A stretch of 64,000 bases of DNA from Buchnera aphidicola (Eriosoma lanigerum) (GTDB lineage: Bacteria > Pseudomonadota > Gammaproteobacteria > Enterobacterales > Enterobacteriaceae), in contig NZ_OZ060395.1 of NCBI RefSeq assembly GCF_964059125.1, positions 175,080-239,079 on the forward strand. Direction: 5' to 3'. The number at the start of each line of letters is the position of its first letter. Within the stretch, counting starts at the first letter, position 1. A program made the translations under genes and the position numbers. Under the pieces are notes generated by a model that saw only the letters and a program-made list of their open reading frames with translations, had not been told where the DNA came from and searched no databases. Shown here piece by piece: positions 1 through 64,000 of the stretch.

Positions 1-258
1 TTTTTTTTTTGCAGTAAAAAATCATTTATTTTAATTGATATTTTATTTTTATAGAAAGATAATATTAAAAATATTAATGTATAGTTTTTATTTATATTTA
101 AATTTTAATATTTTTTTTTGTTTTGTATATTTTATATTTTCATTTATTATTAATTCAATATTAATTGTAAATAATAATATTTATAGTAATTTGAGTATAT
201 ATGTTAATGTGTAAAACAGTAAATTTATAATTTATATTAATTAAATATAGCAGATTTT

Positions 259-1536
259 ATGAAAACAAAAATAATTAACAACAATGATGAGAGTTATAAT
301 ATTAAGTTATCTGTATGGTTACAGTATTTAGAAAAAAAATGTAAAAATATTAGTACTAAAAGTTTATCTAACGTTAAGTGTGTAGCTAATAATTTAAATT
401 TATTACAAACTAATGCTTTTGTTTTTATTGTTACTGGTACAAATGGAAAGGGTACTAGTTGTATAGTGTTAGAACAATTACTATTAGAATCCGGTTATCG
501 TGTAGGATTGTATACATCTCCGCATTTAATTCATTATAATGAAAGAATTCGTATTAATGGACATGTAGTTGATGCTTATAAACATATATTAGCTTTTTCT
601 GAAATAGAAAAAGTAAGTAAAAAAGTTGAATTAACTTATTTTGAATTCATAACATTATCTTCTTTATTTATATTTAAACAAGAAAATCTAGATGTATTAA
701 TATTAGAAGTTGGAATAGGTGGTAGATTAGATGCAACAAATATTTTAGATGCAGATATAGCTGTAATTACTAATATTGCTATGGATCATATGGATGTTTT
801 AGGAAGTGATTTAGATAGTATTGGATATGAAAAATCTGGTATATTTAGGACTGGAAAAATAGCAATTATTGCTGAACAATGTATACCAAATAGTATTTAT
901 AAAATTGTAAAAGAAAAAAAGATTTTATTAAAAAAAATAGGTTATGATTGGAATTGGAAAATATATGATAATACATGGGATTTTTTTTATAAAAAGAAAT
1001 GTTTTGATAATTTGCCTATTCCTTCATTATCTTTAGAAAATGTAGCTACATCAATTGCAGCTTTATCTTTTTCTAATTTTAATATATCGAAAAAGATTAT
1101 TACGAATGTTGTTAAACGTACACATATTCCTGGAAGATTTCATATTATTTTAAATCAACCACTAGTTATTCTTGATGTTTGTCATAATCCACATGCTGCA
1201 AAATATTTATCACATCAGTTATCACAAATAAAAAAAGATAAAATTATACATGCAGTGGTAGGAATGTTAAATAATAAAGATATTTTAGGTACTATATCTC
1301 CTTTTCTTTCTTTAATTAAATTTTGGTATTGCTCTTCTGTTAATAGTGAAAGAAGTATGTTAGGGTGCGATTTAATAAAATATTTACCTATTACGAATAG
1401 TCGTGTATTTAACAAAATTTCAAATGCATTTTTATCAGCTTTAAATAATGCTCAATTGAGTGATATTATTATAGTTTTTGGATCTTTTTTAACAGTATCT
1501 GAAGTATTATCTATGTTCTCTAAAAATATCATTTAA
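259..1536 (+). CDS. folC: Dihydrofolate synthase / folylpolyglutamate synthase
   Basis: FolC adds glutamate to dihydropteroate and to reduced folates in the cytoplasm, using ATP. The 425-residue product is full length for the family (E. coli about 422). The ATP-binding loop TGTNGKGT is at residues 59-66. The Mur-ligase-type motif EVGIGGRLDATN is at 150-161, followed by DHMDVLG near 176-182 and EKSGIFR near 191-197. The C-terminal Mur ligase domain carries the usual DVCHNPH around residue 300. There is no strong Shine-Dalgarno before the ATG. It is convergent with prs. The E. coli downstream neighbours dedD and cvpA are absent. Assignment is confident from the motifs and length. Confidence 0.95.
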   Translation: MKTKIINNNDESYNIKLSVWLQYLEKKCKNISTKSLSNVKCVANNLNLLQTNAFVFIVTGTNGKGTSCIVLEQLLLESGYRVGLYTSPHLIHYNERIRINGHVVDAYKHILAFSEIEKVSKKVELTYFEFITLSSLFIFKQENLDVLILEVGIGGRLDATNILDADIAVITNIAMDHMDVLGSDLDSIGYEKSGIFRTGKIAIIAEQCIPNSIYKIVKEKKILLKKIGYDWNWKIYDNTWDFFYKKKCFDNLPIPSLSLENVATSIAALSFSNFNISKKIITNVVKRTHIPGRFHIILNQPLVILDVCHNPHAAKYLSHQLSQIKKDKIIHAVVGMLNNKDILGTISPFLSLIKFWYCSSVNSERSMLGCDLIKYLPITNSRVFNKISNAFLSALNNAQLSDIIIVFGSFLTVSEVLSMFSKNII

Positions 1537-1844
1537 ATAATATGTAAAAATAATTTTTCTCTTATCGATACATTTTAATAGTATTAATCGATAAATATAA
1601 TGTTATTTAACTATATCATAGGTTGTATTTATAATGTATATTTCTAAATATTTTAATATAAAAAAAAATTGTTTATATGAATTATATGTTTTTATTAAGT
1701 CTTAAGATTAATGGATTGTATCCCAAGACTTATATGATAATATAATTAATATATATTTATAGCTCTTTTATATATGTATAAATATATTATTAATTTAGTG
1801 AAAATAATTTTTATATATATACACATATTTATTTGTATAAATAT
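1537..1844. other. folC-prs convergent spacer
   Basis: This 308-base AT-rich spacer separates the 3' ends of folC and prs. It holds one compound hairpin (listed separately at 1696-1732). I see no coding remnant and no RNA gene. Confidence 0.6.
1696..1732. terminator. Compound hairpin, possible bidirectional terminator
   Basis: TAAGTCTT at 1696-1703 is perfectly complementary to AAGACTTA at 1725-1732. Inside the loop a second small stem, GGAT-TGT-ATCC, sits at 1713-1723. The position between two convergent genes suits a bidirectional terminator, but there is no clear T run on either side, so the role is an inference. Confidence 0.35.
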
Positions 1845-2792
1845 TTAATGTTCAAACATAGCAGAAATAGATTCTTCATTATTAATTCTTCTAATAGCTT
1901 CAGCTAACATTCCTGATAATGTTAATGTTCTTACATTTTTTAAATTTTGAATAGTTTTCAATAAAGGAATAGTATCAGATACAACTACTTCATCAATATG
2001 TGATTGTTTTAAATTAATTAGTGCATTACCAGAAAAAATAGGGTGTGTAGCATATGCGAATACTCTTTTTGCTCCTCTTTGTTTTAATGCTTCAGCAGCA
2101 CGACAAAGAGTTCCACCAGTGTCAATTATATCGTCTACTAAAATACAATCTCTTTCTGCTACATCTCCTATAACATGCATGACTTCAGATACATTGGAAT
2201 TAGGTCTTCTTTTATCAATAATAGCCATATCTGTATCGTATAATAATTTAGCAATAGCTCTTGCTCGAATAACACCCCCTATATCTGGAGATACCACAAT
2301 AGGATTATTTAAATTAATTTTTAACATGTCTTCTAAAAAAATTAAACTTCCAAAAACGTTATCTACAGGTACATCAAAAAATCCTTGAATTTGTTCAGCA
2401 TGTAAGTCTACTGTTAAGATTCTATCTACACCTACGTTAGATAAAAAATCAGCTACAACTTTAGCTGTAATAGGCACTCTTGAGGATCGGACTCTTCGGT
2501 CTTGTCTAGAATATCCAAAATAAGGAATTACAGCTGTAATTCTTCCTGCTGAGGCTCGACGTAAAGCATCAATAATAACTATTAATTCCATTAAATTATC
2601 GTTTGTTGGAGCACAAGTGGATTGAATAATAAAAATATCTCCACCTCTAACGTTTTCATTAATTTGGACACTAATTTCACCATCACTAAATCTTCCTACT
2701 AATGCATTTCCTAAAGTAGTACATAACTTATCTGCTATAGATTGAGCTAATTTTAGTGTAGCATTTCCAGAAAATAATTTCATATCTGTCAT
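1845..2792 (-). CDS. prs: Ribose-phosphate pyrophosphokinase (PRPP synthetase)
   Basis: Prs makes phosphoribosyl pyrophosphate from ribose 5-phosphate and ATP, the precursor for nucleotides, histidine and NAD. The protein is nearly identical to E. coli Prs. It shows [11 protein letters not shown] at residues 129-139 and the PRPP loop [10 protein letters not shown] at 219-228, and it ends in the conserved ISAMFEH. I place the start at the second ATG (2790-2792), giving 315 residues as in E. coli. An AGAAGA purine run lies about 6 nt upstream of it but almost touches the first ATG (2796-2798), which would add Met-His. It is transcribed alone. The ispE, lolB and hemA genes that flank it in E. 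coli are missing. Confidence 0.97.
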
Positions 2793-3859
2793 GTGCATTC
2801 TTCTTTTTTTAAAATAATTTTATTTTGAATAGATAGTATCACTTTTTTCATAGATAATTAATGATTTTTATTTTAAATTATATTTTTAATAAATATTTTT
2901 TTTATTTTTAATATTTATAAATTATTTATTATATAAATAATTCAATATATAATATAAAAAAAATAAAAAATAGAATTTATTCTTATGGTAAAAAAAAAGT
3001 TGTATTTTAATTATTTTTTGAATTTAATGAATATTTTAGTTTTATTCTTAATAATATTATATTTTAGTATATATATAATATATAGAGATTATTTATAATA
3101 TTTTTGTTATTAAATTAATAAATAATTAAGATTAATTAAATGTGTATAAGATTTATTTACTATAATTACAACTGATTAATTCTTAAATATTAATCATAAT
3201 TTAATTGTAATTATGATTAATATTTTGTTATTAATGTATTATCATAATAAAATTTTAAGAATATAATCTTATTTAAGATTTGAGATTAATTATTGAATAG
3301 AATATTTTATTTTTTATTTTATTTTTTTTGTTGTTATAAAATGTTTTAAATATATTTAAGATTAGTATAAATTTATATAATACTTTTGGTTTTATAGTAA
3401 TTATATATAAATTAAATTTATCTTTTTTATGTATTATTAAACATAATTTTAATAAAAGTAATCATAATATATATTTATATGTTGTTTATTAATTATGAAT
3501 ATATCAATTAAATATTATAGAAATTGATTTTTAAATTAATTTTACTTAATTTTTATTATTTATAATTATTTAATATAAATATTATATATAAATTTCACTT
3601 ATATTAAAAATTTTTGTTGGAAGATGAATATTTTTAGTTATTTATTTAATATACATATATTATTAATTATAGAATACTTCATATTTTTTGATATATCTAT
3701 TAAATAGATATTATGGTTTTACTTTAAATTCAATCAAAATACATACATAATATATAAATCAGTATATATATTTAATTTATAATATATTTTATGTTAAGAT
3801 AAATTAGTTATAATTTAAATATATTTTAAACATTATAATATAATGGGTTATACATAAAT
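2793..3859. other. prs-prfA divergent spacer (lost ispE/lolB/hemA site)
   Basis: About 1.07 kb of very AT-rich DNA lies between divergent genes. In E. coli ispE, lolB and hemA occupy this place, and other Buchnera keep ispE here as I recall. I looked for the IspE GLGGGSSDA-type motif and found no recognisable remnant. The only clear structure is the hairpin at 3185-3225, plus a smaller palindrome near 3266-3281. Promoters for both flanking genes must lie here, but I cannot pick convincing ones in such AT-rich sequence. Confidence 0.6.
3185..3225. repeat. Perfect 17-bp inverted repeat
   Basis: Positions 3185-3201 pair perfectly with 3209-3225 (17 bp, 7-nt loop), with a single C-G pair in the stem. 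It lies between divergent prs and prfA, so it cannot terminate either gene. It may mark the end of a lost gene, bind a protein, or be chance in AT-rich DNA. Confidence 0.6.
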
Positions 3860-4939
3860 ATGAAGAATTCAATTATTATTAAGTTAGAAACTTTACTTCA
3901 TAGATATTTAGAATTAGAAGTCATGTTGTCTGATATTCATGTTATAAAGAACCAGAATCAGTTTCAATTATTATCTCGTGAACATTTACAGTTAATGGAT
4001 ATTGTACATTGTTTTTTATCTTGGAAAAAAATAAAAGACGATATACAAACGTATGAATTATTAGTGCAAGAGAATGATATTTCTACTTTAGCTAAGAAAG
4101 AATTAGATTTAGCTAAAAACACTAAAAAAGAAATAGAAATGAAATTAAAAAAACTTTTGTTACCTAAAGATCCTAATGATCATTTAAGTTGTTTTATAGA
4201 GATACGTGCTGCTACTGGAGGGGATGAAGCTGCTATTTTTGCAGGTGATTTATTTAGAATGTATATTCGGTATGCTGAATTTCGTAATTGGAATATAGAA
4301 ACAATACATAGTAGTGTTAGTGAAAAAGGTGGGTATAAAGAAATAATTGCTAAAATTAATGGTGTTAATGTATGTGGGAGATTAAAATTTGAATCTGGTG
4401 GTCATCGAGTTCAGAGAATTCCTCAAACAGAATCACAAGGTAGAGTTCATACTTCTACTTGTACTGTAGCTATTATGCCTGTTTTTCCAGAAGCAGAAAA
4501 AATTATAATTAATACTAATGATTTAAAAATCGATACTTTTCGTTCTTCTGGTGCAGGAGGACAACATGTAAACACTACTGATTCAGCTATTCGAATTACT
4601 CATATTCCAACTGGTTATGTAGTAGAATGTCAAGATGAAAGATCTCAACATAAAAATAAAGCCAAAGCATTATCAGTACTATCAGCAAGACTTTATTCTG
4701 CTGAAGTAACTGCAAGAAATAAGCAAACATCTTTAATTAGAAAAAATTTATTAGGTACAGGTGATAGATCAGATAGAAATCGAACATATAATTTTCCACA
4801 AAATAGAGTAACTGACCATAGAATTAATTTAACTTTGTATTCTTTAAATGAAATTTTAGAAGGTAATTTAGATATTTTAATTGATCCAATATTACAAGAA
4901 TATCATACTGATCAGCTTTCTTTGTTATCGAATATATAA
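3860..4939 (+). CDS. prfA: Peptide chain release factor 1
   Basis: RF1 reads UAA and UAG stop codons in the ribosomal A site and triggers peptide release. The protein has 359 residues (E. coli 360). It has a coiled N-terminal domain (about 1-100), the stop-recognition tripeptide PQT at 188-190 inside IPQTESQGR (PAT in E. coli), and the catalytic GGQ at 233-235 inside [10 protein letters not shown]. The gene ends 4 nt before prmC, whose product methylates the GGQ glutamine. The two are probably co-transcribed. The usual upstream hemA is absent, so prfA starts its own unit here. Confidence 0.97.
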
Positions 4940-4943
4940 TTAT

Positions 4944-5777
4944 ATGAATATTTTAAATTGGTTTAAATTAGTAAGTAAAAGATTATCTCATATTAATAAT
5001 TCTAGATATGATTTAGAAATTTTATTGAGTTTTGTTATTAAGAAAAGTAAAAGTTGGATTATTGGATTTAATGATTATCAATTATCTGAAAACGAAGTAG
5101 TTCAATTAGAAAAATTAATAATTAGACGTTCTTTAGGTGAACCAATTGCATATTTATTGGGAGAACAAGAATTTTGGTCTTTACCATTTAAAGTTTCTAA
5201 AGAAGTATTAATTCCTCGTCCAGAAACTGAAATATTAGTTGAATTATGTTTATATAAATTACAAACTATTAATGTAGCTAACATACTTGATTTAGGAACT
5301 GGTTCTGGAGTTATTGCGTTATCTATTGCTAGTATAAAAAAAGAATGTCACATTACTGGTATTGATTGTATGCAATCAGCAATTACTATTTCTAAATACA
5401 ATGCTAAAATATTGCAGATTTCAAATGTGCATTTCATTTGTAGTGATTGGTTTTCTTCTATAAATTCAAAATTGTTTCATGTTATTGTAAGTAATCCACC
5501 ATATATTAGTATTAATGAATATTCTATTATTCGTAATAATTTAAAATATGAACCAATTAAATCTTTAGTATCTCATAGTTGTGGATTAGGTGATATAATG
5601 TATATTATTCAAAATGCTAAAAATTATTTATATTCACATGGATGGTTATTAATTGAACATGGTTGGAATCAAAAATATAGGGTACAAAATTTATTTAAAT
5701 ATAACGACTTTATTAATATAAAAACATATCAAGATTATAGTGGTCATGATCGTGTAACTATTGGACAAAAAAAATAA
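4944..5777 (+). CDS. prmC: Release factor glutamine N5-methyltransferase
   Basis: PrmC (HemK) uses S-adenosylmethionine to methylate the glutamine of the GGQ motif in release factors. I start it at ATG 4944, 4 nt after the prfA stop, giving 277 residues as in E. coli. The longer open frame from 4881 overlaps prfA and adds an unrelated 21-residue segment. Visible motifs are IPRPETE near 90-96, the SAM loop LDLGTGSG at 115-122 and the methyltransferase signature NPPY at 184-187. It is coupled to prfA in the prfA-prmC order found in E. coli. Confidence 0.96.
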   Translation: MNILNWFKLVSKRLSHINNSRYDLEILLSFVIKKSKSWIIGFNDYQLSENEVVQLEKLIIRRSLGEPIAYLLGEQEFWSLPFKVSKEVLIPRPETEILVELCLYKLQTINVANILDLGTGSGVIALSIASIKKECHITGIDCMQSAITISKYNAKILQISNVHFICSDWFSSINSKLFHVIVSNPPYISINEYSIIRNNLKYEPIKSLVSHSCGLGDIMYIIQNAKNYLYSHGWLLIEHGWNQKYRVQNLFKYNDFINIKTYQDYSGHDRVTIGQKK

Positions 5778-5835
5778 TAATTTACATTTACATTATATTT
5801 AATGAAATATATTAATTTATGATAAAGGAAAGAAT

Positions 5836-6645
5836 ATGACATTTACACCTATTACAAATGTTGTAAAAGAAACATTATTAGAATCAATTATTACAACTTT
5901 TAGTTCTATTCGAGAAGATTTTCCTGTAGATTACGTAAAGATAGAATTACAATCTAAAACTAAAGAAATGGAGTTATATATTTCTAATTGTATTAAAGTA
6001 GATGAAAAATTAAATAAATTGTTAGAAATTTTTTATGTTTATTGGAAGTTTGGACCAGCTAATGGGATTTATAAATTATCTGAAGTATTGTGGATTGATA
6101 GTGTATTACGTACTCGTAAAGGAACAGCAGTATCTTTAGGTGTAATATTATTACATATTGCTCAAGAATTACATATTCCTTTAGAACCAGTAATTTTCCC
6201 TACTCAATTAATTTTGAGATGTGACGGATCAGATGGAAAAACTGTTTTAATTAATCCATTCAATGGTGAAATATTAGATAAACATATTTTAGAAGTATGG
6301 TTAAAAGGAAATATTAGCCCTACTGCAGAATTATATTCCAATGACTTAAAAACAGCAACATTGTCTCATGTTATAAAAAAAATGTTAAATACTTTAAAAT
6401 CTGCATTAATGGAAGAAAAAGAAATGGAATTAGCATTAAATGTTTCTCATGTTTTATTAAAAATTAATCCTAATGATCCATATGAAATTCGTGATCGAGG
6501 TTTAATTTATGCTCAATTAGATTGTGATCATATTGCACTAGCTGATTTAATTTATTTCGTAGAACATTGTCCAGAAGATCCTATTAGTGAAATTATAAAA
6601 GTTCAAATTCATTCTATTGAACAAAAAAAACTTATTTTGCATTAG
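5836..6645 (+). CDS. sirB1: SirB1-family protein (YchA), transglutaminase-like
   Basis: The 269-residue protein matches E. coli SirB1/YchA over its whole length and has the same length. Conserved stretches include GTAVSLGVILLHIA near 96-109, PVIFPTQLILR near 118-128 and NPFNGE near 139-144. The C-terminal part carries the TPR-like NPNDPYEIRDRGLIYAQLD. The exact biochemical role of the family is not known. It follows prfA-prmC as in E. coli, with a good AAAGGAAAG Shine-Dalgarno before the ATG. The intervening sirB2 and the downstream kdsA of E. coli are missing. Confidence 0.92.
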   Translation: MTFTPITNVVKETLLESIITTFSSIREDFPVDYVKIELQSKTKEMELYISNCIKVDEKLNKLLEIFYVYWKFGPANGIYKLSEVLWIDSVLRTRKGTAVSLGVILLHIAQELHIPLEPVIFPTQLILRCDGSDGKTVLINPFNGEILDKHILEVWLKGNISPTAELYSNDLKTATLSHVIKKMLNTLKSALMEEKEMELALNVSHVLLKINPNDPYEIRDRGLIYAQLDCDHIALADLIYFVEHCPEDPISEIIKVQIHSIEQKKLILH

Positions 6646-7828
6646 AGAAATGATATGTTTACTTTTGATTAGTATTAAATAGTATATTTATAATATGAAT
6701 ATATATAATGAATTTTTTTAAATTGTATTAATAATTTATGTGAAAAGTAAACATTTATAATTGTGTTGCATATAATATGTTTTAATTATATTTAACTTAT
6801 TTTCATGTAAAAATAATAGTTTGATTGATATCTATATATATATTAATAATTTTTTTTTTAATATAAATTAATAATTAATAATTATCAATATTTTCAATAA
6901 ATAATTTATAATTATGTAATTATTAATATTTTTCATTTTACAAATTTATTTTGTTTTCAATCTTTTTTGGTAAAATTAATATTTTTTAGAATAATTATAC
7001 TAAATAATAAGTTATTTTAAGAGCATGTATTTTAAAATAAATTAAATTGATAACCATTGCAAATAAATGAATTGTATTATTTAAATATACATACAATAAA
7101 TAAAATATTAAATTATTGTAATATAGTTTTTCTTTTTTTATTTATTTTTTTATTGTAATAAATTTGATTTAATACAACTATTTTAATATTTTTTATACTT
7201 TTTGAAATAATTTTTTATTATTAATAATATATACAATATGTTTTTTTTAAATAGTTAATTTGAATATATCAATTTTTTTTTTATGTAGTATTTTGTACTA
7301 GTATTCATTTTTTATATTATTTAATAACATTTTTTTATTTAATTTTTGATGTATAAATTTAATGTATTTATTTTATTATTTTATATTTTCACAATGATTT
7401 TAATTATCATCTTGTATATATTATGTTGTTAATTAATATATTATATATATAAATATTATTTTAGATTATATATCTATAATAGTTCTTATTTGTATAACTA
7501 CTATGTAGTTTTACTATATATATAATTATATTAAAAAATTATATTAAAAAAAATAAAATGAATTTTATTAAATTCATAATAATTAATAGATAATATTATT
7601 ATTTTTAATTAAATAGTAAAACTATTTATTTTATTATTTTAAAATTTTTATTTTAATTTATATAATAAAACAATAATAATATTGTTTCATTGTTAGAATT
7701 ATTTTTCTATTTATATTTCGTTTAATATAGATTTTTAAAAATAAATAATATAAAATTAATTATATATTTTTTTATTTTGATATAAATTTAATTTATTTTC
7801 AAAATACATACTAGTTTTAAATAATAAC
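6646..7828. other. sirB1-ackA spacer, no recognisable gene
   Basis: This is the longest gap in the window (about 1.18 kb), between two plus-strand genes. It is almost pure A/T, and stops occur in all frames. I see short dyads only, for example AACTAC/GTAGTT near 7507-7521 and an 8-bp hairpin just before 7690. Nothing resembles a protein or an RNA gene. It most likely marks one or more fully eroded genes and must include the ackA promoter. Confidence 0.6.
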
Positions 7829-9040
7829 ATGAAAGTAAAACATTTAGTATTTGTTTTAAATTTCGGTAGTTCTTCTTTTAAGTTTGCTGTAATAAATCCT
7901 TATGATAACAAGAATTATTTGTCTGGAATAGTAGAATGTTTATATTTATCTAATGTGAAGATAAAATGGATTTGTAATGATGTTCAGTATCAAAAGACAT
8001 TTAAGGATACAATATCTAATAAAGATATATTAAAGTTTGTAATTACAGAAATTTTGGAAAAAGAATCATATATTTTTTCTAATATTGTAGCAATAGGACA
8101 TAGAGTTGTGCATGGAGGAATAAAATTAAATGATTCAACAATAATTAATCAACAAGTCATTGATGACATTAAAAAAGCAATTATATTTTCTCCTATACAC
8201 AATCCAGCTAATTTAATAGGTATTCAATTAACTTTACAATTATTTCCTCATTTATCTAAAAAAAATGTAGCGGTATTTGATACTTCTTTTTATAAATCAA
8301 TTCCTAAGAAAGCATATTTATATGCAATTCCTTATTTTCTATATTCTAAACATGGAATTCGAAGATATGGTGCTCATGGCATTAGTCATCAGTATGTTAT
8401 GTTTAGAACAGCTACAATTTTAAATAAAGAGTTAAATACATTAAATATTATTAGTTGTCATTTAGGAAATGGAGCTTCTGTATCTGCTATTAAAAATGGA
8501 ATTTGTATCGATACTTCGATGGGTTTAACACCATTAGAAGGATTAGTAATGGGGACCAGAAGTGGTGATATTGATCCTTCTATCATTTTTTTTATGCATA
8601 AGGAATTAAATATTTCTATAAATGAGATTAATAATATTTTAATGTTTAAATCTGGTTTATTAGGATTAAGCGATATTAGTAGTGATTTTAGAAATATCGA
8701 AAGTCAGTATGAAATAAATAAACAAGCGAAGAATACAATTGATATATTTTGTTATCGTTTAAGAAAATATATTTCTTCATATTTTTCTTTAATGAATGGT
8801 AGATTAGATGCAGTTATATTTACAGGTGGAATTGGAGAAAATTCTTCTTTAGTTAGAAAATTGGCTATAGATAATTTATCATTATCAGGGGAATTATCTA
8901 TTGATATATCGAAAAATAATTTAATTATGAAAAAAACAAATTTTTTTATAAATTCAGAACATAGTATTCCAATATTAGTTATTGCTACCAATGAAGAACT
9001 AGCTATAGCTAAAGAAACTATACAATGTATATATTCGTAG
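7829..9040 (+). CDS. ackA: Acetate kinase
   Basis: AckA interconverts acetyl phosphate plus ADP with acetate plus ATP. The 403-residue product matches the E. coli enzyme (400). Motifs are the phosphate-binding NFGSSS at 11-16 (NCGSSS in E. coli), HRVVHGG at 91-97, FDTSF around Asp151 and GIRRYGAHGISH at 176-187. GTRSGDIDP and FTGGIGENSS follow further on. It lies 74 nt upstream of pta on the same strand, so the two form the acetyl-CoA to acetate operon, fed by the PDH complex encoded at 49-54 kb. Confidence 0.97.
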   Translation: MKVKHLVFVLNFGSSSFKFAVINPYDNKNYLSGIVECLYLSNVKIKWICNDVQYQKTFKDTISNKDILKFVITEILEKESYIFSNIVAIGHRVVHGGIKLNDSTIINQQVIDDIKKAIIFSPIHNPANLIGIQLTLQLFPHLSKKNVAVFDTSFYKSIPKKAYLYAIPYFLYSKHGIRRYGAHGISHQYVMFRTATILNKELNTLNIISCHLGNGASVSAIKNGICIDTSMGLTPLEGLVMGTRSGDIDPSIIFFMHKELNISINEINNILMFKSGLLGLSDISSDFRNIESQYEINKQAKNTIDIFCYRLRKYISSYFSLMNGRLDAVIFTGGIGENSSLVRKLAIDNLSLSGELSIDISKNNLIMKKTNFFINSEHSIPILVIATNEELAIAKETIQCIYS

Positions 9041-9114
9041 TATTAAAAAAAATTTATATATATAATATATTTTTTAGTATATTCATTTAAGATAATTTAA
9101 TTAAGAGAGCTATT

Positions 9115-11268
9115 GTGACACGTTCTATTATGTTAATTCCATTAGGAAACAATGTTGGTTTAACAGTAACTACTTTAGGAATTATTAAGGCTATTGAACA
9201 ACAACATTTAAAACTTACTATTTTTCAACCAATTTTAAAGAACATTGTTTTTGATAGTGATGTAAATGATTTTATTCATGTTGTGCAAAAAAATAACAAT
9301 ATTAATGTTGTTTATTCAATACATGATATTTATTATGATGATATTCATCATACACATAAATATTCTTTACTAATGGATCAAATATTTGAAGATTATAATC
9401 AAAAAATATTACATACAGATTTAATTATAGTAAATAGAATAAAATCAAAAAATAACAGTATATTAATCAATAAAATTAATTATGATATTGCAATTAATTT
9501 AAATATAGAAATAATTTTTGTTTCGGTTATAAATAATAATATATTTGATTTACAAGAAAAAATTAGTATTATTAAAAATATATATGGTGTAAGTAGAAAA
9601 ATTAATATTTCAGGTATTATTTTCAATAAAGTAATTGAGCATGATATAATATATAAGGAATTTGATTCTTTACTTTTTTTTAATAATTTTGGTATACCAA
9701 CCAAAGAGATAAACAATATACAGTTATTTATAAAATATACCGGAATAAAATTGTTATTTTCTATTCCTTTAAATTTTTCATTAATTTATATTCCAGTAAT
9801 TGATTTATGTAATTTTTTACAATTAGATTATATTAATAAAAAAAATATTCATAAAAATATTATACAATCAATTTCATTAATAGAAAAACAACATGATTAT
9901 GATTATAGTTTCAATAATATTAATTATAATGCATTAGTTATTGTTTCTGCTGTAAATAAAAAATTTTTATGTAATTTATTACAATATTCAAAATTACGTA
10001 ATAAAATTAGTTTATTAGTCATTACTAATTTTAATTTGGACTATGATTATATAAAAAATTTTATTACACAAGTAAAAACAACTAATCTTTCTGTAATTTT
10101 TACAAGTAATCATACTTTATTTTTTTTATCTTATTTAAAATACTTTAATTTATATACTGTAACGAGTAGTATTAAACATTTAATTTATGCGCAAAATTTT
10201 ATTTTAAATTATGTCAATCAAAAATGGATACAATCATTTAAAAATTCATGTAAGATTAAAAATTATTTTTTTCCAATAGAATTTCGATATCACATTCGAA
10301 ATTTAGCAAAAAAATCATTACATAAAAGAATTTTATTACCAGAAGGATACGAACCTAGAATAATTAAAGCTGCTGTTTTTTGTAGTAATAATAGTATTGC
10401 AGATTGTATTTTATTAGGAGACAAAAAAATAATTTTTAATATTGCTTTAAAAAATAATATTCAATTAGGAAATAATATTAGTATTATCAATCCTACACAT
10501 ATTTCAAAAAATTATGTTAATCGTTTAATTCAATTAAGAAAACATAAAGGTATGAATGAATTTATGGCTTTAGAGCATATAAAAAATGATATTGTATTAG
10601 GTACATTAATGCTAGAATTAGGTGATGTAGATGGATTAGTAGTAGGGGCTGTACATACAACTGCTGATAGTATCCGACCAGGTTTACAATTAATAAAAAT
10701 GGCTTCGAGTTACTCTTTAATTTCTTCTGCTTTTTTTATGTTATTACCTGATAGAACATGTATTTATGCTGATTGTGCTATTAATGCTGATCCAGATTAT
10801 AAGCAATTATCTGAAATAGCAATTCAATCTGCAGAATCAGCAGTACTATTTGGAATAAAACCAAAAATAGCCATGATTTCATATTCTACTGGTACTTCAG
10901 GAATAGGTAAAAAAGTAGAGCTTGTTAGACAAGCTACATTACTCGTTAAAGAAAAGAGACCTAATTTTATAATAGATGGACCTATTCAGTATGATGCAGC
11001 TATGGCATTAGATGTGGCTAATATTAAAGCACCTGATTCTATAGTAGCTGGAAATGCTACAGTGATAATTTTTCCTGATTTAAACACAGGCAATACAACA
11101 TACAAAGCTGTACAACGTTCAGCTAATATTATGTGCATTGGACCTATGTTACAAGGAATGAGAAAACCAATTAATGATTTATCTCGAGGAGCATCAGTAG
11201 AAGATATAATTTATACTATTGCGTTAACTGTAATTCAATCTAATAATACTATTATTTCTAATATTTAA
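9115..11268 (+). CDS. pta: Phosphate acetyltransferase
   Basis: Pta converts acetyl-CoA and phosphate to acetyl phosphate. The 717-residue protein has the long three-domain form of enteric bacteria. It has a BioD/P-loop-like N-terminus (IPLGNNVG at 8-15), a middle DRTGG-type domain and a C-terminal catalytic domain (about 385-717) with LPEGYEPR, GAVHTTAD, SYSTGTSG and FPDLNTGNTTYK. The N-terminal and middle parts have drifted strongly from E. coli, while the catalytic domain is conserved. The start is GTG at 9115, with an AAGAGAG Shine-Dalgarno. It is the second gene of ackA-pta. Confidence 0.97.
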   Translation: MTRSIMLIPLGNNVGLTVTTLGIIKAIEQQHLKLTIFQPILKNIVFDSDVNDFIHVVQKNNNINVVYSIHDIYYDDIHHTHKYSLLMDQIFEDYNQKILHTDLIIVNRIKSKNNSILINKINYDIAINLNIEIIFVSVINNNIFDLQEKISIIKNIYGVSRKINISGIIFNKVIEHDIIYKEFDSLLFFNNFGIPTKEINNIQLFIKYTGIKLLFSIPLNFSLIYIPVIDLCNFLQLDYINKKNIHKNIIQSISLIEKQHDYDYSFNNINYNALVIVSAVNKKFLCNLLQYSKLRNKISLLVITNFNLDYDYIKNFITQVKTTNLSVIFTSNHTLFFLSYLKYFNLYTVTSSIKHLIYAQNFILNYVNQKWIQSFKNSCKIKNYFFPIEFRYHIRNLAKKSLHKRILLPEGYEPRIIKAAVFCSNNSIADCILLGDKKIIFNIALKNNIQLGNNISIINPTHISKNYVNRLIQLRKHKGMNEFMALEHIKNDIVLGTLMLELGDVDGLVVGAVHTTADSIRPGLQLIKMASSYSLISSAFFMLLPDRTCIYADCAINADPDYKQLSEIAIQSAESAVLFGIKPKIAMISYSTGTSGIGKKVELVRQATLLVKEKRPNFIIDGPIQYDAAMALDVANIKAPDSIVAGNATVIIFPDLNTGNTTYKAVQRSANIMCIGPMLQGMRKPINDLSRGASVEDIIYTIALTVIQSNNTIISNI

Positions 11269-11349
11269 TAAAATCAATGTAATGTTATTTATTTAAATAT
11301 ATATATGAGAAAGCATTTGATATGCATAATATATTTTTTATTTTTATTA

Positions 11350-11616
11350 TTAATATAGTGTAATAGTAATATTATTCATAGCTATACAACAACATGGAAA
11401 AATTTCTCCAGGATGAGCATATGCTATAGGTTTTATAAATATATATCTCACAATTCCTTTTTTTAAAATTACTCTACATAATCCACAGTATCCATATCTA
11501 CATTGATAATTAATTTTAATTTTATTTTTTTCTAAAATAGATAATAGTACACTTTTTGTATTATAAAAAATAATTTTATTAGTATTACCTATAATTTTTA
11601 TGCAATAATTTTTCAT
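11350..11616 (-). CDS. yfaE: 2Fe-2S ferredoxin YfaE, NrdB cofactor maintenance
   Basis: YfaE is a small ferredoxin that helps restore the diferric-tyrosyl radical of NrdB. I start it at ATG 11614-11616, giving 88 residues (E. coli 84). The nrdB stop codon is only 1 nt upstream, so translation is probably coupled. An upstream in-frame ATG overlaps nrdB and is unlikely. The cluster ligands are visible as CRYGYCGLC and the C-terminal PCCC. It is the last gene of nrdA-nrdB-yfaE, the same order as in E. coli. Confidence 0.93.
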   Translation of the reverse strand: MKNYCIKIIGNTNKIIFYNTKSVLLSILEKNKIKINYQCRYGYCGLCRVILKKGIVRYIFIKPIAYAHPGEIFPCCCIAMNNITITLY

Positions 11617-11617
11617 A

Positions 11618-12748
11618 TTATAATTTAAATTTTTTAAAATCATGATCATTAATTGAAGAATCAATTTGTCCAACTAAATAGGAACTGATTTCAGTTTCCT
11701 GTGGAGCTACTTGTACACTGTCTGAATTTAACCAAGAATTAATCCATGGAATAGGATTAGATAAATTGGAAAAAATTGGTTTTAATCCTATAGATTGCAT
11801 TCTGATATTAGTAATATATTCAATATATTGACATAAAATATCTTTATTTAGTCCTAACATAGATCCGTTATTAAATAAATATTCTGCCCATTTTTTTTCT
11901 TGATTTGCTACTTTAATGAATATTCTTGATGATTCTATTTGTAATTCATTAGAAATATGAGCCATCCCTTCATTATTATTATGATTTTGTAATATGTTAA
12001 TAATATGTTGAGTTCCTGTTAGATGTAAGGCTTCATCTCTAGCTATTAATCGAATAATTTTTGCATTACCTTCCATAATCTCTCTTTCAGCAAATGCAAA
12101 AGAACAAGCAAAGCTAACATAAAATCGAATAGCTTCCAGTGCATTTACACTTATTAAACATAAATATAATTTTTTTTTAAGAGTTTCTAAATTAATAGTA
12201 ATCATTTTGTTATTAATATAATGAACACCCTCTCCTATTAAGTTCCAGTAATAAATCATATGAATTAAATCATCATAATAATTAGAAATATCTCTAGCTC
12301 TAGTATTTATAAATGTATTTTCAATAATATCATCGAATATTAATGAAGGTTGATTAACAATGTTTCTAATGATATGTGTATATGATCTAGAATGTATAGT
12401 TTCTGAAAATGACCATGTTTCAATCCAAGTTTCTAATTCAGGAATAGATACTATTGGTAACAGAGATACATTTGGGCTTCTTCCTTGAATAGAATCTAGT
12501 AAGGTTTGATATTTTAAGTTACTAAGAAAAATATGTTTTTCATGTACAGGTAATTTTTGAAAATCAATTCTATCTTGAGATAAATCAATTTCTTCTGGTC
12601 TCCAAAAAAAAGAAAGCTGTTTTTCAATTAATTGTTCAAAAATTAAATATTTTTGTTGATCATATCTAGCTATGTTAACTGATTGTCCAAAAAACATTGG
12701 TTCATTCAATTGATTATTTTTTTTTTGTGAGAAAGTACTGTATTTCAT
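11618..12748 (-). CDS. nrdB: Ribonucleoside-diphosphate reductase 1, beta subunit
   Basis: NrdB houses the diiron-tyrosyl radical of class Ia ribonucleotide reductase. It has exactly the E. coli length of 376 residues. The iron ligands Asp85, Glu116, His119, Glu205, Glu239 and His242 and the radical Tyr123 (numbered with Met) are all present, in [18 protein letters not shown] and ARDEALH. A 10-nt A tract (12717-12726, T on the plus strand) encodes part of the N-terminal SQKKNNQ in frame. It follows nrdA by 85 nt and abuts yfaE. Confidence 0.98.
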
Positions 12749-12833
12749 TAAATAATCCTAATTAATATAAGAATATATAAAAATGAATCAGTTATTTTTG
12801 TCTAATATATAGATAAGATGTATATGAGATTAA

Positions 12834-15125
12834 TTATATATAACATGATCCGCTAGTACAATGTTCATTTTTATTGATAGAATAAGTGTTATCTGAGTGG
12901 AATTCATCATTAACTCCATCTCTTGTATTTTGATAATAAAGTGTTTTTAATCCTAATTTATATGCGGTAAGTAAATCTTGTATAAGATTCTTCATTGGTA
13001 TTTTATTATGTAAAAATTTTTTTGGATCATAATTAGTATTGGCAGATATAGATTGATCAATAAATTTTTGCATAATTCCTACTAATTGTAAATATCCAGT
13101 ATTATTTGGTAAATCCCATAACAATTCATATTTTGATTTCAATTTGTTAAATTCTGGAACTACTTGTTTTAGTATACCATCTTTAGAAAATTTAATACTA
13201 ATATATCCTCTTGGAGGTTCAATTCCATTAGTAGCATTCGATATTTGAGAAGATGTTTCAGAAGGCATTACTGCAGATAATGTAGAGTTTCTTAATCCAT
13301 ATTTTTTAATTTTTTCCCTTAACAGTTCCCAATTAAAGTGTAATGGTTCGTTACATATATTATCAATTTCTTTTTTATATGTATCTATTGGTAAAATACC
13401 TTTATAATAATTAGTCTGATAAAATAACGAGCAAGATCCTTTTTCCTTGGCTAATTGACATGATGCAAGTAATAAATAGTATTGTAGAGCTTCAAAAGTT
13501 TTATGAGTTAATTTATTAGCGCTACTATCAGAATATTTGACATTGTTTTTTGCTAAATAGTAAGCAAAGTTTATGACTCCAATACCTAAAGATCTTCTTT
13601 TTATTGCAGATTGTTCTGCAGCAATTATTGGATAATTTTGATAATCTAGTATTGAATCAAGAGCACGTACTATAAGATTAGATAGTTCTTTGATATCTTT
13701 TAGGTCATTGATGCTACCTAAGTTAATAGCTGATAACGTACATAACGCAATTTCTCCATTTTTGTCATTAATATCGTTAAGAGGTTTAGTAGGTAACGTA
13801 ATTTCTAGGCATAAATTTGACTGTCTAATAGGAGCAAACATTGGATTAAATGGACTATGTATGTTACAATGATCAACATTTTGTATATATATTCTTCCAG
13901 TAGAAGTTCTTTCTTGTAATATTAAAGAAAATAAATCGATAGCTTTAATTTTTTTCTTTTTTAATTTTTTGTTATTTTCGTATTGATGATATAATTTTTC
14001 AAATTTTTCTTGATTAGAAAAAAATGAATCGTATAAATCTAATACGTCTGATGGACTAAATAAAGTAATATATTCTCCTAAGATCATTCTTTGATACATT
14101 AATTTATTAATTTGAACAGTGTAATCTAAATGTCGTACTCTATTTTCTTCTACTCCTCTATTATTTTTTAGTATTAACAAGCTTTCTATTTCAAGATGCC
14201 AAATAGGATAAAAAATAGTAGCTGCACCTCCTCTTACCCCACCTTGTGAACATGATTTTACTGCACTTTGAAATAGTTTATAAAATGGAATACAACCAGT
14301 GTGAAAAGCTTCTCCAGAACGAATAGGACTACCTAAAGCACGAATTTGTCCAGCGTTGATACCTATCCCAGCTCTCTGTGAAACGTATTTAATAATACTA
14401 CTAGTTGTAGCATTAATAGAATTTAAACTATCTGAACATTCAATTAAAACGCAGGAACTAAATTGCCTAGTTGGTGTTCTTACTCCTGACATAATAGGAG
14501 TAGGTAAAGAAATTTTAAATGTAGAAATAGCATTATAAAAATTTTTAATATACTGCATTCTTGTTGTAATAGGATATTTAGAAAACAAACAAGCAGAAAT
14601 TAAAATATAAAGAAATTGAGCACTTTCATAAATTTTTCCAGTAACACGATTTTGTACTAAGTATTTTCCTTCTAATTGTTTAACAGCAGCATAAGAAAAA
14701 TTCATATCTCTCCAGTGATCTATAAACGAATTCATAAGATGATATTCATCTTTATTATAATTTATCAGTAGTTGTTGATCATATTTACCTAATTTTACCA
14801 TTTTTTTTACATGTTCGTATAATGTTGGCGGTTCAAATTGATTGAATGCTTTTTTTCTTAAATGAAATATAGCTAGTCTAGCGGCCATATATTGATAATC
14901 AGGAGAATGTTGAGATATAAGATCAGCTGCTGCTTTAATAATAGTTTCATGAATATTAATTGTAGTAATACCGTTATAGAATTGTATACGTGATTTTAGT
15001 TCTACTTGAGACACTGATACATCTTGTAGTCCTTCTGCTGCCCAATTTAATACTTTATGAATTTTTTCTAAATTAATTAATTCTTGTTGATTGTTTCTTT
15101 TGGTAACAAATATAGTTTGTTTCAT
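12834..15125 (-). CDS. nrdA: Ribonucleoside-diphosphate reductase 1, alpha subunit
   Basis: NrdA is the catalytic and allosteric subunit that makes deoxynucleotides from ribonucleoside diphosphates. It has 763 residues (E. coli 761). The N-terminal ATP-cone (about 1-95) is intact, so overall activity control should be kept. The active-site cysteines lie in SSCVLIEC, SNLCLEI and ALCTLS. The C-terminal thioredoxin-reducible pair is kept as CTSGSC. An AGGAA Shine-Dalgarno lies 8 nt before the ATG. A small hairpin (15157-15177) sits in the leader. It is the first gene of nrdA-nrdB-yfaE. Confidence 0.98.
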   Translation of the reverse strand: MKQTIFVTKRNNQQELINLEKIHKVLNWAAEGLQDVSVSQVELKSRIQFYNGITTINIHETIIKAAADLISQHSPDYQYMAARLAIFHLRKKAFNQFEPPTLYEHVKKMVKLGKYDQQLLINYNKDEYHLMNSFIDHWRDMNFSYAAVKQLEGKYLVQNRVTGKIYESAQFLYILISACLFSKYPITTRMQYIKNFYNAISTFKISLPTPIMSGVRTPTRQFSSCVLIECSDSLNSINATTSSIIKYVSQRAGIGINAGQIRALGSPIRSGEAFHTGCIPFYKLFQSAVKSCSQGGVRGGAATIFYPIWHLEIESLLILKNNRGVEENRVRHLDYTVQINKLMYQRMILGEYITLFSPSDVLDLYDSFFSNQEKFEKLYHQYENNKKLKKKKIKAIDLFSLILQERTSTGRIYIQNVDHCNIHSPFNPMFAPIRQSNLCLEITLPTKPLNDINDKNGEIALCTLSAINLGSINDLKDIKELSNLIVRALDSILDYQNYPIIAAEQSAIKRRSLGIGVINFAYYLAKNNVKYSDSSANKLTHKTFEALQYYLLLASCQLAKEKGSCSLFYQTNYYKGILPIDTYKKEIDNICNEPLHFNWELLREKIKKYGLRNSTLSAVMPSETSSQISNATNGIEPPRGYISIKFSKDGILKQVVPEFNKLKSKYELLWDLPNNTGYLQLVGIMQKFIDQSISANTNYDPKKFLHNKIPMKNLIQDLLTAYKLGLKTLYYQNTRDGVNDEFHSDNTYSINKNEHCTSGSCYI

Positions 15126-15455
15126 GTAGTGTATTCCTATTTATATTAGGATGTAAGTGTATTAAAAAGAAATACACATGTTTATTGTATTAAATAGAAA
15201 AGAAACAATATGTATTATTTAGAATAATTGTTTTATTGTAGAGCTTACAAATAATATAGATATTAATAATCATTTAATAATATGTGATTTAAGTTAAATA
15301 CTTTATAAATTGTAAATAATTAATTAAAGTATAATTATTTATATTATTTATAATTGTAGTTTTTTTAATTATAGTAATTAATTTAATTATAATTTAGTCA
15401 AATATAAATAATATAAATTAGAATGATATTGTTATTTATTATTTTTTATTATAAG
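15126..15455. other. nrdA leader / gyrA downstream spacer
   Basis: These 330 bases lie between the nrdA start and the gyrA stop, both on the minus strand. They should hold the gyrA terminator and the nrdA promoter. I can point only to the short hairpin at 15157-15177. I found no clear NrdR box pair and no coding remnant. Confidence 0.55.
15157..15177. repeat. 7-bp inverted repeat in nrdA leader
   Basis: GTGTATT at 15157-15163 mirrors AATACAC at 15171-15177 around a 7-nt loop, about 32 nt upstream of the nrdA ATG. It could be a leader hairpin or an operator. It is short enough to be chance. Confidence 0.4.
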
Positions 15456-17993
15456 TTATTTTATAAAGAAATTTTCTTTAATTCGTTGTAAAGCTACAAC
15501 TGTTTCTGTTATTGATGTACGTATTAAAATAACACCTTGAGTGTTTCTTCCTAGTATTCTAATTTCAGATACTCTAGTTCGAACTAATTTTCCAGCATTA
15601 GTAATCATTATTATTTGATCTTGTTCAATCACTTGGATAGCTGCAATTACGGTGCCATTTTTAGGAGTCACTTTAATGGCTATAATTCCTTTAGTAGATC
15701 GAGATTTAATAGAAAATTCTAAAATATTAGTTCTTTTTCCATATCCTTTATCTGTAACTATAAGAATATCTTTATTTTTTTTAGGTACAATTAATGAAAC
15801 TACTTTATCTTCTTGTTTGATTTTAATTCCTTTTACACCTGAAGCTGTTCTACCCATTGTTCTGACTGATTTTTCGTGGAATTGTACTGCTTTTCCAGAA
15901 GCTGTAAATAACATAATATTATTATTACCATTGGTTAAAGCAATACCAATTAATTCATCATTAGATTTTAAATGAATTGCAATGATTCCTTTGCTTCTAG
16001 GTTTTTTAAATTCTGTTAAAGAAGTTTTTTTAACTATTCCAAAAGCAGTAGCCATTAAAATATTTATTTTATTATTTTTATATTTATTTATTGGTAAAAT
16101 AGCTGTGATACGTTCATTGGGACGTAAAGGTAATAAATTTATAATTGGTCTACCTCTTGCATGTCTGCTAAATTCAGGTAATTGGTACACTTTAAGTTGA
16201 TATAGAATACCTTTACTTGAAAAACATAAAATAGTATCATGTGTGTTAGTAACTAATAGAATTTTAATAAAATCTTTTTCTTTAGTTTTAGCAGCTGTTT
16301 TCCCCTTTCCACCTCTTCTTTGTGCTTCATAATCTGATAATGGTTGGTATTTGACATATCCTGTATGAGATAAAGTTATAACTACGTCTTCTTGAGTAAT
16401 TATGTCTTCAATATTGATATCAGTAGTGTTAGTTTTTATTTCTGTTTTTCTTAAATCTCCAAAGTTGTTTTTGATAGTAATTAATTCTTCTTTAATTATT
16501 TCCATCATATAATAATTGTTTTTAAGAATTTTTTCTAGATTATCAATTTTTTTTATTAAAATGTTTTGTTCTTCAAAGATTTTATTACTTTCTAAATTAG
16601 TTAGTTTATGTAAACGAAGTTCAAGAATTGCTTGTATTTGTTCTTCAGTAAAAAAAAATTCTGTATTATGTATATTTATGTTATTAGGTGTTTTTTTTAT
16701 AGTTAATAATTGATGATTGATTTTATCATACTGATAATGATTTACATTCCAAGATTGTGACAAAAGTTTTTGTTTAGCTTCTTTTATATTTTTGGAAGAT
16801 TTAATTAATGTAATAATTTTATCAATATTATTTAATGCTATAATTAATCCTGTTAAAATATGTAATTTAGATTGATGTTTTTTTAAATCAAACAAACTTC
16901 TTCTAGTAATTACTTCTTGACGATGATTAATAAAATACTTAATAATATTAATTAAAGATAAAGTTTTAGGTTGTCCACGATACAGAGCGACCATATTAAT
17001 TCCAAATGTAATCTGCATTTGACTCATTGAATATAATTGATTTAAAATGAGTTCAATAATTGATTCTTTTTTTATTTCAACTACAATTCTCATTCCATCT
17101 TTATCTGATTCGTCTCTAAGAGCATGGATTCCTTCAATTTTTTTATCTTTTACTAATTCTGATATTTTTTCAATTAAATGTGCTTTATTTACTTGATAAG
17201 GAATTTCATATATTATGATAGATACTTTTTTTGTTTTTTTGTTAATTTCGATTTTGTGTCTTGCTCGAATGTAAATTTTTCCTTTTCCAGTGTGATATGC
17301 TTGTTCAATTCCTAATCTTCCATTAATAATACCGGCTGTAGGAAAATCTGGTCCAGGAATGTATTGTAAGAGTTGCTTTGTAGTTATATTTTTATTTTCA
17401 ATATAAGCAATACAACCATTAATTACTTCATTTAAGTTATGTGGTGGAATATTAGTTGCCATTCCTACTGCTATTCCTGAAGAACCATTAATAAGTAAAT
17501 TAGGAATTTTCGTTGGTAGTACTTTAGGAATATACTCTGTTTCATCATAATTTGGAATGAAATTTACTGTATCTTTATCTAAATCATTTAATAATTCACA
17601 TGAAATTTTTGACATACGGATTTCAGTATATCGCATAGCTGCAGCAGTATCTCCGTCGATTGATCCAAAGTTACCCTGTCCATCTATTAACATATATCTT
17701 AAAGAAAATGATTGAGCCATTCTAACAATAGCATCATATACTGCTGAGTCTCCATGTGGATGATATTTTCCAATAACATCACCAACAATTCTAGCGGATT
17801 TTTTATAAGGTTTGTTCCATACATTATTAAGTATATGCATAGCAAATAGTATACGACGATGGACTGGTTTTAGACCATCTCGTACATCGGGTAGAGCTCG
17901 ACCAATTATAACTGACATAGCATAATCTAAATAAGAGCTTTTTAACTCTTCTTCGATATCGACCTGAAAAATTTTTCTTGGTAGGTCTTTCAT
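15456..17993 (-). CDS. gyrA: DNA gyrase subunit A
   Basis: GyrA is the DNA breakage-reunion subunit of gyrase, which introduces negative supercoils. The 845-residue protein keeps the winged-helix and tower domains, with catalytic Tyr122 in AAMRYTEIR. Ser83 and Asp87 of the quinolone-determining region are the sensitive-type residues. The GyrA box QRRGGKG is present, and the beta-pinwheel domain is complete to the QGVILIRT repeat. It is about 30 residues shorter than E. coli (875) because the acidic C-terminal tail is missing. It is transcribed alone on the minus strand, divergent from the DUF2076-like gene. Confidence 0.98.
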
Positions 17994-18569
17994 AGAGTTG
18001 AAATCTCTTTTTATATAATTTTAAATTTAAAATAAGTAAATTAATAAAATTAACATATTTCATATGATACAATGTGTATTGTAAACTATATTTTTATTAG
18101 TGACACTTAGATTTAAATAATTTTAATTAACTTGTTAATATTAATTTTATCACATAGATATAAAAATTTTCAAGATAAGATAGAAAAGTAATGTTTTAAA
18201 TTTGATTATAATTAATATTATAGGATCATTTATTGAATACAGATATAAAATATCGATAAAGTATTGTATATTGTAATCAATATTACATTGTATTTTTATA
18301 ATTAATTTATATTGTTTGTTATAGTTTTATATTAATTTATATATATATTATATTATTGATATAATTTTAAAATTATTAGCATTTTTTTTATAAATATAAT
18401 TTTGATAATATTAAATTATATGATAATAATTAATTATAGTAAAAAATAAAAATATGATTTTAACGAAAATAATTTTAATAATATTAATTATTTATAAATT
18501 ATATATAATTTTATTTTCAATTTTTTTTAAATGATTGTACGTTTTCTCTCCTTAAGTTAAGGAAATATT
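17994..18569. other. gyrA / DUF2076-gene divergent spacer
   Basis: This 576-base AT-rich divergent intergenic region should carry both promoters. The final 30 nt before the plus-strand gene include a good TTAAGGAAA Shine-Dalgarno. I see no gene remnant. Confidence 0.55.
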
Positions 18570-19334
18570 ATGAAAATTGAAGAAAAACAATTAATAGAAA
18601 ATTTGTTTTATAAGTTGAGTAAAGTTGAAAAAGAATCAGAATTAAGAAATGAATCTGCAGAAAAATTAATTAATGAATGTATTAAAAAACAAGGTAATGC
18701 ACCGTATTACATGATACAAACTATTTTAGTTCAAGAAACTGTATTAGAAAAGTTAAATAAACGTATTATGGAATTAGAAAAACAATTACGGGATCAAGAA
18801 CATAATAGGAAATTGAATAAAACTAGTTTTTTATCAAATATATTTAAAAATAGCAGTCATTCAATAAATAAAAATAATAATCATACTCAGTCTGACAATA
18901 TTTCTGAAAAATCTAATAATTATAATTCTATTCCTAAAGGAAATGTAGGAGGAGAAAGTTTTTCTAGTCCTACTTTTTCTTCATCTATGGGTGGAACAGC
19001 TAATAGTTTTTTAGGTAATGCATTACAAACTGCAGTAGGGGTGGCTGGTGGTATGGTAGTAGGTAATATGTTATTAAACTTATTTAAACATCAACAACCA
19101 GAAGAAGAAATATTAAAGTCAGCTAATAATATGGACGCAAATACTTCTTATACAAGTTATGAAGATACAGACCAGGTAAATAGTGATACATATACTACTG
19201 ATGATAATATTATTGATCATGATCCGAATATAGTTACATATGATGAATCTATAGATTCAATATATGAAGATAACGATATTGATATTGATGATTATAGTAA
19301 TTATAATGATGATAGTGATGATAACTTTGTATAA
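18570..19334 (+). CDS. DUF2076-like protein with acidic tail
   Basis: The function is unknown. The 254-residue protein looks like the DUF2076 (COG3416) family, and a homologue sits next to gyrA in other Buchnera as far as I recall. Residues 1-80 are helical and charged, with a likely coiled coil around 52-80. Residues 85-140 are rich in Asn and Ser. Residues 145-172 form a Gly-rich hydrophobic stretch (FLGNALQTAVGVAGGMVVGN) that could be membrane-associating. Residues 176-254 are strongly acidic and low in complexity, rich in Asp, Glu, Tyr, Asn and Ser. No signal peptide is evident. It has its own strong Shine-Dalgarno and a 3' hairpin. Confidence 0.75.
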   Translation: MKIEEKQLIENLFYKLSKVEKESELRNESAEKLINECIKKQGNAPYYMIQTILVQETVLEKLNKRIMELEKQLRDQEHNRKLNKTSFLSNIFKNSSHSINKNNNHTQSDNISEKSNNYNSIPKGNVGGESFSSPTFSSSMGGTANSFLGNALQTAVGVAGGMVVGNMLLNLFKHQQPEEEILKSANNMDANTSYTSYEDTDQVNSDTYTTDDNIIDHDPNIVTYDESIDSIYEDNDIDIDDYSNYNDDSDDNFV

Positions 19335-19386
19335 TTTTTAAAATATATAGTTTAACTACTATTATAGTATTGTATATTTTATTTAT

Positions 19387-19432
19387 TTATCAATTACACC
19401 ATAAATTATATGTATATTGGTGTAATTGATAA
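19387..19432. terminator. Bidirectional terminator hairpin
   Basis: Positions 19387-19401 pair perfectly with 19418-19432, a 15-bp stem with a 16-nt loop and four G-C pairs. It lies between the convergent ends of the DUF2076-like gene and the peroxiredoxin gene. T-rich flanks on both strands support a shared terminator, although no classic long U run follows. Confidence 0.6.
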
Positions 19433-19487
19433 TGAATAATTAAATAGTTTTGATATAAAATGATATAAAATTTTAATAATCGTAGTA

Positions 19488-20093
19488 TTATTTGTATATA
19501 TATTTGTTCTTTAAGTATTGTTTAATTCCTTCTTGACTAGCTGTAATCCCAGGTTTTCCATTGTTCCAATTAGCTGGACATACTTCTCCATTCTTTTCAT
19601 GGAATGTAACAGCATCAATAATTCTTAATATTTCTTGTATATTTCTTCCTATTGGTAAATCGTTAATTGATTGATGACGTATAATGTTATGTTGATCAAT
19701 AAAAAATGTAGCTCTTAGAGCTATTCCTAATTCAGGATGTTCAATGTTATATAATTGTTGAATTTCCCTTTTTATATCAGAAACCATAGTAAATTGCATT
19801 GGACCGATTCCTCCGTTATCAATAGATGTATTTCTCCAATGTTCATGAGCGAATACTGAATCTATAGATACTCCAATTAATGCTATATTTCTTTTTTGAA
19901 ATTCACTGTATGTTGAATTAAATGCTAATAATTCAGTAGGACATACAAATGTAAAGTCTAATGGCCAAAAAAATAAAATACATCCCTTGTTAGAAGATAT
20001 TTGTTCTTTTAGGTTAAAATCATGGATAATTTTACCATTTTTTAAAATTGCAGATGAAATAAAATTAGGTGCTGTACGACCGACTAGAATCAT
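19488..20093 (-). CDS. tsaA: 2-Cys peroxiredoxin (AhpC/TsaA family)
   Basis: This is a thiol peroxidase that reduces hydrogen and organic peroxides. It has 201 residues. The peroxidatic Cys51 is in the motif PLDFTFVCPTE, with Thr48 in place, and Arg127 is kept. The resolving Cys172 is in GEVCPANW. The sensitivity-associated GGLG loop appears as GGIG (94-97), and the C-terminal YF motif is not evident, so this enzyme may resist over-oxidation; that is an inference. Other Buchnera carry the gene here as tsaA. It is transcribed alone, divergent from ung. Confidence 0.93.
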   Translation of the reverse strand: MILVGRTAPNFISSAILKNGKIIHDFNLKEQISSNKGCILFFWPLDFTFVCPTELLAFNSTYSEFQKRNIALIGVSIDSVFAHEHWRNTSIDNGGIGPMQFTMVSDIKREIQQLYNIEHPELGIALRATFFIDQHNIIRHQSINDLPIGRNIQEILRIIDAVTFHEKNGEVCPANWNNGKPGITASQEGIKQYLKNKYIYK

Positions 20094-20590
20094 AATTATT
20101 TTTTTTCCTATTTGATGATTAAATCATTTTTTTAATTATATTTTAAATGATATATATTTTTTTTTAAAATGTATTAAATACTGATTTAAAAGAAAATTAA
20201 TTATTAGTAATATTGTAACATGTTTGATTTATTTTTAAAATCTTGATATCTACTATTAAAAAATATTTTTTATGTATATATGATTTCCTAATGTAATGCA
20301 TAATATTGTATTTATATGTTATATTTTGTATATTGAGTATATTGTTAATTATAATTTTATTATGATTAGAATTATTCGGTATTATAATTTATGTTATTGT
20401 TTATCATATATGTTTAAAAAAAAATAATTTTTAATTTTAGATATGATATCAAATAAGGTATTAATTTAAAAATAAATTATAGTAGGTATATTTTAGTTAA
20501 ATAACATTTCATATTTTGATTATATATAAGTGTATAATACTAATTATATATAGTAATAATACTATTACTTTTATTGATAGGGATATATTA
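20094..20590. other. tsaA / ung divergent spacer
   Basis: These 497 AT-rich bases must hold the promoters of both flanking genes. No OxyR-type site, remnant or RNA gene is recognisable. Confidence 0.55.
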
Positions 20591-21257
20591 ATGAAATACA
20601 TTAAGTTTTTAACTTGGAAAGATTTTTTTTTTACAACATAGATGTTGGATTAAATTATTAAATTTTATTGAGTATAGACGTATAAATCATGTCATTTATC
20701 CTACTAGAAAAGATATATTTCGTTCTTTTTCTTTGACTCCATTTCATATGATTAAAGTTGTAATATTAGGACAAGATCCTTATCATCAATTTAATCAAGC
20801 AAATGGTTTAGCTTTTTCTGTTAGAAAAGGAATTAAGATACCCCCTTCATTAAATAATATATATAAAGAATTAAAATATGATATTCCAAATATTAATATT
20901 ACTACACATGGATGTTTAGATAATTGGGCTAAACAAGGTGTTTTTTTATTAAATACTATTTTAACTGTAGAACATGGTAAACCGAAATCACATGTTAATA
21001 TAGGTTGGAAAAATTTTACTAGTAGGGTAATTAGTTATATTAATTATCATCATATAGGAATAATTTTTTTATTATGGGGGAAAGAATCCATAAATTTCAG
21101 AAATATTATAGATAGTAAGAAACATCATATTTTAACTGCCTCGCATCCATCACCATTTTCAGCTCATAGAGGATTTTTTGGATGCAGACATTTTTCAAAA
21201 TCTAATAAAATATTAATACAAAGTAATAAAGATCCAATTGATTGGTCAATAAATTGA
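20591..21257 (+). CDS. ung: Uracil-DNA glycosylase, frame broken at a T10 tract
   Basis: Ung removes uracil from DNA. Translation from ATG 20591, behind an AGGGAT Shine-Dalgarno, reads MKYIKFLTWKDFFFTT then a stop, matching the family's N-terminal LTW motif. From 20630 the next frame continues the family sequence as WIKLLNF, VIYPTRKDIF, then GQDPYH with the catalytic Asp and HPSPFSAHRGFFGC with the catalytic His, to the normal end. One T less in the 10-T tract (20623-20632) would restore one frame of 221 residues (E. coli 229). The TTG at 20733 would drop about 50 residues. It is either a recent frameshift, a sequencing error or a gene rescued by transcriptional slippage. Confidence 0.85.
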
Positions 21258-21361
21258 GCTATTTTTATTGATATATAATGTATTTATGAATTATATATAA
21301 AGTTGTAATAATCTTCTTGTTAATAGTTTTTTTATAAATTATATTAATTGTAACACTTAAA

Positions 21362-21934
21362 TTAATTATCTTTATTTTTTGTAATAGTTACTATTGCTTT
21401 TCTTAGAATTTCATTATTAAAAATATAACCAGTAGTTTTAATGGATTGAATATAATATGTGTACTGTGTGTTATTTGGAATAATAGACTGTGTTTCATGA
21501 AATTTAGGATTAAAAATTTGTTGAACAAAACCTTCAATTCGTAGACCATATTTAGACATTGTATCTAGTATACATTTGAGTATTAGAGATAATCCCTTCT
21601 CTTCTATATCATTTTGATTAGTAGTATGTATTTTATTTAAATTAACTGCATGTTCTATTTTATCAATAATAGGTAGTAATTTTTTAACAAATTGTTTAAT
21701 GGAATGAGACTTGATTTGATTTATTTCAATTACAGAATTTTTTTTCATGTTTTCAATTTGTGCTTGTGTTCGTAATTGCATATCTTTAATATTGTTTCTA
21801 AGTATATTTATTTCTTCTGTAAAAGTATATTTACTTTCTTTTTGAACTTCTGGATTTAAGATATTTTTTTCTAATATTTGATTTTTATCATTCAATATAT
21901 TTTTTTTATTATCTTTTTCTATTTTTTTATTCAT
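21362..21934 (-). CDS. grpE: Nucleotide exchange factor GrpE
   Basis: GrpE releases ADP from the chaperone DnaK. The 190-residue protein has the family's layout: a charged, Lys/Asn-rich N-terminal tail, a long coiled-coil helix (about 40-90) and the C-terminal beta domain, with NPKFHETQSI and GYIFNNEILRKAIVTITK, the GrpE signature region. The N-terminus is less conserved than in E. coli (197 residues). A near-consensus sigma-32 promoter lies directly upstream. It is transcribed alone, divergent from nadK. Confidence 0.95.
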   Translation of the reverse strand: MNKKIEKDNKKNILNDKNQILEKNILNPEVQKESKYTFTEEINILRNNIKDMQLRTQAQIENMKKNSVIEINQIKSHSIKQFVKKLLPIIDKIEHAVNLNKIHTTNQNDIEEKGLSLILKCILDTMSKYGLRIEGFVQQIFNPKFHETQSIIPNNTQYTYYIQSIKTTGYIFNNEILRKAIVTITKNKDN

Positions 21935-21965
21935 ATTATCACTTATGTATCGATGTTTTTTTTTA

Positions 21966-21994
21966 ATTATGGGGTTTGAAAAAATATTTTCAAG
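21966..21994 (-). promoter_or_regulatory. Heat-shock (sigma-32) promoter of grpE
   Basis: On the minus strand CTTGAA (complement of 21989-21994) is followed after 14 nt by CCCCATAAT (complement of 21966-21974). This matches the sigma-32 consensus CTTGAA-N13-17-CCCCATnT. The -10 element ends about 31 nt before the grpE ATG, leaving room for a short leader. Runs of C are very rare in this AT-rich DNA, which makes the match convincing. Confidence 0.85.
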
Positions 21995-22033
21995 AATTTT
22001 TTATTATTATATATTTTAAATTAATTAGATTAT

Positions 22034-22930
22034 GTGAACAATATGAAAAAAAAATTTCATTGTATAGGTATAGTAGGACGTCCACGTGATTCTAGAGATT
22101 TTATAACGCATGAAATATTATATATTTGGTTAGTCAGTCAAGGATATCAAGTAATTGTTGATGATCAAATAGCTAAGGAGCTAAAATTAAAAAGTATTAA
22201 TATAGCTACATTATCAGAAATTGGATCGTTATGTGATTTAGCTATAGTAATAGGGGGAGATGGTAATATGTTAGGAGCATCTCGTGTATTATCCTGTTAT
22301 TCAACTAAAATCATTGGTATTAATAAAGGTCAATTAGGTTTCTTAACTGATTTAAATTTTGACACTATTTTTCAAGAATTATCTAATATTTTATCTGGAG
22401 AATATATTTTAGAAAATAGATTTACATTAGATATGACTATATTAAGTAAATTTGTTCATTGTAAAAATGGTAAAGCTGTAAATGAAGTAGTATTACATTC
22501 AGAAAAAGTAGCTCATATGATAGAATTTGAAGTGTACATTGATAAAAAATTAGCTTTTTCGCAACGTTCTGATGGATTAATTATTTCTACTCCTACAGGA
22601 TCAACAGGATATTCTCTTTCTGCTGGAGGCCCTATTCTTTCTACATCATTAGAAGCTATTGTATTAGTACCTATGTTTCCTCATACTTTATCAGCACGTC
22701 CTTTAGTAATTAGTAATAATAGTACTATTCTTTTAAAATTTTTAAATATTCATCATAAATTAAAAGTAAGTTGTGATAGTCAGATTATTTTTTCTGTTGA
22801 AGTGGAAGATATGGTATTAATTCGTAAAAGTGTGGATTTTATTAAATTTATTCATCCTGTTCAATATAATTATTTTGATATGTTAAGTAAAAAACTAAAT
22901 TGGTATCATAAAAGTATTAATAGTAAATAA
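22034..22930 (+). CDS. nadK: NAD kinase
   Basis: NadK phosphorylates NAD to NADP with ATP. The protein has 298 residues (E. coli 292). The catalytic GGDGNMLG is at 74-81. NEVVLH and TPTGSTGYSLSAGGP follow, with SDGLIIS just before. I start at GTG 22034 because it gives MNN, as in E. coli, but ATG 22043 is also possible and neither has a clear Shine-Dalgarno. It is divergent from grpE, as in E. coli, and convergent with ssrA. Confidence 0.96.
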   Translation: MNNMKKKFHCIGIVGRPRDSRDFITHEILYIWLVSQGYQVIVDDQIAKELKLKSINIATLSEIGSLCDLAIVIGGDGNMLGASRVLSCYSTKIIGINKGQLGFLTDLNFDTIFQELSNILSGEYILENRFTLDMTILSKFVHCKNGKAVNEVVLHSEKVAHMIEFEVYIDKKLAFSQRSDGLIISTPTGSTGYSLSAGGPILSTSLEAIVLVPMFPHTLSARPLVISNNSTILLKFLNIHHKLKVSCDSQIIFSVEVEDMVLIRKSVDFIKFIHPVQYNYFDMLSKKLNWYHKSINSK

Positions 22931-23099
22931 TATTTTTTTTAGTATTGTATTAAATTTAATTTTTTTTTTAATCGACTATTTTATATTAATATATATGGAT
23001 TATAAAAATAAATTATATTATTTTAAGTTTTTTATGTTTTGATATTTATCATAAATACATATTGTAATTAATTTTTCGATTATTAAATTATATATTTTG

Positions 23100-23464
23100 T
23101 GGTGGAGCTGGCGGGATTTGAACCCGCGTCCAAAACTCTTACAACTTCAGTACTACATGCTTATTCTGTATGGAAAATTTCTTTTTTTTTTTGTACAGAC
23201 ACAATAAAAAAATATAACTTAAAAATAAATTTAATGTATTAGTTTTTTTAAGTATAACTAAATACACGATCTCTTCTGTTGTGACCTTCTATTTTTTTAT
23301 ATACAGAGCAAATATAAAAAAGAAGGGCTGTTGCAGTATATTAAGCTGCTAAAGCGTATTGTTTTTGTTTTGCAACTATTTTTTATCGGTTTTTTAACGA
23401 GGCAAACCGATCCTCGGCATGCACTTAGGTTTTCAGATATTTTGTCAAATCCAAAATCAGCCCC
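23100..23464 (-). ncRNA. ssrA: tmRNA (transfer-messenger RNA)
   Basis: tmRNA rescues stalled ribosomes together with SmpB. The 5' end reads GGGGCTGATTTTGGATTTGA (from 23464), and the 3' end has the tRNA-like GGGTTCAAATCCC arm and an encoded CCA at 23100-23102. The acceptor stem pairs with the G-U wobble expected for alanine charging. The conserved GTGCATGCCGAGGATC follows the 5' domain. The reading frame after ATAGTT starts at GCA and encodes AKQKQYALAA then TAA. E. coli encodes ANDENYALAA, so the degron end YALAA is kept. Length is 365 nt (E. coli 363). Confidence 0.97.
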
Positions 23465-23707
23465 TAATATATTTTATTTAAATATTTTAAATTAATAATA
23501 TTATTTTAGCATTTTAATATGTTTTATACTACTAAAAATTTATAAAAGAATATAATAAAATAATTGGTTGTAAAATTTTTATAATTTATATAATTAAAAT
23601 GTAAATATATATATATTTATGTTGCAATTAATCTAATTTTTTATTGGAAACTATTTAAAAATATTTTATAATAATAGAATATTTAATTAGTTATAAAAAT
23701 AAATGAA

Positions 23708-24025
23708 ATGAATATTCATAAAAAAATTAAACGACAAATAGAAATTAATCCGATTTTATTATATATGAAAGGTTCTCCTAAAGAACCTAGTTGCGGTTTT
23801 TCTGCTCAAGCAGTACAGGCTTTATCTTCTTGTGGAAAGCGTTTTGCTTATATTGATGTATTAGAAAATCCTGATATTAGAAAAGCATTACCAGAATATG
23901 CTAATTGGCCAACTTTTCCTCAATTATGGATTTCTGGAGAATTAATTGGAGGGTGTAATATTATATTAGAATTATTACATAATGGTGAATTACAGAAATT
24001 AATAGATAAAGTAGAAGAGCAATAA
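23708..24025 (+). CDS. grxD: Monothiol glutaredoxin Grx4
   Basis: GrxD carries or delivers 2Fe-2S clusters with glutathione. The 105-residue protein closely follows E. coli GrxD (115), with the monothiol motif CGFS at 29-32, WPTFPQLW near 77-84 and GGCNI near 91-95. The C-terminal tail is shorter by about ten residues. It is probably transcribed alone, upstream of the convergent rnt. With ErpA (56.4 kb) and YfaE it belongs to the iron-sulfur set of this window. Confidence 0.96.
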   Translation: MNIHKKIKRQIEINPILLYMKGSPKEPSCGFSAQAVQALSSCGKRFAYIDVLENPDIRKALPEYANWPTFPQLWISGELIGGCNIILELLHNGELQKLIDKVEEQ

Positions 24026-24157
24026 TTATTTATTATTATTTAATTATGATTTAATTACTATTTAATTATTTTATTTTAATTATCTTTTTATTAAATTATA
24101 ATTATTATTATGACAATTTTTGTTTTATTTTAATAATATTATTTTAAAATAATTTTT

Positions 24158-24829
24158 TTATGGTTGAATAACATTATTAGTTTTATAAAAATTTGTGTTT
24201 TTTGGTGGCCAACCTCCTAATGTTTTCCATTTATTTACTAGTTCGCAAAATAAATTAGCAGTTTGTAAAGTGTCATAAAGTGCGGAATGAGCTTGATTAA
24301 TATCAAATACTAATCCAACTGCTTTACAAGCTTTAGCTAGAACTGTTTGTCCAACTACTAATCCACTAAGTGAAGCAGTATCAAATGTTACAAATGGATG
24401 AAATGGATGATTTTGTAATCCTGATCTATGCATGGCTGCCATAATAAAATTATAATCAAACATTGCATTATGTGCAACGATAATTGCTTTTTTGCATTTT
24501 GTTTCTTCTATTCCTTTTTTTACAAATTTACATATTTGATTCATAGCTTCGGTTTCGCTAATAGCAGATCTTAATGGATTAAATGGATCAATTTTGTTAA
24601 AAGCTAACGAGGAAGGATGTATAGATGAGCCTTTAAATGGTATAATATGAAAATGTAATAAAGATTCTTTTTTAATCCATCCTTGTTCATCCATGGTTAG
24701 TGTAACTACAGCAATTTCTAGTAGTGCATCGGTTTGAGCATTAAATCCAGCAGTTTCTACATCAATAACCACTGGATAAAAATTTCGAAAACGATTATTT
24801 AATGTTTGTTTTTCTTGATAGTTTGACAT
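24158..24829 (-). CDS. rnt: Ribonuclease T
   Basis: RNase T trims the 3' ends of tRNAs and other stable RNAs. The protein has 223 residues (E. coli 215). The DEDDh exonuclease residues are all present: Asp23 and Glu25 in VIDVETAG, Asp125 in AMFDYNF, Asp150 in TFDTAS, and His181 and Asp186 in AHSALYDT. It follows grxD in convergent orientation, as in E. coli, and is divergent from sodA. Confidence 0.96.
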
Positions 24830-25370
24830 TATTGTCTCTTTTGTTTTGTAATTTAAATATATTATTATAGATTTAAAAATATAATTTTATTATTAATTAT
24901 GATATATAATCATATTTTTTTATTTAATAAATATGTATAATTAAATTATATCAATTAAACATAATATTTGATAAAGTTAATGATAAAGTATTTTTATTAA
25001 TTTTTTGATAACTAATTTTATTAGTTATAATTAAATTTATTTGTGTTTTATTTTTGAAAATTAACATAATGTAAATTAAATAACAACATATAAAATACAA
25101 ATATTGTATTTTTAATGTAGAAAAATAATTTTATTTTTATTAATTTTCTTAATAATAAGATTTAATATTTATAATAATATACATTATATTATGTCTTTCT
25201 GTTAATATTAGAATAATTATTTTATTTTTGTATGTTATATTTTATATATAAAAAAAATGTATTTTAATTAATGTTAATTATTTATTTCATTATTGATTAT
25301 ATATTTTATTAATACATATTTAATTTAATTATATTAATATATTTTAATAATTAATAAATAGGATAAAATT
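24830..25370. other. rnt / sodA divergent spacer
   Basis: These 541 AT-rich bases lie between divergent genes. A 9-bp hairpin (25008-25016 with 25020-25028) is the only dyad I note, and it is within chance expectation. I see no remnant gene and no Fur or SoxS-type site that I could defend. Confidence 0.55.
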
Positions 25371-25991
25371 ATGAGTTATATTTTACCTGATTTAAAATAT
25401 GATTATGATTCTTTAGAACCATATTTTGATTCTATGACTATGCGTATTCATCATCAAAAACATCATCAAACTTATATTACTAATGCTAATACTATATTAA
25501 ATTCTATGAATTATCCAAATATTCAAGCTGAAATATTAATTACTAAATTAAATGAGATACCATTAATTAATCAATTAAATTTACGTAATAATTTAGGTGG
25601 GCACGTTAATCATTGTTTATTTTGGAATGGATTAAAAGTTGGAACAATATTACAAGGTTCATTATATCAAGCTTTAAAAAATAAATTTACTACTATTGAA
25701 AATTTTAAATCAAATTTTGAAAATATAGCATTATCTAGATTTGGATCAGGATGGGTCTGGTTAGTTTATGATAATCATGATTTAAAAATTATTTCTACAG
25801 CTAATCAAGATAATCCATTAATGGGTTATGATGTAGTAAAAGTATCTGGGTATCCTATTGTTGGTTTAGATGTGTGGGAGCATGCATATTATTTAAAATA
25901 TCAAAATAGACGTTTAGATTATGTAAAATCATTTTGGAATGTAGTAAATTGGGAAGAAGCATTAAAAAGGTATAATAATTGTATATGTTAA
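25371..25991 (+). CDS. sodA: Superoxide dismutase (Mn type)
   Basis: SodA converts superoxide to oxygen and hydrogen peroxide. It has 206 residues, the same as E. coli SodA. The metal ligands are in IHHQKHH (His27), GGHVNH (His near 81), and DVWEHAYY (Asp and His near 167-171). The [10 protein letters not shown] and FGSGWVWL motifs are typical for the Mn/Fe family, and overall similarity favours the Mn form. The stop is 51 nt before the proposed pth start on the same strand, so they may be co-transcribed. Confidence 0.96.
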
Positions 25992-26027
25992 TAATGAATT
26001 ATATGTTATGTAATATATATTATATTT

Positions 26028-26040
26028 TAAGGTGGTGATG
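26028..26040 (+). promoter_or_regulatory. Extended Shine-Dalgarno of pth
   Basis: TAAGGTGGTGATG differs from the complement of the 16S rRNA tail, TAAGGAGGTGATC, at only two of 13 positions. It is the strongest ribosome-binding site I found in the window. Its core AGGTGG (26030-26035) lies 7 nt before ATC 26043, the ideal spacing, and only 2 nt before the out-of-frame ATG at 26038. Confidence 0.75.
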
Positions 26041-26042
26041 GT

Positions 26043-26615
26043 ATCATAAAAATAATAGTAGGATTATCGAATCCCGATAATTTATATAAAAATACACGTC
26101 ATAATATTGGTTCACATTATGTATCTTTATTAGCTCAATATTATAATCAACGATTACAAGAAGAAAAAAAATTTTTAGGATATACTGCAAATATTTGTGT
26201 GAATCATAAAATAATACGATTATTAGTACCAAATGTATTTATGAATATTAATGGAGAATCTGTTTTTTTAATGTCATCATTTTATCATATTCCATTAACA
26301 AAAATTTTAATTGTACATGATGAATTAGATTTATCACCTGGTGTAATAAAAATAAAGTATGGATTTGGATCTGGAGGTCATAAAGGATTAAAAAATGTTA
26401 TGTCCTATTTTAAACAGTCAATTAGTTTTTTTCGCATTCGAATTGGAATTGGTAGACCTATTAAGTTAGAACAAATTTCTAATTATGTATTATCATATCC
26501 AAATCAACATGAATTAAATTTAATTAATAGAGTTATTTATCGGATGATTATTAATACTAATATATTTACAACAAAAATTAATGTAAAATTAATAAATAAA
26601 TTGTTAATTAATTAA
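26043..26615 (+). CDS. pth: Peptidyl-tRNA hydrolase, apparent AUC start
   Basis: Pth frees tRNA from peptidyl-tRNA dropped by ribosomes. The frame from 26043 reads IIKIIVGLSNPDN, matching family MTIKLIVGLANPG, so the catalytic Asn and His (TRHN) lie upstream of the first canonical in-frame start (GTG 26199). No ATG, GTG or TTG exists between the preceding in-frame TAA (26028-26030) and 26199. The ATG at 26038 is out of frame and hits TAA after three codons. TAAGGTGGTGATG (26028-26040) matches the full anti-Shine-Dalgarno complement at 11 of 13 bases and is 7 nt from ATC 26043. Asp in VHDELD is kept. The family's GGHNG is GGHKG here. Product is 190 residues. Confidence 0.85.
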   Translation: MIKIIVGLSNPDNLYKNTRHNIGSHYVSLLAQYYNQRLQEEKKFLGYTANICVNHKIIRLLVPNVFMNINGESVFLMSSFYHIPLTKILIVHDELDLSPGVIKIKYGFGSGGHKGLKNVMSYFKQSISFFRIRIGIGRPIKLEQISNYVLSYPNQHELNLINRVIYRMIINTNIFTTKINVKLINKLLIN

Positions 26616-26711
26616 ATTGAATTATTTATTTAAATAAATGTATATTAAGTATAAATAATAATATTAATATTCAATTTTTTTATTTATTTTTAATCTAGGT
26701 TTAGAGACAAT

Positions 26712-27797
26712 ATGAGTTTTAAATGTGGAATTGTAGGTTTGCCAAATGTAGGGAAATCTACATTATTTAATGCATTAGCTTCTACAAAAATTTTAACTGC
26801 TAATTACCCTTTTTGTACTATTAAACCAAATATTAGTCATATTCCTGTATTAGATCCACGTTTAAATAGTATTGCAAGAATTGTTAATCCAAAAAAAATT
26901 ATTACTAATTTTATAGAATTAGTTGATATTGCTGGATTAGTCAAAGGTGCATCTAAAGGAGAAGGATTAGGTAATAAATTTTTAGAAAATATTAAAAATA
27001 CGGATGCTATAATACATGTTGTTCGTTGTTTTAATGATATTAATGTTACTCATATGTATGGTGTAGTAGATCCAATTAAAGATATTGAAATTATTAATCT
27101 TGAATTAATTTTATCAGATATTAGTATTTGTGAAAAAACTATATTTAGAATAGAAAAAAAAACTAAAATTAATTATAAAGAACTAAAAATTGAATTAAAT
27201 ATTTTATATCGTTGTTTAGATCATTTAAAAAAATTTCAAATGTTACGTTCTCTTAACATTACTTTAGAAGAAAAACAACGAATTGACAAGTTACAGTTAC
27301 TAACTTTTAAACCAATGATGTATGTAGCAAATATTGGTACAAAAAAAGAGGATAATTATTTATTGGAACAAGTTTTAAAATTAGCTGAAATAGAAAAATC
27401 AATAGTTATTTCAGTTTGCGCTCAAAGAGAAGCTAAAAAACTATATCATTCTAATATTAATACGAATTTTCAACCCATTGATGTAGATTGTAGTTCTACA
27501 TTATCAGATATAGTGTTTGCTGGATATAAATTATTAAATTTACAAACATTTTTTACTGTAGGAATTAAGGAAGTTCGTGCTTGGACTATATTAAAAGGTA
27601 GTACTGCTAAGGAAGCTGGAGGAGTAATTCATAGTGATTTTAACCGTGGTTTTATAAGAGTTAAAGTAATAAAATATAAAGATTTTATTCTTTATAAAGG
27701 TGAACTAGGAGTAAAATTAGCTGGAAAAATGTGTTCTGAAGGTAAAAAATATATTGTTCAGGATGGAGATATATTAAATTTTTTATTTCAAGTATAA
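26712..27797 (+). CDS. ychF: Redox-regulated ATPase / GTPase YchF (OLA1 family)
   Basis: YchF is an Obg-related ATPase that associates with ribosomes. It has 361 residues (E. coli 363). G1 is GLPNVGKST at 9-17 and G3 is DIAGLVKGASKGEGLGNKFL. The C-terminal TGS domain starts near 276 (FFTVGIKEVRAWT) and ends with the usual FLFQV-type tail. The family's G4 motif NxxE (NVNE in E. coli) reads NIGTKKED here, so the key Glu is displaced or lost. It follows pth as in E. coli and ends at a bidirectional terminator. Confidence 0.96.
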   Translation: MSFKCGIVGLPNVGKSTLFNALASTKILTANYPFCTIKPNISHIPVLDPRLNSIARIVNPKKIITNFIELVDIAGLVKGASKGEGLGNKFLENIKNTDAIIHVVRCFNDINVTHMYGVVDPIKDIEIINLELILSDISICEKTIFRIEKKTKINYKELKIELNILYRCLDHLKKFQMLRSLNITLEEKQRIDKLQLLTFKPMMYVANIGTKKEDNYLLEQVLKLAEIEKSIVISVCAQREAKKLYHSNINTNFQPIDVDCSSTLSDIVFAGYKLLNLQTFFTVGIKEVRAWTILKGSTAKEAGGVIHSDFNRGFIRVKVIKYKDFILYKGELGVKLAGKMCSEGKKYIVQDGDILNFLFQV

Positions 27798-27836
27798 TTC
27801 AAGGTTTACTATATTTATAATGTTTTTTATAAATGT

Positions 27837-27878
27837 AAAATAGAGAGGATGATTAAATGTTTTTTTCCTCTCTATTTT
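27837..27878. terminator. Bidirectional rho-independent terminator
   Basis: AAAATAGAGAGGA (27837-27849) pairs perfectly with TCCTCTCTATTTT (27866-27878), a 13-bp stem with five G-C pairs, 16-nt loop and U-rich ends on both strands. It sits between convergent ychF and thrC and can end both transcripts. Confidence 0.8.
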
Positions 27879-27887
27879 TATAAAATA

Positions 27888-29177
27888 TTATTTTTTTAAC
27901 AAAAATTGACGTAATTTATGAAAGTTTGGTTTCATATTATGTGATAATAGCGGGAGATTTATTCTTTTAGATAACGATTGAGGAAGTGTAATAGTTTTTT
28001 TTAAAATATTTTCAACTGATTGTTTAAATTTTGCAGGATGAGCTGTACCTAAAAATAATCCGAATTCATTATCTTTTATTTTTTCTGATAATAATTTATA
28101 TGCTATTGCAGCATGTGGTTCTGATATATATCCTAAATTATCTAGATTTTGTAATGTTTGAATTGTTATATTGTCTGATACACTACCAAATCCTAAACTT
28201 TTTAAATCCCAATTATTAATTCGAAATATTTCTTCTACTCTTGGCCAGTTGTTTGGTTGACTAATATCCATTGCATTTGATAAAGTAGAAATTGTTTTAT
28301 TAGGTTTCCAAATTCCTGTTTCTAAAAATTTTGGTACAGTATCATTAGCGTTAGTAGCTGCAATAAAAGATTTTATAGGTAAACCTATAGATTTAGCTAA
28401 TAAACCAGCTGTTAAATTACCAAAATTTCCACATGGAATAGAAATTATTAGATTTTTTCTTTGTTGTTTTGAAATTAATGAAAACGCTTCAAAATAATAA
28501 CAAATTTGTGCTAAAAGTCTACTAATATTAATAGAATTTGCTGAATTTAATCCTCTTTCTTTTTTTAATTCAGTATCATTAAAAGCTTGTTTAACCAATG
28601 TTTGACAGTCATCAAAACTACCTTCAATAGCAATTGTTGTTATATTTTTACCTAAAGTACAAAATAATTTTTCTTGATATTCACTAATTTTCCCTTTTGG
28701 ATATAAAATTATAACTCGTACATTTTGCATGTTATAAAAAGCATGAGCTACGGCAGCACCAGTATCTCCAGATGTAGCAGTTAATATAGTTATTACTTCA
28801 TTTTTATGATTTAAATATGATAAAATTTGAGCCATAAAACGAGCTCCAAAATCTTTAAAAGCTAATGTTGGTCCATGAAATAATTCAAAACAAGCTATAT
28901 TATTTTGTACATATTGAATTTTTGGAATAGAACAATGAAAAGCATTTTGAACAGATTGCTGTATTTGTTGTTCTGGAATTTCATCTCCAATAAATAGTGA
29001 TAGTATTTTACTACTTCTGGTAATAAAATTCATAGATAACATTTCACTGAGTAATGTATCATTAATTATAGGCAGTTTTGTTGGAAAAAAAAGTCCTTGT
29101 TTTTTCCCTAATCCTAATTTTATAGCTTGTGAAAAATTTACTTGTTCACTTTTTTCTTTTAAATTATATAATTTCAT
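27888..29177 (-). CDS. thrC: Threonine synthase
   Basis: ThrC converts O-phosphohomoserine to threonine using pyridoxal phosphate. It has 429 residues, close to E. coli (428). The PLP lysine is Lys108 in GPTLAFKDFGA. SGDTGAAVAHAF and the phosphate-binding IPCGNFGNLTAG are present. It is the last gene of thrA-thrB-thrC, 3 nt after thrB, so translation is probably coupled. It contributes threonine, an essential amino acid for the aphid host. Confidence 0.97.
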   Translation of the reverse strand: MKLYNLKEKSEQVNFSQAIKLGLGKKQGLFFPTKLPIINDTLLSEMLSMNFITRSSKILSLFIGDEIPEQQIQQSVQNAFHCSIPKIQYVQNNIACFELFHGPTLAFKDFGARFMAQILSYLNHKNEVITILTATSGDTGAAVAHAFYNMQNVRVIILYPKGKISEYQEKLFCTLGKNITTIAIEGSFDDCQTLVKQAFNDTELKKERGLNSANSINISRLLAQICYYFEAFSLISKQQRKNLIISIPCGNFGNLTAGLLAKSIGLPIKSFIAATNANDTVPKFLETGIWKPNKTISTLSNAMDISQPNNWPRVEEIFRINNWDLKSLGFGSVSDNITIQTLQNLDNLGYISEPHAAIAYKLLSEKIKDNEFGLFLGTAHPAKFKQSVENILKKTITLPQSLSKRINLPLLSHNMKPNFHKLRQFLLKK

Positions 29178-29180
29178 GTA

Positions 29181-30110
29181 TTATCCTATTTTTTTAGTAC
29201 CTGTTTTATCTAATTTGCAAATATGTACAAAACCATATTCATTTTGTAAATAATGTTTAGTTAAAGTGTTAGCTATAATTTCTGCAGTTTTTAAATTATC
29301 ACTAATAGAAAAAAAACTAGGTCCTGATCCAGAAATACCACAACCTAGAGCTCCTAGTTCTAGTATTATTTTTTTTATTGACATAAAATTTGGTAATAAT
29401 TGTATTCGATAAGGTTCAGCAATAATATCTTGAATATGTTGAGCAGCTAATTTTTTTTGATTAGTATAAAGAGAATGTATAAATATTGCTAAATTTCTAC
29501 TATGTTGAATACAGATTTCTCTTGAATATTGTATAGGTAATATAGATCTAGATTCAGCTGTGGATATATTTATTCCTGGCCATGCAATAATCCAAAACCA
29601 ATCTTTAAAATGTGGTATTTTTTGACTAATAACATTTTTTTCTTGGATAATTAATTGTAAGCCTCCTAAGTAGCAAGGAGAAACATTGTCATAATGTATA
29701 CCACCTGATATCTTTCCTTCTAGTTCTCCCATCATTTTAAGTAATTTTATTTTTGATAATGGTTCAGAACAAAAATAGTTTAAAGCTACTAATGTTGCTA
29801 CAATAGAACAAGCACTGGAACCTAATCCGGATCCAATAGGCATGTTTTTTTCTAATGTGATCGATACAGGAATAGTTTTTTTGATTTGTTTACAAAAATT
29901 TATCCAACAATGCCAAATAATATTTTTTTTTGTAGATTTTGGTAATTGATGTTTAAATTTTCCTGTATTAATTAAATTAAATTTTTTTGCTGAGGTGATA
30001 GTTACAATATCTCCTAATAAATTTCCATTAATAGGTTGTATAGCTGCTCCTAAAACATCAAATCCAACACCAACATTTCCAATGGAGGCAGGAGCATAAA
30101 TTTTAATCAT
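29181..30110 (-). CDS. thrB: Homoserine kinase
   Basis: ThrB phosphorylates homoserine with ATP. The 309-residue GHMP kinase (E. coli 310) shows the N-terminal [16 protein letters not shown], the ATP loop [11 protein letters not shown] at 91-101 and the C-terminal GISGSGPS motif. In E. coli the corresponding N-terminal stretch is APASSANMSVGFD. It lies 18 nt after thrA and 3 nt before thrC in one operon. Confidence 0.97.
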
Positions 30111-30128
30111 TATAATTATTCCTAATTT

Positions 30129-32594
30129 TTATGATAATGTACGAAGTATGTCAGAAAAAACTCCAGCAGCTGTTACATTATTTCCAGCCCCATATCCTCT
30201 TAATACTAAAGGAATAGGTTGATAGTATTTACTATAAAAAGCTAATGCGTTTTCCCCATTTTTAATTTCATATAAAGGATCATTTTTATCAATTTCTTCA
30301 ATTTTTACTTGACATTTACCAGATGAATGTATAGTTCCTACATATCTTAGTACTTTATTTAATTTTTTAGCTTGCTGAAATTTTTTAGAAAATATATTAT
30401 CTAATTTTTTTAATTCAAGCATAGTTGTTTGAATATCTGGTATAGAATTAAAATATGATGGTAAAATAGATTCAATTTCAATTTCATTAAGCTCTAATTG
30501 ATAACCAGCTTCTCTGGCTAAAATAAGTAATTTTCTAGCTACGTCAAGTCCAGAAAGATCATCTCTAGGATCTGGTTCAGTAAAACCAAGTTTTCTAGCT
30601 TTATATGTAGCATTAGAAAAATTAATATTTTCATTTAATTCTCCAAAAATAAATGATAAAGAACCTGACAATATACCTCTAAAATGTAATAATTTATCTC
30701 CAGTGTTTAATAAATTTTTTAAATTTTCAATAACAGGCAATCCTGCCCCTACATTAGTTTCATACAAAAATTTTTTTCCATAAATTAATGCTGTATTTCT
30801 AATTTGTTGATAATAGTGATAATTATTAGTATTGGCTTTTTTGTTAGAAGTTACGATATTAAATCCAGAAGAAAGAAATGTAATATATTGATCTGATATT
30901 AATTTACTAGAAGTACAATCAACAATTACAGGATTATGTAAATAGGTATGTTTTAATTGTGTAATGAGTTCTTGAAAATTGAAAGTAAACTTAGATGTAT
31001 TTAAATTTTCTTCCCAATGATTTAAATTTATTCCATTAAAATTTTGTAACATTTTTTTTGAATTTGCTATCATACATATTTTAAATTGAATATTTTTTTT
31101 AGTTAATAGGTTAATTTGATCTTTTAATTGAGCTAAGAGAACCTTTCCTACTCCTCCCGTTCCTATAAGAAAAATTTCAATTATCTTTGTATCATAAAAT
31201 ATTGTAGTATGCATAGCTTGTATACAATATTCTTTTTGATTTTGATTGACAACAACAGAAATAGAATTGTTAGATGATCCTTTAGTTAATGCATGTATAT
31301 TTATATTATTTTTAGATAATGCAGAAAAAATTTTAGAAAAAATATTAGATTGAAAATGAATATCTTTTCCAATTATAGAAATAATAGATAATTTTTTTTT
31401 AAATTTAATAGGATTAATTTCATGATTATTTAATTCTAATTTTAATTCATTTTTTAAAATATATATAGTTTTTGATAATTGTTTTTCTAAAATACAAAAA
31501 TTAAAATTTGATTGAGAAGAAGATTGTGTTAATAATATTATCCATATTTTATTTCTGGCAAGTATAGATAGTACTTTTTTTGTTAATAGTTCAGTATTAT
31601 CCATTGTTGTGCTAGATATTATCAACATAACTGCATAATCTAAATATGTTATACCTTTTATATTTCTTTGTTGAGAAAGATTTATATGTATATTATCATC
31701 TACAGTACTAATTAATGTTCCTGGCTCTTTAATATTATTAGTATTTTTAATTTTACATGGTATTTTATATTTCATGATTGGAAAAATAGTTTTTGGATGT
31801 AATACTGTTGCTCCAAAATAAGACAATTCCATAGCTTCTTCATAGGATATTTTTTGTAATAAAAATGGATTTGATATAATTCTAGGATCACAAGTATATA
31901 TTCCATCTACATCAGTCCAAATTTCTAATTTTTTTGCATTTAAACACACTGCTAAAACAGATGCAGAGTAATCAGATCCATTTCTTCCTAATACGACTAG
32001 TTCTTTTTTATGATTACCCGCTATAAATCCAGGCATTAGAATAATATTTTTTAATGGAATTTGTAATGATTGAATATTTAATGATGATTTAGAAATATCA
32101 ACTACAGAATCTAATATTTCTCCATTAGATAGCAAATTATCTACTGGATTAATAATAGTTGTATTATATTTTTTAGATTGTAGAATAGCTTGCATAATAG
32201 CAATAGATAATATTTCTCCTCTGGATATAATAAAAGCATAAATATTTTTTGGACATATTTGTAGAATTTGAATGCTATGTAATATTTTTTTTAACTGAAC
32301 AAATTGATCTTTTATTAAATTATGTATATTTTTATATGAAAAATTTGGTTGTTGATAAAAAATATCATCTATTATTTTAAAAAAAATATTTTGTATATCA
32401 TCAATATATTTAGGAATTTCATTTTTTTCTATCACATGTTGGATAATATTTATTAAGTAATTTGTAATTGTAGCTGGTGCTGAAAGAACAATTGCTACTT
32501 GATATTTTTTTGTATTTTTTTCGATAATACTAGAAACTTGTAAAAATTTATTTGCATTTTTTAATGATGTTCCACCAAATTTTAATATTTTCAT
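30129..32594 (-). CDS. thrA: Bifunctional aspartokinase I / homoserine dehydrogenase I
   Basis: ThrA catalyses the first and third steps of threonine synthesis from aspartate. I start at ATG 32592-32594, which gives MKILKFGGTS as in E. coli and has AAGAGAA 8 nt upstream; the longer frame adds eight unrelated residues. The product has 821 residues. The aspartokinase domain is about 1-285 (KFGGTS at 4-9, GRNGSDYSA, EIWTDVDG). The ACT regulatory region is about 310-450. Homoserine dehydrogenase is about 460-821 (GTGGVGKVLL, SGSLSFIFG, DPRDDLSG). I see no thrL-type leader peptide upstream, so attenuation by threonine codons is probably lost. Confidence 0.97.
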   Translation of the reverse strand: MKILKFGGTSLKNANKFLQVSSIIEKNTKKYQVAIVLSAPATITNYLINIIQHVIEKNEIPKYIDDIQNIFFKIIDDIFYQQPNFSYKNIHNLIKDQFVQLKKILHSIQILQICPKNIYAFIISRGEILSIAIMQAILQSKKYNTTIINPVDNLLSNGEILDSVVDISKSSLNIQSLQIPLKNIILMPGFIAGNHKKELVVLGRNGSDYSASVLAVCLNAKKLEIWTDVDGIYTCDPRIISNPFLLQKISYEEAMELSYFGATVLHPKTIFPIMKYKIPCKIKNTNNIKEPGTLISTVDDNIHINLSQQRNIKGITYLDYAVMLIISSTTMDNTELLTKKVLSILARNKIWIILLTQSSSQSNFNFCILEKQLSKTIYILKNELKLELNNHEINPIKFKKKLSIISIIGKDIHFQSNIFSKIFSALSKNNINIHALTKGSSNNSISVVVNQNQKEYCIQAMHTTIFYDTKIIEIFLIGTGGVGKVLLAQLKDQINLLTKKNIQFKICMIANSKKMLQNFNGINLNHWEENLNTSKFTFNFQELITQLKHTYLHNPVIVDCTSSKLISDQYITFLSSGFNIVTSNKKANTNNYHYYQQIRNTALIYGKKFLYETNVGAGLPVIENLKNLLNTGDKLLHFRGILSGSLSFIFGELNENINFSNATYKARKLGFTEPDPRDDLSGLDVARKLLILAREAGYQLELNEIEIESILPSYFNSIPDIQTTMLELKKLDNIFSKKFQQAKKLNKVLRYVGTIHSSGKCQVKIEEIDKNDPLYEIKNGENALAFYSKYYQPIPLVLRGYGAGNNVTAAGVFSDILRTLS

Positions 32595-33277
32595 AATATA
32601 TATTCTCTTAATATACAAAATAATTTCATTTAATGTTAGTTATAGTATAATTTTATAATATTGTTGTGGTAATTAATTACATTATAGTTTTAATAATAAC
32701 TATAGAAATAATTATTTTGATTTTTTGATCTAAAAATAGATTATTTGTATTATAGAATTTTAAAAATAGATTTTTAAAATGATATTAAAATGATTTTTTA
32801 TTTACTTTAGTTAGATTTGATTATATTAAAATATTTTTTATAAACGAAAAATTTTACCATATATTTATTTATTTTACCTAATTTTCACTGTGTTTATTTA
32901 TTAAATTATTTATAAAAAAATGAAATGTATATATTATAGTTATAATTTTATAGATTAATTTGTTCTATGGAATTTTTGATATTATTAGATTGATATAAAC
33001 AGTACAATATTAATTTTATTTTCTATAAAGTGCAAATCAAAGATATACATAAATTTTGTTATTTAATGGAATATATTTAATTTTATAAAGTAATTGATTA
33101 TATTAAAATATTAATTTTATATATTATGCGATATAAAATTACTTTAATTATATTGATATAATTTTAAATAATTATATATATACAATATATATATATTTTT
33201 CTAGATTAACTTTGTCTGAAGAATGAAAATCAAGTAAAATAATAAAATGTTTTTATACTATTTACTATTTAGTTTTC
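32595..33277. other. thrA / hpt divergent spacer
   Basis: About 680 AT-rich bases lie between divergent genes. I looked for a leader peptide rich in Thr and Ile codons with an attenuator before thrA and found none. AAAAATAGATT occurs twice around 32735-32775. I see no gene remnant. Confidence 0.55.
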
Positions 33278-33811
33278 ATGAAACATAAAATTAAAGTTGT
33301 TATTCCTGAAGTACAATTACATGCTAGAATTAGTGAACTTGGAAAGCAAATTACTACTCATTATAAAAATAGTCATAGTAAAGTTGTATTGGTAGGATTA
33401 CTACGTGGATCATTTATTTTTTTAGCAGATTTATGCAGAGCAATAAAAATTACACATGAAGTAGATTTCATGACTATATCTAGTTATGGAATTGATATTG
33501 TATCTTCTAAAGATATAAAAATTTTAAAAGATTTAGACGAAAGTATTTATAATAAACATGTTTTAATAGTAGAAGATATTATAGACTCAGGTTTAACTTT
33601 AAAAAAAGTATTAAATATTTTACAAGTTCGTGAACCTAAATCACTATCAGTATGTACTTTATTAGATAAACCACAGTGTCGTGAAGTAACCATTTGTGCT
33701 GATTATGTAGGATTTTCTATTCCTGATGGTTTTATGGTTGGTTATGGAATTGATTATGCACAACGATATCGTCATTTACCTTATATTGGAAAAGTTATTT
33801 TTTCTAAATAA
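33278..33811 (+). CDS. hpt: Hypoxanthine phosphoribosyltransferase
   Basis: Hpt salvages hypoxanthine to IMP using PRPP (made by Prs, 1.8 kb). It has 177 residues (E. coli 178). [11 protein letters not shown] is at 38-48, the PRPP loop [10 protein letters not shown] at 98-107 and [16 protein letters not shown] near the end. With GuaC (47 kb) it forms part of the purine interconversion set. It is convergent with pcnB. The panC and panB genes that follow in some other Buchnera are missing. Confidence 0.97.
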
Positions 33812-34116
33812 AATATATTATTTGGATTAATATATAATTTTTTGTTAATTGATTGTTTAACATAAATAGATTAACTTCTATATTTGATCATTACAAAATG
33901 AATATTTTATTTATATTTTACATAATTATTGAATATTATTTGTTTTTTAAAATGATTTATAAATAGTTATTTTAATTTTTTTTATGTATTATTAATTATT
34001 ATGATTTTTATTTAAATTGAATATTTATTATAACATTTATAAATTTTAATAAAAATATAATTTAATTTTTGCATGTTATATATTATTAATTATATATAAA
34101 TGTTATTATCCATAAT
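33812..34116. other. hpt-pcnB spacer (lost panBC site)
   Basis: This 305-base convergent spacer sits where panC and panB (and folK in E. coli) would be expected. I recognise no remnant of them and no strong terminator. Confidence 0.5.
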
Positions 34117-35334
34117 TTATTTATATTGATTAATTAAAAATTGAGCTGTTGTATATAATTTAATATCTTTTTCTGTTTCTGCACGTAACAATAGTAGTTG
34201 ATATGCTTGATCAAATATTTTATTGTTAGGTAATTTAGTAATAGTAATATCATGAAGTGATGTATCTATGTATAATTGAATTTTCCATATTTCTTTAATT
34301 GTTAATACCACTTGTTTGGGAAGTGCTAATAAAGAAGAAAATTCTGATAAAACTTTATTAATAGAGAGTAAAAAAGCTTCATTTTTGTCTATCTTTTTTT
34401 CTTTTTGAACAGTATAAGCAACTTCTTTTTGTAAATACCATAATATAGTGGAGAACAAAAATTCTGGTATTAAAGTATTATTAATTTTTTGTTTTATTTG
34501 TTTGTCAATTTTTTTTAAAGCTTTGACACTGATTAATTGAATTAATTTTTTAGTGTGATTATTTAATTTAACTTTAGAAAATAGTGATAGTGATTGTAAT
34601 ATATTAAATTGTTGTATTTTTTGATAAATTTTATATATTACTCCAGTTTTTAATAATTTTACTATTTCATTGAATAATCTAGCTGAAGGAATGTTTTTTA
34701 ATAACATGGATAATCTAGAAATTGGTTCAGCTGTTTTTTCTGCAATTTTCATATTTAATTGTACGGAAAATCGAATTACTCTTAATATTCTTATTGGATC
34801 TTCTCTATATCTTGTTTCTGGGTCTCCTATTAATCGAATAGTTTTTTTTTGTAGATCTATCATGCCTTTGACGTAGTCTTTGATACAATTAGTGTTAATA
34901 TCATAATATAACGCATTAATTGTTATATCTCTTCTTTGAGCATCTTCTTCTATTTTTCCAAAAATATTATCATTGAGTAACATACCATTAATATTTTTTT
35001 TATGTTTTTTATGATTTTGATGTGGTAAAATATGTATTTTGTTGCTTCTAAAAGTAGATACTTCTATAAATTCAGTACGAAACATAACATGAGCGATTCT
35101 AAATCTTTTACCTACCAGTCTACAATTGCGAAAAATTTTTCTCAATTGTTCTGGTGTAGCATTAGTAGTAATATCAAAATCTGTTGGTTTCTTCCCTAAT
35201 ATTAAATCTCTTACACTACCTCCTACTAAATAAGCTTGATAACCGGTTTGTTTTAATCTATGTAATACTTTAATAGCATTTGTACTAATTTTTTTTTTTG
35301 TAATATGATATTTTTTTTTTGTAATAATGTTCAT
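34117..35334 (-). CDS. pcnB: Poly(A) polymerase I
   Basis: PcnB adds 3' poly(A) tails that promote RNA decay. The nucleotidyltransferase core is intact: LVGGSVRDLILG followed by DFDITT with the two catalytic Asp residues, then RRDITINALYYD and the RNA-binding domain. The product has 405 residues from ATG 35334; a TTG at 35361 would add nine. Neither has a convincing Shine-Dalgarno; E. coli pcnB itself starts at AUU. The Arg-rich C-terminal tail of E. coli is missing. Near the start two tracts, A11 and A10 (T at 35289-35299 and 35311-35320), encode the repeated ITKKK motif in frame. Confidence 0.94.
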   Translation of the reverse strand: MNIITKKKYHITKKKISTNAIKVLHRLKQTGYQAYLVGGSVRDLILGKKPTDFDITTNATPEQLRKIFRNCRLVGKRFRIAHVMFRTEFIEVSTFRSNKIHILPHQNHKKHKKNINGMLLNDNIFGKIEEDAQRRDITINALYYDINTNCIKDYVKGMIDLQKKTIRLIGDPETRYREDPIRILRVIRFSVQLNMKIAEKTAEPISRLSMLLKNIPSARLFNEIVKLLKTGVIYKIYQKIQQFNILQSLSLFSKVKLNNHTKKLIQLISVKALKKIDKQIKQKINNTLIPEFLFSTILWYLQKEVAYTVQKEKKIDKNEAFLLSINKVLSEFSSLLALPKQVVLTIKEIWKIQLYIDTSLHDITITKLPNNKIFDQAYQLLLLRAETEKDIKLYTTAQFLINQYK

Positions 35335-35569
35335 ATAATTAATTTTTAATTTTAAATTCAATAATATTTCTAATGAATTAGATGTTGTATTTAAATTGAT
35401 ATTTTAAAAAATTAGTATAACATATTGATAGTTCTTTTTTTTTTAATATCTATTATTAATAAAATATATTTTAAGTGATAATTTAAATGAATTTAAAATA
35501 TAATTTTATATTTATATTGATATATGAAATTTTATAAATATTCATTTTTTATTATTTTTATGTTGTATA

Positions 35570-35615
35570 ATGATTATTATAATCAATATATGTAAATATT
35601 GATTATAATAATCAT
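35570..35615. repeat. Perfect 20-bp inverted repeat
   Basis: Positions 35570-35589 pair without mismatch with 35596-35615, leaving a 6-nt loop. The stem has two G-C pairs. It is the longest perfect hairpin I found in the window. It lies downstream of dksA and upstream of pcnB on the same strand. It may be a terminator or processing signal for dksA, but no U run follows on the minus strand. Confidence 0.8.
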
Positions 35616-35659
35616 AAAATTTATATTAGAATAAATGAAAGAATTAATATTAATATATT

Positions 35660-35701
35660 ATTATTGATCAATAATGACATGAATTATTATTGATCAATAA
35701 T
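35660..35701. repeat. Twin 16-bp palindrome
   Basis: ATTATTGATCAATAAT occurs at 35660-35675 and again at 35686-35701, each a perfect loop-free palindrome centred on TGATCA, with a 26-nt repeat period. The second copy starts 13 nt past the dksA stop on the minus strand. The two copies could also pair with each other. Confidence 0.85.
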
Positions 35702-35714
35702 ATATATTAAATTT

Positions 35715-36170
35715 TTAACCAGACATTTGTTTTTCTCTAATTTCATCTAACGTTTTACAATCTATACATAAATTTGCGGTTGGTCTTGCTTCTAGTCTTT
35801 TTATTCCTATTTCAATATTACAAGATTCGCAATATCCAAAATTATTTTCGTTGATTTTTTTTAAAGTAACGTCAATTTTTTTTATTAATTTTCTTTCACG
35901 ATCTCTATTTCTTAATTCTAAACTAAATTCCTCTTCTTGTGTAGCTCGATCCATTGGATCTGGAAAATTAGTAGCTTCATCTTGCATATAGGATATAGTT
36001 CGGTATACTTCATTTTTTAATTGGTTTTTCCATGCTGTTAATATTTTTTTAAAGTGATTAATTTGTGCTGGATTCATATAAGTTTCATTTTTTTTTTCTT
36101 GGTAAGGTTTTACTCCAGCTATAGTCAACATACTTAACGATGAATGTTTATAATTTTCCATTTTTTTCAT
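35715..36170 (-). CDS. dksA: RNA polymerase-binding factor DksA
   Basis: DksA binds the RNA polymerase secondary channel and, with ppGpp, resets rRNA and amino-acid promoter activity. It has 151 residues, equal to E. coli. The coiled-coil tip keeps Asp71 and Asp74 (FPDPMDRA), and the zinc finger keeps Cys114, Cys117, Cys135 and Cys138. Conservation is very high from residue 10 on. Keeping a stringent-response factor in such a reduced genome suggests some growth-rate control remains. It is divergent from truA. Confidence 0.97.
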
Positions 36171-36618
36171 GATTAGTTCCGAGTAATTATGTTTTATTAA
36201 TATGAAAAGTATTTATTATAATTAATAAATTTATTTTTTTTTATATATAAAAATTTATTAATTTTTTTAATTAATATTAATATATTGAGCAATAACATAC
36301 ATTATACTAAATAATAAGTTAATTAAAATATAGCTTATTTTATTTTCATAGTTATTTTTTATTTTGATAAAATACATAAATAGGGTTTTTTATGTATGAT
36401 ATAAATCATAACATTCATTATATATTGTATAATTTAAATTATTTTGAATAATATTAGGAATAAAAATATTGTATATAATAATAAATAATTATTAAATATT
36501 ATGAGGATAGAAATAATAAGATTTTTTTTTTGATATTTTATTTGTATATGAATATAAAGTTTAATTTTTTTTACAACTAATTTAATTAAATATAGTAATT
36601 ACGTTGTTTGTTTTTATG
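36171..36618. other. dksA / truA divergent spacer
   Basis: These 448 AT-rich bases lie between divergent genes. A 9-bp inverted repeat ATACATAAA/TTTATGTAT (36372-36380 with 36389-36397) has the only GGG run here in its loop. Its role is unknown. No gene remnant is visible. Confidence 0.5.
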
Positions 36619-37400
36619 GATACGTTGATGATTGTAAATAATAAAATAATAAAATTTGCGTTATGTGTGGAATATAATGGTAATAGCTATCATGGGTGGC
36701 AAAAACAAAAAAATAAAATTAGTATACAAGAAGAATTAGAAAAAGCGATATCTTTAGTTGCTAATCATCAGATTATTGTAGTTTGTGCAGGAAGAACTGA
36801 TTCTGGAGTACATAGTATAGGTCAAATAGTTCATTTTGAGACAGTTTCTATAAGAAAAGATATTTCTTGGTTATTAGGAGTAAATTCATATTTACCAGTT
36901 GATATTGTTGTTCGTTGGATTAAACAAGTTCCTTTATTTTTTCATGCTCGATATAGCGCTTTATCTCGTGTATATAGATATATAATTTATAATTATTCTT
37001 GTAGATCGGCAATATTTATGCATTCTATTTGTCATATTGTTCATAATTTAGATGTAAAAAATATGTATTTAGGAGGACAATACTTATTGGGAGAACATGA
37101 TTTTAGTGCTTTTCGAGCTAAAGGATGTCAGTCAAATACTTCGTTTCGTAATATAAAAAAAATAAATATTATTAAAAAAAATTCTATAATTATTATAGAT
37201 ATTGAAGCTAATTCTTTTTTATATCATATGGTTCGTAATATTGTTGGTACATTAATTGAAATTGGATTAAAAAAAAAAGTGTAGCTTGGATGAAAACTGT
37301 TTTAGAAAGTAAAGATAGAAAATTATGTGGACATACTGCTTCAGCAAAAGGATTGTATTTAATATATGTTCAATATCCATCTTATTTTAATCTTAATTAA
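36619..37400 (+). CDS. truA: tRNA pseudouridine(38-40) synthase, frame broken at an A10 tract
   Basis: TruA makes pseudouridine at tRNA positions 38-40. The first frame covers the catalytic [10 protein letters not shown] and RYRYIIYN and runs to [17 protein letters not shown], then stops at 37284. The stop follows a run of ten A (37269-37278). One extra A would continue as [14 protein letters not shown], then [14 protein letters not shown] to TAA 37400, matching the family C-terminus. The joined product would have 260 residues (E. coli 270). The start is ATG 36619 or ATG 36631 (a GGA lies 7 nt before the latter). As with ung, rescue by slippage, recent decay or a read error are all possible. 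Confidence 0.85.
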
Positions 37401-37636
37401 AAAAATGATTTATTTTTATTTAAAAAAATTATTTATTTTTATAGATCTCGTTAATATTTATAGTAATAATAATTACTGAAAATATATTTTTTTATGATTG
37501 AAAAATTACTTGTTTAAAATGATATTTAGATATTAAATATTATAATTTCTTTTGTTTATTTTATTATGATAGTTATATTCGTAATTAATATAATATTTTT
37601 AAAAATTAACTTAATGGCATATAGTAAGGTATGATA

Positions 37637-38725
37637 ATGAATAATTATAAAATTGCAGTTTTATCAGGAGATGGTATTGGTCCTGAAATTATTCGTGAAG
37701 GATATAAAATTTTAGAGGTAGTTAAAAAAAAATATTCTTTAAATTTAATTTTAAAGGAATATGATGTTGGGGGAAAAGCTATTGATAAATATGGAATTGC
37801 GTTACCAGAGGAAACTTTAATTGGATGTAAAAATTCTCATGCAATTCTTTTTGGAGCAGTAGGTGGACCAAAATGGCATGACCTTCCTACTGAAGAACAA
37901 CCAGAAAGAGCTGCTTTATTACCATTACGAAAATTTTTTAATTTATTTTCTAATTTACGTCCAGCTAAATTACATAAAGATCTTGTTCATTTATCACCTC
38001 TTCGTTCTGAAATTGCATCAAAAGGTTTCGATATTCTTTGTATTCGAGAATTAACATCAGGTGTTTATTATGGAAGACCAAAAGGAAGAACAAAAAAAAA
38101 TGGACAAGAATTTGCGTTTGATACAGCAGTTTACTATAATTATGAGATAGAACGAATTGCAAGAATAGCTTTCAAATTAGCGAGAACTAGAAAAAAGAGC
38201 ATTGTTTCTATTGATAAAGCCAATGTTTTAGAAACATCCATTTTGTGGAGAGAAGTTGTTAATAAAGTTTCGAAAGAATATTCTGATGTTAATGTAAAAC
38301 ATTTATATATAGATAATGCATGTATGCAAATTATAAAAAACCCACAGGATTTTGATATAATTTTATCTTCTAATTTATTTGGAGATATTTTATCTGATGA
38401 ATGTGCAATGTTAACTGGATCAATAGGTATGTTACCTTCAGCTAGTTTAAATAATATGCAATTTGGTTTATACGAACCAGCCGGAGGTTCTGCTCCTGAT
38501 ATAGCTGGGAAAAATATTGCTAATCCAATTGCTTTAATTTTATCGTTATCTATGTTATTTAAATATAGTTTACAACTATATAATATTGCTGAAGATATAG
38601 AATGGTCTGTTAATGAAGTATTAAAAAATGGTTATAGAACTTTTGATATTACTAATCAAAATAACTATATTAGTACTCAAGAAATGGGTAATAAGATTGC
38701 TTTTTATTTACAAAACAAGGAGTAG
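37637..38725 (+). CDS. leuB: 3-isopropylmalate dehydrogenase
   Basis: LeuB oxidises 3-isopropylmalate in leucine synthesis, using NAD. The product has 362 residues from ATG 37637, chosen because AAGG is 7 nt upstream; ATG 37631 almost touches it. Motifs are [25 protein letters not shown], the Mg/NAD site [11 protein letters not shown] and [16 protein letters not shown]. It is the first gene of leuB-leuC-leuD and ends 2 nt before leuC. In E. coli leuA comes first; here leuA lies 0.4 kb downstream of leuD. In many Buchnera these genes are on a plasmid. Confidence 0.97.
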
Positions 38726-38727
38726 TT

Positions 38728-40128
38728 ATGGGTAGAACTTTATACCAAAAGTTATATGATCAACATATTGTATATCAATCAGAAAATGAATCACCTGTAT
38801 TATATATTGACCTACATTTAATTCATGAAGTTACATCTCCTCAAGCTTTTTCTTCATTACGAAAGAATAATAGAATTGTTAGACAATCGAAAAAAACTTT
38901 TGCTACTATGGATCATAATGTTTCTACTATTAGTGGAGAAATTCAGGCTTCTGGTGTTAAAGCACAACATCAAATGGAAACTTTAATTAAAAATTGTATT
39001 GATTTTAATATAACATTATATGATTTATATAGTTCTCGTCAAGGAATAGTACATGTTATTGGACCAGAACAAGGTTTAACATTACCAGGTATGACAATTG
39101 TTTGTGGGGATTCTCATACTTCTACTCATGGTGCATTTGGTGCATTAGCTTTTGGAATAGGTACCTCTGAAGTAGAACATGTATTAGCAACGCAAACGTT
39201 AAAACAAAATCGTTCTAAGAATATGAAAATACAATTAGAAGGAATTGTTGGTAAAGGAATCACGTCTAAAGATATAGTATTAAGTATTATAGGGAAACTT
39301 GGAATTTCTATAGGAACAGGGTATGTAATAGAATTTACAGGAAGCGTAGTTAATAATTTTACTATGGAAGAAAGAATGACTTTATGTAATATGGCAATTG
39401 AAATGGGTGCTAAATCGGCAATTATTTCACCAGATCAAATTACATATGATTATTTACAGAATAAAAATTTTTCTCCTAAGAATAAAAATTGGGATCAAGC
39501 AGTTGACTTTTGGAATACTTTAAAATCGGATTCTGATGCATCTTTTGATAAATCGTTTCTAATAGATATCACTGATGTAGAACCTCAAGTTACTTGGGGG
39601 ACGAATCCAGGACAAGTTTGTTCTATTACTCAAAGAGTACCTATGTTACATACTTTTAAAAATTGTGTTGAAAGAGAATCAGCAAAATATGCTATGTCTT
39701 ATATGAAACTCAAAGTTGGTACTAAATTAACTGATATTACTATTGATAAAGTATTTATAGGATCTTGTACTAATTCTAGAATAGAAGACTTACGTTTAGC
39801 TGCTTCAATAATAAAGAATCATAAAGTTGCACCTGGTGTTACTGCTCTTGTAGTTCCTGGATCAAAACAAGTAAAAAAACAAGCTGAGAATGAAGGATTG
39901 GATAAAATCTTTATTAATTCTGGTTTTGAATGGAGATTACCTGGATGCTCAATGTGTTTAGGAATGAACAATGATAGATTAGAAGTAGGTCAACGATGTG
40001 CTTCAACAAGTAATAGGAATTTTGAAGGTCGTCAAGGTAGAGGTGGTTTGACTCATTTAGTAAGTCCATCTATGGCAGCAGCTGCTGCTATTTTTGGAAA
40101 GTTTGTTGATGTTAGACAATTAATGTAA
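38728..40128 (+). CDS. leuC: 3-isopropylmalate dehydratase, large subunit
   Basis: LeuC with LeuD isomerises 2- to 3-isopropylmalate using a 4Fe-4S cluster. It has 466 residues, the same as E. coli. The cluster cysteines are in GSCTNSR (near 347) and [10 protein letters not shown] (near 407 and 410). [20 protein letters not shown] is the aconitase-family signature. An AAGGAG Shine-Dalgarno lies inside the end of leuB, showing coupled translation. leuD follows after 19 nt. Confidence 0.97.
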
Positions 40129-40147
40129 AGAGATAATAATTAATGTT

Positions 40148-40753
40148 ATGAATAAATTTAAACAACATTCTGGTATTATTGCACCTTTAAATATTTCTAA
40201 TATTGATACAGATTCCATTATTCCTAAACAATTTTTACAGCATGTTACAAGGGAAGGATTTGGTCAATATTTATTTCATGATTGGAGATTTTTAGATTCT
40301 CAAAGAAAGAAAGAAAATTATGATTTTATATTAAATAAAGAATATTATAGGAATTCTAGTATTTTATTAGCAAGAAATAATTTTGGATGTGGATCTTCTA
40401 GAGAACATGCAGTTTGGGCACTGATGGATTATGGATTTAAAGTTATTATAGCAGTGAGTTTTGCAGATATATTTTATAATAATAGTTTTAATAATCATTT
40501 GTTATTAATAACGTTAACAGAACAAGAAATTGATAATATATTTTCAGTAGTACATGAAAATTTAGGAATAACATGTTATGTCAGTTTAAAATATAACAAA
40601 GTTATAATTAATAATAAAGAATATTTTTTTTCTATTCCTTGTTTTCATCGTTTTTGTTTATTAAATGGATTAGATAGTATTGATTTAACTATGAATAATC
40701 AAGATTTAATAAAAAATTATGAAAAAAATATACCTAATTTTTTTATTCGTTAA
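40148..40753 (+). CDS. leuD: 3-isopropylmalate dehydratase, small subunit
   Basis: LeuD is the swivel-domain partner of LeuC. It has 201 residues, as in E. coli. It shows NIDTDSIIPKQFL near the N-terminus and the substrate-binding NFGCGSSREHAVWAL. It is the last gene of the leuBCD block and is followed by a hairpin (40863-40890) that could terminate it. An out-of-frame ATG at 40143 is ignored. Confidence 0.96.
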   Translation: MNKFKQHSGIIAPLNISNIDTDSIIPKQFLQHVTREGFGQYLFHDWRFLDSQRKKENYDFILNKEYYRNSSILLARNNFGCGSSREHAVWALMDYGFKVIIAVSFADIFYNNSFNNHLLLITLTEQEIDNIFSVVHENLGITCYVSLKYNKVIINNKEYFFSIPCFHRFCLLNGLDSIDLTMNNQDLIKNYEKNIPNFFIR

Positions 40754-40862
40754 TAATAAAATAATTATTTAAAAAGTAATATATATATTATTGAAATTTT
40801 ATTATATTTATTTAATTATAAAATAATTTTATTCAGTATAATTGAATTAAATATTAAAAATG

Positions 40863-40890
40863 AATAGTTATATAAAATGATATAACTATT
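40863..40890 (+). terminator. Putative leuBCD terminator hairpin
   Basis: AATAGTTATAT (40863-40873) pairs with ATATAACTATT (40880-40890), an 11-bp stem with a 6-nt loop. TTTATAAAATTT follows. It lies about 110 nt after the leuD stop. The stem is weak (one G-C pair), so confidence is moderate. Copies of AGTTATAT recur just downstream. Confidence 0.45.
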
Positions 40891-41013
40891 TTATAAAATT
40901 TATATAGTTATATACTATAACTGTATTTTGATATTAAATATATATTTAATATTAAATTTATTTATATAAATATAATTATATTTTCAATTAATTAATTATT
41001 TAAATATTTGAAT

Positions 41014-41043
41014 AGAGATTCAGTTTTTATTATCTGAATCTCT
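41014..41043 (+). repeat. 10-bp hairpin upstream of leuA
   Basis: AGAGATTCAG (41014-41023) pairs with CTGAATCTCT (41034-41043) across a 10-nt loop. Four G-C pairs make it one of the more stable stems in the intergenic DNA. It is about 130 nt before the leuA ATG. It could be a terminator, a leader structure or an operator. I see no Leu-rich leader peptide with it. Confidence 0.55.
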
Positions 41044-41171
41044 GTATCCTTTCATAATATCTTTTTATATGAATATAAATATTCGTGATTGAGTAATTTA
41101 ATTTTTATTTTATAAAAATTATATATTAATGTTGTATTTCATAAATTTATAAAATTAAAGTAGGTATATAT

Positions 41172-42719
41172 ATGAAAGAAAGAATTATAATTTTTGATAC
41201 AACGTTAAGAGACGGTGAACAAGCATTACAATCAAGTTTAACTGTTAAAGAAAAATTAAAAATAGCATTATCATTAGAAAAGATGGGTGTTGATGTGATA
41301 GAAGCTGGTTTTCCAATTTCATCACCTGGTGACTATGAATCTGTAAAATCAATTTCTAGTGTTATTAAATCTAGTCGTGTATGTAGTTTATCTCGTTGTC
41401 TAGATCAAGATATTGATATTGCTGCTGAAGCTATGTCTACAGCTGAAAAGTTTAGAATTCATCTTTTTTTAGGTACTTCTAAATTGCATGTGGAATCAAA
41501 GTTAAGAAAAAATTTTAAAGAAATTATGAATATGGCTGTGAAATCTATTAAGAGAGCTACTCAATATACAGATGATATTGAATTTTCTTGCGAGGATGCT
41601 GGTCGTACTTCTATGGATCATCTTTGTTTGATTGTAGAACAAGTGATAAAAGCAGGAGCTACTACTATAAATATACCAGATACCGTTGGTTATACTGTTC
41701 CTCAAGAATTTGGAAATATTATTCATTTGTTATTTAATAAAGTTCCTAATATTGATTTAGCAGTAATTTCTGTACATTGTCATAATGATTTAGGAATGGC
41801 TGTAGGAAATTCTATTAGTGCTATTCAGTCAGGAGCTAGACAGATTGAAGGTACAATAAATGGTATAGGAGAAAGAGCAGGTAATACTGCTTTAGAAGAA
41901 GTTGTTATGACTATAGAAACAAGAAAAGATTTGTTGAAAGTATTTACAAACGTTAATTTAAAAGAAATTTATTCTACTAGTAGAATAGTTAGTAAAATTT
42001 GTCGTATGGATATTGCTTCAAACAAAGCTATTGTTGGTAATAATGCTTTTGCTCATTCTTCTGGAATTCATCAAGATGGTATATTAAAAAATAGAAAAAA
42101 TTATGAAATTATTTCTCCAGAAAGTATAGGTTTAAAAAAAGTACCTTTTAATTTAACTTCTCGATCTGGAAGAGCTGCTGTGAAACATAGAATGAATGAA
42201 ATGGGTTACAAAGAACATGAATACGATATTAACAAATTATATGATGCATTTTTACATTTAGCTGATAAACAAGGAAAAATATTTGATTATGAATTAGAAA
42301 AATTAGCTTTTTGTGATGATCAATATAAAAATTTAGATATTTTTTTTCTTAAAAGTTTGCATATTCAATCTGATATAAACGGTAGTTATACGGCTATAAT
42401 TATTGTACTATGTGATAGTAAAGAAATAAAAAAATCTGCAAATTCGTGTTATGATCCTATAGATGCAGTATATCAAGCATTACAAAAAATTGTGCAATAT
42501 ACTTTTTCAGTAAAAAAATTTTATTTATCTTCGACAGGATTAGGTAAAGCTCTTATTTCTCAAGTTGATATTATAGTAGATTATAATGGTCGTTTTTTTC
42601 AAGGACAGGGTACTTCTAGAGATTTATTGATTGCGTCTGCTAATGCTTTTATTAGTATATTTAATTCTATATGGTGTTCTAATCAAGTAATAAATAAATT
42701 AAAAATATTAAAAAAATAA
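41172..42719 (+). CDS. leuA: 2-isopropylmalate synthase
   Basis: LeuA condenses 2-ketoisovalerate and acetyl-CoA, the committed step to leucine. It has 515 residues (E. coli 523). [12 protein letters not shown] is at 9-20, the metal-binding HCHND has His202 and His204, and [17 protein letters not shown] is present. The C-terminal regulatory domain (about 390-515) is kept, with STGLGKA and ANAFISIFN, so leucine feedback may persist. It is separated from leuBCD and has its own spacer and a 3' hairpin, so it is probably a separate transcript. Confidence 0.97.
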
Positions 42720-43384
42720 TGTATTAATGATTTTATATGAATTAAATTTAAGATAAATTTAATTAATTTTTTTTTTATAGATAGTTTTTCATTTTATGAA
42801 ACTATCTATAAATTATTGTAATAATAATGTATACGTTATTTTATAAATATTTATTCTTTCTTTATGGAATAAATAATTAATTTGTTTTATATATATAATG
42901 GATTTTTATAAAATTAATTTTTCTATATTTTTATTGTTAATTTTATTATTTTTATATTTATATATAAATTATAAAAATTTTATTTAAATATGTTTATAAA
43001 TTAATTAAATATATATAATTAAAATTATTTTTTAGTAATTTTTATCTTTTATATATAAATTATTTTATATATATTTTAAATTAATATTAGTATTAATAAT
43101 ATATTATAAACATTATTTTTTTTTTATAAAAAATAATTTAATTAAATATAGTATGTTAATTATAATTAATATTAATTAATTATATTTATTTTAATGCATA
43201 TTATTATTTATAATTGAATTATACATATAGAATGTATATATATTGATATTTTCATAATATAATTATTCATATTTATTATGAATTTAATATTTTATATTTA
43301 AATCATATTTATTTTATATTGATATATATTTAATATATTAATAAAATTATAAAAAATTAAATATTTAATTTTAATGAGAACGAT
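42720..43384. other. leuA-secA spacer (lost mrcB region)
   Basis: These 665 AT-rich bases contain the leuA terminator at 42776-42810. In other Buchnera mrcB lies between truA and secA as I recall; no penicillin-binding protein motif can be seen here. The secA promoter should lie in the distal part. Confidence 0.55.
42776..42810 (+). terminator. leuA terminator hairpin
   Basis: TATAGATAGTTT (42776-42787) pairs with AAACTATCTATA (42799-42810), a 12-bp stem. CAT/ATG in the loop can extend it past a TT bulge. A long T run precedes it (42768-42776). It is about 55 nt after the leuA stop. Confidence 0.6.
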
Positions 43385-45937
43385 ATGTTAGGTAAATTAT
43401 TAATTAAAATGTTTGGCAATCGGAACAGTCGAATTATTCTTCGATTACAAAAAAAAGTTGATATTATTAATAGTTTAGAATATAAATTTAAACAATTTTC
43501 TGATTTAGAGTTACAAAATCAAACAAAAGTATTTAAAAATGCTATTTATAATGGTACAGAATTAGATGATTTGTTACCTGAAGCTTTTGCAACAGTTCGA
43601 GAGGTTAGTAAACGAATTTTTGGAATGCGTCATTTTGATGTACAATTAATGGGAGGTATCGTATTACATCAGTCTTGTATAGCTGAAATGAAAACTGGTG
43701 AAGGTAAAACATTAACTTCAATTTTACCTATTTATTTAAATTCTTTAATGGGTTATGGAGTACATGTTGTTACTATGAATGATTATTTAGCTAAGAGAGA
43801 TGCAAATAAAAATACACCATTATTTGAATTTTTAGGTTTATCAGTAGGATTGAATTTGCCAGGAATGAGTTTGAAAGATAAACGTTTGGCTTATTTATCA
43901 GATGTTACATATGGAACAAACAATGAATATGGATTTGATTATCTTAGAGATAATATGGTTTTATCTAGTTGTGAACGTGTGCAAAGAAAATTATATTATG
44001 CTGTAGTTGATGAAGTTGATTCAATATTAATAGATGAAGCTCGTACACCATTAATTATTTCTGGACCTATACAAGAAAATATTGATATATACGTTAAAAT
44101 AAATAAAATTATTCATGTACTAATTCAGCAAAAACAAGATGATTCGGAGAATTTCCAGGGGAAAGGCGATTTTACTATTGATAAAAAGTCTCGTCAAGTT
44201 TATTTAACAGAACGAGGTTTAATTAAAATTGAACAACTATTAGTTGATCAAGAAATTATTACAGAAAAGAAATTATTATACTCATCTCAACATATTGCAT
44301 TAATGTATTATATTACAACAGCTTTACGAGCACATAAGTTATTTTTTAAAAATATTGATTATATTATAAAAAATAATAAAGTTATTATTGTAGATGAACA
44401 TACTGGTCGTATAATGCCTGGCAGACGTTGGTCAGATGGTTTACATCAAGCCATAGAAGCTAAAGAGAAAGTGTTCATACAACAAGAAAATCAAACACTT
44501 GCTACTATTACTTTACAAAATTATTTTCGTTTATATAAGAAATTATCTGGTATGACAGGTACTGCCTATACAGAATCTTTAGAATTATATACAATTTATA
44601 ATTTAGATACTATTGTTATTCCTACTAATTCTCCAATGATTCGTAATGATTTACCAGATTTAGTATATATGACAGAAGAAGATAAATTTAATGCAATTAT
44701 AAATGATATAAAATCATGTATAAAGAAAAAACAACCAGTTTTAGTTGGTACTATTTCTATTGAAAAATCTGAAATTATTTCTAATAAATTACGGCAATTA
44801 AATATAAAACACAATGTATTGAATGCAAAATATCATATGAAAGAAGCGGAAATTATTGCTCAAGCAGGAAAACTTGGATCAGTAACAATTGCTACTAATA
44901 TGGCTGGAAGAGGTACAGATATTGTATTAGGAGGTAATATTGATTACGATAATTTTAATCAAAAAAATCAATTAAATTTATGTAAAATATTAAATTTGAA
45001 GAAAAATTGGATAAAATTACATAAATTAGTGTTAGATGTAGGAGGTTTGCATGTTATCGGTACTGAAAGACATGAGTCTAGACGTATTGATAATCAATTA
45101 AGAGGTCGATCTGGTCGTCAAGGAGATTGTGGTTCTTCACGTTTTTATTTATCTATGCAAGATTCTTTAATGAAAATATTTCTTTCTGAAAAAACGATTA
45201 ATATGATGAAAAAATTAGGTATGAAATCTGGAGTATCTATTGAACATAGTTGGGTTACTAAGGCTATTTCTAATGCTCAAAAAAAATTAGAAAATAGAAA
45301 TTTTAATATTAGAAAACAAATATTAGAATATGATAACGTTATTAATCAGCATCGTCGTGTAATTTATTATCATAGAAATACATTTATTGATGATCATGAT
45401 CATAGTTCAATTATATTAAATTTTATAGATGATGTATTTAGTCAAGTAATTAATAATTTTTTATCTTATGATCATGTAAACAGGACATGGAATATTCATG
45501 TTTTGAAAAATTGTTTAGAAAAAGATTTCAACTTATATTTACATATTTTAAAATTATTGAATAAATTTATAAAAAAAGATAAATCTATTATTATAAAAAA
45601 TATAACGGATGAAATTAAATTAATTTACTATAATAAAAGAAGTATAGTTGATGTTAAGGATTTCAGAAAATTTGAAAAATTATTATTGTTAACTACTGTA
45701 GATAATTTTTGGAAAGAACATTTATCAGATATGGATTATTTAAAACAAGGAATACATTTAAGAAGTTATGCTCAACAAGATCCTAAACAAGAATATATAC
45801 GTGAATCTTTTATGTTGTTTAATGCTATGATTTATAATTTTAAGTATGAAGTATTATCTGTTTTATTTTCTATATCTATAGAATCAATAAGTAGTTCTCA
45901 AACAGTTTTTAAACAAAATATACATAAAATATATTAA
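43385..45937 (+). CDS. secA: Protein translocase ATPase SecA
   Basis: SecA drives proteins through SecYEG. It has 850 residues (E. coli 901). Walker A is MKTGEGKT at 102-109 and Walker B is [28 protein letters not shown] and RGRSGRQGD of the second motor domain are intact. The helical scaffold is complete to [13 protein letters not shown]. The C-terminal linker and zinc finger (CxCxSGKKYKxCHG in E. coli), which bind SecB and lipids, are missing. Buchnera lacks SecB as far as I know, which fits. GAGAACG precedes the ATG. Confidence 0.97.
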
Positions 45938-46826
45938 TTTTGCAGTAAATTATAATGATGATATAATTATTAAATTTAATATTATTTTTGATTTATAAAT
46001 TTATGTTTAAATATGTTTAAATATATATATATTAATTTTTTTTGAATAATATATATTTCAATGAGAATTTAATATTTAGTTTTATTATAGGATCTTTTAG
46101 TTATTTTATGTAATTTTAAATTATTTTCTCTTTTTAATGAATAAAATAAAATAATATTTTATCATTAATAATGCAATTTTTATTAATTATATAAATATGT
46201 TTAAATTAGATTTTGTACAATTTTAACAATTGTATAATGATTATATATTATTAAATTATAATTTAATATAACTTTCAATTTTTTTATTAAATAACATATA
46301 TATGTTTATATATAACTTAATTAACATTAAGTTATAAGTATATATATTTGTCTATTATAATTTATGAAATATTGTTTTTATCAAATTTATTATCATCTAT
46401 TTGTAATATTTATATATATGTATTTGATTTTTATTAATGTTATGGATAATAATATTGTGAGAAATATATATTTTTTTTTTTATTTGATATTGTATATTTT
46501 ATTTATTCAGAATTAATTTGATTTTATTTTATATTTTTTTTAATCTAAGTGTTAATAGAAACATTAATAATTAATATATGATTTAATATTTTATATAATT
46601 TCTTTTTCTAGAAATAAAATTGTTATTTGTAAATATTAAATTGAATTAGTTAAATTTATTTTTTTTTAATTTATATGGTATTTTTAAGATAGAACAGTTA
46701 TTTTAACTATATTTTATAACTATTAAAGTTTAAATATTGTATATATAAAATATATCATTGATTTCACTAGTTAGTTTTATTATTTAAGCAATAATTTTTT
46801 TATAATTTTATTTAATATTGCATTAA
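45938..46826. other. secA-coaE spacer (lost mutT site)
   Basis: About 890 AT-rich bases follow secA. mutT lies here in E. coli and other Buchnera. I looked for the Nudix GX5EX7REUXEEXGU pattern by eye and found none. A 9-bp hairpin (46311-46319 with 46328-46336) could be a secA terminator. Positions just below 46827 may hold more decayed coaE sequence that I cannot recognise. Confidence 0.5.
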
Positions 46827-46973
46827 TTAAATTGCATTTTTTTTAGATATTTCATCATAGTAAATTACATGAATTCCTAAATTTTTAAATAAATTAATAA
46901 TGATAATTTTACCACTACCAATACCTACAGTAAGTGTTACAATATAGCTTATAATTATTATTGAATTAGTCAT
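46827..46973 (-). pseudogene. coaE: Remnant of dephospho-CoA kinase
   Basis: A 48-codon open frame on the minus strand reads MTNSIIIISYIVTLTVGIGS then GKIIIINLFKNLGIHVIYYD. It aligns with the N-terminus of CoaE (RYIVALTGGIGSGKST, then DLGINVIDAD). The P-loop is damaged: the first Gly of GGIGSGKST is Val, and Ser-Thr is Ile-Ile. The catalytic Asp region VIDAD is VIYYD. A stop comes after about a quarter of the normal 206 residues. Position (between secA and guaC) and orientation (divergent from guaC) are exactly those of coaE in E. coli and other Buchnera. It is a fossil, too short for the usual ORF cut-off. Confidence 0.85.
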
Positions 46974-47107
46974 ATTAAATTAACTTATTTTATATAAATG
47001 AAACAATTGAGATTAATGTATTATTTAATAATTCTATGTATATTTTTATACGTTTATGTTTATTCAATTAATATATTTTTACATTATAATTTTTGGAACA
47101 TATAACT

Positions 47108-48163
47108 ATGCGTATTGAAGAAGATAAAAAATTAAGTTTTAAAGATGTATTAATACGTCCAAAAAGATCTATTTTAAGAAGTAGATCGCAAGTAGAATTA
47201 GTTCGTCAATTTATTTTTAAGCATTCTCGTATGATTTGGTCAGGTATACCAATTATAGCTGCGAATATGGATACTGTAGGAACTTTTAGTATGGCTAAAG
47301 TATTAGCTAAATATAAAATATTAACTGCAATACATAAATATTATACTATTACTCAATGGAAAAATTTTGTGGACTCCGTTCCTTCTCATTTACTTCATTA
47401 TGTTATGGTATCTACTGGTACATCGGATTCTGATTTAAAAAAAATAAAGAATATTTTAGAATTATCAAATGAACTAAAATATATTTGTATCGACGTAGCT
47501 AATGGTTATTCAGAACATTTTGTTTCATTTGTAAAAAAGTCTAGAGATTCCTTTCCAAACATTACAATTTGTGCTGGTAATGTTGTAACTGGAGAAATGG
47601 TAGAAGAATTAATTTTATCTGGTGCTGATATTATTAAAGTAGGAATTGGTCCAGGGTCAGTTTGTACTACAAGGAAAAAAACAGGTATTGGATATCCTCA
47701 ATTATCAGCTGTCATAGAATGTTCTGATGCTGCTCATGGTTTAGGAGGTAGAATAATTAGTGATGGAGGTTGCATAGTTCCTGGAGATTTATCTAAATCA
47801 TTTGGAGGAGGTGCTGATTTTGTAATGTTAGGTGGTATGTTAGCTGGTCATAAAGAAAGTGAAGGTGAAATAATTGAAGAGCATGGAAAAAAATTTATAA
47901 TTTTTTATGGTATGAGTTCTAAATTAGCTATGAATAAATATATTGGAAATATTGCAAAGTACAGAACTACTGAAGGGAAAATTGTTAAATTGCCTTTCAG
48001 AGGGGAGGTAAGTATTACTATTAATGATATATTAGGAGGACTACGTTCAGCGTGTACTTATGTTGGAGCAGAACATTTAAAAGAATTAACTAAACGTACT
48101 ACTTTTGTTCTTGTTTCAGAACAAGAAAATTGTATTTTTAATCATAATGATTTTATTACATAA
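47108..48163 (+). CDS. guaC: GMP reductase
   Basis: GuaC deaminates GMP to IMP with NADPH. I start at ATG 47108 ([20 protein letters not shown], as in E. coli), with GGAA 9 nt upstream; a TTG at 47093 would add five residues. The product has 351 residues (E. coli 347). The catalytic Cys is in [11 protein letters not shown], and the barrel motifs [20 protein letters not shown] and [12 protein letters not shown] are intact. With Hpt it recycles purines. It is divergent from the coaE remnant. Confidence 0.97.
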
Positions 48164-48988
48164 ATATAAAATATGTGTATTATTTTATATATATCAGTAA
48201 TAAATGTATTAATTAATTTATATTGATAAATATTAATAGTTGATATTTTTATTAAAAAAAATTTTACATATCAATAATAACTTATTGAATTACATTTATA
48301 TTAATAATATATTTAATATTTTTATTAATTTTTTTTTTATAATTATAAGTGATGAATAAAATTTTTATATTTTTATTAATTTAAATTAATAAAAATTTAT
48401 TTAATATTAATGTAATTAATATATGAATACATTCATTATTTTATTTTGTTTTACAATTAATATTATTAATAAATTATTTTTATATAAACTTTTTCTTTTG
48501 TTTTTAATAATTATACAATTTTTTGTAGTAAAATGCTATTTTTTTAATATGTTAAATTGTAATTAAATAATATAAATACAAATATTTTACATGAAAAAAT
48601 AAAAGATAAAATTTATCATTTTTATTAAATTAAATGCTAAATTTGTTATTATTAAATAATTTATATATATAATATATGATACAAAATTATTTATATGAAT
48701 TTTATTCAAAATGCTAAAAATAATTATTTTGTAAATTAATTTAATATATGAAATATGATAAGTAATAAAAATAATATAATTTCAATTTTAATTTTAATAG
48801 TAAAAATTTTATTATTTAATAATAATATTTTTATATTTTAATTAATATTATTTATTTTATTATTATATTTATATAGTTTTTTATAATTATATTTTATTTA
48901 TATCATTATAAGATGAAAATTTATTTTTATTATTAAATAATCAATATCTTATATGTTATAAATAATTAGTATTAATAGGAAATTAAAC
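48164..48988. other. guaC-aceE spacer
   Basis: These 825 bases are nearly all A/T. pdhR, which precedes aceE in E. coli, is absent and no remnant is seen. A 28-bp loop-free palindrome is at 48369-48396. The PDH promoter must lie here. AGGAAA precedes the aceE ATG. Confidence 0.55.
48369..48396. repeat. 28-bp perfect palindrome, A/T only
   Basis: Positions 48369-48382 are perfectly complementary to 48383-48396 with no loop. All bases are A or T. In DNA this AT-rich a 14-bp arm can arise by chance, so I list it only as a structure. Confidence 0.5.
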
Positions 48989-51649
48989 ATGACTAAATAT
49001 ATATATCATGATTTAGATCCAATTGAAACTCAAGATTGGATAGAAGCAATAACATCAGTGATTAGTGAAGAAGGAATTGATAGAGCTGAATTTTTGATAG
49101 ATAAATTAATATTTAAAGTTAATAATAATGGAGGTCAATATTTTAAAATAAAAAATAGTAATTATATTAATACAATTGATATTAATTATGAACCAGTTTA
49201 TCCAGGAAACTTAGATATTGAGAGAAAAATCCGATCTGCTATTCGATGGAATGCTATCATGATTGTACTTCGAGCTTCAAAAAAAAATTTGGATTTAGGA
49301 GGACATATTTCTTCTTTTCAATCATCTGCTACAATTTATGAAGTATGTTTTAATCATTTTTTTCGTGGAAATAATCATAAATATGGTGGAGACCTTGTTT
49401 ATTTTCAAGGACACATTTCACCTGGTATTTATGCTAGAGCTTTTTTAGAAGGACGTTTAACACAGTCTCAATTAGATAATTTTAGACAAGAAGTAGATGG
49501 AAATGGTTTATCTTCCTATCCTCATCCAAAATTAATGCCAAACTTTTGGCAATTTCCTACTGTTTCCATGGGTTTAGGACCAATTTGTGCTATATATCAA
49601 GCAAAATTTTTAAAATATTTAATGTTCCGTGGTTTAAAAGATACTACTAATCAAACAGTGTATGCTTTTTTAGGAGATGGGGAAATGGATGAACCAGAAT
49701 CTAAAGGAGCATTATCAGTAGCTGTTAGAGAAGAATTAGATAATTTAATTTTCATTGTTAATTGTAATTTGCAAAGATTAGATGGGCCAGTAATTGGAAA
49801 TGGAAAAATAATTGATGAATTAGAAAATATATTTCATGGTTGTGGATGGGCAGTAATTAAAGTTATATGGGGAGGAAATTGGGATTGTTTATTACATCGA
49901 GATAAAAATGGAAAATTGATTCAATTGATGAACGAAACTCTTGATGGAGATTATCAGACTTTTAGATCTAAAGATGGTGAATATATTAGAAAAAATTTTT
50001 TTGGTAAATATAACGAAACTTTAGAATTAGTTAAAAATATGTCTAATGATGAAATATGGAAATTAAATCGTGGTGGACATGATCCAAAAAAAATTTATGC
50101 TGCATTAAAATTAGCATTAAAAATAAAAAAAAAACCAGTAGTTATTTTAGCACATACTATTAAAGGTTATGGAATAGGAAAAGTAGCTGAAGGAAAGAAT
50201 ATTGCACATCAGATTAAAAAAATAGATATTACTACTTTAAATTATATAAAAAATCGTTTTAATATCCAGTTAAGTCAAAGAGAAGTAGAAGAATTATCTT
50301 ATATACGTTTTTCACCAACATCTATAGAATATCAATATCTTCATAATCAAAGAAAGTTATTAGGAGGTTATTTACCATCAAGATCACCTAATTTTACTAA
50401 AAAAATGGTCATACCGAATTTGGTAGATTTTCAAGTATTATTAGATCAACAAAAGAAAAAGATTTCTACTACAATTGCTTTTGTTCGATTTTTAAATATT
50501 TTATTAAATAATATTTATATTAAAGAACATATTGTTCCAATTATTGCAGATGAAGCAAGAACTTTTGGAATGGAAGGATTATTTCGTAAGATTGGAATTT
50601 ATAATTCTAAAGGTCAACAGTATATACCACAAGATAAAGAATTGCTTGCTTTTTATAAAGAAGATGAGAAAGGGCAAATTTTACAAGAAGGAATAAATGA
50701 ATTAGGAGCAGGTGCTTCTTGGTTAGCTGCTGGAACTTCATATAGTACTAATGATTTACCTATGATTCCATTTTATATATATTATTCTATATTTGGGTTT
50801 CAAAGAATAGGAGATTTGCTTTGGGCAGCTGCTGATCAACAAGCGAGAGGTTTTTTAATTGGTGCTACTTCAGGAAGGACAACTTTAAATGGAGAAGGTT
50901 TACAGCATGAAGATGGACATAGTCATATTCAGTCTTTAACAATTCCTAATTGTAGATCTTATAATCCAGCTTATTCATATGAACTAGCTGTCATTTTACA
51001 TGATGGATTACAAAGAATGTATGGTTTAAAACAAGAAAATGTATATTACTATATTACTACTTGTAATGAAAATTATGAAATGCCTGGTTTGTTAGAAAAT
51101 ATCAATTATGGTATTTGTAAAGGAATATATAAATTAGAAACTTTATCAGGGATAAAAGGAACAGTACAGTTATTAGGTTCTGGTTCTATTTTACCAATAG
51201 TTAGACAAGCTGCACAGATTCTTATGATGGATTATTCTATAGGTTCAGATGTGTACAGTGTAACTTCTTTTACGGAATTAGCAAGAGATGGACAAGATTG
51301 TGTTAGATGGAATCTCTTACATCCAAATAAAAAAAATAGAATGTCTTATTTAGAACAGGTGATGAATAACTATCCAACAATTGCAGTAACAGATTACATG
51401 AAATTGTTTGCTGAACAAATTAGAGCATATATACCTTCTGTTTCTTATTATGTGTTAGGAACTGATGGATTCGGTAGATCAGACAGTAGAGAAAAATTAC
51501 GATCTCATTTTGAAATTAATGTTGATTATATTGTAATTAGTGCATTAAATGCATTAGTTAAATTTGGAAATATAGATCAAGAGTTAGTTATAAACGCAAT
51601 TAGTCGATTTAATATAGATACTAATAAGATAAATCCATGTTTATTATAA
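48989..51649 (+). CDS. aceE: Pyruvate dehydrogenase E1 component
   Basis: AceE decarboxylates pyruvate with thiamine diphosphate and passes the acetyl group to lipoyl-E2. It has 886 residues (E. coli 887). The TPP motif GDGEMDEPESKGA through NCNLQRLDGPV is intact, as are GGHDPKKIYAA and DEARTFGMEGLFR. A 10-nt A tract (50126-50135) lies in the codons for IKKKPV, in frame. It is the first gene of aceE-aceF-lpd, 15 nt before aceF. No pdhR regulator is nearby. Confidence 0.98.
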   Translation: MTKYIYHDLDPIETQDWIEAITSVISEEGIDRAEFLIDKLIFKVNNNGGQYFKIKNSNYINTIDINYEPVYPGNLDIERKIRSAIRWNAIMIVLRASKKNLDLGGHISSFQSSATIYEVCFNHFFRGNNHKYGGDLVYFQGHISPGIYARAFLEGRLTQSQLDNFRQEVDGNGLSSYPHPKLMPNFWQFPTVSMGLGPICAIYQAKFLKYLMFRGLKDTTNQTVYAFLGDGEMDEPESKGALSVAVREELDNLIFIVNCNLQRLDGPVIGNGKIIDELENIFHGCGWAVIKVIWGGNWDCLLHRDKNGKLIQLMNETLDGDYQTFRSKDGEYIRKNFFGKYNETLELVKNMSNDEIWKLNRGGHDPKKIYAALKLALKIKKKPVVILAHTIKGYGIGKVAEGKNIAHQIKKIDITTLNYIKNRFNIQLSQREVEELSYIRFSPTSIEYQYLHNQRKLLGGYLPSRSPNFTKKMVIPNLVDFQVLLDQQKKKISTTIAFVRFLNILLNNIYIKEHIVPIIADEARTFGMEGLFRKIGIYNSKGQQYIPQDKELLAFYKEDEKGQILQEGINELGAGASWLAAGTSYSTNDLPMIPFYIYYSIFGFQRIGDLLWAAADQQARGFLIGATSGRTTLNGEGLQHEDGHSHIQSLTIPNCRSYNPAYSYELAVILHDGLQRMYGLKQENVYYYITTCNENYEMPGLLENINYGICKGIYKLETLSGIKGTVQLLGSGSILPIVRQAAQILMMDYSIGSDVYSVTSFTELARDGQDCVRWNLLHPNKKNRMSYLEQVMNNYPTIAVTDYMKLFAEQIRAYIPSVSYYVLGTDGFGRSDSREKLRSHFEINVDYIVISALNALVKFGNIDQELVINAISRFNIDTNKINPCLL

Positions 51650-51664
51650 GAGGTATAGAGAAAT

Positions 51665-52921
51665 ATGGAAATGAAAATAAAAATACCTGATATAGGATCA
51701 GATATAGTAGAAGTAATTGAAGTTGTAGTTAAAATAGGTGATTTTATTCATTTAGATCAAGGTTTGATTTTAGTGGAAGGTGATAAAACTTCTATGGAAA
51801 TACCTGCACCATGTTCTGGTATTGTTAGTATGATAAACGTAAAAGTAGGAGATAAAGTTAAAACTGATTCTATCATTATGCTAATTGACACACCAGAAAT
51901 ACATGCAATACAAAAAAAAAATTTTGTAGAAGAAACATCAAATTCTTGTGATAGTACAAATAATATAAAAAATGACATTAAACATTCTTTAGATATAAAT
52001 AATAACAATTTGCAATTATTTCATGCTAGTCCATTAATTAGAAAAATAGCTAGGGAAAAAAATATTGATCTATCATGTATTAAAGGGACAGGCCCTAAAA
52101 ATAGAATTTTAAAATCAGATCTTGATCAATATCATGCTAATAATTTGACTAATAAAAATGATTCTTTATCATGTAATAATTTAAATGAATTGAATAAAAA
52201 TAAAAATTTGCAAGTTGATCATATTAATGTCATTAAACCGGTGAAATTAACTAAAATACAAATTTCTACTGGTTGTCATCTGTCAAATAATTGGAATAAT
52301 ATTCCACATGTTACTCATTTTGATGAAGCTGATGTAACTGATTTAGATTCTTTTCGTAAAAAATATAATTTAAATATTAATGATCAAATAAATAAAATAA
52401 CTATGCTATCATTTATAATTAAATTAGTAATTAAAGCATTAAAAATGTTTCCTAAGTTTAATAGTGCTCTTTCTATTGATAAAGAATACATCTTATTTAA
52501 AGAACATATTAATATTGGAATTGCTGTAGATACTCCAGATGGATTATTAGTTCCTGTTTTAAAAGAGATACATAATAAAAGTATAGCAGAAATTTCTAAA
52601 ATATTAATAAATATTTCTAATAAAGCTAGAGAAAAAAAGTTAATTTTATCTGATTTACAAGATGGAACGTTTACTATATCTAATTTAGGTAGTGTAGGAG
52701 GAATTAATTTTACTCCAATTATTAATGCTTCAGAGGTGGCTATTTTAGGAATTTCAAAATGTATAACTAAACCTGTATGGAATGGAAAAATATTTCAACC
52801 AAAATTAATGTTACCTTTATCGCTTTCTTATGATCATCGTGTTATTAATGGTGTTGAGGCTGCACGTTTTATAAATTTTCTTATTACTCATTTATCTGAT
52901 ATTCGGTTGTTTATGATGTAA
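51665..52921 (+). CDS. aceF: Dihydrolipoamide acetyltransferase (PDH E2)
   Basis: AceF is the core of the PDH complex and makes acetyl-CoA. It has 418 residues with a single lipoyl domain (about 1-78, lipoyl Lys41 in GDKTSMEIP), whereas E. coli has three. The E1/E3-binding domain is about 119-154 (SPLIRKIAREKNIDL). The catalytic domain is about 190-418, with His391 in SYDHRVING and the FTISNLGSVGG motif. The Asn/Lys-rich linkers are typical of drifted AT-rich genes. An A10 tract at 51912-51921 is read in frame. Confidence 0.97.
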   Translation: MEMKIKIPDIGSDIVEVIEVVVKIGDFIHLDQGLILVEGDKTSMEIPAPCSGIVSMINVKVGDKVKTDSIIMLIDTPEIHAIQKKNFVEETSNSCDSTNNIKNDIKHSLDINNNNLQLFHASPLIRKIAREKNIDLSCIKGTGPKNRILKSDLDQYHANNLTNKNDSLSCNNLNELNKNKNLQVDHINVIKPVKLTKIQISTGCHLSNNWNNIPHVTHFDEADVTDLDSFRKKYNLNINDQINKITMLSFIIKLVIKALKMFPKFNSALSIDKEYILFKEHINIGIAVDTPDGLLVPVLKEIHNKSIAEISKILINISNKAREKKLILSDLQDGTFTISNLGSVGGINFTPIINASEVAILGISKCITKPVWNGKIFQPKLMLPLSLSYDHRVINGVEAARFINFLITHLSDIRLFMM

Positions 52922-53072
52922 ATCATAACAGTATGTATGATATTTAGCATATAGTATATGTATTATATTAATATATATATTTTAATATGGTTGTATTAAT
53001 TATTTATAATTATATTAAAATCATTTATATATAGTTTATTTTTTATATTAAAAATCAATTGAGAATTTTATA

Positions 53073-54485
53073 ATGAACAAAGAAATAGAAACACAAGTAG
53101 TAGTGTTAGGATCAGGACCAGCTGGATATACAGCTGCATTTCGTTGTGCTGATTTGGGTTTAAAAACTGTATTAATAGAAAAATATAGTACTTTAGGTGG
53201 TGTATGTTTAAATGTTGGTTGTATTCCTTCTAAATATTTATTATATATTTCAGAAGTCATTAATGATGTAAAAGGATTATCGTCTAAAGGTATAGACTTT
53301 GGTGTTCCAAATATTGATTTGTCTAAAATACGTTTTTGGAAAAATAAAATATTAGATCAATTAACTAATGGTTTAAACACTCTTGCAAAGCATAGAAATA
53401 TAGTAGTATTACATGGTAGTGCTTCTTTTAATACTAGAAATAGTATTATAGTTGATAATAATCATACTAATATTTGTGTACATTTTTCCCATGCTATTAT
53501 TGCTACTGGTTCTAAATCTATAAAATCGAAACTATTTCCTAGGGATAATACTCGTATTTGGGATTCTACAGATGCTTTAAATGTATCTATGATACCAAAA
53601 CGATTTTTAATTGTTGGAGCTGGAATTATTGGTTTAGAAATGGCTACTTTTTATAGTGCTTTAGGATCTAATATTGATGTTATTGATTCTTCTAGTCAAT
53701 TGTTACCTTTTCTTGATCGTGATATTATTGCAATATTTAAAAAAGGTATTAAAAAACAATTTAATTTAATATTAAATGCTAAAATTGAAGTAGTAGAAAG
53801 TAGAAGGCATGAAGTTTATATCAAGATGAAAGATAATAATAAAAAAGAATTTGAATCTTGTTATGATGCTGTTTTAGTAGCAATAGGTAGAAGAGCTAGT
53901 TGTAATAATTTAGGATTAGAACAATTGGGAGTACAATTAGATAATAATGGTTTTATTATTGTAGATAAACAACTTAAGACGAATATTAAAAATATTTATG
54001 CTATTGGAGATGTATTAGGTCATCCAATGTTAGCACATAAAGGTATTTATCAAGCTAATATTGCTGCAGAAGTAATTTCTGGTAAAAATCATTATTTTGA
54101 ACCTAAAGTTATACCTGCAATAGCATATACTTATCCTGAATTGTCTTGGGTAGGTGTGTCAGAAGAAGAAGCAATAAAATTTGGTATAGATTATGTTAGT
54201 GCTGTTTTTCCTTGGAAAGCTTCAGGAAAAGCATTAGTGTCTAATTCTGGAAATGGAATGACTAAATTAATTTTTGATAAAAAAACTAATAGAATTATAG
54301 GAGGTTCTTTAGTCGGTAAACATTCTGGAGAACTATTGGGGGAAATAGGATTAGCTATTGAGATGGGTTGTGATGCAGAAGATTTAGCATTAACCATTCA
54401 TGCACATCCTACTTTATATGAATCAATTGGTTTATCTGCAAAAATATTTCAAGGTACTATAACTGATATTTTAACTCACAATTAA
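53073..54485 (+). CDS. lpd: Dihydrolipoamide dehydrogenase (E3)
   Basis: Lpd reoxidises dihydrolipoamide with FAD and NAD for the PDH (and, where present, 2-oxoglutarate dehydrogenase) complex. It has 470 residues (E. coli 474). The FAD motif GSGPAGYTAA is at 13-22, the redox pair Cys45 and Cys50 in GGVCLNVGCIPSK, the NAD motif GAGIIGLEMA mid-protein, and the catalytic His445/Glu450 in HAHPTLYES. It follows aceF by 151 nt and ends at a strong hairpin. Confidence 0.98.
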   Translation: MNKEIETQVVVLGSGPAGYTAAFRCADLGLKTVLIEKYSTLGGVCLNVGCIPSKYLLYISEVINDVKGLSSKGIDFGVPNIDLSKIRFWKNKILDQLTNGLNTLAKHRNIVVLHGSASFNTRNSIIVDNNHTNICVHFSHAIIATGSKSIKSKLFPRDNTRIWDSTDALNVSMIPKRFLIVGAGIIGLEMATFYSALGSNIDVIDSSSQLLPFLDRDIIAIFKKGIKKQFNLILNAKIEVVESRRHEVYIKMKDNNKKEFESCYDAVLVAIGRRASCNNLGLEQLGVQLDNNGFIIVDKQLKTNIKNIYAIGDVLGHPMLAHKGIYQANIAAEVISGKNHYFEPKVIPAIAYTYPELSWVGVSEEEAIKFGIDYVSAVFPWKASGKALVSNSGNGMTKLIFDKKTNRIIGGSLVGKHSGELLGEIGLAIEMGCDAEDLALTIHAHPTLYESIGLSAKIFQGTITDILTHN

Positions 54486-55609
54486 TTATTTCTATGGTTT
54501 ATTTAATTATTATTAGATAGTGATATTCAGTTATATTATTGGTATAAGATTGTGCAGGTTGGGTACTGCATAATCTTAATGTAAATAAGATGAATACATA
54601 ATAATAAATATATTATATTAATTTATTTTTTGTACATGAAATATATAAATAGTATTAATATTATACTTAATAAAATTTTTCTTTATATAATTTTATTGTA
54701 TACTTTGTATATGATTTTTGCATGTTATAATATGTAATTTGAATTAATAAAATCATTCAGAATATTTCAAGAATAAATAATATCATAGATATAAATTATA
54801 AAATTAGTATAGATTGTATGTATTTGTTTTCATTTATATTGTTATATACATAAGTATAAAAATATTAATTTTATTGAAATAAGTTCCAGATAAATTCAAT
54901 ATAAAATTATATTGTTTCATAATTTTATTGTAATTATTACGATGTATAAATTTATTTGCATATACTAAAATTGTTACTATAACTTTTACAATTAATAATT
55001 ATTATAGAATAATATTTATTTTTTCAATTAAATAAAAGTATAAGTTTTTTAAAATATTGTAGATAATACAATATTATATTGTATAAATATTATGAATATA
55101 GTGATTATATTTAGTATTTTTATTTATATGATAAATGTAGTAGATATTCAAATTAATACATTTATTTAAATTTTTAAATTTATTAATTCTGTTTTTTAAT
55201 TATTTATTTTTATTTAAAATTAGTTTTAATTTTTATTTATTAATAATTTTAGAAGATTTTTTGATAATTTCAAAATATTTATATGCATTTATTATAATAA
55301 AAAATTTAATATTTTTATTTTTAGTTTTGTTTTTTATTAATATTTAATTATTTTAATTTTTATTACTTTTTAATATTAATTACGTAATTTTCATAGCAAG
55401 TAAATATGATAACATGAATAAGTTTAATTAAAATAACATATTTTTTATTATAATAAATTTTATATAATACATTTTTTTATTAATTAATATTTATATTTTT
55501 ATTTATAACAAAGATTATTTGTTCTTAATTAAGTTTTTTTTAATTTTCTTATATATTATTAATTTAAAATATTAGGCAGTAAGAGTAAATAATTTATATA
55601 ATTTTTTTT
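54486..55609. other. lpd-mtn spacer (lost speD/speE site)
   Basis: These 1.12 kb lie between convergent genes. Other Buchnera carry speE and speD here as I recall. I translated the least AT-rich part (about 54860-55000) on the minus strand and could not match it to either. Only the lpd terminator (54545-54578) is recognisable. Confidence 0.55.
54545..54578 (+). terminator. Terminator of the aceEF-lpd operon
   Basis: Positions 54545-54557 pair with 54566-54578, a 13-bp stem including one G-U pair and four G-C pairs, with an 8-nt loop. It is the most GC-rich spot in this spacer and lies 60 nt after the lpd stop. Confidence 0.7.
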
Positions 55610-56302
55610 TTATTTTAAGTGTTTTAATATAGATTGAAATATATTTAAATTATTTATACTAGATAAAGTAATAAATTTTTTAAAATCAATGTCTCCATTT
55701 TTATTGGCATAATCTGAAATAGAACGAATGACTAAAAATGCAATATTAAATTTATAACAAACATGAGCTATAGCAGCACTTTCCATATCTACGGCAATTG
55801 CATTAATAAAATGTTTTTTAATATAAATAGTATTTTTTTTTTGAAAAATGAAATTATCTCCTGTTACTATATTACCTTCCATATATTTAATATTATGTTC
55901 TAAAACAACTTTTCGATATATTTTTAACAATTTTTTATTTACGGAGAAAGATTGAGGAAATCCTGGAATTTGTCCTATTTTATATCCGAATTTAGTTAAA
56001 TTGACGTCATGATAACTAATTAAATTAGGTATAACAATATTACCTGGTTGTAATAAATTATGAATACTACCAGCTGAACCTATATTAATAATTATATCTG
56101 GATTATATACTTTAATTAATAAAGTTGTGGCAATACTAGCTAAAACTTTTCCAATTCCAGATTTTAATAGAATAATTTGAAATTGAAATAAAGATCCAAT
56201 ATAAAATTGATATGTATTATGATGTTCTATAGTTTTTTTATCCATTGAATTTTTGAAGAATTGAATTTCTTCGTCTATAGCACCTATTACAGCTATTTTC
56301 AT
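55610..56302 (-). CDS. mtn: MTA/SAH nucleosidase
   Basis: Mtn (Pfs) cleaves adenine from methylthioadenosine and S-adenosylhomocysteine. It has 230 residues (E. coli 232), with the catalytic residues Glu12, Glu174 (VDMESAA) and Asp197 (SISDYAN). The bases before the ATG are a run of 20 A, so no Shine-Dalgarno is present; translation may rely on an unstructured leader. Without speDE nearby its main substrate here may be S-adenosylhomocysteine from methylations such as those by PrmC and RsmH. Confidence 0.96.
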   Translation of the reverse strand: MKIAVIGAIDEEIQFFKNSMDKKTIEHHNTYQFYIGSLFQFQIILLKSGIGKVLASIATTLLIKVYNPDIIINIGSAGSIHNLLQPGNIVIPNLISYHDVNLTKFGYKIGQIPGFPQSFSVNKKLLKIYRKVVLEHNIKYMEGNIVTGDNFIFQKKNTIYIKKHFINAIAVDMESAAIAHVCYKFNIAFLVIRSISDYANKNGDIDFKKFITLSSINNLNIFQSILKHLK

Positions 56303-56322
56303 TTTTTTTTTTTTTTTTTTTT
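56302..56322. repeat. 21-nt homopolymer abutting the mtn start
   Basis: Twenty-one consecutive T on the plus strand form twenty A plus the A of the mtn ATG on the coding strand. It is the longest homopolymer I found in the window, and it replaces the ribosome-binding site region. Its length is probably unstable between cells and hard to sequence. Confidence 0.85.
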
Positions 56323-56424
56323 AATTAATCATGGATTATAATTAAGAATATATTTATATAAATATTAAATATAAATAAATATTTAAAATAATAACGTATT
56401 AATATATTAATTATAAATAATATC

Positions 56425-56766
56425 TTATATATTAAATGACAAACCGCAACTACACGTATTTTTAGCGTTAGGATTGGTTATAATAAATTTAGAACCTTCT
56501 AAATTTTCTTCGTAGTCTATTTTTCCTCCAATCAGATATTGTAATGTAATAGAATCGATAATTATTTTAATTCCTAATTGTTTTATTATAAGATCATCTT
56601 CTTTTATTTTATCATCAAACATAAATTGATATTGAAAACCAGCACATCCTCCTCCTGTAATATATATTCTTAAATGCATATCTTTTTTTGATTGGTTTAA
56701 GATTAAATATTTAGTTCTTTTTGCTGCAGCTGGACTAATATTAATTGGTATATTTAATTTTTCCAT
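56425..56766 (-). CDS. erpA: Iron-sulfur cluster insertion protein ErpA
   Basis: ErpA is an A-type carrier that delivers clusters to apo-enzymes. It has 113 residues (E. coli 114). The three cluster cysteines are Cys41 (GGGCAGFQ) and Cys105 and Cys107 (CSCG). Likely clients in this window are LeuC, YfaE and GrxD. It lies upstream of mtn on the same strand with 122 nt between. The start at 56766 gives the expected N-terminus. Confidence 0.96.
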
Positions 56767-57106
56767 TATATTTTCACTTTATATGGGTTATATTAGTAAT
56801 TACATGTTAGTAATGTATTAATTTTAATGAATAAAATTAAAATATTGATTTTATTAGTTTTTATATTGAATATATTTTAAATATATAAGAGATTATATTT
56901 TATGTATATAATAAATTATGTTAAAGAATATAATATATATATTATTTATTTTAAATCAATTATCAATATTCTGATACTATTTTTAAAATGTATATATAGA
57001 TATCATATAATTTATTATATATTTTATATATTATTAATATATAAATTGTTAAATATTGATTATTTATCATTATATTATAAATAGTAAATATTAAATTTTA
57101 TAGTTA
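56767..57106. other. ftsZ-erpA spacer
   Basis: These 340 AT-rich bases lie between the ftsZ stop and the erpA start, both minus strand. A 60-codon plus-strand open frame here (56902-57084) is nearly all Ile, Tyr, Leu and Asn and is judged random. No terminator stands out. Confidence 0.55.
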
Positions 57107-58240
57107 CTATTTATTTAGTTTCTTTTTTCGAAGAAAAGTTGGAATGTCTAAATAATCAGATGATTTATTATGAGTATTTTTTTGTTCATTATTTCTTTTT
57201 TCTTTATTATGAATAGTATTAAATCGATAATTTGTAAATATATCTTTGTTATTTTTATTATTTACAAGATTAATATCTTCATTATGTTGTATAGATATTC
57301 CTGTAGCTACTACAGTAACACGAAGATCTTCATTCATTTCAGGATCTAATGATGTTCCTATAACTACAGTTGCATCATCAGAAGAAAATGATCTAATGGT
57401 ATTACCAACCGATTCAAATTCATCTAGTCTTAAATCAAATCCTGCTGTAATATTAACTAATACACCTCTTGCTCCTGATAAATCAATGTCTTCTAGCAAT
57501 GGGCTAGAAATAGCTATAGCAGATGCTTCTTCAGCTCGGTTATCTCCTGATGAAATACCTGATCCCATCATAGCATATCCCATTTCAGACATAACAGTTC
57601 GAACATCAGCAAAATCTACGTTCATTAATCCAGGACGAGTTATAAGTTCAGCGATTCCTTGTACAGCTCCTTTTAATACATTATTAGCAGCACCAAATGC
57701 ATCTAATAAAGAAATTCCTCTAGATAGTACTTTTAATAATTTATCATTTGGAATGGTAATTAAAGAGTCTACGTGTTTAGATAATTCATGTAGTCCTTGA
57801 TCTGCACATATCATTCTTTTTTTTCCTTCAAAATGAAATGGTTTAGTAACTACAGCTACTGTAAGTATTCCTAGCTCTTTAGCAATTTCAGCTACTACTG
57901 GTGCTGCTCCAGTTCCTGTACCTCCTCCCATACCAGCAGCGATAAAGACCATATCTGATCCTTCTAATGTTGATTTTAATGTGTCTTTATCTTCTTCTGC
58001 TGAAATACGTCCGACTTCTGGATTAGCTCCTGCTCCTAATCCTTTGGTAATGTTTGTTCCAATTTGTATTGTTTGAGCAACTTCAATTTTTTTTAGTGCT
58101 TGTGCATCTGTATTAATTGAAAAAAATTCTACTCCTTCAATTCGTTCTCGAATCATATATTCTACTGCATTACCTCCTCCTCCTCCTACTCCAATTACTT
58201 TAATAATTGCATTATTACTTAATTCTATAGATTCAAACAT
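57107..58240 (-). CDS. ftsZ: Cell division protein FtsZ
   Basis: FtsZ is the tubulin-like GTPase that forms the division ring. It has 377 residues (E. coli 383). The tubulin signature GGGTGTG is at 105-111. NTDAQAL and the T7 loop with NVDFADV are intact. The C-terminal peptide [12 protein letters not shown] that binds FtsA is kept at 362-373, after an Asn-rich linker. It follows ftsA by 69 nt in the normal ftsA-ftsZ order. Confidence 0.98.
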
Positions 58241-58309
58241 TTTTTTTTCTCCAAATATTATTAGCTATTGTATATAATATCTTTATATTGTAAATATTGT
58301 TGATAATAT

Positions 58310-59572
58310 TTAAATTATTTTTTTTACCCATGAATTTATTTTTTTTAACCATTTTTTACAAAAATTTTGTTTCTCAATTATGTTTCTTTGTTTATTTTTA
58401 TGATATTTTTTCCTACCGTAGTAGAGTAATCCTAATACTGTAGAGTAATCAGGTTCATGAATTTGATCAATAATACCATTTATAATATTTGGTAATCCAA
58501 TTCTAACTTTTTTATTAAAAATTTTTTCAGCACATACAGTTAATGATTTTATTTTTGCACTACCTCCAGTAAGTACGATTCCAGCTAGTAATTGATAGTT
58601 TTTTCCACTTTTTTTAAGACTATTTTGTATTTGTACGATTTCATTATTAACTAAATACAATAATTCAGAACATCTTGGTTCTATAATTTCAGTTAATGTA
58701 TGTATTTTAAATTTTTGATTATAAATACCAGATTTATTCATTACTTCAATATATTCTATATCTGATGAAGTATAACTATTTATATTTCCATATTTGATTT
58801 TTATTTTTTCAGCATTTGTATAAGAAGTAGAAAAAGCGTAAGCAATATCATTAGTTATCGAGTTACCAGCATAAGGAATTACTTGACTATGTCTCAATAT
58901 TCCATCTATATATATTGTAATGTCTAGAGTACCTCCTCCTATGTCAATAAGACAAACTCCTAGTTCTTTTTCTTCTTGAGTTAAAACAGCTATACTAGAA
59001 GCTAATCCAGAAAAAACTATTTGATTAATTTGAATACCACAATTTTTAATAGATTTAATGATATTTTTTTTTATAGTTGAGTGACATGTAATTAAATGTA
59101 CATTAGCAGTCATTCTTATTCCGGATAATCCAATTGGATTTTTAATTCCAATTTGTTGATCTATTGCATATTCTTGAGGAATAACATGTAAAATATGATG
59201 TTCATTGGAAATTGGTACCGATTTGGCTGTGTGAATTATATTATCAATATCTAATTTAGTTATTGCTCTTTTATTAATAGGAATAATTCCTATCTCATTT
59301 TGACAGTTGATATCTTTAGTTGATATAGATAAAAAAATAGAATTTACGTTAGTTTGAGACATAACTTCAGCTGCATGAATAGATTGTTTTACACATTTTA
59401 TTACAGATTCTAAATCATTTATAATTCCATTATATATTCCACGAGATTGACAAGTACCTATTCCAATTATATTAATTGTATTATCAATTAGTATTTCTCC
59501 TATTAAAGTAGAAACTTTTGTGGTACCTATATCTAACCCCACTATTATTTTTTTTTCTTCTAATGGAATCAT
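58310..59572 (-). CDS. ftsA: Cell division protein FtsA
   Basis: FtsA is the actin-like ATPase that tethers FtsZ to the membrane. It has 420 residues, as in E. coli. The phosphate-binding VGLDIGTTKVS is near the N-terminus, with LIDIGGGTLDI and LTGGSAKI further on. The C-terminal amphipathic membrane helix is present (KKWLKKINSWVKKII). ftsQ and all the cell-wall genes normally upstream are missing, so FtsA and FtsZ work here without the usual divisome synthases encoded nearby. Confidence 0.97.
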   Translation of the reverse strand: MIPLEEKKIIVGLDIGTTKVSTLIGEILIDNTINIIGIGTCQSRGIYNGIINDLESVIKCVKQSIHAAEVMSQTNVNSIFLSISTKDINCQNEIGIIPINKRAITKLDIDNIIHTAKSVPISNEHHILHVIPQEYAIDQQIGIKNPIGLSGIRMTANVHLITCHSTIKKNIIKSIKNCGIQINQIVFSGLASSIAVLTQEEKELGVCLIDIGGGTLDITIYIDGILRHSQVIPYAGNSITNDIAYAFSTSYTNAEKIKIKYGNINSYTSSDIEYIEVMNKSGIYNQKFKIHTLTEIIEPRCSELLYLVNNEIVQIQNSLKKSGKNYQLLAGIVLTGGSAKIKSLTVCAEKIFNKKVRIGLPNIINGIIDQIHEPDYSTVLGLLYYGRKKYHKNKQRNIIEKQNFCKKWLKKINSWVKKII

Positions 59573-60055
59573 TTTTATCCTATTTCATGTTTTGATGATT
59601 TTTTACAAATTATTTTATTATATAATTATAAATGGTATATTATTATTTAAAATAAATAAAATGTTTAGTATAAAAGTTACTATTATAGTTGTATAATATT
59701 ATTACTAAATTAAATATAAAATCTATACAAGTATTATTATGCAATTGATTAATAATAGTTAATATTTTTATAAATAAATATAATTATATATGTAAGAACA
59801 ATATATTCTATTATTTAATAGATTGGTTATTGTATATACAAAATAATAATCATATATTGATATGTTACTTTTATTACGAAATAATTTATAATAAAATATA
59901 ATAATATGTATCAAAAAAATATTAATTTTTATTAATAACCAGATTTTATTTTTACATAATTTAAAGTATTAATAAACATTAATATATATATATTTATACA
60001 GTTATAACAATTAATTTTTTTAATTTATGTATATTTATACGTTATGTTTGTGATG
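59573..60055. other. ftsA-rsmH spacer (site of lost mur/fts block)
   Basis: These 483 AT-rich bases replace what in other Buchnera, as I recall, is about ten genes: ddlB, murC, murG, ftsW, murD, mraY, murF, murE, ftsI and ftsL. No fragment of any of them is recognisable in the six frames I could follow. Confidence 0.65.
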
Positions 60056-60997
60056 TTATGAAATAATTTCAGCAATTCTTAGAATTGCACTTCTTGATCT
60101 TTTATTTTGATTAATTTCATTTTTAGTGGGGGTAATTTTATTAATTTTTTTTATTTGTATAATATTTTTTTTATGTTCTGTTTTCCCAGTAATATTGAAA
60201 TGAGAAGAAATATTTTTTTTATAGCTATGTTGATTTAGAAAGTTTTTTATTATTCTATCTTCTAATGAATGAAAACTAATAATTAATAAACGTGCTCCAG
60301 GACTTAAAATATGTAATACATTATTTAATAACTGATTAATTTCTTCTAATTCGTTATTTATAAATATTCTGATGGCTTGAAAACTTTTTGTAGCAGGATG
60401 ATGATTTCTGTATTGTTTTTTAGAAATAACGTTTGAAATTAATTTAGATAGATCTAATGTTCGAAGTATTGGATTAATTTTATTTCTTTTAACAATAGCT
60501 TCTGCTATTTTTTTTGCATAACGTTCTTCTCCGTAATTTTTAAGTACATCAATGATATTTTTTTTTTTTGTTTTTAGAAGCCATTTTGAAGCAGTAAGTG
60601 TATCATTTGTGTTCATCCTCATATCTAATGGTCCATCTTTCATAAAAGAAAATCCACGATCTGGATTGTCAATTTGAGGAGATGAGATTCCTAAATCTAT
60701 AATTATACCGTTTATTTTTTTTATAATGTCTAATTTTTTTGCATAATAATATATTTTTGAAAAATTTCCATATATAAAATGAAATCTCTGATCATAAATT
60801 TTTTGAGAATATTTTTGGCTGAAAGGATCTTTATCTATTGCATATAATTTTCCCATTTTCCCTAAATGTTGCAAAATGTTTAAAGAATGACCACCATATC
60901 CAAAAGTTGCATCAAAATAAATACCATTTTTTTGAATATTTAAATATTCAATAGTTTCATTTAACATGACTGGATTATGTTTGTTATTATTTTTCAT
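60056..60997 (-). CDS. rsmH: 16S rRNA m4C1402 methyltransferase RsmH
   Basis: RsmH (MraW) methylates C1402 of 16S rRNA. It has 313 residues, as in E. coli. Motifs are HNPVMLNE at the N-terminus, the SAM site DATFGYGGHS near 29-38, GISSPQIDNPDRGFSFMKDG, and the C-terminal ISFHSLEDRIIK and RSRSAILRIAE. An A11 tract (T at 60557-60567) encodes part of KTKKKNI in frame. It is normally the second gene of the dcw cluster; mraZ and ftsL are absent. Confidence 0.97.
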   Translation of the reverse strand: MKNNNKHNPVMLNETIEYLNIQKNGIYFDATFGYGGHSLNILQHLGKMGKLYAIDKDPFSQKYSQKIYDQRFHFIYGNFSKIYYYAKKLDIIKKINGIIIDLGISSPQIDNPDRGFSFMKDGPLDMRMNTNDTLTASKWLLKTKKKNIIDVLKNYGEERYAKKIAEAIVKRNKINPILRTLDLSKLISNVISKKQYRNHHPATKSFQAIRIFINNELEEINQLLNNVLHILSPGARLLIISFHSLEDRIIKNFLNQHSYKKNISSHFNITGKTEHKKNIIQIKKINKITPTKNEINQNKRSRSAILRIAEIIS

Positions 60998-61183
60998 GAT
61001 TTAATACGAAATATGTTAAAATTTAATCATATCATATTTTGAATGTATTACACTGTAAAATAATAATTTATATTTTATAAATCAGTATGATTAAAGTAAT
61101 AACTAAAATTAGTAGAATTAATTATAAATTGAATCATACTGATTATCATATAACATGATTAGTATAGTATTTATTTTTAATTT

Positions 61184-61660
61184 TTATTTTATTGTAATTC
61201 CGACTACTCCAGATCGAGCTATATCAATTATTTTTGAAATAGATTTAACTAAATCAAGAAAAACATCTAATTTATTACTAGAACCAACAATTTGTATAAT
61301 ATAATTGCAATGTGTAACATTAATAATTTTTCCTTTAAAAATATTATTAATGCGATAAATATCTGTTTTTGTTTGATCATTAATTTGAATTTTTACTAAC
61401 ATTATTTCTATTTGTTTATGAGTAGAATCATTAATTTCTACTACTTTTAGAACGTCAATAAGTTTATTTAATTGTTTTTCAATTTGTTCAATAACTTTTG
61501 TTTCTCCTATCGTTTCTATTATCATATGCGAAATGCTTAGATCATCAGTTGGAGCAACTGTAACGCTTTTAATATTATAATTACGTTGTGAAAATAATCC
61601 AATTACTCGAGATAATGCACCAGATTCATTTTCTAATAATACTGATAAAATTTTTCTCAT
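61184..61660 (-). CDS. ilvH: Acetolactate synthase III, regulatory subunit
   Basis: IlvH activates IlvI and confers valine feedback. It has 158 residues (E. coli 163): an N-terminal ACT domain (about 1-80) with [21 protein letters not shown], and a C-terminal domain ending IARSGVVGI. Its ATG overlaps the ilvI stop by 4 nt (ATGA), so the two are translationally coupled. Confidence 0.97.
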
Positions 61661-63384
61661 GAGATATCCTTTATTGGTCTAAGCAACATTTCATTCATTC
61701 CTCCACCTCGAATTTGCATAGGATATACATGTTCTGAACGGTCAATAGCTATATCTACAAAAACTAAGTGTTGATTAGATACATATTCAAGTGCAGATTG
61801 CAGTATATTTTCAAGTTTTTTAGGAGAATCTACATACATTCCAATATGTCCATAAGATTCTACTAATTTTACAAAGTTTGGTAACGATTTCATATATGAA
61901 TGAGAATGTCTACCTTCATAAATTAAATCTTGCCATTGTTTCACCATTCCTAAAGATCTATTATTTAAGTTTAAAATCAAAATTGGTAAATTATATTGTT
62001 TTGCTGTAGATAATTCTTGGATATTCATTTGAATACTACCATCTCCAGTAATACAAATTACAATTTCATTAGGTAATGCTAACTTAACACCTAATGCAGC
62101 TGGTAATCCAAAACCCATTGTTCCTAAACCTCCTGAATTAATCCATTTTCTTGGTTGATCAAATGGATAATATAATGCAGTAAACATTTGATGTTGACCT
62201 ACATCAGATGTAATATATGCTTTCCCTTTGGTTAGTTTCCAAATAGTTTTAATTACAGATTGAGGTTTGATTTTTTTTTCATTTATGTTGTATTGTAGAC
62301 TATTTACATTTTTCCATTGATTAATAGATTTCCACCAATGTTTTAAATTATTATTTATTGTAATATTTTTTTTTGTTTTTAGTATTTTTATCATTTTTTG
62401 AAGAATATATTTGGCATCTCCAATAATTGGAATGTCTGCAACAACAGTTTTTGATATAGAAGTTGGATCAATATCAATATGTATTATTTTAGAATTAGGA
62501 CAATATTTTTCTAAATTATTAGTAGTACGATCGTCAAAGCGTACTCCAATGGCAAAAATAACATCTGAATAATGCATTGTCATATTAGCTTCGTAAGTAC
62601 CATGCATTCCTAACATAGAAATACTTTGTATGTGATTACCTGGAAATGCTCCTATTCCCATTAAAGATGTAGTTACAGGTATATTTAAAGTTTCAGCAAT
62701 AACTTTTAATTCATGATGACTAGAAGAACTAATTACTCCTCCTCCAGCGTAGATTACAGGTTTTTTGGCATTTAATAATGTATTAACAGCTAGTTGAATT
62801 TGTTTTATGCAAGCTTTTTGTATAGGATTATATGATCTAATTTGTATAGTTTCTGGACGTAAATATAAAGTTTTTTGATGAGGGTTTAAAATATCTTTCG
62901 GTAAATCAATTACTACAGGTCCAGGACGGCCACTTTCAGCAATCCAAAATGCTTTTTTAAATATTTCTGGAATATGTTTGGTTTTTTTTACTAAAAAACT
63001 ATGTTTTACTATTGGTCTAGAAATACCAATCATATCACATTCTTGAAATGCGTCGTATCCAATTAATGATGATGCCACTTGTCCAGATATTATCACTATT
63101 GGAACAGAATCCATATAAGCTGTAGCAATCCCAGTGATAGCATTGGTAGCTCCTGGACCTGATGTCACTAGTACCACTCCTGTGTTTCCTGTAGCTCTGG
63201 AATATCCGTCTGCCATGTGAGTAGCACCCTGTTCATGTCTTACTAAAATATGTTGAATACCCCCTAATGTTTGTAAAGCATCATAAATGTCTAAAACAGC
63301 TCCTCCTGGATAACCAAATATATGTTGAACTCCTTGATCAATTAAAGATTGAATTACCATTTCTGAACCTGATAACATTTTCAT
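61657..63384 (-). CDS. ilvI: Acetolactate synthase III, catalytic subunit
   Basis: IlvI condenses pyruvate units for valine, leucine and isoleucine synthesis, using thiamine diphosphate, FAD and Mg. It has 575 residues (E. coli 574). The catalytic Glu is in [36 protein letters not shown] and the TPP motif [12 protein letters not shown] through LNLNN are intact. It supplies 2-ketoisovalerate precursors to the LeuABCD enzymes at 37-43 kb. It is the first gene of ilvIH. Confidence 0.98.
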
Positions 63385-63849
63385 ATCTTCTCCAATAGTA
63401 TAAATTAAGTTTGTGATATTTTTATATTTTGTTATTTATGTTTATAAATTATATTTTCTAAAAAAATATATATTTATTTTTTTAATTAATAACTTGCTTC
63501 AGTAAGTAGTAAGAATAAATAGATTGTTTCTGATACGAAAATTGAATAGTATTTTATATATTTTATTATTAATTATATTACTATTGTAATGATTTATAAT
63601 ATATTTTGTAGTTATAAAATTGTATTTAATTTAATTAAGATTGAAATTAACAACAATATATGTTGTTAATGTAAAATTTTGTATTTAATTATGTGAAAAA
63701 TATTAATATCTTCTAATGTATTTTAAAATTATATAAAGTTAGTAAAAAATATATGTTTAAAGAACATTGTAACGAGAAAATATATTTATATATATATATA
63801 AAATATACAATAGAGATTATATTTTGAATTATTATAAGCATTATATTTA
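63385..63849. other. ilvI-apbE spacer
   Basis: These 465 AT-rich bases lie between the ilvI start and the apbE stop on the minus strand. They hold the hairpin at 63646-63670 and must include the ilvIH promoter. I see no Lrp-type array that I could defend and no gene remnant. Confidence 0.55.
63646..63670 (-). terminator. Hairpin downstream of apbE
   Basis: ATTAACAACA (63646-63655) pairs with TGTTGTTAAT (63661-63670), a 10-bp stem with a 5-nt loop. It lies 180 nt past the apbE stop and could terminate it. On the minus strand TTTCAATCTT follows, not a clean U run. Confidence 0.45.
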
Positions 63850-64000
63850 TTAAAATAAAAACTGTTTAAATTGTGGAGAATACCATGTATAAAAATGGTT
63901 ATTCTTTTTTATTATAAAGTAAACGGATAATTTTTCTAAAATTGCTATTTTTTTTGCTTCTTTTAATCCTAAAACCATTAGTGCTGTATCCCATGCATCA
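63850..64000 (-). CDS. apbE: FAD:protein FMN transferase, C-terminal part
   Basis: Only the last 49 codons are inside the window; the gene continues past base 64000. The frame begins DAWDTALMVLGLKEAKKIA, which matches the ApbE C-terminal motif (ADALDTGLMVLG in E. coli), and ends in QFLF. ApbE attaches FMN to threonine residues of Rnf/Nqr-type subunits; Buchnera keeps an Rnf/Rsx complex as far as I recall, which would explain its retention. Assignment rests on a short segment, so confidence is moderate. Confidence 0.75.
   Translation of the reverse strand, partial: DAWDTALMVLGLKEAKKIAILEKLSVYFIIKKNNHFYTWYSPQFKQFLF

Follow-up and report, generated by a model that had tools for sequence, protein, structure and literature searches.

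The window analysed here is a 64,000-nucleotide stretch of the Buchnera aphidicola (Eriosoma lanigerum) chromosome, from a genome (G000) of 637,734 bases in 3 contigs. It carries pth, the gene for peptidyl-tRNA hydrolase (Pth1), between a superoxide dismutase gene and ychF. Several other genes, hisB, tilS, truA, fabD, ung, rsmI, trxB and the leu genes, were recognised from their sequences and are presumably correctly named. By the same recognition, leuB, C, D and A lie in that order on the chromosome (window 37631-42719), and an 8.4-kb plasmid contig carries trpEG-like sequence. The features that bear on the start of pth are these, in window coordinates.

25371-25991, + strand: Fe/Mn superoxide dismutase, upstream neighbour of pth
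26028-26030, + strand: in-frame TAA ahead of pth; the Pth frame cannot start upstream of it
26028-26040, + strand: extended Shine-Dalgarno TAAGGTGGTGATG, 11 of 13 against the complement of the genome's 16S 3′ end
26032-26049, + strand: GTG GTG ATG GTA TCA TAA, off-frame starts; 3-codon mini-ORF from ATG 26038, with its UAA stop at 26047-26049
26043-26045, + strand: ATC, probably the pth start codon, at aligned spacing 7
26046-26048, + strand: ATA, candidate alternative pth start at aligned spacing 10, overlapping the mini-ORF TAA
26043-26615, + strand: pth, for peptidyl-tRNA hydrolase (Pth1); 190 codons and a stop, counted from the ATC
26052-26054, + strand: ATA, where 13 of 20 other Buchnera have an in-frame ATG (IKMIVGL)
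26199-26201, + strand: GTG, first canonical start codon of the Pth frame
26712-27797, + strand: ychF, ATG start, downstream neighbour of pth (control gene)

Among the open reading frames of the window, the Pth frame runs from the TAA at 26028-26030 to the stop at 26613-26615 and opens with the codons GGT GGT GAT GGT ATC(26043) ATA AAA ATA ATA GTA GGA TTA. The first-pass annotation had reported that it offers no ATG, GTG or TTG before codon 53, and that the catalytic Asn and His precede that codon. Both statements hold. The first in-frame canonical codon after the TAA is GTG 26199, codon 53 counted from ATC 26043, and the positions of Asn10 and His20 (E. coli numbers) fall before it.

The frame matches PF01195 with an E value of 2.3e-43 over positions 1-172 of the 183 in the profile, beginning at the first, and residue 2 of the query aligns with residue 2 of chain 2pth_A; mature E. 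coli Pth lacks its Met. The catalytic residues, Asn10, His20, Asn68 and Asp93 in E. coli numbering, are represented by N14, H24, N72 and D97 of the aligned frame, all invariant in 23 aligned sequences. At the place of Asn114, a presumed substrate-binding residue of the E. coli enzyme, residue 118 of frame 26031-26612 is Lys, as in five other alignment rows, three of them named Buchnera. Because most relatives differ only at this place, the substitution is treated as variation within the family that would not exclude the protein from Pth1. The nearest named database proteins, the genome's own entry aside, are from Buchnera, at 65% for one and 62% for the other, that of Eriosoma harunire. Profile searches of the genome returned a single match to PF01195 and none to PF01981, so that no second Pth of either family was found.

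Just ahead of the ATC lies TAAGGTGGTGATG. The 16S rRNA of this genome ends in GGATCACCTCCTTA, and from the complement of that tail, TAAGGAGGTGATC, the element differs at 2 positions. The first-pass count of 11 matches in 13 is thus confirmed against the genome's own rRNA, the tail of which is canonical, ruling out an altered 16S tail. The distance of 7 nt then given between this element and the ATC applies when counted from the end of AGGTGG at 26035 and not to the whole 13-mer, which ends 2 nt before ATC 26043. The element is the only match of its kind in the window. Shuffled windows yielded a mean of 0.60 such matches per whole window and at least one in 47 of 100 shuffles, so a single occurrence somewhere in the window is ordinary, whereas one within the 13 positions before a given gene has a chance expectation of about 6e-5, by arithmetic from the same shuffles.

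Pairing of the leader with the 16S tail has a predicted energy of -15.1 kcal/mol when the bases before the ATC are considered, and of -11.0 when those before ATG 26038 are. Among 232 comparison ORFs of the same genome the best value was -10.4 and the median -4.0, and pth ranks first; these are ORFs with a canonical start near the start of a G001 ORF, derived from 304 query ORFs of that genome, and include a few non-genes and one ORF inside the 16S gene. In the pth leaders of 20 other Buchnera, duplex energies ranged from -7.3 to -0.3. By count of matches the pth element is tied by one of the 232 ORFs, which has an ATG start. An aligned spacing of 7, that of the ATC, is the commonest in the genome, being found in 21 of the 145 ORFs that have a run of at least 4 (spacing 5 is found in 20), and spacings of 2 or less are rare (4 of 145). 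A strong Shine-Dalgarno at this place would look like the expected compensation for a poor start codon, and we infer that it was selected as such. Other signals in the leader were sought as well. A regulatory RNA fold was ruled out (z -0.71, with 44 of 200 shuffles equally good), the single Rfam match was weak (E 0.2), fell short of the gathering score and lay on the opposite strand inside pth, and promoter-like sites showed no excess, with 11 against 11.6 in shuffles.

To place the start in its lineage, pth was compared in 20 other Buchnera genomes (genus labels g1, g90, g143, g108 and g61, with G062 included), which had been chosen as having Pth matches. Exact Pth matches link G001, G211, G406, G091, G144, G294 and G312, of g1, g90, g143 and g108, to named Buchnera proteins; for g61, the nearest named relatives of the G195 Pth are all from gall-aphid Buchnera, at 60-69%. 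In all 20 genomes the pth start lies upstream of the ATC slot, with TTG in 15 and ATG in 5, at a distance of two codons in 17 and of four codons in 3. None of the 20 has Met at the slot itself, nor an AUC start there. In 10 of the 128 more distant loci, belonging to 9 genomes, pth does start at the slot. At least one Buchnera, G048, is counted among these 128 'others'; it begins with TTG at the place used by the Buchnera above. The first-pass annotation had proposed that the start Met at 26043 mutated to Ile, and had suggested looking in sister strains for an ATG ancestor. That history finds no support in these alignments, in which none of the 20 Buchnera has Met at the slot. Its other proposal, AUC initiation compensated by the leader, remains plausible, with the pairing first among 232 ORFs and the spacing the commonest in the genome. 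The pairing of AUN starts with extended Shine-Dalgarno sequences is, besides, well established (PMC13009471).

The comparison also indicates that pth is a habitually weak starter. A start was assigned in 148 loci, one to each by a rule based on position; a few assignments are doubtful, and some loci are near duplicates. A codon other than ATG serves as the pth start in 15 of 20 Buchnera and in 74 of the 128 others. For ychF, examined at these loci too, ATG accounts for 117 of 119 starts. Weak initiation thus appears normal for pth, and because its starts are habitually weak, a further weakening may be tolerable. The contrast between a weakly started pth and its ATG-started neighbour is a separate point, about dosage.

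Although the frame lacks a canonical start, canonical codons are close by. GTG 26032, GTG 26035 and ATG 26038 sit within the Shine-Dalgarno, one nucleotide off the Pth frame. The real start in two same-genus relatives lies at aligned spacings of 1 (TTG) and 0 (ATG), and ATG 26038, at spacing 2, looks like its positional homologue, in a leader that has diverged too far from that of G001 for confident base-by-base alignment. The most economical history, as we infer it, is that the old pth start was displaced out of frame; the presence of the off-frame ATG leads us to favour such a displacement over a point mutation of the start codon.

The same nucleotides would arise if there were no displacement in the organism at all. 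A sequencing or assembly error that miscounted the bases from the ATG to ATAAAA would leave the true pth start at ATG 26038, in the place of the relatives' TTG. This ATG is one nucleotide from the conserved slot and near the short spacing of G001 and G002; the frequency of a start triplet at a given position is 0.045 in this genome, or, by arithmetic, about 0.09 for a shift in either direction. The assembly also contains other broken frames. We compared 364 kb of this genome, 58% of the chromosome, with 375 kb of G001. Of the 304 G001 ORFs, 283 had a match; 7 of these were passed over and 276 fell within the limits set. For a gene to be flagged in this census of starts, its aligned beginning had to be more than 12 codons from any canonical start, so that an AUN codon closely before an ATG escapes it. 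Inspection removed g1_031 and g1_123, which are small, un-gene-like ORFs, and g1_141 and g1_287, which have a canonical start further on. Under stricter limits, 18 of the 20 flags in this genome, those other than pth and hisB, were dropped, and in nearly all of them a canonical start follows after a few codons; that census also flags g1_091 and g1_201, outside the inspected set.

Six genes remained after inspection with a broken frame or without an in-frame start: ung, truA, tilS, fabD, hisB and pth. In ung (window 20592-21257) the N-terminal part from ATG 20592 is off-frame against the rest, with the break at a T10 run (20623-20632), and truA (window 36604-37394) is broken at an A10 run (37269-37278). 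The frames of tilS and fabD break at a run of 11 and at an A10, respectively, at about 112197 and 375602 of contig C1. In G001, five inspected breaks, in other genes, all fall at runs of 10-12; runs of 10 or more number 104 in the sample of this genome and 92 in that of G001. An AUN start considered for fabD was dropped when an ATG was found one codon before it. Each of the four broken genes is disrupted at a run of 10-11 A or T. In the pth leader, by contrast, no run reaches 6, and the longest is A5 at 26048-26052. A start at ATG would, moreover, not call for the strongest Shine-Dalgarno of all those compared, and would itself lie under the full duplex. Finally, hisB has no canonical start despite having no frame break. 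The extended Shine-Dalgarno, the missing long run and the independent case of hisB argue against an assembly error, which we consider unlikely while giving it some weight; an error of one base would remove the pth case.

The hisB gene (locus L172, 7407-8489; contig C1, 102486) has ATT exactly where G001 has ATG, and no canonical in-frame start was found near this ATT. Canonical hisB starts occur in 18 of 18 other Buchnera loci, from a search in which 19 of 21 genomes, this one included, gave a match. Its Shine-Dalgarno is ordinary (-6.0), and compensation by the leader is therefore not general. The infC gene likewise lacks a canonical start: by homology to E. coli infC it appears to begin with ATT, as does that of G001, behind GGAGG with an energy of -10.7. 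Since infC appears to be started with ATT and hisB has ATT where its sister has ATG, AUN starts are plausible in this genome. The predicted IF3 could be aligned from end to end with a solved structure of the factor (8jsg_A), which ruled out a damaged IF3; IF3 looks normal and intact.

A further question is whether ribosomes reach the Pth frame by way of the displaced ATG. The stretch ATG GTA TCA TAA (26038-26049) has the layout of a minigene, a start, a few codons and a stop behind a Shine-Dalgarno. If it were translated, ribosomes might then restart at AUA 26046 or a neighbouring AUN. The mini-ORF has the strongest Shine-Dalgarno of the sample (-11.0 from the bases before its ATG alone), and its stop overlaps the candidate restart codon as AUAA. 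Regulation by a leader minigene has been documented and coupling proposed, with an overlapping stop and start said to be best (PMC8708949). Against this, inspection of the relatives' leaders did not reveal this mini-ORF, the restart codon would still be an AUN, and ATG 26038 is at the unfavourable spacing of 2, inside the full duplex. We regard reinitiation as quite improbable; the mini-ORF might be a coupling device or an idle remnant.

Mini-ORFs of this type are known to shed peptidyl-tRNA, which is the substrate of Pth. Because a UAA-ended mini-ORF of this kind, with a strong Shine-Dalgarno, sits on the pth start, the overlap could be functional, with the mini-ORF feeding Pth activity or the level of IF3 back on translation of pth from AUC or AUA; we consider such feedback very improbable. 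Two forms of slippage were also examined at this site. Transcript slippage was ruled out by the reasoning that the A5 run starts within the mini-ORF stop, so that a change in its length keeps that stop, and minus-one ribosomal slippage at GTA TCA TAA was dropped when codon inspection revealed no site for re-pairing.

It is also conceivable that pth has recently lost its start and is decaying, with little or no expression. Reduced genomes can lack the gene: at E<=1e-30, Pth was not found in 10 of 392 genomes of the family, among them all five sampled genomes of genus g76, which are of about 400 kb. The gene appears to be in two pieces or interrupted by stops in G017 and G020 (about 1 Mb and 0.6 Mb). 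At the same threshold, 2 of 4 genomes of genus g94, of about 200 kb, gave no Pth match, and with g76 they make natural loss of pth possible. On the branch leading to this genome Pth has accumulated 18 changes, compared with 9 on that of the sister; among 41 genes, with pooled changes of 1039:929, only one has a higher ratio. Such a faster branch would also fit relaxed constraint. The state of the gene itself argues against decay. All 190 codons are open, the catalytic positions are invariant in the 23 sequences, and at positions where 10 or all 11 relatives agree, this Pth departs 5 times and that of G001 6 times. The identity of 65% to G001 is ordinary, 83 of 274 ORFs being lower. An open pth frame is present in the 20 other Buchnera, a set chosen by matching that says little on unsampled losses. 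Decay would also leave the extended Shine-Dalgarno unexplained, and we think it improbable.

Taken together, these observations describe a pth gene with no canonical start in its frame, behind a predicted strong Shine-Dalgarno that is missing from the compared relatives, which start upstream. The account that we favour, with moderate confidence, is that pth, habitually a weak starter, was deprived of its in-frame start and is now translated from AUC 26043 (or AUA 26046) with the help of the extended Shine-Dalgarno. The GTG, GTG and ATG at 26032-26040 would mark the neighbourhood of the lineage's usual weak TTG start, now one nucleotide off register. The unusually long duplex would dock the 30S subunit, and fMet-tRNA would initiate most likely at AUC 26043, with AUA 26046 as second choice. 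Either assignment of the initiation codon is read from sequence. The product would begin fMet-Ile-Lys-Ile-Ile-Val-Gly-Leu and, judging from the alignment with 2pth_A, be virtually as long as mature E. coli Pth. Non-canonical starts are repressed by IF3 (PMC5472188), and since the factor looks intact here, translation of pth would be expected to be IF3-sensitive. The same premise weighs on the other side, because a normal IF3 should discriminate against an AUC at pth, and counter-evidence also comes from conservation, the AUC start being shared by 0 of 20 relatives.

If this account is correct, a very small genome, exposed to drift and AT mutation, has exchanged a canonical start for AUC and a lengthened Shine-Dalgarno, placing the gene of a usually essential enzyme on AUC and a second gene, hisB, on AUU. 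Start codons could then be lost without loss of the gene, and the supply of Pth would be tied to start-codon discrimination by IF3. Gene callers would truncate genes of this kind; canonical starts alone give 138 of the 190 codons of pth.

The elements of this account have precedents. Among the open-licence papers that literature searches listed, none concerned an AUN start for Buchnera pth or hisB, but occasional ATT starts in curated Buchnera genes are already in print: in the Buchnera of Myzus persicae, curated genes were extended to GTG, TTG and occasionally ATT starts (PMC3890641). There, as here, AUN starts were deduced by comparison with relatives; the passage names no gene, whereas the present case concerns pth, an ATC and an extended Shine-Dalgarno. 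The same source describes poly(A) indels that split gene models (PMC3890641). Transcript slippage is known in insect endosymbionts at long A/T runs, such as those at which ung, truA, tilS and fabD are broken here, and the genes concerned resemble pth in having a frame problem and perhaps still being expressed (PMC5009743). Slippage of the poly(A) type is inapplicable to pth, because its leader has no long A or T run. The axe-txe leader minigene, like that of pth, is a very short ORF before the start of a gene; it was tested (PMC8708949), whereas the pth mini-ORF is a sequence pattern that is unconserved.

In lambda cI, a one-nucleotide deletion in codon 2 was followed by rescue of function, apparently from a non-AUG start at the same ribosome site (PMC6397469). 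The parallel with pth is a start region one nucleotide off, with a nearby in-frame non-AUG codon apparently used; the cI case is a laboratory mutant with an ACA start, and the passages describing it mention no extended Shine-Dalgarno. The infC gene of E. coli starts with ATT and is known for autoregulation (PMC5472188). Genes of the infC type, with AUU, AUC or AUA starts, resemble pth in having an AUN behind a strong Shine-Dalgarno, and this genome apparently has an ATT-started infC of its own; that ATT is common to this genome and G001, whereas the predicted AUC of pth was seen in one genome. The closest likeness in arrangement is with Staphylococcus aureus, in which infC, cvfC1, ccpN and citZ have AUA or AUU starts at sites said to be marked by extended Shine-Dalgarno motifs, and reporters of three of these genes reached about 10%, and up to 30%, of the level from AUG (PMC13009471). 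Ribosome profiling located those starts, a part of which are conserved, whereas the AUC of pth is predicted from sequence and is unconserved; the combination of a non-canonical AUN with an extended Shine-Dalgarno is common to both. The case of pth is an uncommon instance of a known trick and no new kind of system.
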